Assembly (NCBI GenBank): GCA_007695365.1 | Contig: REDV01000057.1 | Span: 1-49,860 of the forward strand | DNA length: 49,860 nt | Source: Cryomorphaceae bacterium | GTDB taxonomy: Bacteria; Bacteroidota; Bacteroidia; Flavobacteriales_D; SKUL01 | Direction: 5' to 3' | Part shown: piece by piece, positions 1 to 49,860 of the stretch | Layout of the letters: every line of letters begins with the position of its first letter | Numbering within the stretch: the first letter of the stretch is position 1 | Notes under the pieces: model-generated | Told to the model about the DNA's origin: nothing | The model's input: only the letters and a program-made list of their open reading frames with translations | The model's database searches: none | Position numbers and translations under genes: made by a program

Positions 1-4
1 TCAG

Positions 5-2338
5 CTACTCCTCCGAGCCCGCCCTCTCTTTCTCCTGCATTTTCTGATAGCGCTGTATTTCGTTGGTTCCCCTGCCAAACTCGCGTTGTTTGTAGAGTTT
101 GAAGCGAGAAGGCTGCGCACGGCGGGGCCATGCGTTGTTGCCCAGATCAGCGTCGGCCGTTTCGAGGTGGGGATCGAGCATGATGGATACCGCTTCCTTG
201 TCGGTAACAAAAACCTTGGTAACCTTCTCGGTGTTCTTTCGCCAGATTTCTGCCGGTATGCGGCGGATTTCTTTGGTGCCATCGGCGTACTCAAATTCAA
301 GAATAAGCGGCATCACCAAACCACCTATATTGCGGAAGGTGATTTCGTAGAACTGCTGACCTGATTGCAGTCGCGCCAGTTCCTCGTCGCTCAATGACGC
401 AATGTAGCGCTCGTAAGCCACTTCCTCATGCTTGGCAAAAGCTTCGTGGCGGTCAAAATCGGAGTAGAAATCACGAAGGGTTGAATCCTTGTCTGCCAGT
501 CGTTTTGGCATTTCCTCACGGTTGCGGATTTCGCTGATGTGCTCGCGCTCGTTGGCTTTTTGCTCTTCGCGCCATGCCCTGATGTCTTCGGGGTTGCGGG
601 TGTTGATTTGAAACCAGCGGACGTCATCGATGGAAATATCCACGTGGTCCGTTGTAAAGAACCAACCTCGCCAGAACCAGTCTAAATCCACGCCCGAGGC
701 ATCTTCCATGGTGCGGAAAAAATCCGCGGGTGTAGGATGCTTAAACATCCAGCGGTTGGCGTATTCCTTAAAGGCAAAGTCAAACAACTCGCGCCCCATC
801 ACTGTTTCGCGCAGAATATTGAGCGCAGCCGTGGGCTTGGCGTAGGCGTTGTTTCCGAGCTGAAACACACTTTCGGAGTTGGTCATGATGGGCACCTGGG
901 TGCTTTTATCGCCACTCATGTACTCCACAATGCTGGCCGGAGTGCCGCGACGCGAGGGAAAATCTGCGTCAAACTCACGCTCGGTAAGGAATTGCAAAAA
1001 GGTGTTGAGGCCTTCGTCCATCCAGGTCCATTGGCGCTCGTCTGAGTTCACAATCATCGGGAACCAGTTGTGGCCTACTTCGTGGATGATGACCCCAATC
1101 ACTCCCCATTTCATGCGCTCGGAGTAGGTGCCGTCGGGCTCACAGCGACCGTAATTAAAACAAATCATTGGGTACTCCATCCCGATGCGGTCGGCGTTCA
1201 CAGAGATGGCTACCGGATACGGGTAATCAAAGGTGAATTTGCTGTAGGTTTTAAGGGTGTGCACCACGGTTCGGGTGCTGTATTGCTCCCACAGCGGATT
1301 GGCCTCCTTGGGGTAGTAAGACATGGCCATTACGGTTCGGCCGTCAAAATCTACACCTTGCGCGTCCCAGATAAACTTGCGGCTGCTGGCAAAGGCAAAA
1401 TCGCGCACATTGTCGGCCTTAAAGCGCCATGTTTTGGTTCCCGAGGCGCGGCCTTTTTCGATTTCTTCGGCTTCTTTCTGCGAGAGAATCATCACGGGTT
1501 GGTCGGCCGTGCGGGCTCTGTCGAGCCTGGAGCGTTGCTTTTCAGAAAGCACATCGCGGGGGTTTTGCAGCACGCCTGTAGAACCCACCATGTGGTCGGC
1601 AGGTGCTGTAATGCGCACATCGTAATTCCCAAAGTTGAGGGTAAACTCACCTGCGCCGAGAAATTGTTTGTGCTGCCAGCCGTCGTGATCATTGTACACG
1701 GCCATGCGCGGATAGAACTGCGCGATGGTGTAGAGGTAGTTGCTGTCGGCTTCAAAGAATTCGTATCCCGAGCGCCCGCCAATCTTCATGCGGTCGTTGA
1801 TGTTGTACCACCACTTGATTCGAAAAGTATAGGCCGCTCCGGCCGGCAACTGGCGTGGCATATCAATGCGCATCATGGTTTTGTTGATGGTAAAAGGAAG
1901 GTCTTTGCCGTCTTTGTCTTTTACCCAGTCAATTTTAAAACCTCCGTCAAAATCGGGTTCCCAGTAATCAATGTCGGCAAAGCGCAGCGAGTCGCCCATA
2001 GAGCTTGTGCGGGTTTTGTAGGTGTCCGAATCGCGCGCCCGCACGTTCTGGTCGAGCTGCACCCACAGGTATCGCAACTGGTCGGGAGAGTTGTTGAAGT
2101 AGGTGATGGTTTCCTCGCCGTAAATACGCTGGTTGTCATCGTCGAGCGTGACGTCAATCTGGTAATCTGCCCGCTGCTGCCAGTAACGGTGACCGGGGGC
2201 ACCCGAAGCTGCCCGGTACACATTGGGGGTGGGAAGCAGGTCGTCAATCTGGGCAAATTTGTGTGGCTTATCCTGCGCGTTTGAGGGCGCACACCACATC
2301 AAGCCGGCTAGTATGAGAAAGAAACCAAGGTATTTCAT
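5..2338 (-). CDS. Exported M1-family zinc metallopeptidase
   Basis: This gene encodes a gluzincin peptidase of family M1, which hydrolyses peptides from the N-terminus using one zinc ion. The protein has 777 residues. The zinc motif HEVGH lies at about residues 419-423, and the third zinc ligand is the Glu of WMDEG 19 residues further on. A GMEYP sequence stands in the place of the GAMEN exopeptidase motif. The N-terminus MKYLGFFLILAGLMW...SNA is a signal peptide, so the start at 2338 is preferred over an upstream in-frame ATG at 2356. The product should act in the periplasm or at the cell surface. The reading frame is complete at its C-terminus, with TAG at 5-7. It diverges from a DUF6702 gene with only 75 bp between the two starts. 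The exact substrate cannot be read from sequence. Confidence 0.93.
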   Translation of the reverse strand: MKYLGFFLILAGLMWCAPSNAQDKPHKFAQIDDLLPTPNVYRAASGAPGHRYWQQRADYQIDVTLDDDNQRIYGEETITYFNNSPDQLRYLWVQLDQNVRARDSDTYKTRTSSMGDSLRFADIDYWEPDFDGGFKIDWVKDKDGKDLPFTINKTMMRIDMPRQLPAGAAYTFRIKWWYNINDRMKIGGRSGYEFFEADSNYLYTIAQFYPRMAVYNDHDGWQHKQFLGAGEFTLNFGNYDVRITAPADHMVGSTGVLQNPRDVLSEKQRSRLDRARTADQPVMILSQKEAEEIEKGRASGTKTWRFKADNVRDFAFASSRKFIWDAQGVDFDGRTVMAMSYYPKEANPLWEQYSTRTVVHTLKTYSKFTFDYPYPVAISVNADRIGMEYPMICFNYGRCEPDGTYSERMKWGVIGVIIHEVGHNWFPMIVNSDERQWTWMDEGLNTFLQFLTEREFDADFPSRRGTPASIVEYMSGDKSTQVPIMTNSESVFQLGNNAYAKPTAALNILRETVMGRELFDFAFKEYANRWMFKHPTPADFFRTMEDASGVDLDWFWRGWFFTTDHVDISIDDVRWFQINTRNPEDIRAWREEQKANEREHISEIRNREEMPKRLADKDSTLRDFYSDFDRHEAFAKHEEVAYERYIASLSDEELARLQSGQQFYEITFRNIGGLVMPLILEFEYADGTKEIRRIPAEIWRKNTEKVTKVFVTDKEAVSIMLDPHLETADADLGNNAWPRRAQPSRFKLYKQREFGRGTNEIQRYQKMQEKERAGSEE

Positions 2339-2400
2339 GGGCAACTGGGGGTTCAACTTTGCGAAGCGGCTAAATTAAGGAAAATGCCCTGTGCAATGCC

Positions 2401-2408
2401 TATTTTTG
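2401..2408 (+). promoter_or_regulatory. Minus-7 promoter box (TATTTTTG)
   Basis: This is a perfect match to the Bacteroidota TAnnTTTG box. It ends 5 nt before the ATG of the DUF6702 gene at 2414, so transcription would begin at or next to the start codon and the mRNA would be nearly leaderless. Confidence 0.6.
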
Positions 2409-2413
2409 CCCGT

Positions 2414-2926
2414 ATGAAAACAGCGCTGATTTGTGTTCTGCTTATCGCGGCTCCATGGCTCACAGGTTCACCGCCGGTACACGAGGTGTACGTAAGCCTC
2501 GCTCAAATTGAATACAACCCCGAAGCCCATACCCTGGAGGTTGCGCTCAAGCTCTTTACCGACGACACCGACCGTTGTGTAGGCCGCAGGTTTCGGGAGA
2601 ACCTCCGGCTGGGCGAAGCCGATGAGCACGCGCAAAGCGATTCCCTTTTGATGGCCTATGTAGACGAGCATTTCCAGCTTCAATGCGGAGAAGTAAGGCT
2701 TCATCCGCGCTACTACGGCAAGGAGGTAAGCATTGATGAAACATGGGTTTATTTTGACTACCCCATTGAATGTGAACCCGGAGTCGACTTAAAAGTGAGC
2801 AACCGCATTTTTACGGAAGTGTTTGTGGCGCAGGTGAATCTGGTAAAATTCGAAGGGCCGGGTGTTCAGGCGCAAAGCCTTCAACTCACCCACGATCAAT
2901 ACCGCGGAACGCTGCAACTGCCATGA
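2414..2926 (+). CDS. Exported DUF6702-family protein
   Basis: The predicted product has 170 residues and starts with a clear signal peptide (MKTALICVLLIAAPWLTGS). The mature part resembles DUF6702 proteins of Bacteroidota: the opening VHEVYVSLAQIEYNPEA is followed by alternating beta-strand-like segments and a conserved YYGKEV stretch. The function of the family is unknown. The start at 2414 is chosen over 2384 because of the signal peptide and because the minus-7 box at 2401-2408 lies between the two. Its stop overlaps the nth start by 4 nt (ATGA), so the two genes are translationally coupled. Members of this family often lie beside M1 peptidase genes, and here the M1 gene is the divergent neighbour. 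Confidence 0.8.
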   Translation: MKTALICVLLIAAPWLTGSPPVHEVYVSLAQIEYNPEAHTLEVALKLFTDDTDRCVGRRFRENLRLGEADEHAQSDSLLMAYVDEHFQLQCGEVRLHPRYYGKEVSIDETWVYFDYPIECEPGVDLKVSNRIFTEVFVAQVNLVKFEGPGVQAQSLQLTHDQYRGTLQLP

Positions 2927-3573
2927 CCAAAAAAGAGAAAGCAGCTTTTGTGATGGAGCAATTGGAGCGTCTGTACCCTGAAACGCCCGTGCCGCTCAAC
3001 CATGTTGACCCCTATACCTTGTTGGTTGCTGTGCTGCTCAGCGCACAATGCACCGACGCCCGTGTAAACCAGATCACGCCATTGCTTTTTGAACGCGCCG
3101 ATAATCCGCACGACATGGTGAAACTCACGGTGGATGAAATCAGGGAAATCATCAAGCCCTGCGGGTTGAGTCCGGCAAAATCCAAAGCCATTTACGGATT
3201 GTCTGAAATCATTCTGGAGAAGCACGGCGGAGAGGTTCCGCAAACTTTTGAGGAGCTTGAGGCGCTGCCCGGTGTGGGACACAAAACAGCATCCGTGGTG
3301 ATGGCCCAGGCGTTTGGTGTGCCGGCTTTTCCGGTTGATACGCACATTCACCGCTTGATTTACCGCTGGGGACTGAGCACCGGCAAAAGCGTTGAACAAA
3401 CCGAAAAAGACTGCAAAAAGCTCTTTCCGCGAGATAGCTGGAACAAGCTGCACCTGCAGATTATCTTTTACGGCCGCGAGTACTCTCCTGCCCGGGGGCT
3501 GGACCTCAACAAGGATTTCATTACGGCAGCCATCGGGCGGAAGTCGGTGATTCAGAAGGCTGGGAAAAAGTAG
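2923..3573 (+). CDS. nth: Endonuclease III (DNA glycosylase/AP lyase) without Fe-S cysteines
   Basis: This is a base-excision-repair glycosylase of the HhH-GPD superfamily that removes oxidised pyrimidines and cleaves the abasic site. The helix-hairpin-helix LPGVGHKTASVV contains the catalytic Lys, and the catalytic Asp lies in PVDTHIHRL. The length of 216 residues is normal for the family. The usual C-terminal C-x6-C-x2-C-x5-C cluster that binds [4Fe-4S] is absent. After FYGREY the chain runs SPARGLDLNKDF with no cysteine, and the only Cys residues in the protein are elsewhere. The gene overlaps the upstream DUF6702 gene by 4 nt. Activity as a glycosylase is expected, because the catalytic residues are intact. 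Confidence 0.93.
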   Translation: MTKKEKAAFVMEQLERLYPETPVPLNHVDPYTLLVAVLLSAQCTDARVNQITPLLFERADNPHDMVKLTVDEIREIIKPCGLSPAKSKAIYGLSEIILEKHGGEVPQTFEELEALPGVGHKTASVVMAQAFGVPAFPVDTHIHRLIYRWGLSTGKSVEQTEKDCKKLFPRDSWNKLHLQIIFYGREYSPARGLDLNKDFITAAIGRKSVIQKAGKK

Positions 3574-3679
3574 CCAGGCCTAAGAGCGTTAATTGAAGGA
3601 GCGGAATTGAGATTTACTGGTGGTTTAAATCCTTTCCGAAAACACTCATATCTGCCTTGGCAACTCGTGGGATAGTTCT

Positions 3680-3687
3680 TAACTTTA
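3680..3687 (+). promoter_or_regulatory. Near-consensus minus-7 box (TAACTTTA)
   Basis: This differs from TAnnTTTG at one position. It ends 4 nt before the ATG of the nucleotidyltransferase antitoxin gene, a geometry consistent with a leaderless transcript. Confidence 0.4.
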
Positions 3688-3691
3688 TACA

Positions 3692-3976
3692 ATGATTACG
3701 CAGCGCCAGAAACAAGCGATTAAGGATGTCCTTTCGGCCTACAAACCCATCATGATTGGTTTGTTTGGGTCTTATGCACGCGGCGAACAGAACTCAAAAA
3801 GTGACCTTGATTTACTGGTAGACTTTGACGACAATGTTAACCTACTAGATATCATAGGAATGGAGCAAGAACTGAGCGCCAGATTGGGAATCAAGGTTGA
3901 CCTCGTAACCAGACGTTCATTACACCCACGACTCAAGGAATACGTAGAGCGCGACCTAATCATTCTGAAACAATGA
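3692..3976 (+). CDS. mntA: MntA-type minimal nucleotidyltransferase (antitoxin)
   Basis: This 94-residue protein is a stand-alone nucleotidyltransferase with the family signature GS-x10-DLD: GSYARGE begins at about residue 26 and SDLDLLVDF follows. In characterised MntA-HepT modules the enzyme adds AMP residues to a Tyr of the HepT RNase and neutralises it. The C-terminal KVDLVTRRSLHPRLKEYV segment is typical of the family. Its stop overlaps the start of the HEPN partner by 4 nt (ATGA), so this is a two-gene toxin-antitoxin operon. Assignment as antitoxin follows from the family and the pairing. Confidence 0.9.
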   Translation: MITQRQKQAIKDVLSAYKPIMIGLFGSYARGEQNSKSDLDLLVDFDDNVNLLDIIGMEQELSARLGIKVDLVTRRSLHPRLKEYVERDLIILKQ

Positions 3977-4323
3977 AAAAGGAGCCTGCTATTTACCTGG
4001 AACACATTGCTGGTTGCTCGCTGAAAATTCTTCAGTACACCGAAAACATAACGCAAAATGACTTCATGCTGAACACATTGGTTCAGGACGCGGTAATCCG
4101 AAACCTCGAAATAATTGGAGAAGCGACAAAGCAACTGGATCATGACTTTCGCTCAAAATACAGCGAAATCGAATGGAAGAAAATTGCAGGAATGCGTGAC
4201 AAGCTTATTCATGACTACATTGGGGTTGATTTATGGGCTGTATTCAAGGTGGTAAAGGATATTATACCTGAGTTTCATCAGCAAATTTCAGACATCATTC
4301 AGCGCGAATCCGATGGTGCCTGA
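3973..4323 (+). CDS. hepT: HepT-type HEPN RNase (toxin)
   Basis: This protein has 116 residues and a HEPN fold. It carries the RNase signature R-x4-H-x-Y in MRDKLIHDYIGVD. The preceding IRNLEIIGEATKQL helix is typical of HepT-like (former DUF86) proteins. HepT cleaves RNA when it is not AMPylated by its MntA partner, and the Tyr of the R-x4-H-x-Y motif is the modification target in studied members. The gene overlaps mntA by 4 nt and has no further partner downstream. The motif is intact, so an active toxin is likely. Confidence 0.9.
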   Translation: MKKEPAIYLEHIAGCSLKILQYTENITQNDFMLNTLVQDAVIRNLEIIGEATKQLDHDFRSKYSEIEWKKIAGMRDKLIHDYIGVDLWAVFKVVKDIIPEFHQQISDIIQRESDGA

Positions 4324-4417
4324 CGTAGGAGGAGTCCGGATTCCAGAGGAGCCATTCGCCATTACAGGTTCATCTGGCTGAGTACATTTTCAATTGTCTT
4401 TCCTTAATTTGGCGGCT

Positions 4418-5536
4418 ATGCCGACCATGTTGCAGGATAAACCCAAAACCTACTTCCACGGCCTCGACGGTCTGCGGTTTCTGGCGTTTATGGTGGTGAT
4501 GGGCGCACACCTGGCGCACCCGCTGTCGGCAGAGTATGAAACCGGATGGCTCCACTACGTGCTGAGCTGGTTTCAATTTGGTTACCTGGCGGTAGATTTA
4601 TTTTTTGTGCTCTCTGCCTTCCTGATTTCATGGTGGGGTTTTCGCGAAATGGAGCAGCATGGCCGCTTCAGGTTCAGAAGGTATTTTGCACGCCGCGCCA
4701 TCCGAATCTGGCCGCTTTACTTTTTGATGGTGCTTATTTCGGTGCTGGTCATTCAGCTTCAGCGCGCGGGCGGCATGCCTGAATCGCCCATGCCTTCCAT
4801 CTGGCACTATCTCACCTTTACGCTCAATTTTGCGGCACTGGAAGGCGACCAGTTTCTGATGGTGATTCTGTGGTCCATTTCGGTGGAAGAGCAGTACTAC
4901 ATCCTGAATGGTTTGCTCATGCGTTTTGCACCGCGTTACTTTGCTGCTGTGAATGTGTTGATTTGGGGCGGCTCCATTGTTTTCAGAATCATGCACCTTG
5001 ATGCTCCCCTCACCCTGCACTACCATACGCTAAGTGTAATGGCGTGTTTTGCCGCCGGAAATCTTCTCGCCTGGCTTATTTGCCGCAGCCGATACAAATC
5101 CACACTGGAAAACTTCTACCGGCAGCAAGGCGCCAATATCCCGCTATGGCTGCTTGTGGGCGGACTCGCTGCCTACCCCATTCTCGCAAGCTACCCATGG
5201 GTCTTTGCGCTGGAGAAAGCCTGGATTCCGGTTTTGTTCGCTGCCGCCATCGGCTACCAGTACTTTCGCACATCCGGTATTTTCAGCCTGGAAAAAAGGC
5301 GTTGGATCAACTACCTCGGCAAAATTTCCTACGGGCTTTATTGTTTTCACGGACTGGTCATTGCAGTTTTCGTGAATACCCTACATGTAGCCGGAATGAC
5401 CTATCCTCCACAGCAACCCTGGCTGGCACTTGTGGTTTATCCGATGTTGATGTTGTGCTGCACGGTGCTGCTGGCACACCTCTCATACCGCTGGTTTGAA
5501 CTGCCCGTGCTTAGACTTCGCGACCACTTTCGATAA
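4418..5536 (+). CDS. Membrane acyltransferase, OafA/YrhL-like (acyltransferase family 3)
   Basis: The 372-residue product is a polytopic inner-membrane O-acyltransferase of family 3. Near the N-terminus GLDGLRFLAFMVVMGAHLAHP contains the conserved His. FFVLSAFLIS and the basic RRAIRIWPLYF loop, both family hallmarks, follow, and about ten hydrophobic helices cover the protein. Such enzymes acetylate or otherwise acylate cell-surface polysaccharides or lipids, but the substrate here is unknown. The start at 4418 is chosen because a degenerate box TTAATTTG (4404-4411) lies just upstream of it, and an in-frame start at 4394 would place that promoter inside the gene. An in-frame ATG at 4427 is also possible. 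The gene appears to be transcribed alone. Confidence 0.88.
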   Translation: MPTMLQDKPKTYFHGLDGLRFLAFMVVMGAHLAHPLSAEYETGWLHYVLSWFQFGYLAVDLFFVLSAFLISWWGFREMEQHGRFRFRRYFARRAIRIWPLYFLMVLISVLVIQLQRAGGMPESPMPSIWHYLTFTLNFAALEGDQFLMVILWSISVEEQYYILNGLLMRFAPRYFAAVNVLIWGGSIVFRIMHLDAPLTLHYHTLSVMACFAAGNLLAWLICRSRYKSTLENFYRQQGANIPLWLLVGGLAAYPILASYPWVFALEKAWIPVLFAAAIGYQYFRTSGIFSLEKRRWINYLGKISYGLYCFHGLVIAVFVNTLHVAGMTYPPQQPWLALVVYPMLMLCCTVLLAHLSYRWFELPVLRLRDHFR

Positions 5537-5586
5537 GGAACTTCGCTCAAAAATGGTTATTCTTGTATGACCAAAATCACCGCACC

Positions 5587-5901
5587 ATGAGCGAAGAACG
5601 CATCGCCAGTTTTCGTGAATTCTACCCCTACTACCTGCGCGAACACCGTTTGCGGGGCACCCGCATCACGCACTTTATCGGAACCACCGGTTTTTTGGTG
5701 GCGCTCATTCTGGCAATCTCTACCCCCAACGCGTGGTACATTCTCTATGGCGTTGTATTTGCATACGGCTGGGCGTGGATTGGTCATTTTTTTATCGAGA
5801 AGAACAAACCGGCCACTTTTCGCTATCCATTGTGGTCATTGATGAGTGATTTTAAGCTTTACTTTCAGATTATTGCCGGGAAGGAAAATTTTGGAGAATG
5901 A
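5587..5901 (+). CDS. Mpo1-like (DUF962) membrane protein
   Basis: This 104-residue protein matches the Mpo1-like family. It has an N-terminal FREFYPYYLREHRLRGTRITHFIGTTG with His residues, two hydrophobic helices, and the WIGHFFIEKNKPATFRYPLWSLMSDF signature. In yeast, Mpo1 is an Fe(II)-dependent dioxygenase that alpha-oxidises 2-hydroxy fatty acids, and the His residues seen here match the conserved metal-binding pattern. The bacterial role is not established. The start at MSEER is preferred because the family begins there. A near-consensus promoter box TATTCTTG lies at 5558-5565. The stop overlaps the next gene by 4 nt, so it heads a three-gene operon. Confidence 0.85.
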   Translation: MSEERIASFREFYPYYLREHRLRGTRITHFIGTTGFLVALILAISTPNAWYILYGVVFAYGWAWIGHFFIEKNKPATFRYPLWSLMSDFKLYFQIIAGKENFGE

Positions 5902-6437
5902 AGTACGTAATGATTTTTGTGGCAGGCTTTGTAAGCTCATTTTCAATGGCTCAAACAACACCCGCGTTGAAAGCAGATACAGCCGACGTTTCGAGTATTG
6001 ACAATATTGTAAGCGCCTATTACGACGTTACCAACGGACCAGCGGGCCAGCGTGATTGGGCGCGTTACCGGTCGTTGTTCAGGCCTGAAGCACAACTCAA
6101 CGCGCGGGTTTTCAATCGCTCGGGGCGTTTGCAGTTCATTGGCGGAACGCTCGAGGAATACATCGCACAGGTGGATGAGTACTTTACCATAAATGGTTTT
6201 TTTGAGACGGAAATCGGTCGCACAGTACATCACTACAACGACATTGCGCAGGTTTTTACCGCCTATGATGCCCGTCTCGCAACCAACCAGGCCAGCTACC
6301 ACCGGGGCATGAAGTCCTTGCAATTGGTTTACGACGATGGGCGCTGGTGGATTGTTAATGTATTGTACAACAACGAGCCGAAGCTCAAGCCCATACCCAA
6401 TGAGTTTTTGTTCGAAAAATATCACAGCGAGCAATGA
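5898..6437 (+). CDS. Exported NTF2-like (SnoaL-type) protein
   Basis: The product has 179 residues with an N-terminal signal peptide (MKYVMIFVAGFVSSFSMA). The mature domain has the NTF2/SnoaL cone-fold pattern: an initial helix IDNIVSAYYDVTNGPAGQRDWARYRSLF, then strands ending in GMKSLQLVYDDGRWWIVNVLY. Such proteins serve as small-molecule binding or enzymatic pockets, and no catalytic residues can be named here. It overlaps the upstream Mpo1-like gene and the downstream ctlX by 4 nt each (ATGA in both cases), so the three are translated together. The export signal means it works in a different compartment from CtlX. Confidence 0.82.
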   Translation: MKYVMIFVAGFVSSFSMAQTTPALKADTADVSSIDNIVSAYYDVTNGPAGQRDWARYRSLFRPEAQLNARVFNRSGRLQFIGGTLEEYIAQVDEYFTINGFFETEIGRTVHHYNDIAQVFTAYDARLATNQASYHRGMKSLQLVYDDGRWWIVNVLYNNEPKLKPIPNEFLFEKYHSEQ

Positions 6438-7330
6438 TACCGGAAGGTGTATTGATGGTAAGGCCGCGCTGTTTTGGATACAACCCCGAAACGGCAGAAA
6501 GCAATGCATTTCAGCAGAACACTGATCTTGAGCAGGCTTCGTTCCTTGCCCGGGCCGAGTTTGATTGCATGGTTGAAGCGCTCAGCAATGCAGGCGTAAA
6601 AGTATTGGTTGCTTCCGATCCGGATGAGCCTTGCTCCGACGCCGTTTTTCCCAATAACTGGCTGGCCTGTATGCCGGATGGAACGCTCATTGTTTTCCCG
6701 ATGATGGCACCCGGCAGACGCAAAGAGGTGAATGAACCCACCATTGAGTTACTGCGTCATCACACCCTAAGTAAGCACACCATTGACCTGCGCCATCATG
6801 CGGATGTGGGCCGCTACCTGGAAGGCACAGGAAGCATCGTCTTTGACCATGCTTTCCGCATAGCCTATGCATGTGTTTCGCCTCGAACCGATATAAAGTT
6901 GTTTTCAATGCTTTGCAAAGACATAAACTACGACGCTGTATCATTTCGGGCAACCGATATACGGGGCCAAGAGATTTACCATACCAACGTAGTGATGAGC
7001 GTAGGTGCCAACAGGGTTATTCTTTGCGACGAAGCCGTGGAGGACCCGCTTGAGCGCAGTATGCTGAAAGAGCGCATCAAGCGAAGTGGAAAAGAACTGC
7101 TCATCATTTCGCTTGCGCAAATGCAAGCCTTTGCCGCAAATGCTTTTGAAGTGCGCTGCGGCGAGGATCATTGCTGGATATTTTCTGAAACCGCATGGAA
7201 TGCACTTACCGCCGATCAACAGGAATCTCTCAAAAGCGACGGCAAGATTTGCGTTGTTTCCATTCCCACCATTGAGCAACTCGGTGGCGGCAGCGCGAGG
7301 TGCATGGTTGCGGGGTTTTATGCTGCTTGA
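6434..7330 (+). CDS. ctlX: CtlX-like amidinotransferase/deiminase-superfamily hydrolase
   Basis: This 298-residue protein resembles CtlX, a member of the guanidino-group-modifying superfamily reported to be linked to citrulline use. Visible signatures are MVRPRCFGYNPET near the N-terminus, the FPNNW motif with its substrate-contacting residues, EGTGSIVFDH, the catalytic His in YHTNVVMSVG, and the catalytic Cys in GGGSARCMVAG close to the C-terminus. These match the family's fold of five pseudo-symmetric repeats. Substrates such as citrulline or a related ureido compound are inferred from family members. It is the last gene of the Mpo1-like/NTF2-like/ctlX operon and is followed by a strong terminator. 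Confidence 0.88.
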   Translation: MIPEGVLMVRPRCFGYNPETAESNAFQQNTDLEQASFLARAEFDCMVEALSNAGVKVLVASDPDEPCSDAVFPNNWLACMPDGTLIVFPMMAPGRRKEVNEPTIELLRHHTLSKHTIDLRHHADVGRYLEGTGSIVFDHAFRIAYACVSPRTDIKLFSMLCKDINYDAVSFRATDIRGQEIYHTNVVMSVGANRVILCDEAVEDPLERSMLKERIKRSGKELLIISLAQMQAFAANAFEVRCGEDHCWIFSETAWNALTADQQESLKSDGKICVVSIPTIEQLGGGSARCMVAGFYAA

Positions 7331-7367
7331 AAACGGCTGCCAAATTCTGAAATAAGAAAAGCCAAAA

Positions 7368-7400
7368 CAAAAAACCCCGCACGAGGCGGGGCTGTTTTTT
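7368..7400. terminator. Bidirectional intrinsic terminator
   Basis: A CCCCGC/GCGGGG stem with a 5-nt loop is flanked by an A-tract on one side and a T-tract on the other. It therefore works for ctlX on the plus strand and icd on the minus strand, whose ends face each other here. Confidence 0.85.
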
Positions 7401-7419
7401 TGTGATTGAAAACGCGGTG

Positions 7420-8646
7420 TTACGCCAATCGCCGCTGCAGTTCTGTATCAAGCGCCTCCAGAAAACCTTCGGTGGTGAGGTAGTGCTCTGAAGTCATCTT
7501 GTCGCCATGAATGAGCAGCGCAAGGTCTTTGGTCATTTTTCCGCTTTCTACGGTATCAATACAAACACGTTCAAGGATTTCACAGAATTTGACCAGCTCC
7601 GGGTTGTTATCGAGCTTACCTCTGAAAGCCAGTCCACGCGTCCAGGCGAAGATAGAGGCAATGGGGTTGGTAGAAGTCTTTTTGCCCTGCTGATGCTGAC
7701 GGTAATGACGGGTTACGGTACCATGCGCGGCTTCAGCTTCCATGGTTTTGCCGTCGGGTGTTACCAGTGTGGAAGTCATTAAGCCCAACGAGCCAAATCC
7801 CTGGGCTACCGTGTCGCTCTGCACATCTCCGTCGTAGTTCTTACACGCCCATACAAAACCGCCGTTCCATTTGAGAGCTGCGGCCACCATGTCGTCAATC
7901 AGGCGGTGCTCGTAGGTGATGCCCGCTTTCTGAAACTTGTCTATGAACTCGTTTTGGTACACTTCCTCAAAAATATCCTTGAAGCGGCCATCATAAGCTT
8001 TGAGGATGGTATTTTTGGTGCTGAGGTACAAGGGCCATCCTTTGGTAAGGGCCTGATTCATGCACGAGCGAGCAAAACCATAGATAGATTCATCGGTATT
8101 GTACATGCTCAGCGCCACACCATCACCCTCAAAGTTGTAAACCTCCCAGGTTTGGGTTTCTCCGCCATCTTCGGGAATGAAGCTCATGGTGAGTTTTCCT
8201 TTTCCTTTGATAACGGTATCGGTAGCCTTGTACTGATCACCAAAAGCATGACGACCAATACAAATGGGCTTGGTCCAACCTGGCACCAATCGGGGCACAT
8301 TCTTCATGATGATAGGCTCGCGAAACACCGTTCCACCCACAATGTTACGAATGGTTCCGTTGGGTGAACGCCACATTTTCTTGAGTTTAAACTCTTCCAC
8401 ACGCGCTTCATCGGGGGTGATGGTGGCACATTTGATACCTACATTGTATTTCTTGATGGCCTCGGCTGCGTCAATGGTAATTTGGTCATCGGTCTCATCC
8501 CGACTGGTCATTCCGAGGTCGTAATATCTAATATCCAGCTCAAGGTATGGAAGGATGAGTTTGTCTTTGATAAATTTCCAGATGATGCGGGTCATTTCAT
8601 CCCCGTCCATTTCAACCACCGGGTTGGTAACTTTAATTTTTTGCAT
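7420..8646 (-). CDS. icd: NADP-dependent isocitrate dehydrogenase
   Basis: This TCA-cycle enzyme oxidatively decarboxylates isocitrate to 2-oxoglutarate and makes NADPH. The 408-residue protein is of the homodimeric, eukaryote-like type: it starts [19 protein letters not shown] and contains the substrate loop [39 protein letters not shown] with the metal-binding Asp residues, and the nucleotide-binding [12 protein letters not shown]. It ends [10 protein letters not shown], which is full length. The gene appears monocistronic, with a promoter box at 8684-8691 and a terminator shared with ctlX downstream. Confidence 0.97.
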
Positions 8647-8683
8647 TGTTACGTGTTTTTTTAAGCGATTTTCTACTGAGCGG

Positions 8684-8691
8684 CAAAGGTA
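8684..8691 (-). promoter_or_regulatory. Minus-7 promoter box for icd (TACCTTTG)
   Basis: This is a perfect TAnnTTTG match on the minus strand, 37 nt upstream of the icd start codon. The same variant TACCTTTG recurs before four other genes in the window. Confidence 0.65.
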
Positions 8692-8716
8692 GCAATCCCT
8701 GCGTTTTAAGGCGAGT

Positions 8717-9712
8717 TTACAAGGGCTTAATCCTAAGAACCTCCTCTATAAACCGGCTTACCTCGCGCTCCACACGCTCCACGTCTTTCGACTTGATGGG
8801 TGAGGCCAGCACATGATCTCCGGGGGTATCAAAAGCGTAAAGCACCTTCTCATCATCGGGGGTGGCGAGCAGGTTGTGCATCCAGCGAATGGCCTCCACC
8901 TTAACCACTTTATCCTGTGCGGTATCATTGGCAAAGTAGAACCCATTGAACACCGGCTGGGTTACACGCTCAAAGGTTTCAGGAATCATGGTGGTTTCAA
9001 TCAGCTCTTGAAGTTCAACCAGCGCCTCGTTGCGGTATTTGGTGTTCCAGTATTTGGCGTATTCGTCGCTCCCATCTACATAGCGGTACTCGTCGCCCAG
9101 TACAATGTTGGCTATTTGAAGCCCCCACGGATTATTGAGCAAAAAAGCAAACGGGTCGTTGATGCGCACATTGGGCGAGAGGTTGATGACGGCGTGTACC
9201 TGCGGAAATTCTGCCGCCAGTTTAAGCGCTGCTGTGCCACCCGTGGAAGTGGAAAGCAGAATGACCTTCTCTCCGATTTGGGTGCCAATGGCCAGTGCGA
9301 AGAGTGCGCTGTCGTAGAATTTCTCCGCGCTGAATTTGAGAAGTGCCTCCGTGGTATCGATGCCGTGATCGTGCAATCGCGCAAGGAAAAGATTGAAGCC
9401 ATAGCGCTCTGCCAGGTTGCGATGCAAGGGATAACCTTCGTGGTGTGAAGCTGAAAAACCGTGCAGGTACACAAGGGCGTATGGCGTTTTCTGCCTGAGC
9501 GTGTCATTGGTCCAAACGATGTGTGCCTCATTACCCGGTTTCAACTTGTGCCGCCCTTCCATGCGCGCCACAATTGCGTCGAGCAGATCAGGCTCTACAG
9601 GCATCTCAGGCAATGTGGTTTTGTACTGTGGTGCGGGTGGCCTGGGCCCGCCAATATAGAGCATCAGAAGAGCAAAAACTACAGCAAGCAGCAGGTACCG
9701 TTTGTGGCGCAT
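8717..9712 (-). CDS. Membrane-anchored alpha/beta hydrolase
   Basis: The product has 331 residues. An N-terminal hydrophobic helix ([18 protein letters not shown]) anchors it, so the start at 9712 is preferred over 9757. An alpha/beta-hydrolase fold is indicated by [11 protein letters not shown] (oxyanion loop), [15 protein letters not shown] (nucleophile elbow) and [11 protein letters not shown] (catalytic His). The elbow reads S-T-S-T-G rather than the usual G-x-S-x-G. The substrate is unknown; lipase or esterase activity is the default guess. A near-consensus box TACCTTTC (9732-9739) lies upstream. It is followed, 70 bp on, by icd with its own promoter. Confidence 0.82.
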
Positions 9713-9746
9713 CTCAAAGAAATTGACCCCCGAAAGGTAACGAAAA

Positions 9747-9772
9747 AAGGCCGGCACCGGGCCGACCTTTTG
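9747..9772 (-). terminator. Intrinsic terminator
   Basis: On the minus strand a 9-bp G+C-rich stem, with one G-T wobble and a 5-nt loop, is followed by a run of six T. It lies just after the LTxxQ-type gene ending at 9794. Confidence 0.75.
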
Positions 9773-9793
9773 AATGCTGTTTCAGTATGCTGT

Positions 9794-10294
9794 TTACCGC
9801 ACAGGGGCTGAATCTCCACGGCGTTGTGGAGCCTGATCTCCGCGCGAACGCTGCTGCATTTGCTCACCACGTGATGCGGGTTTCTGACGCATTTCACGGC
9901 GGTGTTCCTGTCGCTGATCCATTCGCTCGCTGCGCTGTTTCTGCATCGCGTCCCACCGCTCCTGCTGCTCGGTGGTGAGAATTTCGCGAATGCGCGCATC
10001 GGTTTCATCACGCTGCTCGCGCACTGCTTCGCGGCGATCTGCACGCTGCTCTCGCTGGGCATCTTTCATCTTAGCTTGCTCGAGCACGAGTTTGTACACG
10101 CGCTTTTGCTGCTCTTCTGTCAGGTTGAGGTTTTCCGTCATGCGCTCGGTTCGCATTTTGGCGCGGTCTTCTGCGCTGCGGGTTTGCATTTCAGGTTGCC
10201 GCTCCAGTCTTTTCTCTGTTGTGGGGTTTCCTTGTTGTGCCATGACTGTGCTTCCTGCAATCAGTGCTATGGCAATGATGGCTATTTTCTTCAT
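9794..10294 (-). CDS. Periplasmic LTxxQ-type (Spy/CpxP-like) protein
   Basis: The 166-residue product has a signal peptide (MKKIAIIAIALIAGSTVMA), which sets the start at 10294. The mature part is almost entirely helical and rich in Arg, Gln and Glu, with two LTxxQ-type motifs (LNLTEEQQ and ILTTEQQ) about 45 residues apart. This is the arrangement of Spy/CpxP periplasmic chaperones and related Bacteroidota proteins of unknown function. The tail (residues ~120-166) is a low-complexity region rich in Arg and Gln. A chaperone or stress-sensor role is inferred from the family. The gene stands alone and has its own terminator. Confidence 0.8.
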   Translation of the reverse strand: MKKIAIIAIALIAGSTVMAQQGNPTTEKRLERQPEMQTRSAEDRAKMRTERMTENLNLTEEQQKRVYKLVLEQAKMKDAQREQRADRREAVREQRDETDARIREILTTEQQERWDAMQKQRSERMDQRQEHRREMRQKPASRGEQMQQRSRGDQAPQRRGDSAPVR

Positions 10295-10504
10295 GTTGTG
10301 TGATTTTTTTGGGTTGTTGTGCAAGGGTCGTGCCAGTGCTGGGTTATGTTTCTGTTTTGCTCCGTTTGACTTGCATTTCGCCAAAAGGTTTAAAATCCAT
10401 GAATGCGTTATATCCGACTTATCAGAAACGAACTAACTGAAAAGCTCCAAACAAGACAAATCCGCACATTTCGCATCATCCAAAAAATCTTTGATTAACT
10501 CTTG

Positions 10505-10777
10505 CTATTTCACGAAAAGCTGAGCTACCATCCTTGAGTTCAAATTTCCTGTACGCAACCAAATGATTTTGGGAGGATGACCGTAAAGACCTGACATGTC
10601 AGAAAAATCTGAATCGAAAGTGGCTATGGCGTAATTATTCTCTTTAGCATACGACCAAATCTGCAAATCAGTAAAGTTTTCCAGGTTCAACAATATTACT
10701 TGAGCACACCCGGGAAAGCTGTCTTCAATTAATGTCAAAACGCGAAACGAAATATTTTGGTCGAATAGAATTCTCAT
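10505..10777 (-). CDS. DUF5615 PIN-like toxin
   Basis: This 90-residue protein matches the Mut7-C/PIN-like DUF5615 family, the toxin of a two-gene module. MRILFDQNIS provides the first acidic residue, and AIATFDSDFSD provides further Asp residues expected to bind the metal. PPKIIWLRTGN is a typical family segment. The start codon overlaps the stop codon of the DUF433 gene by 1 nt. Nuclease activity is inferred from the PIN-like fold and the pairing. Confidence 0.87.
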   Translation of the reverse strand: MRILFDQNISFRVLTLIEDSFPGCAQVILLNLENFTDLQIWSYAKENNYAIATFDSDFSDMSGLYGHPPKIIWLRTGNLNSRMVAQLFVK

Positions 10778-10998
10778 CAGGCCACCCTTGTTCTACCCTC
10801 TCTGTCAGCAGCATAAGCCAAACAAGCCCTTATATCCCTTTCTGTCAATTCCGGAAAATCAGCAACAATCTCAGCAATACTCATCCCCGAAGCGAGCCAG
10901 CCCAATACATCATCTACTGAAATCCTTGTATCTCTTACGCATGGCCGGCCAAATCGAACCTCGGAACGAATACGAATAATTTGCTGATACTCCTTCAT
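10777..10998 (-). CDS. DUF433 antitoxin
   Basis: This 73-residue protein has the DUF433 signature: an N-terminal beta segment, FGRPCVRDTRISVDDVLGWLASG, then an MSIAEIVADFPELTERDIRACLAYAADRE helix-turn-helix. DUF433 proteins are antitoxins and probable autorepressors of modules with DUF5615 PIN-like toxins. Here the toxin gene follows directly with a 1-nt overlap (TGATG). The direction, antitoxin first, is the usual one. Confidence 0.9.
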   Translation of the reverse strand: MKEYQQIIRIRSEVRFGRPCVRDTRISVDDVLGWLASGMSIAEIVADFPELTERDIRACLAYAADREGRTRVA

Positions 10999-11205
10999 GG
11001 TAGGTTGAGATTACGTTTACGTCTCGTCAAAATCAATGTGCGCATCCTGGGACGCCCTTCCACAAATATCGTAAAAATCCGTCAAAGAAAATCGTTGAAG
11101 GAATGTTGCATGAACCCACTTCAACGGCCATTTCCACGGAATAAAAACTTTCCAACAATACCCATAAAGGGTGCAAATCGTGGTTCTATCCTCTTCAATT
11201 TCCCG

Positions 11206-11213
11206 TAATTTTG
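11206..11213 (+). promoter_or_regulatory. Minus-7 promoter box (TAATTTTG)
   Basis: This is a perfect TAnnTTTG match ending 4 nt before the GTG start codon of uvrD at 11218. It fixes the GTG as the start and implies an mRNA that begins at or within a base or two of the start codon. Confidence 0.65.
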
Positions 11214-11217
11214 GAGC

Positions 11218-13509
11218 GTGGATTACTTAAACGAACTCAACGAATCACAGCGGGCCGCAGTGCTGCATACTGAAGGCCCCAGCATGGTGATTGCCGGCGC
11301 TGGTTCCGGAAAAACCCGGGTGCTCACCTACAAAATTGCACACCTTATTGAAAAAGGAGTGGACCCCTTCAACATCCTGGCGCTCACCTTCACCAACAAG
11401 GCGGCACGCGAGATGAAAGAGCGTATCGGGCAAATTATTGGCGAGGCCGAAGCGCGCAACATCTGGATGGGAACCTTTCACTCGGTGTTTGCCCGAATTC
11501 TTCGCTTTGAAGCTGAAAAACTGGGCTACCCCTCCAACTTCACCATTTACGATACTGCCGATAGCAAGAGCCTGCTCAAGTCTATCATCAAAGACATGCA
11601 GCTCGACGACAAAATTTATAAGCCCGGTTTGGTGCTCGGACGAATTTCGGCTGCCAAAAACAACCTTATTTCTCCGCAGGCTTACAAAGAAAACAGCGAT
11701 GTAGCCGGTGAAGACCACCTAAGCGGACGACCCAAGCTGGCCGATATATACCACGCCTACGCCGTGCGCTGCTACCGCGCCGGAGCCATGGATTTCGACG
11801 ACCTGCTGTACAACACCAACGTGCTGCTGCGCGACTACCCCGATGTGCTTCACAAATACCAGCACAAGTATCACCACATTCTGGTGGACGAGTACCAGGA
11901 TACCAACTACTCGCAGTACCTCATCGTGAAGAAACTGGCGGCACTCAACGAAAACCTCTGCGTAGTGGGCGACGACGCTCAAAGCATCTACGCCTTTCGG
12001 GGAGCGGATATCTACAACATCCTCAACTTCAAAAAAGACTACCCCGATTACAAGCTGTTTAAGCTGGAGCAAAACTATCGCTCCACCCAAACCATCGTAA
12101 ACGCCGCCAACAGCATCATCGATAAAAACAAAAACCAGATTAAAAAGAAGGTTTGGACCGATAACGAAGAAGGCAGCACCATTGAAGTGAAATGCTGTGT
12201 TTCGGATTCGGAAGAAGGTTTTATGGTGTCTAACGCCATTTTTGACACGCAAATGAGCGAGCAGGCCCTCTACTCAGATTTCGCCATTCTGTATCGCACC
12301 AACGCGCAGTCGCGAAGCATGGAGGAAGCCCTGCGAAAGCTCAACATCCCTTACCGCATATACGGTGGACTTTCATTTTACCAACGTAAGGAAATCAAAG
12401 ACTTGCTGGCGTATTTCAGACTTACCGCCAACCCCAATGATGAGGAAGCCCTGAAACGCATCATCAACTACCCCGCTCGTGGCATCGGCGCTACCACCGT
12501 TGACCGCATTGTGGCAGCCGCGCTCGAAAACAACGTGGCCCTGTGGGACGTGGTAACCGAACCTCAACAATTTGGCGTATCGTTGCGATCCAACATTGTC
12601 CAGCAAATTCAGGGCTTTGTATCCATGATTCGTGGATTCAGAAACCAACTTGCCGCGGCCAGCGCATACGATTTGGGGCACCTGATTGCCTCCAGTTCCG
12701 GATTGCTGCGCGACTTGCACGCCGACAAAACCCCGGAGGGCGTGAGCCGCTACGAAAACATTCAGGAATTGCTGAACGGTCTGAAGAACTTTACCGAGCA
12801 AGCCATTGCCGACGGGCGCGAATCGCACACCCTTAGCGACTTTTTGATTGACGTTGCCCTGCTTACCGATGCCGACCAGGATGACGACGACAACAACAAG
12901 GTTACGCTGATGACCATTCACGCGGCCAAGGGGCTGGAGTTTCCGTACATCTACATTGTGGGGATGGAAGAAAACCTGTTTCCGTCGCAAATGGCCCTCG
13001 AAAGCCGTTCCGGACTCGAAGAAGAGCGTCGGCTGTTTTACGTGGCCCTGACCCGCGCCGAAAAACGAGCCATGCTTTCTTACGCCCTGTCGCGATACAA
13101 ATGGGGAAACCTTCAGCGCTGCGAACCGAGCCGTTTTATAGATGACATTGACGAGAAATACCTGACCCTGCCCCCCAAGCCGCACTCAACTTTTGCACAC
13201 AGTGAAACACGGTCGGCCTTTGGTACCAAATACCGGCCCCGCACCGCTCCTGAAACTGCGCAACCCAAACCTTTTGAGCCACGCAAGAATCTGAAAAAAG
13301 TGCAGTCGAACATGGCTTCGGCACCCGGCGACAACGCGCTGGGCCTGTCGCTGGCCGTTGGCGACGAAGTAGAACACGATCGTTTTGGCAAGGGCAAGGT
13401 GCTTCAACTCGAAGGAAAATCGCCCGACACCAAAGCCACGGTGTTTTTCCCAACCGTAGGTCAAAAGCAACTTCTGCTCCGCTTTGCGCGGCTCCGGCTG
13501 CTCAACTGA
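11218..13509 (+). CDS. uvrD: UvrD/PcrA-type DNA helicase
   Basis: This superfamily 1A 3'-5' DNA helicase acts in excision repair and removes recombination proteins from DNA. The 763-residue chain has the Q-motif LNESQRAAV, Walker A AGAGSGKT (about residues 26-33), Walker B VDEYQDTN (about 223-230), GDDAQSIYAFRGA (motif III), LEQNYRS (motif IV), TIHAAKGLEF (motif V) and LFYVALTRAEKR (motif VI). The C-terminal VGDEVEHDRFGKGKV tail is the Tudor-like module seen in PcrA/UvrD. The start is GTG, supported by homology to MDYLNELNESQ-type N-termini and by the promoter box just before it. It may be called pcrA in other annotations. Confidence 0.95.
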   Translation: MDYLNELNESQRAAVLHTEGPSMVIAGAGSGKTRVLTYKIAHLIEKGVDPFNILALTFTNKAAREMKERIGQIIGEAEARNIWMGTFHSVFARILRFEAEKLGYPSNFTIYDTADSKSLLKSIIKDMQLDDKIYKPGLVLGRISAAKNNLISPQAYKENSDVAGEDHLSGRPKLADIYHAYAVRCYRAGAMDFDDLLYNTNVLLRDYPDVLHKYQHKYHHILVDEYQDTNYSQYLIVKKLAALNENLCVVGDDAQSIYAFRGADIYNILNFKKDYPDYKLFKLEQNYRSTQTIVNAANSIIDKNKNQIKKKVWTDNEEGSTIEVKCCVSDSEEGFMVSNAIFDTQMSEQALYSDFAILYRTNAQSRSMEEALRKLNIPYRIYGGLSFYQRKEIKDLLAYFRLTANPNDEEALKRIINYPARGIGATTVDRIVAAALENNVALWDVVTEPQQFGVSLRSNIVQQIQGFVSMIRGFRNQLAAASAYDLGHLIASSSGLLRDLHADKTPEGVSRYENIQELLNGLKNFTEQAIADGRESHTLSDFLIDVALLTDADQDDDDNNKVTLMTIHAAKGLEFPYIYIVGMEENLFPSQMALESRSGLEEERRLFYVALTRAEKRAMLSYALSRYKWGNLQRCEPSRFIDDIDEKYLTLPPKPHSTFAHSETRSAFGTKYRPRTAPETAQPKPFEPRKNLKKVQSNMASAPGDNALGLSLAVGDEVEHDRFGKGKVLQLEGKSPDTKATVFFPTVGQKQLLLRFARLRLLN

Positions 13510-13525
13510 CCCCAATCAGAATCAT

Positions 13526-13533
13526 TACCTTTG
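13526..13533 (+). promoter_or_regulatory. Minus-7 promoter box (TACCTTTG)
   Basis: This is a perfect TAnnTTTG match 18 nt upstream of the DUF4290 start. It would drive the DUF4290-murA operon with a short leader of roughly 12 nt. Confidence 0.6.
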
Positions 13534-13551
13534 GCCCGTTAAAATCAACAC

Positions 13552-14181
13552 ATGGAATACAATTCACAACGACCCGACCTGGTTATTCCCGAATACGGAA
13601 GAAACATCCAGAACATGGTCAATCACATTAAAACCATTGAAGACCGCGAGGAGCGCAACCGCGCTGTGGAGTCGGTACTGAAAATGATGGGGCAACTCTT
13701 TCCCTATCTGCGCGACATGGACGACTTCAAGCACAAACTCTGGGATCACCTGCACATCATGTCGGATTTTGAGTTGGACGTGGACAGCCCCTACCCCAAA
13801 CCATCGCCGGAAACCTTCAAAACCAAGCCTAACCACATGGCTTATCCGCAGGGCGATATACGCTACGGACACTACGGAAAAACCATTGAGCGCCTGATTG
13901 CATCGGTGGCAGCCGAGGAGGATGATGAGAAACGCGAAAAACAAATGTGGAGCCTCGCCAACCTGATGAAAAAAACCTACCTGGCGTGGAACCGCGATAC
14001 CGTAAAAGACGAAGTAATTGCCAATCAACTTAAAGAAATGTCGAAAGGCAAACTTGTGCTGGACGACCCTTCAAAACTTCAGCCTACCGCCGATTTGCTC
14101 AAAAACCTGCCCGCAACAACCACCTCGAGCAGCGGAGCAAAAAGGAAAAAAGGAAAAAGTAACCGCCGTAAAAAACGCTAA
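13552..14181 (+). CDS. DUF4290-family protein
   Basis: The 209-residue protein matches DUF4290, a Bacteroidota family of unknown function (MEYNSQRPDLVIPEYGRNIQ near the start, then ERNRAVESVLKMMGQLFPYLRDMDDFKHKLWDHLHIMSDF). It is soluble and mainly helical, and it ends in a strongly basic tail (KRKKGKSNRRKKR). Its stop codon overlaps the murA start by 1 nt (TAATG). The DUF4290-murA pairing is a recurrent arrangement in this phylum as far as I know, which suggests a link to cell-wall synthesis. That link is inference from context. Confidence 0.9.
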   Translation: MEYNSQRPDLVIPEYGRNIQNMVNHIKTIEDREERNRAVESVLKMMGQLFPYLRDMDDFKHKLWDHLHIMSDFELDVDSPYPKPSPETFKTKPNHMAYPQGDIRYGHYGKTIERLIASVAAEEDDEKREKQMWSLANLMKKTYLAWNRDTVKDEVIANQLKEMSKGKLVLDDPSKLQPTADLLKNLPATTTSSSGAKRKKGKSNRRKKR

Positions 14182-15488
14182 TGGGATCTTTCTTGATTGA
14201 AGGCGGACGACAACTCAGCGGAGAACTCGTTCCACAGGGAGCCAAAAACGAAGTACTGCAGATTCTTTGTGCGGTATTGCTCACTCCCGAAGAGGTGGAG
14301 ATTTCGAACATCCCCGACATTGTGGATGTAAACCGGCTCATTGATTTGCTGCGCGATATGGGTGTGAAGGTGAATCGCGTAAGCGGCGATACCTACCGCT
14401 TTCAGGCAGATGATGTGGACCTTGAATACCTGCTTTCAGAAAAGTACAAGAAGAAAGGCGCGGGACTGCGCGGGTCTATCATGCTCGTTGGCCCAACCCT
14501 GGCCCGTTTTGGCAAGGGCTACATTCCCAAGCCGGGCGGCGATAAAATCGGCAGGCGACGACTGGACACCCACTTTATCGGCTTTGAAAAGCTGGGCGCG
14601 AAATTCACCTACAACGCCGAGGAAGAGTTTTTCAGCGTTTCGGGTGATGACCTCAAAGGCACCTACATGCTGCTCGACGAGCCGTCAGTTACCGGAACGG
14701 CCAACATCATCATGGCCGCCGTGATGGCCGAAGGCACCACCACCATTTACCACGCTGCCTGCGAGCCTTACATTCAGCAGTTGTGCCAGATGCTCAACAG
14801 CATGGGAGCCAAAATACACGGTGCAGGCTCCAACCTGATTGAAATTGAAGGAGTGGAATACCTCGGCGGCTGCACACACCGCTGTCTGCCCGATATGATT
14901 GAAATCGGTAGTTTTATCGGGCTGGCCGCTATGACACAAAGCGAAATCACCATAAAAGACGTGGCCTACCCAAAACTGGGTGTAATTCCCGACGTGTTTC
15001 GCAGGTTGGGAATCCAAATGGAGCTTCGGGGCGATGACCTTTATATACCGGCACAGGAATCCTATACCATTGACAGTTTTATTGACGGCTCCATTCTCAC
15101 CATCTACGACCACCCCTGGCCGGGATTCACCCCTGACCTGCTGAGTATTGTACTTGTGGTTGCCACTCAGGCCCGGGGAAGTGTGCTGATTCATCAGAAA
15201 ATGTTTGAGAGCCGCCTCTTTTTTGTAGACAAGCTGATTGACATGGGTGCACAAATCATTCTCTGCGACCCGCACCGGGCTACCGTTATTGGATTGAACC
15301 GCCAATATCCGCTCAAGGGTATCAGCATGACCTCGCCCGATATCCGTGCGGGTGTGTCGTTGCTCATCGCAGCGCTATCAGCTCGCGGCAACAGCACCAT
15401 TCACAACATTGAACAAATTGATCGCGGCTACCAGCACATTGACCAACGGTTGAACGCAATTGGCGCAAGCATTCAGCGTTTGGGTTGA
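14181..15488 (+). CDS. murA: UDP-GlcNAc 1-carboxyvinyltransferase (Asp-type active site)
   Basis: MurA transfers enolpyruvate from PEP to UDP-GlcNAc, the first committed step of peptidoglycan synthesis, in the cytoplasm. The 435-residue protein has the substrate-binding QGAKNEVLQ near the N-terminus, RGSIMLVGPTLARFGKGYIP, and a C-terminal SPDIRAGVSLLIAALSARGNSTIHN. The active-site loop reads PGGDKIGRR, with Asp121 where most MurA proteins have the Cys that forms the PEP adduct and is alkylated by fosfomycin. Enzymes with Asp in this position remain active and are fosfomycin-resistant in other bacteria. It is coupled to DUF4290 by a 1-nt overlap. Confidence 0.95.
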   Translation: MGSFLIEGGRQLSGELVPQGAKNEVLQILCAVLLTPEEVEISNIPDIVDVNRLIDLLRDMGVKVNRVSGDTYRFQADDVDLEYLLSEKYKKKGAGLRGSIMLVGPTLARFGKGYIPKPGGDKIGRRRLDTHFIGFEKLGAKFTYNAEEEFFSVSGDDLKGTYMLLDEPSVTGTANIIMAAVMAEGTTTIYHAACEPYIQQLCQMLNSMGAKIHGAGSNLIEIEGVEYLGGCTHRCLPDMIEIGSFIGLAAMTQSEITIKDVAYPKLGVIPDVFRRLGIQMELRGDDLYIPAQESYTIDSFIDGSILTIYDHPWPGFTPDLLSIVLVVATQARGSVLIHQKMFESRLFFVDKLIDMGAQIILCDPHRATVIGLNRQYPLKGISMTSPDIRAGVSLLIAALSARGNSTIHNIEQIDRGYQHIDQRLNAIGASIQRLG

Positions 15489-15580
15489 ACAATGGCTTTC
15501 CAAAGCAAAGTGGAATAATGTTTGCGTAGCCCCTTGCCTCAACAACGAACTAAACGTAAATTGGCTCAAATTTTTGCAAC

Positions 15581-16132
15581 ATGAAGAATACAGGAATTTT
15601 CGCATTGGTTTTGATGATAGGCGCATGGCTTTTCACCACCACAGCAATGGCACAGAGTGCTGTAACCCCCACCGGCAAGGTCGGTCTCAACATTGGCGAC
15701 ACCGCGCCTGAGCTCGCCTTTAAAAACCCTGATGGCAAAGAAATCAAGCTGTCGCAACTCAAAGGCAACGTGGTGCTGATTGACTTCTGGGCTTCGTGGT
15801 GCGGTCCTTGCCGACGCGAAAACCCCAATGTGGTTGCGGCCTATGAAAAATACTCCAAGGCAAAATTCAAAGACGCCAAAGGTTTTGAAGTGCTGGGCGT
15901 TTCGCTCGATAAAAACCACGCCAGTTGGGTAAAAGCCATTGAGCAGGATAATCTTCACTGGCCACACCACATGAGTGATTTGGGCGGATGGAGCTCAGCC
16001 CCTGCGGCTGTGTACCAGGTGCGCAGTATTCCTGCCAGCTTTTTGGTGGACGCCAATGGTGTAATTGTCGCCAAAAACCTCCGTGGCCAAACACTGCACC
16101 TTGAACTCGACAAGCTGATTAAAAAGCTGTAA
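15581..16132 (+). CDS. Exported TlpA-like thioredoxin-fold protein
   Basis: The product has 183 residues and a signal peptide (MKNTGIFALVLMIGAWLFTTTAMA). The mature domain is an AhpC/TSA-Redoxin thioredoxin fold of the TlpA/ResA type: IGDTAPELAFKNPDGKEIKLSQLKGNVVLIDFWASWCGPCRRENP, with the redox-active WCGPC at residues 73-77, and the cis-Pro loop SIPASFLVDANG. It probably reduces or exchanges disulfides in the periplasm. A degenerate box AATTTTTG ends 4 nt before the ATG. A strong terminator follows the stop codon, so the gene is transcribed separately from murA's downstream region. Confidence 0.92.
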   Translation: MKNTGIFALVLMIGAWLFTTTAMAQSAVTPTGKVGLNIGDTAPELAFKNPDGKEIKLSQLKGNVVLIDFWASWCGPCRRENPNVVAAYEKYSKAKFKDAKGFEVLGVSLDKNHASWVKAIEQDNLHWPHHMSDLGGWSSAPAAVYQVRSIPASFLVDANGVIVAKNLRGQTLHLELDKLIKKL

Positions 16133-16153
16133 ACAATACGGATTGAATCTATA

Positions 16154-16190
16154 AAACGGGCTCCTGAACAGGGGTCCGTTTTTTTTTTGA
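16154..16190 (+). terminator. Intrinsic terminator
   Basis: An approximately 10-bp stem (ACGGGCTCCTG with CAGGGGTCCGT, two G-T wobbles) is followed by a run of ten T. It ends the TlpA-like gene. Confidence 0.85.
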
Positions 16191-16307
16191 CGAATTGCTC
16201 CATCGGCACATTCCGAAATCGTTCAAAAACTTCTGGAGCAACGCAAAGGATGCCGCTTGCAGCATTTTTTACGTTAACCACAGGGATTTTGGCTTAACAT
16301 TGCAGAA

Positions 16308-17165
16308 ATGAACTTTCTGACCAAACCTTTTCCCGCATTCAGAGAACCCAAACAAGTGGTTCAATCGGCCATTTTGTTTGGACTTTTTGTAGCCTTGTTT
16401 CTCGGCGTGTTCAAGCCTTTCGGACTTGAAGGTCTTGGCGAAAACCTGCTGTTGATTGCCGCGGGTTACGGCGTCATTACCTCCGTGTGTATGCTGATGA
16501 TTCAGTGGTTGACCCCTAAACTTTTTCCGAATTTTTACCGCGAGGAACACTGGACCACAGGGCGGGAGATTGTTCAAACCATGGCCAATATTGTGCTGAT
16601 TGCCGTGGGAAACTGGATGTACTCCTGGGCGCTGGGGTTTTTTGACGCCAACTGGTATTCCTTTGTTGTGTTTTTAGGATTCACTTTGGCCGTGGGTATC
16701 ATTCCGGTGAGTATCCAGGTGTTGATTCGCCAGAACAGTTATCAACGCAAATACAGCAAAAGCTCTGATGCGATTAATCTCCAAATCGCCGAACGAACTG
16801 CGGATGCCCGCGATAGCCGCGCGATTCAAATCAGCGACGAGAACGGGAAAGTTGTATTGGAAACTGCTCCTGAAAAAATCATCGCTGCCGAATCGGCAGA
16901 CAATTATGTGAAAATCTATTCCCTGGCCGACAACGGAGCATCCAACGAAATGATCCGCACCACCCTGGCTGCTCTGGAAGACATGCTGGCAAATGACCCA
17001 CGTTTTTTCCGCACCCACCGATCATGGCTGGTCAATCTGGGCAGAATAGAAAAAGTGAGCGGCAATGCGCGGGGATATACCCTAAGGCTCGATGGATTTC
17101 AATCTGAAATTCCGGTGGCCCGAGGTCGGATTGCAGCCTTTGATGAGGTGATGGGTAAATTTTAG
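16308..17165 (+). CDS. Membrane LytTR-type transcription regulator
   Basis: The 285-residue protein has an N-terminal block of four hydrophobic helices (about residues 20-145) and a C-terminal LytTR DNA-binding domain (about 185-285; EKIIAAESADNYVKIYS, RTTLAALEDMLANDPRFFRTHRSWLVNLGRIEKV). There is no receiver domain, so it is not a classical response regulator. Membrane LytTR proteins of this shape are common in Bacteroidota and are thought to sense an envelope or quorum signal directly. The regulated genes cannot be read from sequence. A box TAACATTG (one mismatch, 16295-16302) ends 5 nt before the ATG. Confidence 0.9.
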   Translation: MNFLTKPFPAFREPKQVVQSAILFGLFVALFLGVFKPFGLEGLGENLLLIAAGYGVITSVCMLMIQWLTPKLFPNFYREEHWTTGREIVQTMANIVLIAVGNWMYSWALGFFDANWYSFVVFLGFTLAVGIIPVSIQVLIRQNSYQRKYSKSSDAINLQIAERTADARDSRAIQISDENGKVVLETAPEKIIAAESADNYVKIYSLADNGASNEMIRTTLAALEDMLANDPRFFRTHRSWLVNLGRIEKVSGNARGYTLRLDGFQSEIPVARGRIAAFDEVMGKF

Positions 17166-17317
17166 TTCACGAATTCCCTTTCCCGTTCACCCCAGGAGCC
17201 CCTACTGGCTTCCCATTCGTCCCAAAGCCTTCCCTGCGGCCCCATTTATTTGAATACACACACATTGCGCTGTAAGATTGCAGCAGTACACGCTTTTCAC
17301 TGTTAAACTGCTATATC

Positions 17318-17911
17318 ATGACCGCACAAATCTTACTCTACATTCACATTGCAGCTGGCACCATTGCACTGACGATCGGCGCACTGGCTGCATTTTCGCG
17401 CAAAGGCGGAAACCTGCACATACAGGCCGGGCGGGTATTTGTGATTTCCATGGCCGTTACGGCGCTTTCGGCCATTGTTCTCAGCACCATTCGTCCAAAC
17501 CCCTTTTTGTTGGGCATCGGATTTTTCACAGGATACCTAGTATTCAGCGGCTGGATATGGGCACGGCGCATAAAAATTCGGCTTCGGTTGCGCTATGCAA
17601 AATGGGTGGCCTGGCTCAGTATGGCACCGGCCATCTACATGCTCTATCACGCATTTTCTCATGGGTTTATCAACTGGATACTGGTGGTGTTCGGTGGAAT
17701 TCTACTTTCGATGGCCATTCCGGATGCCATCCGGCGTAAAAATCCCGAATCGCCCATTCGACTGCACGCCAGCAGAATTGGCGGGGCTTATATTGCTGCG
17801 TTCACGGCATTTCTGGCGGTAAACATCGAGTGGAGCTTGTGGGTGTGGCTCGGGCCCTCAGCAGTGGGCGCACCGCTGATTGCATGGGCGCAAAGGCGTT
17901 TCGCAAGATGA
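17318..17911 (+). CDS. DUF2306-like polytopic membrane protein
   Basis: The 197-residue protein has six or so hydrophobic helices and conserved His residues at helix ends (YIHIAAGTIALTIGALAAFSRKGGNLHIQAGRVF and MLYHAFSHG). This matches DUF2306-like inner-membrane proteins, whose function is unknown; a haem- or quinone-related role has been suggested for His-bearing small membrane proteins but cannot be supported here. A promoter with TTTG at 17249-17252 and TAAGATTG at 17273-17280 (20-nt spacer) lies upstream. The gene stands alone. Confidence 0.8.
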   Translation: MTAQILLYIHIAAGTIALTIGALAAFSRKGGNLHIQAGRVFVISMAVTALSAIVLSTIRPNPFLLGIGFFTGYLVFSGWIWARRIKIRLRLRYAKWVAWLSMAPAIYMLYHAFSHGFINWILVVFGGILLSMAIPDAIRRKNPESPIRLHASRIGGAYIAAFTAFLAVNIEWSLWVWLGPSAVGAPLIAWAQRRFAR

Positions 17912-17987
17912 ATGAATCCGCAAAGACACTAGTCTTGCCTCGCGTGGTAGACCAGAATTTTGACTCCTGCGCAGTAGCCCTTCCTCG

Positions 17988-18034
17988 TCCTCGTTGCAAA
18001 CGAGGATTTAATGACCCCACGAAGCAGAGCTTCG
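17988..18034. repeat. Pair of perfect hairpin repeats (REP-like)
   Basis: There are two adjacent perfect inverted repeats: TCCTCGTT/AACGAGGA with a 3-nt spacer (17988-18006) and CGAAGC/GCTTCG with a 3-nt spacer (18020-18034). No T-run follows, so they are not simple terminators. They resemble interspersed REP-type palindromes. No protein-coding sense is visible between 17912 and 18170. Confidence 0.5.
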
Positions 18035-18170
18035 CGAGTACGGGGGATACTATCCTGCTCCAGAGCCAATCCCGGCCCTTTGCTTCTGAATTGATTTTGT
18101 GAGCGCCTTATCACTGGTAAATTCTCTCTTTTCACCCGTGTAAATGATGGGAAATCTGTACTTTTCGGCT

Positions 18171-18779
18171 ATGAAATGGTTCTGTGTGTATCTGCTACTT
18201 CTGTTGTGTACGTCAAGTGTATCAGCGCAAAAAATTCTGCCGGCTGAATCGCTCCAAAGGCTCGACTCCATGATTACCGCTTTGGATTATGTGATTGAAT
18301 CTGAATTTGAGCACAGCTACATTTTAAGATATGACCCCGAGGGTGGAATTGTGGCCATGCTGCGAGAGAAGTTCTATGTGGACACCCCTAGAAAAACACC
18401 TGATCAGTATTACACGTTGTTTAAATTGTCGGAAATAGACCCCGTGACCGTAGAATTGCGCGAAGAGGAAAACGGTTTCGGCTTGCATTTCTTTACCGCC
18501 AATAATGCACGAGCAATCATCAATTCGATATATGTTGACAAGGAGCTAAAGATGCAGTCTGAGTCTGATAGACTGGTGTTGGGTTTTTGGCCTACAAAGG
18601 CCGACCAGGATTTGCTTGTTGCTCTGAAGAATGAACTTATCAGATTGATTTACGAGGTGTGGGAGGGCAACGTACCGCAATTCGAAACGGATGTACAAAA
18701 GCCGGCGGCGCTCTTTATCAACGGCGAAGAGGTAAAATGGCAGCAGTCTCCGACATCAAAGGACACTAAAAAGGATTGA
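18171..18779 (+). CDS. Exported protein of unknown function
   Basis: I do not recognise this 202-residue protein. It has a clear signal peptide (MKWFCVYLLLLLCTSSVSA), which selects the ATG at 18171 over 18144. A box TACTTTTC (one mismatch, 18159-18166) ends 4 nt before it. The mature part is acidic and mixed alpha/beta, with no Cys and no obvious metal motif. Segments such as EFEHSYILRYDPEGGIVAMLREKFYVDTPRKT and RLVLGFWPTKADQDLLVALKNELIRLIYEVW look well folded. It has no operon partner: about 470 bp of repeat-bearing DNA follow. Confidence 0.7.
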   Translation: MKWFCVYLLLLLCTSSVSAQKILPAESLQRLDSMITALDYVIESEFEHSYILRYDPEGGIVAMLREKFYVDTPRKTPDQYYTLFKLSEIDPVTVELREEENGFGLHFFTANNARAIINSIYVDKELKMQSESDRLVLGFWPTKADQDLLVALKNELIRLIYEVWEGNVPQFETDVQKPAALFINGEEVKWQQSPTSKDTKKD

Positions 18780-19249
18780 GGCATATAGTTTATCCCAAAT
18801 TATGCAATAGGAGGAGCGCTTAGCTCCGAACTACCTGCGCGCCGGCAGGCAGGCCTGACCGCCATAAATACTTCAATTTGTGTCAGGAGGACCTGCCCGC
18901 CTTCAATATCTTAAGACGGCAGGCGGACAGGTAGCTTCCTTGAATGCCGTGACTGAACTTGCACGCGTTTGCAACGTTTGCAGTTTTGAAACCTAAATAG
19001 ATGGCTGTATACCGCGATTACACCTGGGCCTGCGGACAAAGTTCTGAAAGCACGCTTTGAAATCTTGTCGGAGCCACTGTTTGAATGAGGCTCCAAACCA
19101 AAGCCACCGTAGTTCCAAATGCGCCCGGGTTCTGTTTTGTTGGAGTGTGCCTGTCATGGCTAAAAGGAAAAATGCCGTTGGCAGCAAATCCCCTAACTGG
19201 CTAATGATCATGTCATGCCATCACCTCATCGCTATACAATCTTCCTCCC
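18780..19249. other. 470-bp intergenic stretch with repeat DNA
   Basis: No gene is visible. The first part has a small hairpin (GGAGC/GCTCC, 18813-18827) without a T-run and then the palindromic element at 18831-18934. From 18935 to 19249, up to the end of asnS, I see no promoter, RNA gene or coding sequence that I can support. Confidence 0.5.
18831..18934. repeat. MITE/REP-like palindromic element
   Basis: A 104-bp stretch is bounded by CTACCTG and CAGGTAG. The imperfect inverted repeat extends inward for about 20 bp (GC-rich, GCCGGCAGG-type). A second nested pair, CCTGAC/GTCAGG, lies inside. It has no coding capacity and no transposase. It looks like a non-autonomous repeat element. Confidence 0.55.
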
Positions 19250-20680
19250 CTAAAACTCCGCGTTCTTCGGTGTCCTCGGGAAAGGAATCACATCCCGGAT
19301 GTTGGTCATCCCAGTAACGAACATCATCAGCCGCTCAAAACCCAACCCAAAACCACTGTGTTCACAGGTTCCGAATTTGCGCGTTTCGAGGTACCACCAC
19401 ACGTGCTCGTCGGGGATGTTGAACTCGGCACACTTTTGTTTCAGCACCTCTAGCCGCTCTTCGCGCTGTGAACCGCCCATGATTTCGCCAATACCCGGAA
19501 ACAGCACATCCATCGCTGCCACGGTTTTGCCGTCGTCGTTCAATCGCATGTAAAAGGCCTTGAATCCCTTGGGGTAATCGGTGATGATTACCGGTTTGTT
19601 GAAGTGCTTCTCAACCAGGTAGCGCTCGTGCTCGCTCTGCAGGTCGGTGCCCCACTCAACGGGATATTGAAATTTCTTCTTTTTGTAGGGTTTGCTGTTG
19701 CGCAAAATGTCGATGGCCTCGGTATAGGAAATGCGCTCAAAGGCGTTTTCCACCACAAATCGCATGCGGTCGGTAAGCGGCATTTCGTGACGCTCGTTTT
19801 GAGGCTTTTGCTTTTCGGCGTCGGCTTCGCGTTTTGCCAAAAATTCAAGGTCTTCTGCGCAGTTATCAAGAATGTATTGTACCGTGTATTTCAGAAAATC
19901 CTCGGCCAGGTTCATGTTGTCGTGAATGTCGGCAAAGGCCACCTCTGGTTCTATCATCCAGAACTCGGCCAGGTGGCGCGAGGTATTGGAATTCTCCGCA
20001 CGGAAGGTTGGTCCGAAGGTATAAACCTTGCCCAATGCCAGCGCTGCCAGCTCGGCTTCCAGCTGCCCCGAAACGGTCAGGTTGGTTTCCTTGCCGAAAA
20101 AGTCTTTGCTGTAATCGATTTCTCCCGATTCGGTTTTGGGCACATTGTTCAGATCGAAGTTGGTGACGTGAAACATTTCGCCTGCACCTTCCGCATCCGA
20201 ACCTGTGATAATCGGTGTGTGCAGGTTGTAAAAACCACGGTCATTGAAGTACTTGTGAATGGCAAACGAGAGCGCGTGCCGAATGCGAAACACCGCCGCA
20301 AAGGTGTTGGTGCGAAACCGTAAATGGGCTTTTTCGCGCAGAAACTCCAGGCTGTGCTTTTTGGGCTGAATGGGGTATTCTTCGGGGTCGGCGTCGCCAA
20401 GAATGATCACTTCGCTAACCTTCACTTCCACGCTTTGTCCGTGGCCGGGCGATTCAACCAGCTCTCCGTGTACCGCTACCGCAGCACCCACCGTTATACG
20501 TTTGCGGAGCGAGTCGTCTATATCGTCCAGACCCACCACCGCCTGTATATTGCGCAGCGTCGAACCATCATTAATGGCCACAAACTGGTTGTTGCGAAAG
20601 GATCGCACCCAGCCCTTTACAACCACTACTTCGCCCGGCTTGCCGCCGTCCAGTATGTCTTTGATTTGCTTCGTTCCCAT
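19250..20680 (-). CDS. asnS: Asparaginyl-tRNA synthetase
   Basis: This class IIb aminoacyl-tRNA synthetase charges tRNA-Asn. The 476-residue protein has an N-terminal OB-fold anticodon-binding domain ([23 protein letters not shown]), motif 1 around [19 protein letters not shown], motif 2 [21 protein letters not shown], and motif 3 [29 protein letters not shown]. The length is normal. The start at 20680 ([10 protein letters not shown]) is preferred over 20785 because synthetase homology begins there. It diverges from the tetR-efflux operon. Confidence 0.96.
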
Positions 20681-20855
20681 AAGGCTTGTTAAACAGGGTG
20701 CAAAAGAACAAACTTTTTGCCTTTGCTCCGGCTCAATGCAGAGATTTTTAAACGCATAGCACACATGGCGTTCACCACTTATCATTCAATACGACCTTTC
20801 TTAAAAACGCCGGAAACATTTTAGTGTGTAAATTGTTTCCATTGTTCCTTTGTCT

Positions 20856-20863
20856 TACATTTG
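20856..20863 (+). promoter_or_regulatory. Minus-7 promoter box (TACATTTG)
   Basis: This is a perfect TAnnTTTG match with a TTG at 20833-20835, 20 nt upstream, fitting the minus-33 element. It ends 5 nt before a GTG at 20869, which is the likely tetR start, so the transcript would be leaderless. Confidence 0.7.
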
Positions 20864-20868
20864 CGCCC

Positions 20869-21495
20869 GTGAATCAGGAACAACACATTATTCAACAGGT
20901 TATTGGTCTCTTTTTGAAGTACGGCATCAAGAGCCTTACCATGGACGACATTGCCCGTCACCTGGGCGTATCGAAGAAAACATTGTACAAATACGTTTCG
21001 GACAAGAACGACCTGGTGCGCCGTGTAGTTACGCTTCAGAGTGAGCTGGAGCAGCAGATCATCGCCAAAATCTGTGAACGCGGACTGAATGCCATCGACG
21101 AGATTTTTGAAATCAGCAGGATTGTAGCCGAGCTGCTGGGTCAGATGCACCCTTCAGTGCACTACGACCTGGAAAAATACCACCCGGAGGTATGGCGCTC
21201 CACCTTTAAGCACCGCGAAGATTTTGTGTTTAACTGCGTGCTGGAGAATCTCAACAAGGGCAAAAAGGAAGGCCTTTACCGCGAAGACCTGAACACTGGG
21301 GTCATTGCACGGTTGTACATCGCCAAGATGGATGTGCTGTTCGACGGTGAGATGTTTCCGGCTACACAATTCAATTTCAGGGAGGTGTACCTGGAATTTT
21401 TCCGCTATCACATCCGCGGAATAGCCAGCCACCAGGGATTGCAATACCTGATTGCCAAGGTTCAACAAGAAAAAAATTCGCCAACAAACCACTAA
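20869..21495 (+). CDS. TetR-family repressor of the efflux operon
   Basis: The 208-residue protein has an N-terminal TetR helix-turn-helix (IIQQVIGLFLKYGIKSLTMDDIARHLGVSKKTLYKYVSDKNDLVRRVV) and a helical ligand-binding domain. The GTG at 20869 is chosen as start: it lies 5 nt after a perfect promoter box, and an upstream ATG at 20824 would put that promoter inside the gene. It is followed 13 nt later by the TolC-like gene, so it is the first gene of a tetR-TolC-MFP-RND operon. It most likely represses this operon and is relieved by a pump substrate; the operator is not clear. Confidence 0.92.
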   Translation: MNQEQHIIQQVIGLFLKYGIKSLTMDDIARHLGVSKKTLYKYVSDKNDLVRRVVTLQSELEQQIIAKICERGLNAIDEIFEISRIVAELLGQMHPSVHYDLEKYHPEVWRSTFKHREDFVFNCVLENLNKGKKEGLYREDLNTGVIARLYIAKMDVLFDGEMFPATQFNFREVYLEFFRYHIRGIASHQGLQYLIAKVQQEKNSPTNH

Positions 21496-21508
21496 ACCCA
21501 AACCCGAT

Positions 21509-22861
21509 ATGAAACCCCTACAAATTGCTGTTTGCGCGCTGTTCCTTGCCGGAATGCAGCCGGCTGTGGCACAACAGGACCCCGTGCGGCTGTCGCTGGA
21601 AGAGGCGCAGAAATACGCCCTGAAGCACGCCTACAGCCTGGATTATGCCGATATGGAGGTGCGTGCAGCCAGCTACCGCAACCGCGAGCTCACAGCCATC
21701 GGTTTACCGCAAATCAATGGAGACATTTCGTTTACCAATTACCTGGATCTTCCAACAACCGTGCTTCCGGCCAATGCATTTAACCCGGCGGCACCCGAAG
21801 ACGAACTGGTAGGTGTCCGCTTTGGAACGGATTATACTTCTACGGCGTCGCTCAGAGCCTCTCAGCTCATTTTTGACGGAACCTACTTTGTGGGGCTTAA
21901 GGCGGCAAAAACCTATGTCAGGTTGAACCAGTATGGCCTGGAGCAATCCAAAAACGAGTTGCGGAAAAACGTAACAGAGGCCTATGCCCTGGCCGCTATG
22001 GCTTCTGAAGCCGTACAAGTGCTAAAGGACAATATGAAGAGCCTGGAGTCACTGCTGGCAGAAACCGAAAAGCTATTTGACAGCGGTTTTCGGGAGGAGT
22101 TGGATGTAAACCAGTTGCAACTTCAGTTTTCAAGTCTTAAAAATGCGGTGCGCCAAGCAGAGCGCAATGTGGATATTACCCGCAATCTGCTGAAGTTTCA
22201 GATAGGTATGCCGGTGGCTACACCCCTTGAATTGAGTACCACGTTGGATGAACTTGCCGATGTGTCCTACATGCCCATGATGCTTGAGCGTGATGTGAAA
22301 CTTCAGGGACATACCGACATTCTCACCAACGAAACCAACGTGCAATTGCGCGAACTGAATGTGCGGGCCGAGCGCATGGCGGGGGCACCCAATCTAGGCG
22401 GGGTTTTTACTGCCCAGCAACAGGCTTTTCGCAACGACATGGATTTTTTTAGTGCAAACAGTGATTGGTTTCCCAATACCTTTTGGGGCCTTCAGCTCAA
22501 CGTGCCCATTTTCTCGGGCTTTATGCGCCACAACAAGGTGCAACAAGCCAAGGTGGAGGTGGAACGCGCCAAAAGACAGCTTGAACAGGTGCGCGAAGGT
22601 CTGGAGCTGGAAATTGCCACTCAGCGCGCCAATTTTGCCAGTGCCATGGAAGTGTACAACACCGAAAAAGAAAACGTAGCACTGGCCGAAAAAATATTCA
22701 ATACCACCACCCGCAAATACCAGGAGGGCCTGTCGGGAAGCTTTGAATTGCAGCAGGCTGAAACGCAAATGCTCAACGCCCAAAGCAGCTTTTTGCAATC
22801 TGCCTACGAAGTAATCACAGCCAAAGCCGCCCTCGAAAAAGCCCTTGATATTCAACCGTAA
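21509..22861 (+). CDS. TolC-family outer-membrane efflux protein
   Basis: This 450-residue outer-membrane channel belongs to the TolC/OEP family. A signal peptide (MKPLQIAVCALFLAGMQPAVA) sets the start at 21509. Two long helical OEP repeats follow, beginning with VRLSLEEAQKYALKHAYSLDYADMEV and, in the second half, HNKVQQAKVEVERAKRQLEQVREGLELEIATQRANFASAMEVYNTEKENVALAEKIF-type coiled-coil segments. It provides the exit duct for the RND pump encoded two genes downstream. Confidence 0.93.
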   Translation: MKPLQIAVCALFLAGMQPAVAQQDPVRLSLEEAQKYALKHAYSLDYADMEVRAASYRNRELTAIGLPQINGDISFTNYLDLPTTVLPANAFNPAAPEDELVGVRFGTDYTSTASLRASQLIFDGTYFVGLKAAKTYVRLNQYGLEQSKNELRKNVTEAYALAAMASEAVQVLKDNMKSLESLLAETEKLFDSGFREELDVNQLQLQFSSLKNAVRQAERNVDITRNLLKFQIGMPVATPLELSTTLDELADVSYMPMMLERDVKLQGHTDILTNETNVQLRELNVRAERMAGAPNLGGVFTAQQQAFRNDMDFFSANSDWFPNTFWGLQLNVPIFSGFMRHNKVQQAKVEVERAKRQLEQVREGLELEIATQRANFASAMEVYNTEKENVALAEKIFNTTTRKYQEGLSGSFELQQAETQMLNAQSSFLQSAYEVITAKAALEKALDIQP

Positions 22862-22880
22862 ACCGATAGCCCTTACACCC

Positions 22881-24011
22881 ATGAAAAAGCTAGTATATTT
22901 TGCCGCTGTAGTGCTTTTCACCTCCTGCGGGAATGATTCGTACCAAACTGAACTCGATCAGCTCAAATCGCGTCGCGACAGTCTGAGAAATGTCTATGAA
23001 AACCTTGCAGAAACCATTCACGAACTGGAAGCTGAAATTGCACGGCTCGACACCAACAAACGCCTAACACTGGTAACTACTTTGCCCGCTGAGCGCGATA
23101 CCTTCAGACACTTTTTTGAGGTATATGGTAGTGTGGACGTAAAACGAAACGCTGTGATGGTAGCAGAAAGCCCCGGTAGGGTGATTGACATCAAGGTGAA
23201 AGACGGCGATCGGGTGCAACGCGGCCAGGTGCTCATACGGCTGGATGATAGTGTGCTGCGCAAAAATATGGCCGAGCTGGAAACCAGCTACGAACTGGCC
23301 CTCACATTGTATGAAAGGCAGGAGCGCTTGTGGAAGGACAAAATCGGTTCGGAGGTGCAGTACCTTGAGTCAAAAAACCGCAAAGAGAGCCTCGAAAACT
23401 CGCTGGCTACGCTGCAGGAACAGATTCAGAGAATGACCGTTCGCGCACCCTTTTCGGGTGTGGCGGAGAATGTCATGATTAAGCTGGGAGAAATGGCCGG
23501 AGCCGGAGTGCCTCTCTTGCGCGTACTCGACCTTTCGGAGTTTCAGATTGAATCGGAAGTACCCGAACGGTACGCAGGCTTGCTCAAAACCGGCAGTGCA
23601 GTGGAAATTATTTTCCCCGGTCGGGATACGCTCAACGCTACCATCAGCTCGGTAGGAAGTTTTATCAACCCGGGCAACCGCACCTTCCGCATCCTGGTGG
23701 ATGTGGATGCCGAAAACGGCAAGTTCAAACCCAATCAGCTCACCATCCTGCGCATCAATGATCAATTGGTTCCGGATGCTGTGGTGCTGCCAGCCAATGT
23801 GATTCAGCAGGATGCGCAGGGCAAAAGCTTTGTCTTTATTGCGGTACAGGAGCCCAACGGTGCGCACAGGGCCCTAAAGCAGGTAGTACAAACCGGGGCA
23901 ACCTACAAGGGGAAAACCCTGGTGCGGTCAGGGCTCAAAGGCAACGAACACATCATTGACAAAGGCTCGCGCAGCATTCGAAGCGAACAACTTATCTCGC
24001 TGGCCGACTAA
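22881..24011 (+). CDS. RND efflux membrane-fusion lipoprotein
   Basis: The 376-residue product is a periplasmic adaptor (HlyD/AcrA family). The N-terminus MKKLVYFAAVVLFTSCGND is a lipoprotein signal, with Cys at position 16. A coiled coil (YQTELDQLKSRRDSLRNVYENLAETIHELEAEIARLD) precedes the lipoyl half-motif GRVIDIKVKDGDRVQRGQVLIRLDDS; the second lipoyl half is MTVRAPFSGVAENVMIKLGEMAGAGVPLLRV. The adaptor joins the inner-membrane pump to the TolC-like channel. It sits 19 nt after that gene. Confidence 0.93.
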   Translation: MKKLVYFAAVVLFTSCGNDSYQTELDQLKSRRDSLRNVYENLAETIHELEAEIARLDTNKRLTLVTTLPAERDTFRHFFEVYGSVDVKRNAVMVAESPGRVIDIKVKDGDRVQRGQVLIRLDDSVLRKNMAELETSYELALTLYERQERLWKDKIGSEVQYLESKNRKESLENSLATLQEQIQRMTVRAPFSGVAENVMIKLGEMAGAGVPLLRVLDLSEFQIESEVPERYAGLLKTGSAVEIIFPGRDTLNATISSVGSFINPGNRTFRILVDVDAENGKFKPNQLTILRINDQLVPDAVVLPANVIQQDAQGKSFVFIAVQEPNGAHRALKQVVQTGATYKGKTLVRSGLKGNEHIIDKGSRSIRSEQLISLAD

Positions 24012-24035
24012 TCACCCAACTACACCGGTACAACC

Positions 24036-27000
24036 ATGAACCTTCAACCCAAACATACCAAAGAATTCGGGCTTTCATCCGCCGCGGTCAACAACCGAAC
24101 CACTGTGCTGGTGCTGGTGGTGTTCATCTTTCTGGCCGGACTGATTGCCTACACCAATATGTCCAAAGAGAGCTTCCCGGAAGTGGTGATTCCCGAGATT
24201 TATGTCGGTACGCCCTACCCCGGTAACTCACCGCTCGATATCGAAAAACTCATCACGCGGCCCATTGAGAAAGAAATCAATACAATTTCGGGCGTGGATG
24301 AAATCAACTCAACGTCCATACAGGGCCACAGCTCCATCCAGGTGAAGTTCGACTTCAGCGTGAGCCCAGAAGAGGCTTTGCGCAAGGTGAAAGACAAGGT
24401 GGATGTGGCCAAAAGCGACAGCGACTTTCCGCAGGACCTTCCGGCCGATCCCAACGTCTTTGAGCTCAACATCTCAGAGATGATGCCCATCATGAACATC
24501 AACCTCTCGGGCGATTATTCTGTAGATCAGCTCAACAGCTACGCCGAATACCTCGAAGAGAAAATCGAAAACCTTCCCGAAATCACCGAAGTGGAGATTC
24601 GCGGGGTTACCGACAAGGAAGTGGCCATCAGTCTGGATCTTCATAAGATGGAAGCCATGCAAATCAGTTTCTACGACGTATCACAAGCCATCAGCGACGA
24701 GAACGTAACCATCTCGGGGGGTGATGTGCTGATTGGCGATTTCCGCCGAAATGTGCGTGTAGTAGGTGATTTTGCCCACATGGATGACATACGCAATACC
24801 GTGGTGAAGCGGGAGAAAGGCAACATTGTGTACCTCAAGGATATTGCGGAGGTGACCTTCGGCGAAAAGGAGCGCGAAAGCTATGCCCGCGATTACCTGA
24901 ACCCAGTGGTGATGGTAGATGTGAAGAAACGCGCCGGCGAGAATCTGCTGGAGGCGTCAGACAAAATCCGCGACATTGTGGCCTATGCCCAGGCCCATGT
25001 TTTCCCTGACGACCTCAAAGTGTCTATTACCAATGACCAAAGCAACAGCACGCGCAACCAGCTTGACGAACTGGAAAACAGCATTCTGTTCGGGATGATG
25101 CTCGTGGTGGGGGTGCTTCTGTTTTTCCTCGGATTGCGCAACGCTGCCTTTGTAGGTATTGCTATACCGATGTCCATGCTCATGGCCTTTATGCTCCTGG
25201 GCGCGCTCGGCGTTACCCTGAACATGATTGTGCTCTTCTCACTGATTCTGGCGCTGGGAATGCTTGTGGACAATGGTATTGTGGTGGTGGAGAACATTTA
25301 CCGCCTGATGGATGAAGGCCAAAGCCCGATGCAGGCTGCCAAAAACGGAGTGGGCGAAGTGGCGTGGCCCATCATTGCTTCTACGGCAACCACCCTGGCA
25401 GCTTTTCTGCCGCTCGCTTTCTGGCCGGGAGTAATGGGAGAATTTATGTTTTACCTGCCCATTACGCTGATGATCGTATTGGGTTCATCACTGTTTGTGG
25501 CCCTGGTAATCAACCCGGTGCTTACCTCGCTTTTTATGAAGGTGGGCGAGCCGCAGGTGAACCGAAAAAAGATTCTTCGCAACGGTGCTGTATTGATGGT
25601 TGTAGGACTTGCGATAGCCATCAGTGCACATCTCAACGGAATGGAACCACTCACCACACTGGGCAACTTGCTGGTTGTGATTGGCCTGATGGGATACGCC
25701 AACATCTTTGTGTTGAATCCGGGCACCACCTTTTTCCAAACCAGGCTCATTCCGGCCATGGAGCAGCGCTACGAAGCTTTTCTCAAACGTGCATTAAAAG
25801 GGATCAATCCGGTACTGTACTTCGTGGGCACTTTTCTCATGCTGATATTATCGGGTGTGTTGTTCGGCTTTTTCCCTCCCAAAGTGATCTTCTTCCCCGA
25901 AAATGAGCCGCAATACCTCAATATTTTCATTGAGAACCCCATCGGAACCGATATTGAACCTACCAACGAAATTGCTTACCAGGTAGAGCAGGAGGTGATT
26001 GAAATCATCAGCAAATACATTGTGCAAGATGAACCCGGCAAACCACATAACTTTTTGGTAGAATCTGTCATTGGCCAGGTGGGCAAGGGCACGAGCGATC
26101 CCGCACAAGGTCAGTCTTTTGGCAATACTCCACACAAAGCACGTGTAAGTGTGCAGTTTGTAGAAAGCCAGTTTCGCAGGGGTATCGGCACCAACGACGT
26201 GATGACCGAAATACGCGAGGCGCTGCGCGATATACCCGGTACGCAGATTACCGTAAGTAAAAACAGTATGGGACCACCCCAGGGCTTGCCCATCAATATT
26301 GAAATTGCGGGTGATGACTACACAGAGCTGATGGCCCATGCGCAAGGTGTGCGGCGCTTTATCAACGAAGCAGGTGTTGCCGGAATTGAAGAATTGAAGC
26401 TGGATGTGGACGATGGCCAACCGGAAATGCCGGTGCGCATTGATCGCGACAAGGCCCGCCGACTCAATCTTTCCACCGCGCAAATCGGAAACGCCATCCG
26501 AACTGCGCTCTACGGAATGGAGGTTTCTACCTTCAAGGACGGAGAAGACGATTACGAAATCAACATCCGTTTGGCAGAGCGCTACCGCAGAAGTCCGGAC
26601 GCACTTCTCAATCAGCGCATTACCTTCCGCGACCAGAGCGATGGACAGATCAAGCAAATACCGGTTTCATCCGTGGCCACGGCTGATTTTACCAGCACCT
26701 TCAGTGCGGTAAAAAGAAAGGACCTCAACAGGGTAATTACCATCAGCTCCAATGTGCTGGATGGATTCAACGCCAACGAAGTGGTGCAAAACATCCGCAA
26801 TATACTGGCAGATTACAACCTCCCTCCCGACATTACCCTGAAATTTACCGGGCAGCAGGAAGAACAAGCCAAGGAAATGGAGTTTCTTTCCATCGCTTTG
26901 TTCATTGCCTTCTTCCTCATTATCCTCATCATTGTTGCGCAATTTAACTCGATTTCTGCGCCGTTTATCATTGGTTTTTCGGTGATATTCAGCCTGATTG

Positions 27001-27500
27001 GGGTGCAACTCGGGTTGGTGGGTACCGGGATGGATTTTGTGGTAGTGATGACCATGGTGGGAATTATCTCACTGGCCGGGATTGTGGTAAACAATGCCAT
27101 TGTACTGCTCGATTACACCAACCTGATACGCACCCGCCGCAGGGAAGACCTCGGACTGGAGAATAGGGGAGATTTGCCCTTTGCCGAAGTTTTTAATGCC
27201 GTCATCCAGGGAGGAAAAACACGTTTGCGCCCGGTGGTGCTTACGGCCATCACCACCATCCTCGGTTTATTGCCGTTGGCGATGGGTATCAACATCAACT
27301 TCTTCTCTTTTTTCAGCCGTTACGACGCGCAGTTTTACATCGGTGGAGACAATGTAATGTTTTGGGGACCCATGAGTTGGACCATCATCTTCGGTCTTAC
27401 TTTCGCTACTTTCCTCACCTTGGTGATTGTGCCGGTAATGTACCTGATTCTGGCGCGCATCAAGTACCGCGTGGTGTACAAAAAATCCACCAAGGTGTGA
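24036..27500 (+). CDS. RND-superfamily efflux permease
   Basis: This 1154-residue inner-membrane proton-driven pump has the usual two halves, each with a TM helix, a large periplasmic loop and a TM bundle. The start is VNNRTTVLVLVVFIFLAGLIAYTNMSKESFPEV. TM4 reads LGMLVDNGIVVVEN: Asp412 matches one of the two relay aspartates of AcrB, but the second position is Asn413. TM10 reads GIVVNNAIVLLDY, with no Lys where AcrB has Lys940. Two additional hydrophobic segments (near residues 515-530 and 545-560) lie between the TM6 region and the helix before TM7. The substrate is unknown. It is the last gene of the tetR operon. Confidence 0.94.
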   Translation: MNLQPKHTKEFGLSSAAVNNRTTVLVLVVFIFLAGLIAYTNMSKESFPEVVIPEIYVGTPYPGNSPLDIEKLITRPIEKEINTISGVDEINSTSIQGHSSIQVKFDFSVSPEEALRKVKDKVDVAKSDSDFPQDLPADPNVFELNISEMMPIMNINLSGDYSVDQLNSYAEYLEEKIENLPEITEVEIRGVTDKEVAISLDLHKMEAMQISFYDVSQAISDENVTISGGDVLIGDFRRNVRVVGDFAHMDDIRNTVVKREKGNIVYLKDIAEVTFGEKERESYARDYLNPVVMVDVKKRAGENLLEASDKIRDIVAYAQAHVFPDDLKVSITNDQSNSTRNQLDELENSILFGMMLVVGVLLFFLGLRNAAFVGIAIPMSMLMAFMLLGALGVTLNMIVLFSLILALGMLVDNGIVVVENIYRLMDEGQSPMQAAKNGVGEVAWPIIASTATTLAAFLPLAFWPGVMGEFMFYLPITLMIVLGSSLFVALVINPVLTSLFMKVGEPQVNRKKILRNGAVLMVVGLAIAISAHLNGMEPLTTLGNLLVVIGLMGYANIFVLNPGTTFFQTRLIPAMEQRYEAFLKRALKGINPVLYFVGTFLMLILSGVLFGFFPPKVIFFPENEPQYLNIFIENPIGTDIEPTNEIAYQVEQEVIEIISKYIVQDEPGKPHNFLVESVIGQVGKGTSDPAQGQSFGNTPHKARVSVQFVESQFRRGIGTNDVMTEIREALRDIPGTQITVSKNSMGPPQGLPINIEIAGDDYTELMAHAQGVRRFINEAGVAGIEELKLDVDDGQPEMPVRIDRDKARRLNLSTAQIGNAIRTALYGMEVSTFKDGEDDYEINIRLAERYRRSPDALLNQRITFRDQSDGQIKQIPVSSVATADFTSTFSAVKRKDLNRVITISSNVLDGFNANEVVQNIRNILADYNLPPDITLKFTGQQEEQAKEMEFLSIALFIAFFLIILIIVAQFNSISAPFIIGFSVIFSLIGVQLGLVGTGMDFVVVMTMVGIISLAGIVVNNAIVLLDYTNLIRTRRREDLGLENRGDLPFAEVFNAVIQGGKTRLRPVVLTAITTILGLLPLAMGININFFSFFSRYDAQFYIGGDNVMFWGPMSWTIIFGLTFATFLTLVIVPVMYLILARIKYRVVYKKSTKV

Positions 27501-27515
27501 GTTGCGTAAGGACAC

Positions 27516-27551
27516 AAAAAAAACCCGGATGGCTGCCATCCGGGTTTTTTT
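27516..27551. terminator. Strong bidirectional terminator
   Basis: A 13-bp perfect inverted repeat (AAACCCGGATGGC and its complement, nearly no loop) is flanked by A- and T-runs. It serves the RND gene on the plus strand and the D15-type gene on the minus strand. Confidence 0.9.
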
Positions 27552-27579
27552 GTTTGTGGTATTACACTTTGCTCCGGTT

Positions 27580-29037
27580 TTAGAAAATATGTCCGAATCC
27601 AAAGAAGAACTGACCTCCTTCGCGACTGTTTGCATAATCGAGACGCAAAATGGTGGATTGATTCCAGGCTATTCTTGCCCCCATACCGGGAGCACCTTGC
27701 CAGCGGTGGAAGCTGATGTCTCCCGGTCTGTCCCACACTGATCCGAGGTCGTAAAAGGGATTGAGCCCCAGGGCGATGTGTTGCTTGAGAAATTTGAAGT
27801 CGAAAAAGCGGGCACGCATTTCCAGGTTAATCAGGGCTACTGCCGGCGCCATAAAGCGTGCCTCGCGGAAACCCCTGAGTGAACGTTCACCGCCCAGTAC
27901 CATAATACCGCCCGCTTCGGCTTGGCTGGAAAGGTCCCACATTTCGATAAAGTTGATTTTGGGACCCCAGATGTATCCAAATGCTCCCAAACCTGCAAAA
28001 GTTAAGCGACTTTTTCCACCCCTCCACCTGGCCAGTGTCTTGATGTACTGACCCTGAATCATGAATTTGTTGAAGTTAAATTGTGAACCCAGCCACGGGG
28101 CGCTGTATTCATGTGAGTATTCAAGGAAAACACCCTCGGAAGGGTCGGGCTCAAAATCACGTGTATCATAGATAAGCGCAGCAGCCAGCATGCTGGTAAA
28201 CATGTAGGTATTATCGTTGTTGAAGCCGGCAAGGTTAAAACGCTCCCAGGTTCCGTCATTGATTTGTTTCTCTACAAGGGTGGTGTTGCTGATGGCCTCT
28301 ACCTCCTCCCCTTCAAGATTCACCGCCTCTTCGGCTACCTTGCCTCCGTACGATTGAAACTGCGTAAAAAGAGCTTCATACCCGAACATAAAGCGCAGTT
28401 TTCCGCCCATCATTACGCGCTCTGCCAACAGGTTGTAGAGTTGTTCGCGCTGCAAAATATGGTTGTAGTGAAAGTCTGTTCGATATACACCATCATTGCC
28501 CAACTCGGCAATCCCAAGGTTTTCTTCATAGTCGCTTACCCGGTTAAAGGTGCGGTTTAAACCGCTGGTTTTATCTCTAAAGCTAAGAGGATTTAGGGTG
28601 TTGCGACCCACACCCCAGTACTGTGCGTTGGGATCTTCCCACAGCACGGCATCTGCCCGTAGTCGCCATTTTGAGTTGAAGATATAGGGCGAATCGAAAT
28701 TGAGCGCATAACGCACGCGGCCGTTTTCAAAGACAAAGAGTTCCGCGTTTAACCTCGACCGGTAGGGCGTGTACTCAAAAAACGGGTCTTCTTTGGTTTT
28801 GTTGAAGTACAAAAACACGTTTCCGCCTACACCAAAACCGCGGATGGGGTCGAATTCGAGGCGTGGTAAACCGGTTACAAAGGTGCCTTCGCGTTTGTCT
28901 TCGCGCTCAAACTCGGGTATGCGCTTGGATTCGTGAATAAAGAAGGGTAGTTCGTTGTTTTGGTTGCTACTTTCGTTTTGAGCGAAGGCATGGCTTGCAA
29001 TGAACAAGCAAATTATAACTAAGTAGATGATTTTCAT
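27580..29037 (-). CDS. D15/BamA-like outer-membrane beta-barrel protein
   Basis: The 485-residue product has a signal peptide (MKIIYLVIICLFIASHAFA), which places the start at 29037. The rest is beta-barrel-like, with LEFDPIRGFGVGGNVFLYFN and the signature GGERSLRGFREARFMAPAVALINLEMR near the end. The C-terminal residue is Phe (GGQFFFGFGHIF), as required for barrel assembly. This is the bacterial surface antigen (D15) barrel domain, seemingly without POTRA domains. Function is unknown. The gene follows an OmpR-type two-component system and has its own promoter with a repeat array upstream. Confidence 0.88.
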   Translation of the reverse strand: MKIIYLVIICLFIASHAFAQNESSNQNNELPFFIHESKRIPEFEREDKREGTFVTGLPRLEFDPIRGFGVGGNVFLYFNKTKEDPFFEYTPYRSRLNAELFVFENGRVRYALNFDSPYIFNSKWRLRADAVLWEDPNAQYWGVGRNTLNPLSFRDKTSGLNRTFNRVSDYEENLGIAELGNDGVYRTDFHYNHILQREQLYNLLAERVMMGGKLRFMFGYEALFTQFQSYGGKVAEEAVNLEGEEVEAISNTTLVEKQINDGTWERFNLAGFNNDNTYMFTSMLAAALIYDTRDFEPDPSEGVFLEYSHEYSAPWLGSQFNFNKFMIQGQYIKTLARWRGGKSRLTFAGLGAFGYIWGPKINFIEMWDLSSQAEAGGIMVLGGERSLRGFREARFMAPAVALINLEMRARFFDFKFLKQHIALGLNPFYDLGSVWDRPGDISFHRWQGAPGMGARIAWNQSTILRLDYANSREGGQFFFGFGHIF

Positions 29038-29077
29038 AGCTTCCGGTTTTTGAGATGTACACCTTTTTTGACCGGCG

Positions 29078-29085
29078 CAAAAGTA
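29078..29085 (-). promoter_or_regulatory. Minus-7 promoter box of the D15 gene (TACTTTTG)
   Basis: This is a perfect TAnnTTTG match on the minus strand, 40 nt upstream of the D15 start. The minus-33 region is TTGACA, which is part of the inverted repeat at 29088-29104. Confidence 0.7.
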
Positions 29086-29087
29086 GT

Positions 29088-29104
29088 TTGACACGGCTTG
29101 TCAA
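29088..29104. promoter_or_regulatory. Perfect inverted repeat overlapping minus-33
   Basis: TTGACA and TGTCAA flank a 5-bp centre (CGGCT). The repeat covers the minus-33 region of the D15 promoter on the minus strand, so a bound dimer would block or remodel RNA polymerase there. Confidence 0.5.
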
Positions 29105-29106
29105 CC

Positions 29107-29150
29107 CTTTAGAGATCTTTTAGAATCCTATTAGAAAACTATTAGAACCG
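29107..29150 (-). promoter_or_regulatory. Four 11-bp direct repeats upstream of the D15 promoter
   Basis: On the plus strand the units begin CTTTAGAG (29107), TTTTAGAA (29118), TATTAGAA (29129) and TATTAGAA (29140), each exactly 11 bp apart. On the minus strand they read TTCTAATA-type and end right next to the promoter. Tandem half-sites at about one helical turn are the usual target of OmpR-family response regulators, and such a regulator is encoded just upstream (30524-31216). Confidence 0.6.
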
Positions 29151-29159
29151 ATGTGGTTT

Positions 29160-30527
29160 TTAACCCAGTTGCACCCTGAAGATGGTGGATTGGCCGGGTT
29201 TTGACTGCACGTCCACCGATCCTTTATGCAGCTCAATGATACGTCGGGTAAGGGATAAACCGATACCGTGACCTGACGCAGAAGCCAGGTTTCTTCCGCG
29301 GAAAAAAGGCGTAAACACGTGCTCAATCTCTTCAGGTTGTATGCCGGCTCCTTTGTTTTCAAATTCAACTTGCACATTGTTGCCGTGTACATTGATACGC
29401 ACCAGCACTTTGTTTTCGGGCGAGAACTTGCAGCCGTTTTCCATCAGGTTCATAAAAGCCACTTTCAGCAGGTAGGCATTGCTGTGAAGGGTCAGCGGCG
29501 TTTCACTTTCTGTCTCGAGGGAAGTATCAAAACTCATTTCCACACGGTAACCTGGGTTGAGCTGTTGCACCTGCCGGCAAGCGTCAAGCAATAATTCGTC
29601 CACCCGCTCGGGTTTGAAGCGAATCCGCGATGGGTCATAGCTTGCGCGGGCAAGGTCGAGTAAACTCTGCGAAAGTCGATCCAGCTTGCGGGCATCGTTG
29701 AGCGCATCCTGAACGGCCTGTCGGTACTCCACCGTGCTGCGCTCCTTTTGCAGCGAGAGCTCCAATTCTGAGATGATGGCCGCCAGCGGGGTGCGAAGTT
29801 CATGCGAAATGTTGTGTACAAAGTGTTTTTGGGCAGAAAAAGAGCTTTCCAGCCGGTTCAACATATCGTTAAAGGTCTCAGCCATTTGCCACAGTTCATC
29901 GCGGTTCTTGCCCGTATCAATGCGCAGATCGAGGTTGCTGGCAGAAATGTTTTGCGCCCGCTGCGTAATGGCTCTTACAGGGTTGAACACCATTCTGGAA
30001 AAGTACCAGCCGGCCACAAAAATAACCGCACAAGCAAGCACAAAAATGAGCGTCATGTTTCGCCGCAAGGCCGCCAATTTGCTGAATCCGTATGCATCGT
30101 AGGCAGCGGCTGTTATCACGTAGGGGGTTTTATCCTGAACGTATTTGATACCCACCACCTGCCAATCGCCCTGGTAAAAGCGAATTTCTCCGTGACGGAT
30201 GATATTGTTGAACATCGTGCGGGTTTCTTTCACATAGTCAATATCCACCGCATCGTGGTACATCAACTCAAAATCGGCGTTGTACACGGCTACTTCCACC
30301 TCATTGAGTATTTCGCGGTTGCTGCGGTAGATGTTTTGAAGGATAAAAGGGTCAACCCGGGCATCAAAAAGCAGGTTGGCCTTGGTGATGGCCTCCTGAA
30401 CCAGTACTGCGTAAAACTCCTTTTCGCGGTTTTGGGAGGCTGAATAATACACCACCGCGGCGAAAATGAGCAAAATACTGGCCGTAAGCAGGGTAAAGAG
30501 AAGGGATATTTTTAACCGGATGCTCAC
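29160..30527 (-). CDS. Two-component sensor histidine kinase
   Basis: This 455-residue membrane kinase has TM helices at about residues 8-30 and 155-178 that bracket a periplasmic sensor domain of about 120 residues. A HAMP linker (RMVFNPVRAITQRAQNISASNLDLRI) follows, then HisKA with the phosphoacceptor His242 in HNISHELRTPLAA, and a HATPase_c domain with N-box NLMENGCKFS, GAGIQPEEIEHVFTPFFRG and GHGIGLSLTRRIIELHKG. It overlaps the response-regulator gene upstream by 4 nt, so the two are translated together. The signal sensed is unknown. Confidence 0.95.
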   Translation of the reverse strand: MSIRLKISLLFTLLTASILLIFAAVVYYSASQNREKEFYAVLVQEAITKANLLFDARVDPFILQNIYRSNREILNEVEVAVYNADFELMYHDAVDIDYVKETRTMFNNIIRHGEIRFYQGDWQVVGIKYVQDKTPYVITAAAYDAYGFSKLAALRRNMTLIFVLACAVIFVAGWYFSRMVFNPVRAITQRAQNISASNLDLRIDTGKNRDELWQMAETFNDMLNRLESSFSAQKHFVHNISHELRTPLAAIISELELSLQKERSTVEYRQAVQDALNDARKLDRLSQSLLDLARASYDPSRIRFKPERVDELLLDACRQVQQLNPGYRVEMSFDTSLETESETPLTLHSNAYLLKVAFMNLMENGCKFSPENKVLVRINVHGNNVQVEFENKGAGIQPEEIEHVFTPFFRGRNLASASGHGIGLSLTRRIIELHKGSVDVQSKPGQSTIFRVQLG

Positions 30528-31216
30528 GATTCTTTCTCGGTTCGCAGGATAAAACCGACGCCGGGTTTGGTGTGAATGAGCCGCTCGTTAAAAGGCTTGT
30601 CAACCTTTTTGCGGAGGTAGTTGATATAAACATCTATGAAGTTGGTACCCGTATCGAAGCGGGTGTTCCAAACCTTGTCGGCAATTTCAGAACGGCTCAA
30701 TACGCGGTTGGGGTTGCGCAGCATGTATTCCAGCAATCCGAATTCTTTGGGAGTAAGTTCAATGGGGGTGTTATTGCGCTTTACTTCCCGGGTTTGGAGG
30801 TTCATTTCAAGGTCGTGAAACCGCAGCAGAACCAGTCCAGATTGGTGGCTCGCAAAACGCTGCACATGTGCCCGCACGCGAGCCAGTAGCTCTCGCATTT
30901 CAAAGGGCTTTACCATATAGTCGTCGGCACCGGCATCGAAGCCATCTACTTTATCGTCGGTGGTGCCAAGTGCAGTGAGCATAATCACCGGTAGTCCGGG
31001 ACGCCGTTGTTTGATTTCTCTGCAAAGTTCGAGACCCTGAATTTCCGGAAGTATCACATCGGCAATTACAATGTCGTAGCTGCCGTAGAGCGCCAGTTTT
31101 TTGCCGGTGGCGCCATCGTAGGCCAGGTCGCAATCGTAGCCGTTTTCCTCCAGGCCTCGCTTAAGGAGTTGTGCTACGCGTGCGTCATCTTCAATTACCA
31201 GAACTTGCATTGCCAT
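30524..31216 (-). CDS. OmpR-family response regulator
   Basis: The 230-residue protein has a receiver domain (QVLVIEDDARVAQLLKRGLEENGY; phosphoacceptor Asp53 in IVIADVILPEIQG; conserved Lys in YMVKPFEMREL) and a winged-helix domain (IELTPKEFGLLEYMLRNPNRVLSRSEIADKVW, then INYLRKKVDKPF, GVGFIL). It is the partner of the overlapping kinase gene. A second in-frame ATG at 31210 could also be the start. A promoter box lies at 31237-31244. The likely target is the D15-type gene, through the four direct repeats at 29107-29150. Confidence 0.95.
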   Translation of the reverse strand: MAMQVLVIEDDARVAQLLKRGLEENGYDCDLAYDGATGKKLALYGSYDIVIADVILPEIQGLELCREIKQRRPGLPVIMLTALGTTDDKVDGFDAGADDYMVKPFEMRELLARVRAHVQRFASHQSGLVLLRFHDLEMNLQTREVKRNNTPIELTPKEFGLLEYMLRNPNRVLSRSEIADKVWNTRFDTGTNFIDVYINYLRKKVDKPFNERLIHTKPGVGFILRTEKES

Positions 31217-31236
31217 TGAGCAGAGTATTGAAGGCC

Positions 31237-31244
31237 CAAAGGTA
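31237..31244 (-). promoter_or_regulatory. Minus-7 promoter box of the two-component operon (TACCTTTG)
   Basis: This is a perfect TAnnTTTG match on the minus strand, 20 nt upstream of the response-regulator start. Confidence 0.6.
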
Positions 31245-31300
31245 CAAAGTGTAAGCGCTGATAAGACCTGATGGCAGTAAAGCCCAGGGGGTGAGCTAAA

Positions 31301-32104
31301 TCAGCTTTCTTTGGCTTTTACCGCAGCCCGAATCGCCTCCCAGTCGAAATCAAACGGGCGGCTTTCAAAATCATCGCCTATTTCAAACTCAAACGATTTT
31401 TTTACCCGCGATGATGTAGCGGGGTGAGTATTGATGATTTCGAACATATCGGCGCTGCCATACTCGCTCTTTATGCGGCGAAACAGGGTGCCCAGCGCCC
31501 TGGGGTTGATTCCGCAGCGATAAACCAGATCGAGCGCAAATTCATCGGCTTCTTCCTCTTGTTTTCTATCGAAATAGCTTGAAGTTACTGTACGCGAAAT
31601 TTCGGAGAGCACCACGCCGTCCGTACCCGTCAATACGCCAAACAGCACCGCCAGCCCAAGTTCTTTCACCAATCGTTTGGTAACGTGCCGGAGTTCTACA
31701 TGCCCCATTTCGTGGGCAATCACCGCGGCTACCTCTTCGGGTGATTCGCTGAAGGCGATCAAGCCTGACAACACCACGATGTTTCCGCCGGGCATGGCAA
31801 AGGCATTTACGTTTGCGTTGTCAACCACCACAATGCGATAGTCAAAATCGCTCAACCCCAGACTGTCTTCCAGTCGCCTGGATATCACCCAAATCGCAGA
31901 GTCAACAAGGTGGTTGTTCAGTGGTTGAAAGCCTGGTTTCTTGAGGGTACTCTCCATGATCATCTCCCCGAGCTCTATTTCCTTATCAACCGGAAACTCA
32001 AGGCTCACTTCATCCGGAACCCACGGAATAAATGTAAAGGCAACCCAAAGCCCGCCAAACAGGGCAAGAACCTTTAGAAAATCTATCAGCAACTTGGTTT
32101 TCAA
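31301..32104 (-). CDS. M48-family membrane metalloprotease
   Basis: The 267-residue protein has an N-terminal TM helix (LIDFLKVLALFGGLWVAFTFI) and an M48 zinc-protease domain with HEMGHVELRH (two His ligands and the catalytic Glu) and, further on, the third-ligand region QEEEADEFALDLV. Such proteases (HtpX/BepA-like) degrade or sort misfolded envelope proteins. The start appears to be TTG at 32104, in a TTGA overlap with the stop of the DUF4870 gene; no suitable ATG exists near the N-terminus. It is the last gene of the DUF4389-DUF4870-M48 operon. Confidence 0.9.
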   Translation of the reverse strand: MKTKLLIDFLKVLALFGGLWVAFTFIPWVPDEVSLEFPVDKEIELGEMIMESTLKKPGFQPLNNHLVDSAIWVISRRLEDSLGLSDFDYRIVVVDNANVNAFAMPGGNIVVLSGLIAFSESPEEVAAVIAHEMGHVELRHVTKRLVKELGLAVLFGVLTGTDGVVLSEISRTVTSSYFDRKQEEEADEFALDLVYRCGINPRALGTLFRRIKSEYGSADMFEIINTHPATSSRVKKSFEFEIGDDFESRPFDFDWEAIRAAVKAKES

Positions 32105-32601
32105 CGTGGTGGGAGGTTTTCACGGATTACGGTTCCGCCACCTGAGCTTTCGCGAATGGCAAAGGCACTTTGGTAGCTCAAACGGCCAAAGAAAAGGAAG
32201 TAGTACATCCTTCCCTGGCGCGCCCTAACGGCACCTACAATACTAAACACAAAATACAGCAGGTTCACAATGAGCACCATCGCGAGGTAGCCTTTGTAGG
32301 TGTCGGTGAAAAAGCGATCATCAGAAACAAGGATGCGGATGGTCCACGAAATCAAGCCTATGTTGAGAGCCGTGGTGGGCAATTGCGACCAGAGTGATTG
32401 CAGGCAGTGAAATTTCACAAAGCGCCCTTTGTTTTTGTTTACAGAGTAGTAAATCACGCTGGCGATGAGGTTGAGCATGGGCAGTGGAAGACCGGCTGCA
32501 AGTGCTGCAAACATCATGAGGTAGGCCCCCATGGCGTCGTCGCGTTCGCGCTTGCTTACCTCATCGGGCTGGGGCAGTGGGTGATATTTCTCGCTTTCCA
32601 T
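32101..32601 (-). CDS. DUF4870-like membrane protein
   Basis: The 166-residue protein has three to four hydrophobic segments and matches the DUF4870/Tic20-like family: YLMMFAALAAGLPLPMLNLIASVIYYSVNKNKGRFVKFHCLQSLWSQL, then a second pair of helices. The KNKGRFVKFHCLQ segment is the family hallmark. The function is unknown. Its start overlaps the stop of the DUF4389 gene by 1 nt (TAATG), and its stop overlaps the protease start (TTGA), so all three proteins are produced together. Confidence 0.85.
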   Translation of the reverse strand: MESEKYHPLPQPDEVSKRERDDAMGAYLMMFAALAAGLPLPMLNLIASVIYYSVNKNKGRFVKFHCLQSLWSQLPTTALNIGLISWTIRILVSDDRFFTDTYKGYLAMVLIVNLLYFVFSIVGAVRARQGRMYYFLFFGRLSYQSAFAIRESSGGGTVIRENLPPR

Positions 32602-33245
32602 TACGCTGCGGCTGAAGGTGAGGGAGAAGGCTCGGGCGGAAGGTTTTGCGGTTTTTCCTCCTCCTGATCCAGGCTGAATGGCGGGTAGTCATCGGTCATC
32701 AGTCCGAGGTAGAGTTGTACGCGCAAGCCCCATCGCATTACACCCACGTTAAAGCTGTGCATGCCTTTGGGGTACTCTGCAGTAAAAAGTACCACCCAAA
32801 ACGCGATAAACTGCACAATTCCTCCGGCCATCAACAGGAAAAACAGAATGAAGTAATGCGGAATTCCGCAGTAAAGCCATCCAAAAAATACTTTGAGCAG
32901 GGCGTGTCCGCGGCTCAAGCGCTCGGGGTAAGGAACTTCGAGCACCACGGCCGGGTCGTCCACGTCGAAACCAAAAGGAGGGTAGCCGTCGGCAAGGTGA
33001 ATGAGTCTGGCTTGCACGCGCTGATTCCAGTGCATCACTTTTACCTGAAACTCAAACAAGCTCTCGGGGTAACTGCCGGTAAAGAGAATGACCCAGAAGG
33101 CAATAAAAGTGATGACCTGAGCTGCAATTCCCACAAAAAGAAGCAGGAAAAAGTGGGGTATTGCTATGTACAAAAAGCCAAAGAATGCACGGAGCAGCAA
33201 CTCTCCTCTCGAGTAGCGCTCCTGGTGAATAATGTCAAATTTCAT
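32601..33245 (-). CDS. Membrane protein with two DUF4389 domains
   Basis: The 214-residue protein is a tandem duplication of one domain: ERYSRGELLLRAFFGFLYIAIPHFFLLLF with FIAFWVILFTGSYPESLFEFQVKVMHWNQRVQARLIHLADGYPPF, repeated as ERLSRGHALLKVFFGWLYCGIPHYFILFF with FIAFWVVLFTAEYPKGMHSFNVGVMRWGLRVQLYLGLMTDDYPPF. Each copy has two TM helices. The tail is Pro/Ser/Glu-rich. The start at 33245 is chosen because the conserved domain begins there, not at the in-frame 33392. The function is unknown. It is the first gene of the operon with DUF4870 and M48. Confidence 0.85.
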   Translation of the reverse strand: MKFDIIHQERYSRGELLLRAFFGFLYIAIPHFFLLLFVGIAAQVITFIAFWVILFTGSYPESLFEFQVKVMHWNQRVQARLIHLADGYPPFGFDVDDPAVVLEVPYPERLSRGHALLKVFFGWLYCGIPHYFILFFLLMAGGIVQFIAFWVVLFTAEYPKGMHSFNVGVMRWGLRVQLYLGLMTDDYPPFSLDQEEEKPQNLPPEPSPSPSAAA

Positions 33246-33361
33246 GGTGTTGGATTGTTGTGGTTTGGATGGCCAAAGTAAGTAAAATATAAAATATGCC
33301 AAATTCATAGTAAGACTGCGAAAATCAGAATCAATGCTTGGAGTATTAACACTACAACCTG

Positions 33362-33369
33362 TATCTTTC
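33362..33369 (+). promoter_or_regulatory. Promoter of the hibernation-factor gene (TATCTTTC)
   Basis: This matches TAnnTTTG with one mismatch. A TTG at 33338-33340 lies 21 nt upstream, matching the minus-33 spacing, and the leader is about 35 nt. Confidence 0.5.
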
Positions 33370-33407
33370 GGGCTGTTGAAATAAATAAACATTGATTCAA
33401 ATCAGAT

Positions 33408-34469
33408 ATGAAAGACTTGATTAAACAACTGGGCTCTCTTCACGGCGAGGCCTGCGTGAGTATTATGGTGCGCACCCATCGCACCCATCCTGACAACCAA
33501 CAGGACGCCCTTGCATTGAAAAACATGCTTAAAGAAGCTGAAACCCGTCTGGCTGAAGAATACAGCGCCGATGTAGCGGCCGACCGTATGGCCAAACTCA
33601 ATCGCCTGGCCTCACAGGTAGACCACCAAAAAAACCTTGAGTGCCTTGTTCTTTTTGCCAATAACGAAGTGGCACAATTCCATCAATTGCCGGTAGATGT
33701 TCAGAGCAGGGTGGTGATTGACGAAACCTTTGCCACCCGCGATTTGGTTCGGGCCAAACACGAACAGGCAAACTTTTATGCTTTGGTGGTAAGCCGGCGT
33801 AATGCGCGCCTGATCAAAGCGCACAGCGAGCACGTGGATGCCGAAGTTGGAGATCCGTTTCCGATTGAAAACGAAACACTGTTCTCTACCAACAAACATC
33901 AGCTTACCATGGCAAAAGGAACAGATCAGTTGCACGAGGAGTTTTTCAGCCAGGTAGATAAAGATGTGCAGAAAGTGGTGAAAGAAGATCCTGCGCCGGT
34001 CATTCTCTGTACCGAAGAGCGCAACCATCATCACTACCTGAAAGTGAGTTCGGGGTTAGTCATTGCCGGCCATCTCAATATGAATCGCGACGACGAACCC
34101 GCCCACGCCATCGTGAAAGCAGCGTGGCCTATCATGCAGGCATATGTTGAAAAAACCAATTCCGATCGGTTGAGCGAGCTGAGCAAGGCCGTGAGCCAGC
34201 AGAAGTTTTTGAGCGATTTGAGCGACATCTGGCGCGCGGTGAATGAAGGTCGCGGTCGTACGGTTTTTGTGGAGCGCGGATACTTTCAGCCCGCCCGTTT
34301 GGACAGTAATGCGGTAGTGCCCGTAGAAAGCCCCAACGGCAGCGATGTGGTGGATGATATTGTGGATGAAATTGTGGAGCGCACCATGCAAAACGGCGGT
34401 GAAGCCGTTTTCATGAACGGAAACGACCTCGAAGCCTTTCACGGTATTGCGCTCATTACGCGCTACTAA
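33408..34469 (+). CDS. baeRF-like ribosome hibernation factor (AOC03_06830-type)
   Basis: The 353-residue protein matches bacterial proteins of the archaeo-eukaryotic release-factor (aeRF1/baeRF) superfamily. Homologues of Balon, a hibernation factor of cold-shocked Psychrobacter, include Bacteroidota members with the same MKDLIKQL...CVSIMVRTHRTHPDNQQDALALKNMLKEAETRL start. Further features are FYALVVSRRNARLI, EERNHHHYLKVSSGLVIAGHLNMNRDD, and a C-terminal GEAVFMNGNDLEAFHGIALITRY, the eL30-like domain 3 region. It should bind the ribosomal A site. No GGQ motif is seen. The role is inferred from family resemblance. It stands alone between its own promoter and a terminator. Confidence 0.75.
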   Translation: MKDLIKQLGSLHGEACVSIMVRTHRTHPDNQQDALALKNMLKEAETRLAEEYSADVAADRMAKLNRLASQVDHQKNLECLVLFANNEVAQFHQLPVDVQSRVVIDETFATRDLVRAKHEQANFYALVVSRRNARLIKAHSEHVDAEVGDPFPIENETLFSTNKHQLTMAKGTDQLHEEFFSQVDKDVQKVVKEDPAPVILCTEERNHHHYLKVSSGLVIAGHLNMNRDDEPAHAIVKAAWPIMQAYVEKTNSDRLSELSKAVSQQKFLSDLSDIWRAVNEGRGRTVFVERGYFQPARLDSNAVVPVESPNGSDVVDDIVDEIVERTMQNGGEAVFMNGNDLEAFHGIALITRY

Positions 34470-34486
34470 AGCTGTAGAGGATGACA

Positions 34487-34526
34487 CAAAAAAAACCGGC
34501 GGGAAAATCCCTGCCGGTTTTTTTAA
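34487..34526. terminator. Bidirectional intrinsic terminator
   Basis: The stem AACCGGC/GCCGGTT, extended by an inner GGGA/TCCC, is flanked by A- and T-runs. It serves the hibernation-factor gene (+) and the rhodanese gene (-). Confidence 0.85.
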
Positions 34527-34547
34527 TCATGAAAAAATTCAATGAAA

Positions 34548-34874
34548 CTATCCTGCCATGGCTGGTTGGGTGATTTCTCCACTCCAACCTATAATGCCGT
34601 CGGCCAGGTTGTACACTTCGCTAAAACCCCATTGGCTCATGGCTCCTGCTACCATCCCGCTGCGGTTTCCACTGCGGCAATAGATGTAGTAGGCCCTGTG
34701 GGGGTCCAGCGCTTTGATTTGTTCTGCAAAGCCGCCGCTCATCAGGTCAATGTTGATGGCGCCGGGAATGATTCCGCTGAAGAACTCACCGGGTGTGCGC
34801 ACGTCGAGCACCACTGCGTTTGGGTCGTTTTTGATGCCGTTTTCAAATGTTCGGCTGTCGATATTCTTGTACAT
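34548..34874 (-). CDS. Single-domain rhodanese-like protein
   Basis: The 108-residue protein is a single rhodanese domain: NAVVLDVRTPGEFFSGIIPGAINID and the active-site loop YIYCRSGNRSGMVAGAM with the catalytic Cys. It would carry a persulfide and transfer sulfur to an acceptor such as cyanide or thiols. There is no signal peptide, so it is cytoplasmic. A perfect promoter box lies at 34910-34917, and a shared terminator follows. Confidence 0.92.
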   Translation of the reverse strand: MYKNIDSRTFENGIKNDPNAVVLDVRTPGEFFSGIIPGAINIDLMSGGFAEQIKALDPHRAYYIYCRSGNRSGMVAGAMSQWGFSEVYNLADGIIGWSGEITQPAMAG

Positions 34875-34909
34875 GACTCGTGTTTTTAATCTGATTTCTT
34901 AAACCGATA

Positions 34910-34917
34910 CAAAGGTA
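34910..34917 (-). promoter_or_regulatory. Minus-7 promoter box of the rhodanese gene (TACCTTTG)
   Basis: This is a perfect TAnnTTTG match on the minus strand, 35 nt upstream of the start codon. Confidence 0.6.
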
Positions 34918-34983
34918 GGACGGATTCAGGCCGCGGGTCGTAACCGATGTTACCCAAGGGTTTTGTTCAGATGGGGCAAAATG

Positions 34984-36111
34984 TCAGTCTCTGTGCCGCA
35001 GCCAACGCGCAAACACCACGTCGTGAACAAGATACTCATCACCCAATTGCACCACAAATTCCTTGTGCTGCAGCTGCTTCAAGGCGCTGGCCACGGTGCT
35101 GGCTGCTCCCAGTTGGTGGCGCATCAGCACTTCTTTTGACAGCGGGTTGACCAGAGGCTCCTCCTTGGCGATGGCCCTCAACACGTTCCATTGTGTGGTG
35201 GTGAAGAGATTAAAATAGTTGATAAACACATTGTTTTCCTGCTGCAAAACTTCTTGTTTTACGCGGTTCAGGGCCTGCAAATCGGCGTGCGCAAAAGAGC
35301 CGTACAGCCTGTTGCACAGCAGTTGCACGCAATAGGTTTGTCCGCGGCTCCATCGGTAGATTTCGTCCACCACATCGCGGTCAATGTTCTTTTTGGCAGC
35401 CTTGAAATGCTTGCTAATAAACGGGCGGTATTCATCCAATGCAATAGGCTGAAGTTCTTTGAGTTGTGCGCTCCGGTAGAAGGGGCGGTTTTTTTCAGCG
35501 AACATAGACATCATCATTTGCCTGTGACTGCCGCTGAAGATGAAACGGATTTCAGGAAACTGCTGCGCCCAGGTGCGAAAAATGGCCTCGGCGTTTTCCT
35601 TTTTAAAGGTGCAAACCTGCTGAAATTCATCCATGGCAATCACTACAGGTTTTTTTCGAGCTTTGAGAAATGTTCCCAGCGATTCGAGCGAATGCGCCGG
35701 TGAGGGCCCTTGTCGCAATCCCATGGAGAGAGATGGCAGGCCGGTCATGGGGTCAATACTGATGTCGAAACCCACCTTTCCCAACATCTTCATAAACGCC
35801 GGGCCCGCTCCTGAAGTAGCCTTGCCGTATCGCTGCACCACTGCACGAGCAATTTGCAAAATGGCGTCTTCGGCAGTTTGCGTGGCCAGCAAATCCACAA
35901 AGATCACCTCGGCTTTGCCGCTGCGCTCCAGCTCTTTAAGCACACATTGAATAACAGCCGTTTTACCCAGTCTTCGCAGTGAGTAGAGTACGCTGTTCCG
36001 ACCGTTTTGCAGGTTGTCTTCCAGCCAGTTGATTTCATCGTTGCGATTGCAGAAGTACTTGCGGCTGTGATAACCAAGTAGTAAAAATGGGTTGTTCGGT
36101 GCATTTTTCAT
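34984..36111 (-). CDS. AAA-type ATPase (archaeal ATPase-like)
   Basis: The 375-residue protein is a STAND/AAA-like ATPase of the ATPase_2 group. FLLLGYHSRKYFCNRNDEINWLEDNL is followed by a Walker A-like LYSLRRLGKTAV (about residue 50), Walker B VVIAMDEFQQV (about 180), a sensor FIFSGSHRQMM, and a C-terminal winged helix (NVLRAIAKEEPLVNPLSKEVLMRHQLGAASTVASALKQLQHKEFVV). The group has poorly known functions; several members are linked to mobile elements or toxin-like systems. The start at 36111 is chosen over 36135 because the latter lies inside the tandem repeats at 36126-36209. Confidence 0.85.
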   Translation of the reverse strand: MKNAPNNPFLLLGYHSRKYFCNRNDEINWLEDNLQNGRNSVLYSLRRLGKTAVIQCVLKELERSGKAEVIFVDLLATQTAEDAILQIARAVVQRYGKATSGAGPAFMKMLGKVGFDISIDPMTGLPSLSMGLRQGPSPAHSLESLGTFLKARKKPVVIAMDEFQQVCTFKKENAEAIFRTWAQQFPEIRFIFSGSHRQMMMSMFAEKNRPFYRSAQLKELQPIALDEYRPFISKHFKAAKKNIDRDVVDEIYRWSRGQTYCVQLLCNRLYGSFAHADLQALNRVKQEVLQQENNVFINYFNLFTTTQWNVLRAIAKEEPLVNPLSKEVLMRHQLGAASTVASALKQLQHKEFVVQLGDEYLVHDVVFARWLRHRD

Positions 36112-36125
36112 GGCGGTACCCTTTA

Positions 36126-36209
36126 TTACGAACATTTCGTTACGAACATCTCGTTACGAACACCTCGTTACGAACACCTCGTTACGAATATCTCGTTACG
36201 CAAATGTCG
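36126..36209. repeat. Six tandem 14-bp repeats upstream of the ATPase gene
   Basis: Units of TTACGAACATCTCG-type begin at 36126, 36140, 36154, 36168, 36182 and 36196, with no spacers. The last is degenerate. The junctions form TTCGTTACGAA-type odd palindromes. The array ends 15 bp before the ATPase ATG on the minus strand. A one-mismatch minus-7 box (GACATTTG on the minus strand, 36201-36208) lies at the far end, so most units may be transcribed. Confidence 0.75.
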
Positions 36210-36252
36210 TAATAAGCTTTGGGTTTTACAAGCGCCGCAACCAGCCAGCCAT

Positions 36253-37674
36253 TTATTCGCTGATTTTCCGAATCATACCCCCAAAGATAAAGGAGTGAAA
36301 AGGCCACACGGCCAACCAATAGAGCCGTCCCCAAACGCCCAAAGGTCTGAAAGTGGCACATTGGTGCAGGGTGTTGTCAATTAGTTTGAATTCGAGCCAT
36401 GCTTCACCGGGAAGTTTCATTTCAGCGTATAGCAGGAGTCTCTTTTCGTCGCGATTGGCATAGAGCACGCGCCAGAAGTCGAGGGCTTCACCGGCAGCAA
36501 TTTTAGTTGGGTTTTTTCGTCCGCGGCGCAAACCCACACCTCCGTGCAACTGGTCGAGCAGTCCGCGTAATTTCCACAGCCAGTTGGCGTAGTACCAACC
36601 TGTGTCGCCACCAATGGCCCAAATGCGTTGCAGTGATCGTTCGGGATCCTGAACCTGTACGGTGCGGTGGTCGGTGAAGCAACCATAGGTGGGCACCTGC
36701 ATCAGTCTGGCCAGTCCTTTTTGCAGCACATCGCTCGATTGGGCATCTTTCCAGCTTGCATCTACTGCCTCGTTTTGAATTTTATCGAAAGCCCGTCGGA
36801 TGGCCTCATCATAAGGCAACAGCCGGATATCCAGTTTTTCAGCGAGGTCATTGGGTTCGCCCACTACCTCTACACTCATGCTTTGTACCAGATGCCGGGC
36901 CAGCGGGTAAGAGGTTGAGGTTACAAAGTACAGCCAGTACGACGAAAGTTTCGGGGTCATGACGGGTACCGTGATGATGGTTCGCTTCAGATTGCGAACA
37001 GCAGCAAAGCGAAGAAGCATTTCTTTGTAGGTCAGCACTTCGGGTCCGGCAATGTCGAACGATTTTCCAAAGGTATCTTCCTTTCCCAGCACACCACTAA
37101 GGAATTGAATCACATTCCGGATAGCAATGGGTTGCGTGCGTGTGGCGAGCCATTTGGGAGCCACCATGATGGGCAGCTTTTCAACCAGATCGCGCATAAT
37201 TTCAAAGGAGGCACTGCCCGAACCAAGTATAATGCCGGCACGAAGGGTGGTAAGTTGAAACCGACCAGCGCCAAGCAGGTCTTCCACTCTTTTGCGTGAC
37301 CGAAGATGCCGCGAGAGTGTTTGATCGTTCACGATTCCGCTTAGGTAAATCACCTGACGTATCCGGGTTTCATTGACGCGGTTTACAAAATGCTTTGCGG
37401 TTTGTTGCTCCAACTCTTCAAAATCGCCCGAGGCTGAGGACATGGAGTGGATGAGGTAGTACGCGGCGTCGCAATCCGCCGGTATATTGCCCAGGGAGTC
37501 GGGATTCAGCAGGTCGGCTTCCACCACTTCAACAGACCCCATGGCCCGGTAAGCCGAAGCATCAAAACGATTGGCATCACGCACCATGCATACTACGTGA
37601 TGCTTGTTTTTGAGCAGCACGGGCAGCAGGCTTTTTCCGATGTAGCCGGTGGCGCCGGTGAGGAGTATTTTCAT
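36253..37674 (-). CDS. NAD(P)-binding SDR with DUF2867 domain
   Basis: The 473-residue protein has an N-terminal extended SDR/NmrA-like Rossmann domain (MKILLTGATGYIGKSLLPVLLKN with GxxGxxG) and the typical YLIHSMSS stretch. A C-terminal DUF2867 domain begins around residue 320 (YGCFTDHRTVQVQDPERSLQRIWAIGGDTGWYYANWLWKLRGLLDQLHGG) and ends LEFKLIDNTLHQCATFRPLGVWGRLYWLAVWPFHSFIFGGMI. Such fusions are predicted NAD(P)H-binding oxidoreductases of unknown substrate. Start 37674 is preferred over 37695 because the Rossmann motif begins there. Confidence 0.9.
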   Translation of the reverse strand: MKILLTGATGYIGKSLLPVLLKNKHHVVCMVRDANRFDASAYRAMGSVEVVEADLLNPDSLGNIPADCDAAYYLIHSMSSASGDFEELEQQTAKHFVNRVNETRIRQVIYLSGIVNDQTLSRHLRSRKRVEDLLGAGRFQLTTLRAGIILGSGSASFEIMRDLVEKLPIMVAPKWLATRTQPIAIRNVIQFLSGVLGKEDTFGKSFDIAGPEVLTYKEMLLRFAAVRNLKRTIITVPVMTPKLSSYWLYFVTSTSYPLARHLVQSMSVEVVGEPNDLAEKLDIRLLPYDEAIRRAFDKIQNEAVDASWKDAQSSDVLQKGLARLMQVPTYGCFTDHRTVQVQDPERSLQRIWAIGGDTGWYYANWLWKLRGLLDQLHGGVGLRRGRKNPTKIAAGEALDFWRVLYANRDEKRLLLYAEMKLPGEAWLEFKLIDNTLHQCATFRPLGVWGRLYWLAVWPFHSFIFGGMIRKISE

Positions 37675-37770
37675 GGTGTAGGTTGAATCCAACAAACCGC
37701 CGGATGTCGCGAAAGTTCAATGAGCATCCAGGGGACTGCCGTATCTTACGCAACACCGAGCCATTGTTTA

Positions 37771-37804
37771 AGGGCGAAAAAAGAGCCTCGAAGTGAGGCC
37801 CTTT
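37771..37804 (-). terminator. Intrinsic terminator after rhlE
   Basis: On the minus strand a 10-bp stem (AAAGGGCCTC with GAGGCTCTTT, one G-T wobble, 5-nt loop) is followed by a T-run. It lies downstream of the RNA helicase gene. Confidence 0.8.
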
Positions 37805-37825
37805 GAGTTTGGATTCTGTGGAATA

Positions 37826-39106
<1,281 letters not shown>

Positions 39107-39172
39107 AAAAAATAGGGGGTGTTGTGTGGCCTGCTTCATTCGTTCATGCGGGCCTCGATAAGAATTGAGCTG

Positions 39173-39180
39173 CAAAGGTA
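39173..39180 (-). promoter_or_regulatory. Minus-7 promoter box of rhlE (TACCTTTG)
   Basis: This is a perfect TAnnTTTG match on the minus strand, giving a leader of about 60 nt. A long leader is common for RNA-helicase genes that control their own mRNA. Confidence 0.55.
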
Positions 39181-39282
39181 CGCTTTTTTTATTAGGTGCG
39201 TAAGTTTGAGGGAGAAATACCTCCGCGTCAGATCCGAGGCGACTTACTTGCAACAGGAAATTGCCGACGCGAGGAAATCATG

Positions 39283-39303
39283 GTTATGCTGCACGGACTG
39301 GTA
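39283..39303 (+). repeat. 21-bp direct repeat (copy 1)
   Basis: This 21-bp stretch is identical to 48431-48451 inside the LuxR-type regulator gene, in the same orientation. Read in frame it gives VMLHGLV, flanked here by a short open stretch that ends at TGA (39334-39336). The flanks are not similar to the second copy. Confidence 0.6.
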
Positions 39304-39340
39304 TCGGCCATGCGCGAAGCGAAGACTGCATGCTGAGGGG

Positions 39341-39694
39341 CTAGTCACCAATGGCGTGCAAAAATCTCCTGATCGGTTTCACACGCTCCCGGCTTACCGG
39401 AATGATGGTGCCATTTTCCATTTCGATTCCATTAGATTCCTTCCAGTGTGCGGCAAAGTGAAGTGCTGCGATATACTGGCGGTGGCATCGAAAATAGCAG
39501 TAGAGACCGACCTTTGCACCACAGCACAACTTTTCTTCGAGCTCTGAAAGGCTGTGAAATACCATTGTTACACCCTGGTTGAGCAAGTGCATTTCCGCAT
39601 ACTTATCGCAGGACTTAAAAAACAATATTTCATTCAATGGTTGGAACGTATAGCCCTTGGTGGTTTTGAGTAAAATCTTAGGACTTTGTATCAT
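39341..39694 (-). CDS. Stand-alone LytTR DNA-binding protein
   Basis: The 117-residue protein consists of a LytTR domain only: ILLKTTKGYTFQPLNEILFFKSCDKYAEMHLLNQG, LSELEEKLCCG, YFRCHRQYIAALHFAAHW, then GTIIPVSRERVKPIRRFLHAIGD. There is no receiver or membrane segment. It presumably binds DNA as a transcription regulator. The start at 39694 is preferred over 39718 by domain position. It is transcribed away from the TPR kinase gene across a 190-bp gap. Confidence 0.87.
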   Translation of the reverse strand: MIQSPKILLKTTKGYTFQPLNEILFFKSCDKYAEMHLLNQGVTMVFHSLSELEEKLCCGAKVGLYCYFRCHRQYIAALHFAAHWKESNGIEMENGTIIPVSRERVKPIRRFLHAIGD

Positions 39695-39883
39695 GGCTGT
39701 TAAGGTTTGATTGCACACGGTAAAAGTCGTGCAGATGAGACCAGAGCTTTAGCGCAGAATTACGCTAATCCGGAAAACACGTATATCTACTCGGTTTAAA
39801 GCGGAGAAGGAATACTTCTCATACACTGATATTCAATTGATGCCTGTATTTTTCTTATCATTGAAGCACCAAACAACCAAGCC

Positions 39884-42358
39884 ATGAACAACCGATTGCT
39901 TAAAACAGCCTTCATCCTTCTATTCAGTCTGTTTGTAACTGCAAACGCTGTGTGCCATTCAGACTCTCTCTGGACATTATGGAGCAACACAAACAACCAT
40001 GACACCATTCGGCTTAAAGCCCTGGATGCCTTCATTCACCATAACAACTTTTCGCGCACCTATCCTGACAGTGCCTTGCGGTATGCTGAAATGCTACTAA
40101 ACCATGCGAGCAGCTCCCTTGACAGCCTGTACATTTTAAAAGCCCACACCTTGAAGGGAATGCTTTTTCACCAAAAGGGAAACCCGGAATTGGCAAGGCA
40201 AAACTTCAATGCGGCGCTTAACATTCAGCAAGCCACCGGCGATGTGGCGGGTGCTGCCAATAGCCTGAACCGTATTGGAGTCACCTACCGGGCAACCGGA
40301 AAATACCGGGATGCCATTTCACATTATGCACAAAGCCTTAAACTTCAAAGGCTGATTGGTGATAGCATCGGAGTTGCCCGGTCATTGTTGAACATCAGCA
40401 ACTGTTACAACGACCAGGGAGATTTTCAACTGGCTCTGAAATACGCGCGACCCAGTTTAAAGATTGTTGCGCATGAGGAGGAGCATTTTATAGAAGCTAC
40501 GGTGTGGAACAATCTTGGGATAATCTACAATAATTTGGGAAGGATTGACAGTGCTATTTACGCCTATAAGCAAGGGCTCGACATCAGGGTTTCTTTAGAG
40601 GATGCAAACGGAATTGCTGTAACACACTACAATCTGGGGATCATACACTATGACCGCGGTCAATATGAGCTGGCAATAGAAAATTTCAACCAGAGCCTGG
40701 CCTTTTTCGAGGAGCAGAATGATTTCGGCACAGCCGCACAGGTTTTGAACGCATTGGGTGTGGCTTCAAGAAACATGGGCGACCACCGAAGCTCAATAAA
40801 CTACAATCACCGCGCACTAAGACTTCGGGAAAAATCGGGCGACCGACACGGGATAGGGCAATCGTATGTAAACCTGGGATTGATTCACCACGATCAAAAT
40901 GATTACGACCGTGCTATGGAGTACTGCCTGAAAGGCCTATCCATTTTCGAAGAATTGGAGGCGAAACAAGAGATAGGTGAGACGCATGTATCCATAGGCG
41001 ACATTGCCTTTAAACATGGAGAGCTGGATGTTGCCCTTCATCACTTTGAAAAATCACTCGCTATTTATCAGGAAATAGGATACAGAAAAGGTGAATCCAC
41101 GGCCCTTCACAATATTGGTCTGGTCAATAGAGATAAGGGCAACCGAGTTTTTGCCATGGAATGTTTTGAAAAAAGCATACAGATTAGTGAAGAACTCGAA
41201 AACTTCCAAAGAATTGCGCATCCCCTCACAAGTATGGCAATGCTCTTATTGGATGACGGAAAATACTTACAAGCCAGGGCCTTGGGCGAGAAAGCCCTAA
41301 AGCATGCAGAAAACCACGGTTCAATAGAGCAAATACGGGATGCCGCCAATCAATTGTACCTCACCAACAAATTACTTGGCGATGCACGTTCCGCGCTGGA
41401 AATGCACGAACTGTATATTCTGATGCGCGACAGTTTATTGAGCAAGGATAACATTAAGCAACTTGCAAAGTTTGAATTCCAGTATGCATACGAAAAAAAG
41501 GCTTTGGCAGATAGTCTCCACTACCTTGCAAAGGAAGAGGCGAGCAAACTCAACCATAGCATTCTATTGGCCCAAAAAGAAACCGAGCGCAACTTGTACG
41601 CCTCTGGTGGGCTGTTCATGATTTTCATTACGTTTTTGTTCTACCAACGCAAGGTGAACAAAAACAAACTGATGCTCAAAGAGAAGGAAGCGGCTTACCA
41701 ACAGGAGCTCATCCATGCCTCCATCAAAAGCCAGGAGCAGGAACGGCGACGTATAGCCCAGGACCTGCATGACGAAGTGGGGGCCATGCTCTCTACCATT
41801 CGACTTCAACTAAGCGCAGCAGCAACAAAACTTGCACACCAGGACAACCCTGTGATACCCGCGGTAAACATGGTTGATGAAACGATTACCAACGTGCGGC
41901 GCATCAGCAAAGACCTGCTGCCCCCTACCCTCGAAAAGTTTGGATTGACCCACGCGCTCAATGAGCTGGCAGATAAAGTAAGCGAGGCCACGGGTATTAC
42001 CATTCAAAAAGAACTACCCACCCAAACTACCCGCATGGAGCTTGAACGCGAACTGGCGCTTTACCGCGTAATTCAGGAAATGATGAACAATGCCATGAAG
42101 CACGCAGAAGCCACAACATTTAATCTCCGACTGAAAGAGGAAAACGGAAATCTACACCTAACTTTTTCTGACAACGGGAAAGGATTTGACATCAATGCGC
42201 TGCAGCAATCGCGCTCCGGGCAAACCGGTTTGGGCCTCAAGAACCTCGAAAACCGCGTGGGACTGGCCGGTGGGGAGATGACACTGACAAGCGCTCCGGG
42301 TAAGGGGACGAGGATTGATATCGCATTGTCTAAACACTCAATAGGCCGGGTTGCCTGA
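39884..42358 (+). CDS. TPR-containing histidine kinase (HisKA_3 type)
   Basis: The 824-residue protein has an N-terminal signal (MNNRLLKTAFILLFSLFVTANA) and about ten tetratricopeptide repeats (about residues 55-480, with units such as GVTYRATGKYRDAISHYAQSL and NNLGRIDSAIYAYKQGL). A coiled region and a TM helix (about 565-583, LYASGGLFMIFITFLFY) precede a HisKA_3 box with phosphoacceptor His629 (RRRIAQDLHDEVGAML) and a HATPase_c domain (MNNAMKHAEA; DNGKGFD; GLGLKNLENRV). Such kinases usually pair with a LuxR-type response regulator; the best candidate is at 48038-48682, about 5.7 kb away. Confidence 0.94.
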   Translation: MNNRLLKTAFILLFSLFVTANAVCHSDSLWTLWSNTNNHDTIRLKALDAFIHHNNFSRTYPDSALRYAEMLLNHASSSLDSLYILKAHTLKGMLFHQKGNPELARQNFNAALNIQQATGDVAGAANSLNRIGVTYRATGKYRDAISHYAQSLKLQRLIGDSIGVARSLLNISNCYNDQGDFQLALKYARPSLKIVAHEEEHFIEATVWNNLGIIYNNLGRIDSAIYAYKQGLDIRVSLEDANGIAVTHYNLGIIHYDRGQYELAIENFNQSLAFFEEQNDFGTAAQVLNALGVASRNMGDHRSSINYNHRALRLREKSGDRHGIGQSYVNLGLIHHDQNDYDRAMEYCLKGLSIFEELEAKQEIGETHVSIGDIAFKHGELDVALHHFEKSLAIYQEIGYRKGESTALHNIGLVNRDKGNRVFAMECFEKSIQISEELENFQRIAHPLTSMAMLLLDDGKYLQARALGEKALKHAENHGSIEQIRDAANQLYLTNKLLGDARSALEMHELYILMRDSLLSKDNIKQLAKFEFQYAYEKKALADSLHYLAKEEASKLNHSILLAQKETERNLYASGGLFMIFITFLFYQRKVNKNKLMLKEKEAAYQQELIHASIKSQEQERRRIAQDLHDEVGAMLSTIRLQLSAAATKLAHQDNPVIPAVNMVDETITNVRRISKDLLPPTLEKFGLTHALNELADKVSEATGITIQKELPTQTTRMELERELALYRVIQEMMNNAMKHAEATTFNLRLKEENGNLHLTFSDNGKGFDINALQQSRSGQTGLGLKNLENRVGLAGGEMTLTSAPGKGTRIDIALSKHSIGRVA

Positions 42359-42363
42359 TAACA

Positions 42364-42395
42364 AGAGGGGGCTGCCACTGAGACAACCCCCTTTA
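42364..42395 (+). terminator. Weak intrinsic terminator
   Basis: GAGGGGG and CCCCCTT form a stem around a 14-nt loop, followed by only a short T-run. It lies just after the TPR kinase gene. Confidence 0.4.
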
Positions 42396-42460
42396 CTGAA
42401 TTCGGATTCCTAACACATTCACCCATCAATTGAACTGTTAGTTATTGGCTTGCAATACTA

Positions 42461-43045
42461 TCAACGTATTTCAGCGTTTGACACGAATTCTATTGCTTCA
42501 GGGTTTTGGATAACAAACCTTTCTACTTCCTCGTAAGAATCCAAATTCAAATCATCGGGAATTTGAGCTTTTTTCAAAACAAAAAAACGATACCCTAACT
42601 GAACAGGATCATTTTGATTACCGTAAGGAACCCCTCCATCACTTCGTCTCATATATAACCAGAGGCGTCCATTGCCCGCTACAGCAAAATAATGCTTCAC
42701 ATACACACTACCGCTATTCCAATAATGATTGTGCGGCAATGCCACGAATTGTGCACTTGTAGTGACCGTATTAAGCATGAAACCAACTACCGTGTTATTA
42801 TTAAGATTAATGGGGGGAAATTGTGAAGTTGTGGTTTGATACTGATATACCCCATTACTTTGCCACGCAAATTGATTCAAAGGTGGCGTTACATCGTAAT
42901 ACCCTAAGAGGTTCGATGCACCAGCCGGCCCCGGAGGACCTTGCTGGCCTTGCGGTCCTTGTGGCCCTATCTCACCACCTTTTGAGCAAGAAATAAGAAT
43001 GATTGCCGAGAAGATTGCGAGTAAAATTGATTTGTTCGTTTTCAT
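42461..43045 (-). CDS. Collagen-like lipoprotein
   Basis: The 194-residue product has a lipoprotein signal (MKTNKSILLAIFSAIILISC) with the lipid-bearing Cys at position 20. It is followed directly by seven Gly-x-y triplets (GEIGPQGPQGQQGPPGPAG and on), a short collagen-like stalk. A C-terminal globular domain of about 150 residues is beta-rich, with segments such as VGFMLNTVTTSAQFVALPHNHYWNSGSVYVKHYF. This layout is common in Bacteroidota outer-membrane lipoproteins of unknown function. The start at 43045 is set by the lipobox. Confidence 0.83.
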   Translation of the reverse strand: MKTNKSILLAIFSAIILISCSKGGEIGPQGPQGQQGPPGPAGASNLLGYYDVTPPLNQFAWQSNGVYQYQTTTSQFPPINLNNNTVVGFMLNTVTTSAQFVALPHNHYWNSGSVYVKHYFAVAGNGRLWLYMRRSDGGVPYGNQNDPVQLGYRFFVLKKAQIPDDLNLDSYEEVERFVIQNPEAIEFVSNAEIR

Positions 43046-43493
43046 GACTTTTGGTTTTTTAGTGAATGATTCATTTGAACACTCCAAAAGTCGGAAGCAA
43101 GCCTTTTAAGCTTGAGCGCAGAAATACTTGAATTGGCATATGAGTAAAAATACGTGATCGCTTACTGCCATATAAAAAGGTCAAAAGGTATACGACTTCT
43201 ATGGCGCATTCACATGCGCTCCCGTAAGCCCTGAATAAGGCAACCCGCTCATCTTAATACCAATTCAACGTGGAGAATCACACACAATCATCTCGAGTCG
43301 TCCTTGCCGAATTAACAAGTGGCTTCCCGCATCAGCCCAATATTAAATACTGAAAGGGGCGGAGTGTTGAGGCCTGTGAGGGTTAACACATAAACACGTT
43401 TGGCCCAAAATATTTATTGGCTTCGGCGAATTGCTTAACCCGGGTTTAACTTTCCTTAAAGTGGTTTCACTAAATCCAGCCTCCTACAGATGG
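43046..43493. other. 448-bp intergenic stretch
   Basis: No gene, RNA structure or clear promoter is visible. The DNA is A+T-rich relative to the core genes. It separates the collagen-like lipoprotein from the two UVR-like repeat genes. Confidence 0.4.
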
Positions 43494-44354
43494 CTAAAAC
43501 TTAAACCCAACTATAGCTCCCACAATAACCGACTCAAGATTGTATCCAAAAGGATTGGAGTAAATAACAGTTGCTCCGAGATCAAAAAAGGAAAACCTGA
43601 ATTTCATTTGTGGCGAGACACAAAGTCCCATCCTCACCTGCTCCATAATCCCAAAGTAATCTAAGAATATGTTGGTTCCGCCAAGAAGAGTGAACTCAAT
43701 TCCTGATTTTCGGGTAAATGCACCAGCCCATGTCAAACCAATGTTGCCAATGCCCAACTGAGCGCCCCAATCGCTGCCAATCGCAGAAATATACATCAGA
43801 TCCAACCCTACTCTTGATCTTCGCTCTTTCTCACCAAAGAAAAACTTTGATCCGATTCGCCCACCACCAGCAAAACTGAATCCAGGCCTTAATCCAGAAC
43901 TAACACCTCTAACATTCCAATGGTCTATCCCTCCAAATAATCCGTTGATATAAAAACCACTTTTCGTAGCCCTGTACCAGGTTAGGTTGTTTAACGGCAC
44001 CCATCTTGGGGTTGCTGTTGATTGGCTCGCGTCATCAGAAGTTTGCTCCGTCAATTTTCTTTCAGGCCCAGGAGCCTCCGCTTTAACCCTGGGAGAAGCT
44101 TTCTGATTGGTGCCATCCAACTTTTCTTTTAACTCTGCTGCACGAGCATAGTCTTTTTGATCAATGGCATCTTTTATTTGTAATCTGAGTTCTTTTTCGC
44201 GCTTTAGTTTCGCCGCAAGCTCATAGTCCCCGCTGCTGACAGCCTCACTCATTTCCCGTTCAATCTGAGCCAACCTTTCTTCGTTGCTAATCTGGGCGCT
44301 TAAAGAACCCACCGTCACAACCAATGACACCAGTATGAGAACAATAATTTTCAT
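43494..44354 (-). CDS. Exported protein with UVR-like repeats and beta-barrel-like domain
   Basis: The 286-residue product has a signal peptide (MKIIVLILVSLVVTVGSLSA). Two helical hairpins follow (about residues 28-82): EREMSEAVSSGDYELAAKLKREK and KDAIDQKDYARAAELKEKL, which match the UVR (UvrB/UvrC interaction) motif pattern although the protein is exported. A low-complexity linker leads to a beta-rich domain (about 125-286) with alternating aromatic strands and C-terminal Phe, resembling a small outer-membrane barrel. It follows the similar gene at 44380-45294 after 25 bp. I do not know a family with this architecture. Confidence 0.8.
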   Translation of the reverse strand: MKIIVLILVSLVVTVGSLSAQISNEERLAQIEREMSEAVSSGDYELAAKLKREKELRLQIKDAIDQKDYARAAELKEKLDGTNQKASPRVKAEAPGPERKLTEQTSDDASQSTATPRWVPLNNLTWYRATKSGFYINGLFGGIDHWNVRGVSSGLRPGFSFAGGGRIGSKFFFGEKERRSRVGLDLMYISAIGSDWGAQLGIGNIGLTWAGAFTRKSGIEFTLLGGTNIFLDYFGIMEQVRMGLCVSPQMKFRFSFFDLGATVIYSNPFGYNLESVIVGAIVGFKF

Positions 44355-44379
44355 GTTGTAAATATTAAATGTTGACTAA

Positions 44380-45294
44380 TTACCGGAGAGTGAAAGCGAA
44401 AAATTTATCTCCGTTCTTAAAGGCATATTGACCGGGCGCCAAACTGCTGTGGACCTTTATCTGGAAGATACCTTCGCCCAGCGATTCAAAGGAAATTTCT
44501 CTAAGATTGTCTGTAACCTGATTGGATGACCCGGCATACACAAAAGTGCGGCCTTCCGAGATGTGGGCGTATCGATTATTTCCTTTCACATCCAGCTTAA
44601 CAAGTTGAATGATATCGGAAGGATCCACACCCAAATCGGCACGAACAACAAAACTAAGGTCCTGCTTTGTTAATAAAATACGCGACTGCCGGCCAGCAAG
44701 CACAAAAGATGTGCGTCTGCCAGAAAATCCACCGTACCCACCTCCGCTTGACTTAAACTGGCCATTTACTTTTTCAAGACTGCTTACAGAACCATCCATT
44801 TCCCTTTTATACACCTGGTTGTAAAACTCAGGCACTTGAAGGCGCAAGGGCTGCCCGGTTTCATTGGTCGGATAGTAATAGTCATCTTCAAGTGCAACTT
44901 GTGGTGAACCATTGTGCCACTCCGTTAAACTTGATGCCTCTGGAAATATCCCGTCAATTTCATTCTGAATCTCTTGAGCCAGATGGTAATTCTCAACATC
45001 CAACGCCTCCTGCAGCCTTCTCTTCAACTCTGAATCCGAATTATCTGAACCGGATACCAGAAGTTCTCTAAGTTCAGCAGCCCTTATAAAATCTTCGTTC
45101 TGGATGGCTTTTTCAATTTCTTTACGCACATCACGCTCCTTAACCAGATTTGCTGCCCTGAGAAAGTCCTCATGTTGAACAGCAGCATCAATTTCCTGCT
45201 GGATGGCTGCCAATCTCTTCTGATTTTCTGTAGCCTGAGCCAATGCAATCTCCAGTGTAAATATCAAGCCTAAAAAAATAATTATTGTCTTCAT
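44380..45294 (-). CDS. Exported protein with three UVR-like repeats
   Basis: The 304-residue product has a signal peptide (MKTIIIFLGLIFTLEIALA). Three UVR-like helical hairpins follow: EIDAAVQHEDFLRAANLVKER, EIEKAIQNEDFIRAAELREL and LQEALDVENYHLAQEIQNEI. The remainder (about residues 130-304) is beta-rich with segments such as SRILLTKQDLSFVVRADLGVDPSDIIQLVKLD and a sandwich-like C-terminus (GIFQIKVHSSLAPGQYAFKNGDKFFAFTL). It is the upstream partner of the gene at 43494-44354, with the same N-terminal repeat type but a different C-terminal domain. Function is unknown. Confidence 0.8.
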   Translation of the reverse strand: MKTIIIFLGLIFTLEIALAQATENQKRLAAIQQEIDAAVQHEDFLRAANLVKERDVRKEIEKAIQNEDFIRAAELRELLVSGSDNSDSELKRRLQEALDVENYHLAQEIQNEIDGIFPEASSLTEWHNGSPQVALEDDYYYPTNETGQPLRLQVPEFYNQVYKREMDGSVSSLEKVNGQFKSSGGGYGGFSGRRTSFVLAGRQSRILLTKQDLSFVVRADLGVDPSDIIQLVKLDVKGNNRYAHISEGRTFVYAGSSNQVTDNLREISFESLGEGIFQIKVHSSLAPGQYAFKNGDKFFAFTLR

Positions 45295-45500
45295 TTTATC
45301 ACATTTCCAAATTACATCAGCGAAGGTCCATACAGCCCGTTAAAAAATAAATAGCAATTCTACCTGTTTCCAAAACCGGGTATATTTACGTGCAGCCTGG
45401 CAGACAGGGTTTAAGCGCTAAGCAAAATGGCAGCCCCACCCTAGATAGGCCTTAAAATCCCATTTACTGGCCAACGGAAACTCGCCATTGACAATACAAC

Positions 45501-46379
45501 TCAGAACATCAGCTCTTTACTTTCCCGCTGGCTAACGCTGTTACGGAGTCCATAGAGCTGTTCGTGAAAGCAGCGTGCGAAGAGCTCATTCTGCTCTTCG
45601 GAAAGCGCATCCTTTCCACCTCCTGATACACCTTTACGAATAAACTGATTATACACCCGCTGGATTCCCTGCTGCTCGCCGAATTTATCTTCATGCTTCT
45701 TCATAAACTCAAAGCTGCATCTCTCTGTGATACGCTTCATGTCGCGTTCTGAAACCTTTACATTCAAAAAACCGGCAATTCTCAGGACAGAATTTTCAAA
45801 ATCGGAGAGCAAATCTTCGTAATGAACATGAATTATATTGAAGCCATGCCGATTCTCCATCCACTCTTTGGTATGACCAAACCAATTGTAATCGGAATCC
45901 GGAAGTATAAACTCATTAAAAACATCGGTGATGCTTTCATCTACATCATTGTAATTTCTGCGATGGTGCAACAGCGAGAGCGCAACATCTCTTCCATCCC
46001 GTACCACATGAATAAACCGAAATTTATTGTTGGGGTCAAACTTGTCATAGGGATCGTGCGACTTGAATACCCGTGGTGAGGCCAATGCGTTTACTCTGTC
46101 TGCTGAATGCCCCAAGACCGCTTCATTACTGAGCCAGGGCGACACATCATAAATATGATTAAACCGCATATTGCCGTCTGTGAGCAACTGATAAACTATC
46201 ATCTGCACCCAGGTAGTACCTGAACGCAGAAATGTGGAGATGTAAATATCAGATTCGCGCGAAACAAATTGTTCCAAATATCGCTGCTCCCTCACACTGA
46301 CCAAAGCTGCAGTACAACGATCGATTGCCTTATTAAGCAAGCCTTCAGCTCCTGTCAATACTTTTAGTTTAATGTTCAT
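45501..46379 (-). CDS. PAPS-dependent sulfotransferase
   Basis: The 292-residue protein matches the cytosolic-type sulfotransferase family (Sulfotransfer_1). It has the 5'-phosphosulfate loop TFLRSGTTWVQM (about residues 49-60), the 3'-phosphate motif FIHVVRDGRDVALSLL, and the C-terminal RKGVSGGGKDALSEEQNELF, which corresponds to the RKGxxGDWK motif of this family. It should transfer sulfate from PAPS to a hydroxyl or amine. The substrate cannot be read. The start at 46379 (MNIKLK) is preferred because the region before it (to 46439) has no family similarity. No PAPS synthesis gene is nearby. Confidence 0.85.
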   Translation of the reverse strand: MNIKLKVLTGAEGLLNKAIDRCTAALVSVREQRYLEQFVSRESDIYISTFLRSGTTWVQMIVYQLLTDGNMRFNHIYDVSPWLSNEAVLGHSADRVNALASPRVFKSHDPYDKFDPNNKFRFIHVVRDGRDVALSLLHHRRNYNDVDESITDVFNEFILPDSDYNWFGHTKEWMENRHGFNIIHVHYEDLLSDFENSVLRIAGFLNVKVSERDMKRITERCSFEFMKKHEDKFGEQQGIQRVYNQFIRKGVSGGGKDALSEEQNELFARCFHEQLYGLRNSVSQRESKELMF

Positions 46380-46439
46380 ATCGGGAGTAAAAAACCCAGG
46401 CAGAACCCGGGCCCTGCCTGAGTAAAACATACACATCAC

Positions 46440-46634
46440 TTAGCGGCAACGCGCCCCATATGATTCATAGTAAGCAACAGCCGCATCAAAAGCCACTTTG
46501 GACCTGTATTGTTCACGGCAAATTTCATAAACAGAGCCATAATATGTGCAGGTAACACAGCGCTTGCATGACGTGAGTCCACTGACTGTCATCAGGGCCG
46601 CTAACAAAATTCTGAAAATGTTCTTTTTTTTCAT
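46440..46634 (-). CDS. Small Cys-rich lipoprotein
   Basis: The 64-residue product has a lipoprotein signal (MKKKNIFRILLAALMTVSGLTSC) and a mature part of about 40 residues with Cys pairs in KRCVTCTYYGSVYEICREQYRS and a final Cys in YGARCR. These suggest two disulfides or a metal site. It immediately precedes the sulfotransferase gene and may share its transcript. The function is unknown. A promoter box lies about 80 nt upstream. Confidence 0.75.
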   Translation of the reverse strand: MKKKNIFRILLAALMTVSGLTSCKRCVTCTYYGSVYEICREQYRSKVAFDAAVAYYESYGARCR

Positions 46635-46714
46635 GGTTTACACATTTTGATTAATAATTGATTGTTGTTATTCGATTGGTTCATTCAAAAACCTTAATCT
46701 AAATCGGTTCTGAG

Positions 46715-46722
46715 CAAATTTA
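46715..46722 (-). promoter_or_regulatory. Minus-7 promoter box (TAAATTTG)
   Basis: This is a perfect TAnnTTTG match on the minus strand, with a TTG about 22 nt upstream. It could drive the small lipoprotein and the sulfotransferase, with a leader of about 75 nt. Confidence 0.55.
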
Positions 46723-46847
46723 CATGACCATACCCTGACACGCCCAAATGAACACTACATTTTCGCCAAAGGCATAATGATGGCGCAGATTGTATTTAGC
46801 GTTGAATTAATTGAGTTGTACAATTACAATTTCTCTGGATACAGTTC

Positions 46848-47408
46848 TCAACCACCACACCTCGCCAGCACCCTCTCCCTTCTTTCAAAGTTCTGTTCAA
46901 TCCAGCGCTGCACAACTTCGGGGAGCGCGAGGGCTCCCATTATTTCCTTCTGGATGGCCACCACCTGGGTGATGTATCCTGCTTCATCAACAAACAAAGC
47001 CCTGAAAGCAGCAATCTTTGTGGGACCCAACTCACCGCGCATGGTGATACCCATTCCGATTGCATTGCGTAATGCGCAGGTTTTGCCGTCAGGTACAAGA
47101 CTGGATCCATTGAACCCCCGCATACCATAGAGCAGTTCATCCTCCATGTCCATATCCAGCTCCTCTACATTCGACACAAACATCAGAATGCCGGACGGAT
47201 GCTCCAGGATAATATCGGCATCGTCAGCCATGTCGGTAAGCAAAGACATACCGGCTTTATACGGTGTGAGCTGCTGTGCAGAAACAAATAGGTTTTGAAC
47301 CGGCTGCCACTCGCTCCTTGCGTTCTGACCGGTGCAATCCGTTTGAAACCCGAACCATACCATACACACAAGAACAAGTGTTGAGAATTGATTGCTGAGC
47401 GTTTTCAT
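46848..47408 (-). CDS. Secreted protein of unknown function
   Basis: I do not recognise this 186-residue protein. It has a signal peptide (MKTLSNQFSTLVLVCMVWFGFQ), which selects 47408 over 47438. The mature domain begins SEWQPVQNLFVSAQQLTPYKAGMSLLTDMADDADIILEHPSGILMFVSNVEELDMDMEDELLYG. It is acidic, contains two or three Cys residues, and has helical C-terminal segments (LPEVVQRWIEQNFERRERVLARC). A one-mismatch promoter box (GACATTTG on the minus strand, 47438-47445) lies upstream. Confidence 0.7.
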   Translation of the reverse strand: MKTLSNQFSTLVLVCMVWFGFQTDCTGQNARSEWQPVQNLFVSAQQLTPYKAGMSLLTDMADDADIILEHPSGILMFVSNVEELDMDMEDELLYGMRGFNGSSLVPDGKTCALRNAIGMGITMRGELGPTKIAAFRALFVDEAGYITQVVAIQKEIMGALALPEVVQRWIEQNFERRERVLARCGG

Positions 47409-47704
47409 GACGTATGTGTTTTTTGATTTATACACCACAAATGTCCGCAGCTACCAGCCCCTTTTTAAGCGTAAATACACCCCATTTCTAAAACACGTAG
47501 TTCTACCTGATGGCAGCCTCGGGCTTCATCCCACCTTTGTAGTACATCAAAAGAACCTTCAAAAGGCAGCAGAATTCAGTGTTGAAAAACAGCTTCATAG
47601 CACCCCGCCACACCTCTCATGAATGCGCGACCTACAATGGATACTGCCTTACCATTGAAGCGGATCCACAGTTCGCCCTGCCCTGTCCAAGCATAGAAGC
47701 CGGC

Positions 47705-48037
47705 ATGACATCACTCAACTTTATGCATGGGCTAAACATCACTTTGTTTGTTTTATCCATACTCGCAGTGTGCGCATTTATAGCAGTCTGGCTTAGAGAA
47801 GGACGAAAAGGAAGAAAAGACTTTCAACGCCTTAATCAATTGACCCACATGCAACACCAGTGGCTGCTGGATTGTCTCAGAAAACCGTCATTAACGCCAA
47901 AAACCTTTTCACCAACAGAGACTCCTGACGCTTCACCAAAGACAAAACCCATGAGCAAATGGGTTTCTTTTTCTAACTTTAGCACCGAACCAAATATGAA
48001 CCAAACCAATACGTTCACCCGATTTAAACCAACAACC
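47705..48037 (+). other. In-frame upstream extension with one membrane helix
   Basis: The frame of the LuxR-type regulator stays open for over 450 nt upstream. ATG codons at 47705 and 47723 lead to a strong TM helix (LNITLFVLSILAVCAFIAVWLREGRKGRK) and a Pro/Thr-rich linker before the receiver domain. A hairpin with T-run (47945-47971) lies inside. The stretch is either an N-terminal anchor or unrelated leader DNA. Confidence 0.45.
47945..47971 (+). terminator. Terminator-like hairpin inside the regulator's upstream region
   Basis: AAACCCAT and ATGGGTTT form a perfect 8-bp stem with a 6-nt loop, followed by CTTTTT. It lies 25 nt before ATG 47996 and 67 nt before ATG 48038. It could end an upstream transcript or act as an attenuator. 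Confidence 0.5.
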
Positions 48038-48682
48038 ATGATCAGAATTAGCCTGGTAGATGACCACAAACTTTTCCGATCCGGAATAAGAGCTCTCCTC
48101 TCAGCTCACAACAACTTTGAAGTGGTAAGCGAGTCTGACAATGGCAAAGAGTTTACCGAGACCGTGGATCAAGTGAAACCCGACGTGGTGCTTATGGACC
48201 TCGAAATGCCAGAAATGGACGGCATGGAGACCACAAAGTACCTGAAGGAGCACCATCCCGATGTAAAGGTTATTGTCATTTCCATGCACAACGATGAAAA
48301 GTTCATTGTACATCTGATGGAAATTGGCGCCCGGGGTTACCTGCTTAAAAATGCAGACCCCGATGACATTATCAGCGCAATACATTCAGTAAACGAAACA
48401 GGCTACTTTTTCACAGAACTGGTATCGCGCGTTATGCTGCACGGACTGGTAAAAGGAGAAAAAGTTAAACCCTCTTTCCTGCCTGGCAATGACCTTACAA
48501 GCCGGGAAATTGAGGTACTCAAACTGATCTGTCAGGAATTCACCGCAGCAGAAATCGGAGAAAAACTTTTCATAAGCCCACGAACAGTGGAAGGACACCG
48601 GAACAACCTGCTGCTAAAAATCGGTGCGCGAAACATCGCGGGCATCGTGGTGTTCGCCATGAAGCACGGGTTTTACGAGTGA
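48038..48682 (+). CDS. LuxR/NarL-type response regulator
   Basis: The 214-residue protein has a receiver domain (MIRISLVDDHKLFRSGIRALL, phosphoacceptor Asp54 in VVLMDLEMPEMDG, Lys in GYLLKNADPDDI) and a LuxR-type helix-turn-helix (LTSREIEVLKLICQEFTAAEIGEKLFISPRTVEGHRNNLLLKIG). The ATG at 48038 is chosen because the receiver begins there; ATG 47996, with a near-consensus box TAACTTTA at 47974-47981, is an alternative, and a larger fusion starting at 47705 is possible. Its likely kinase is the TPR kinase at 39884. Bases 48431-48451 (coding VMLHGLV) are repeated at 39283. Confidence 0.92.
   Translation: MIRISLVDDHKLFRSGIRALLSAHNNFEVVSESDNGKEFTETVDQVKPDVVLMDLEMPEMDGMETTKYLKEHHPDVKVIVISMHNDEKFIVHLMEIGARGYLLKNADPDDIISAIHSVNETGYFFTELVSRVMLHGLVKGEKVKPSFLPGNDLTSREIEVLKLICQEFTAAEIGEKLFISPRTVEGHRNNLLLKIGARNIAGIVVFAMKHGFYE
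48431..48451 (+). repeat. 21-bp direct repeat (copy 2)
   Basis: This stretch is identical to 39283-39303 over 21 bp. Here it is functional coding sequence within the linker between the receiver and HTH domains of the regulator. Confidence 0.6.
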
Positions 48683-49072
48683 GCCAGAATGAATCTTTAC
48701 TTCAGTTGATGGCTTCAGGTGAGCAAAAAATACTGCCCGGCACTCAGCCTCAATTCAGAAATGAGCCCTCAAATCAATGATGCAGTGACATCAACCCCTC
48801 CGCGCAACATCTTTTTTCTCCAATCTCTATTCCTCAGCGGAAATAACGGCTTTCACAAAACGGTTAAGGCTTCATTACCTATAAGCCTTAATGCGATTAC
48901 CTCGGGTTTTTTCACAATAGAAAAACAGCGCTTTTCAAAATTGCTCTCAGTCGCTCAAGGTCTATCCTTCTGGCTCACCAATATTTTTTCTACTCATTAA
49001 TTTCCAGCTAATCGTTTTTTTTGTGTACATTCACCAAACCACGCAACGGATAAATGTCCCTAATCAACCCCA
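48683..49072. other. 390-bp intergenic stretch with a perfect inverted repeat
   Basis: A 93-codon open frame (48719-49000) lacks homology or a ribosome-binding site and is probably not a gene. The notable feature is a perfect inverted repeat TTAAGGCTT/AAGCCTTAA (48864-48891, 10-nt spacer). Nothing else is supported. Confidence 0.4.
48864..48891. promoter_or_regulatory. Perfect 9-bp inverted repeat
   Basis: TTAAGGCTT and AAGCCTTAA are separated by 10 bp with no T-run after it, about 180 bp upstream of the AraC-type gene. It may be an operator, and a terminator role is less likely. Confidence 0.4.
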
Positions 49073-49645
49073 TTGAAGCTCTACATAAAATATATGGTAA
49101 GCCTGCGCTGCAAACTACTCGTGAAAGAGATGTTGGAGAACGTAGGTATGAAATATTTCCGTGTAGACCTGGGAATGGTTGAGTTGTTGGAATCCATCAC
49201 ACCTGAGCAACTAAAACAGTTTAGCAAACAAATACAATTATCCGGACTGGAGTTGATTGAGGATAAAAGAAGTGTCATCATCGAAAAGGTAAAGAACATC
49301 ATTGTTGAGATGATTCATTACAGCGATGAACTGCCCAAGGTAAAGTTCTCTGTTTTTATTAGTGAGAAAACGGGTTACGAGTACAATTACCTGTCTGGCA
49401 TTTTTGCTGACGTTATGGCTACCACGATAGAGCACTACATCATCGCCCACAGAATTGAGCGCGTAAAGGAATTGTTGCTCTATGATGAGCTCACGCTAAC
49501 AGAAATTTCTTACAAGCTGAATTACAGCAGTGTTGCCCATTTGTCTAATCAATTCAAAAAAATTACCGGCCTTACACCATCCTACTTCAAAAAAATGCAG
49601 TTGTACAGAAAACGCATCGCATTGGAAGATGTGGACAGGAAGTAA
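49073..49645 (+). CDS. AraC-family transcription regulator
   Basis: The 190-residue protein has a C-terminal AraC-type double helix-turn-helix (about residues 115-180: IEHYIIAHRIERVKELLLYDELTLTEISYKLNYSSVAHLSNQFKKITGLTPSYFKKM). The N-terminal part (MKLYIKYMVSLRCKLLVKEMLENVGM) matches short AraC regulators of Bacteroidota. The start is TTG at 49073; the family's usual MK-x-YIKYMVS start falls exactly there. The regulated genes are unknown. It is the last gene of the window. Confidence 0.87.
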   Translation: MKLYIKYMVSLRCKLLVKEMLENVGMKYFRVDLGMVELLESITPEQLKQFSKQIQLSGLELIEDKRSVIIEKVKNIIVEMIHYSDELPKVKFSVFISEKTGYEYNYLSGIFADVMATTIEHYIIAHRIERVKELLLYDELTLTEISYKLNYSSVAHLSNQFKKITGLTPSYFKKMQLYRKRIALEDVDRK

Positions 49646-49803
49646 GCTGCTTTTAACGGGCTGATCTATCTCAAAATCAGCGACCCATTCTCCTCCTCAG
49701 GTTTTTTTTAATCTCACAGGCATTTCACATTGCAATTCCCGACAGAGGACATTGGGCTGTGATCGGTTGGTGTCTCCCCTCCATTTTTACTAAAGCCTGA
49801 AGC

Positions 49804-49843
49804 AAAAAAAAGCGGCCACCCTCATAGGGCAGCCGCTTTTTGC
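49804..49843 (+). terminator. Intrinsic terminator
   Basis: AAAAAGCGGC and GCCGCTTTTT form the stem, with an inner CCCT/AGGG pair and a T-run on the plus strand. The A-run on the other side could also serve a minus-strand gene beyond the window. Confidence 0.75.
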
Positions 49844-49860
49844 AAAATCAAACGAACGCT

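Follow-up and report, generated by a model that had tools for sequence, protein, structure and literature searches.

Paired UVR-hairpin proteins, apparently exported and one of them a probable outer-membrane barrel, in a Cryomorphaceae bacterium

Known UVR proteins and how the locus compares

UVR hairpins are known from DNA repair and Clp proteolysis, where they serve as pairing modules. In the known cases, namely UvrB/UvrC, ClpC/ClpF, McsA, EXECUTER1/2 and the bifunctional nuclease (DUF151-UVR), a helix-turn-helix hairpin with the turn [DN][FY]xxA is used for head-to-head pairing, and the examples considered here are all cytoplasmic or plastid-stromal. The two adjacent genes discussed in this study, which we call A and B, encode proteins with the same hairpin and turn that likewise score above the Pfam UVR cut-off, but their hairpins form tandem arrays with shared helices, which sit behind apparent signal peptides and are fused to a probable outer-membrane barrel or to a putatively secreted beta domain. 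A further point of comparison is DISC1, whose UVR dimers resemble A and B in having at least two UVR hairpins per chain, which would build a multivalent hub, and in the same turn aromatic and +3 Ala (PMC13273187). DISC1 is, however, eukaryotic and intracellular with much longer coiled coils, and the likeness is drawn for the hairpin alone.

For the other half of protein B the closest described systems are OmpX, NspA and the transmembrane domain of OmpA, which agree with it in predicted strand number and topology and in the C-terminal Phe. B has no significant sequence match to them, and its putative periplasmic module is N-terminal and helical instead of a C-terminal OmpA-like domain. The N-terminal domain of Leptospira LA_0442/LA_0875 (NCBIfam NF047433) is relevant as well: such a module (E=5e-6, below cut-off) replaces the hairpins on barrel relatives in genome G199, whereas B has UVR hairpins. 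Finally, DUF2846 (PF11008) resembles the C-terminal domain of an A-type protein in genome G668, which has a homologue in genome G661; it was not found in A, whose C-terminal domain is unrelated.

The literature searched contained no description of exported UVR proteins or of UVR-outer-membrane-barrel fusions, in line with an earlier note on this DNA, which knew of no described system of this type. The parts are of known kinds; the combination and the compartment appear to be new.

The gene pair and its genomic context

Both genes lie in a stretch of 49,860 nucleotides of contig REDV01000057.1 (assembly GCA_007695365.1), referred to as the window. They are adjacent open reading frames on the minus strand, arranged head to tail: gene A (44380-45294, 304 aa) encodes an apparent signal peptide, three UVR hairpins and a C-terminal beta-rich domain, and gene B (43494-44354, 286 aa) an apparent signal peptide, two UVR hairpins and a probable 8-stranded outer-membrane barrel. 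The gap between them (44355-44379, minus strand) measures 25 bp, and no terminator-like site was found in it; the adjacency is operon-like. Upstream of the pair lies a sulfotransferase gene (45501-46439, minus strand; PF00685, E=2.5e-45). The product of the minus-strand gene at 42461-43087 is a putative lipoprotein (...ILISCSKGG...) in which a collagen-like GPQGPQGQQGPPGPAG stretch, short in length, follows soon past the Cys. When synteny was checked in a genome of the same genus (G001), the neighbouring kinase was found on a short contig, flanked by different genes.

The N-termini of A, B and all their relatives show, on inspection, a hydrophobic core and, after it, a Ser/Ala-Gln site, the usual kind in Bacteroidota signal peptides. 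In A the predicted signal peptide spans residues 1-19 (45238-45294, minus strand; ...IALA/Q; hydropathy maximum 2.77 over 12 residues) and in B residues 1-20 (44295-44354, minus strand; ...SLSA/Q region; maximum 3.35 over 12 residues). Judged by these features, A, B and all relatives look exported.

Beyond A and B, UVR matches in this genome are confined to UvrB, UvrC, ClpC, a bifunctional nuclease and a 157-aa protein; on inspection, no evident signal peptide was seen in any of these. A and B would therefore be each other's only exported UVR partners and, if they are indeed exported, each could pair solely with itself or with the other one. The gene of the 157-aa protein, a cytoplasmic UVR protein, lies on contig C100 (L006:1471-1944, minus strand) beside two genes with GIY-YIG-like nuclease domains on the same strand (1946-2491 and 2498-3049); the three possibly represent a UvrC-like nuclease that has been split, its UVR subunit being detached.

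UVR hairpin arrays

With a curated cut-off of 21.5 bits, the Pfam UVR family (PF02151) matches A at 33.9 bits (E=2.4e-8) in three stretches and B at 29.4 bits (E=6.1e-7) in two, while the best non-UVR family reaches at most 14.1 bits on either protein. All hairpins are encoded on the minus strand. In A, hairpin 1 (45145-45219; turn ED-F44..A47) and hairpin 2 (45061-45132; turn ED-F69..A72; 20.9 bits) are UVR matches that pass the cut-off together with their neighbours. Hairpin 3 (44953-45030; ENYHLA turn) scores 17 bits, alone below the cut-off, and is modelled as a helix-turn-helix of residues 85-99/103-116. In B, hairpin 1 (44202-44282; GD-Y44ELA47) reaches 30.5 bits (E=1.5e-6 in its own genome), and hairpin 2 (44118-44195; KD-Y69ARA72), the second Pfam stretch, has 12.2 bits, alone below the cut-off, with modelled helices 44-65/69-84.

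When the repeats were shuffled with their hydrophobic/polar pattern kept, none of ten shuffles gave a UVR match, which argues that they are not generic coiled coils; together with the Pfam scores this rules out chance or a generic coiled coil as their origin. The earlier note had described UVR-like repeats, three in A and two in B, directly behind signal peptides. Class and number of the repeats are borne out, and the signal-like N-termini of both proteins and of all relatives agree with the stated position.

Among eight exported proteins, as judged above, the distance from turn 1 to turn 2 is exactly 25 residues in every case, and the UVR-specific turn residues are well kept, the aromatic in 15 of the 16 turns and the Ala at +3 from it in 13. 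These positions match F598 and A601 of DISC1, which are highly conserved in the interface of UVR dimers (PMC13273187). Structure models of A and B predict helix-turn-helix elements (helices 44-65/69-82 etc.) with a pLDDT of about 57-78, and confidence is low outside the hairpins. Sequence searches gave no useful relatives among solved structures. Because helix 2 of hairpin 1 is at the same time helix 1 of hairpin 2, the array is predicted to form a zig-zag of helices 7-40, 44-65 and 69-84 with turns facing opposite ends. Such an arrangement would permit multivalent pairing.

Does the array have to pair at all? It could act in the periplasm as a helical spacer or stalk, holding the barrel off the peptidoglycan or contacting another envelope protein, its UVR likeness being due to descent or convergence. 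Such a role would fit the loss of the Pfam UVR signal in some members: A, B, the A-type and B-type proteins of G668, the A-type protein of G661 and the B-type protein of genome G135 lie above the cut-off, the B-type hairpins of genomes G180 and G025 below it. It would also fit the use of other N-terminal modules by barrel relatives (see below) and the comparison of the hairpin profile with the PDB, where the helical C-terminus of Jac1 (E=3e-4) matches better than UvrB (E=0.04). The amphipathic pattern by itself, however, yields no UVR call, and the positions best kept are those through which UVR domains pair, the aromatic and the Ala of the turn. Retention of these residues makes a mere spacer less likely, and we consider it improbable.

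Two different C-terminal domains

The C-terminal domain of B (residues 133-286; 43497-43958, minus strand) is probably a small 8-stranded outer-membrane beta-barrel, as suggested by the model, fold matches and family alignment. The model, of low confidence and built from a two-sequence alignment, places eight meander strands after the hairpins, with a pLDDT mostly below 50 in this region. Its top fold matches in the PDB are NspA, OmpX and OmpA, with E-values of 6e-3 to 1e-2 that are only suggestive. The protein ends in IVGFKF and thus in a C-terminal aromatic beta-signal; 9 of the 12 aligned barrels share the C-terminal Phe. A crude home-made index of strand alternation discriminates poorly here, B's value being reached by 72 of 500 shuffles and the C-terminal domain of A scoring above that of B.

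None of twelve relatives matches a barrel family above the Pfam cut-off, and this, together with the low model confidence, leaves room for a soluble periplasmic beta sandwich in place of the barrel, in which case both proteins would be soluble and either way of pairing discussed below could apply. The eight regular strands, the C-terminal Phe, the top structural matches, which are all outer-membrane barrels, and weak matches to OMP_b-brl and Legionella_OMP among the relatives speak against a sandwich, which we regard as quite improbable.

The barrel also occurs apart from the hairpins. A hairpin-less version adjoins the B-type genes in G180, where the pair of UVR-hairpin barrel and hairpin-less barrel genes is tandemly duplicated (L027:5383-8798), the UVR-barrel copies being 97% identical. 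G199 and G271 have versions with a different N-terminal module, which resembles NF047433, and more of them occur in G661 and G667; the similarity of the barrels exceeds shuffles by 12.7 SD. A Crocinitomicaceae barrel family with an N-terminal 'DGxxIxGKVxEI...QPDGPIRNI' module (L030:5317-6162, L031:5540-6400, L089:5291-6100, L090:4213-5025, L093:454-3584) has several paralogues per genome and is unnamed in Pfam.

The C-terminal domain of A (residues 135-304; 44383-44892, minus strand) is beta-rich in a low-confidence model and matches no Pfam family; DUF2846 in particular gave no match in this protein. The only plausible relative of this domain, a distant one, lies at the C-terminus of a secreted protein from genome G549; it scores 9 SD over shuffles, with E=0.006 when 296 genomes were searched, a level at which three chance matches are expected. 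An onward search from this protein yielded nothing further. The C-terminal halves of A and B do differ, as the earlier note had it; the note had not remarked on the probable barrel in B.

Distribution and co-occurrence

A search with the hairpin profile found arrays in 6 of the 399 genomes sampled from the order (best E <1e-22, next match 4e-7) and, among 292 genomes of the phylum, in none outside the order. A wide distribution in Bacteroidota was considered and rejected: in 292-296 genomes of the phylum the UVR matches were all single ones, in frames of about 200 aa, and were taken as bifunctional-nuclease-like. No viral or plasmid relatives were found.

Full-length B-type proteins are encoded in G025, G135 (Fluviicola sp. 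NORP2; Crocinitomicaceae, Flavobacteriales), G180 (two tandem copies) and G668. The present genome and G668 have an A-type gene next to a B-type gene, with gaps of 25 bp and 3 bp, respectively. In G668 the A-type gene again lies directly upstream and encodes a protein of 320 aa in which UVR hairpins are combined with a DUF2846-like C-terminus (PF11008, E=3.7e-6, below cut-off). This C-terminus and that of A score as shuffles against each other and are unrelated, so that what stays constant in the pair is the hairpins. The lone A-type protein of G661 has a C-terminal domain homologous to that of G668. A-type genes keep the hairpins and exchange the remainder; B keeps the barrel.

The pairing itself is patchy. 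B-type genes occur without an A-type gene in G025, G135 and G180, and G661 (89% complete) has an A-type gene without a B-type gene. The co-occurrence of the two proteins, which the earlier note had tied to a heteromeric envelope complex, holds in two genomes and fails in the other four. Since B-type proteins exist without A, a heteromeric complex cannot be the sole role of B, and where both genes exist such a complex is plausible.

As for the origin of the pair, the N-termini of A and B are 38% identical over residues 1-79, that of A is closer to the A-type protein of G661 (43%), and B is related over its full length to other B-types. A hairpin tree of about 65 columns shows no clear branching and therefore allows no firm statement on whether A and B arose from one gene by a simple tandem duplication, or on their co-evolution.

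A proposed docking module

How might the two proteins work together? We propose that A is held at the outer membrane by UVR pairing with the barrel protein B, a reading to which we give a probability of about 0.48. B would be a small beta-barrel of the outer membrane, its N-terminal part extending into the periplasm as a three-helix zig-zag that makes two UVR hairpins, and A a secreted periplasmic protein with three UVR hairpins ahead of its beta-rich domain. The hairpin turns of A and B would pair head-to-head, as in UvrB-UvrC, and B would thereby hold A to the outer membrane on its periplasmic side. The array would serve as a docking and oligomerisation module, with the domain behind it exchangeable in A-type proteins. 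Docking of A to B is favoured by the finding that two genomes have the genes side by side, each with another cargo domain on the A-type protein.

UVR domains also homodimerise, and the main rival reading has the hairpins drive self-association of B, and separately of A, into homodimers or larger assemblies of barrels, an A-B complex not being obligate. The solitary B-type genes, among them the tandem copies of G180, and the solitary A-type gene of G661 imply that self-association must be possible or even primary in some species. As a general account it is possible but less probable than docking, given that A and B are adjacent in both genomes that have them, with unrelated C-terminal halves on A.

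Taken further, the docking of A to B could be one instance of an envelope docking code, in which barrels with periplasmic UVR arrays recruit secreted partners with matching arrays and exchangeable beta-domains into multivalent extracytoplasmic assemblies; we hold this generalisation to be rather doubtful.

The general importance of the family is limited by its rarity and patchy pairing. Within these bounds, UVR hairpins that appear to be exported on a probable outer-membrane barrel point to a module moved to another compartment. Reuse of the motif for joining envelope proteins is probable, the pairing itself being a proposal, and pairing through the turn aromatic would offer a candidate docking rule for otherwise unnamed envelope proteins in Crocinitomicaceae and related bacteria.
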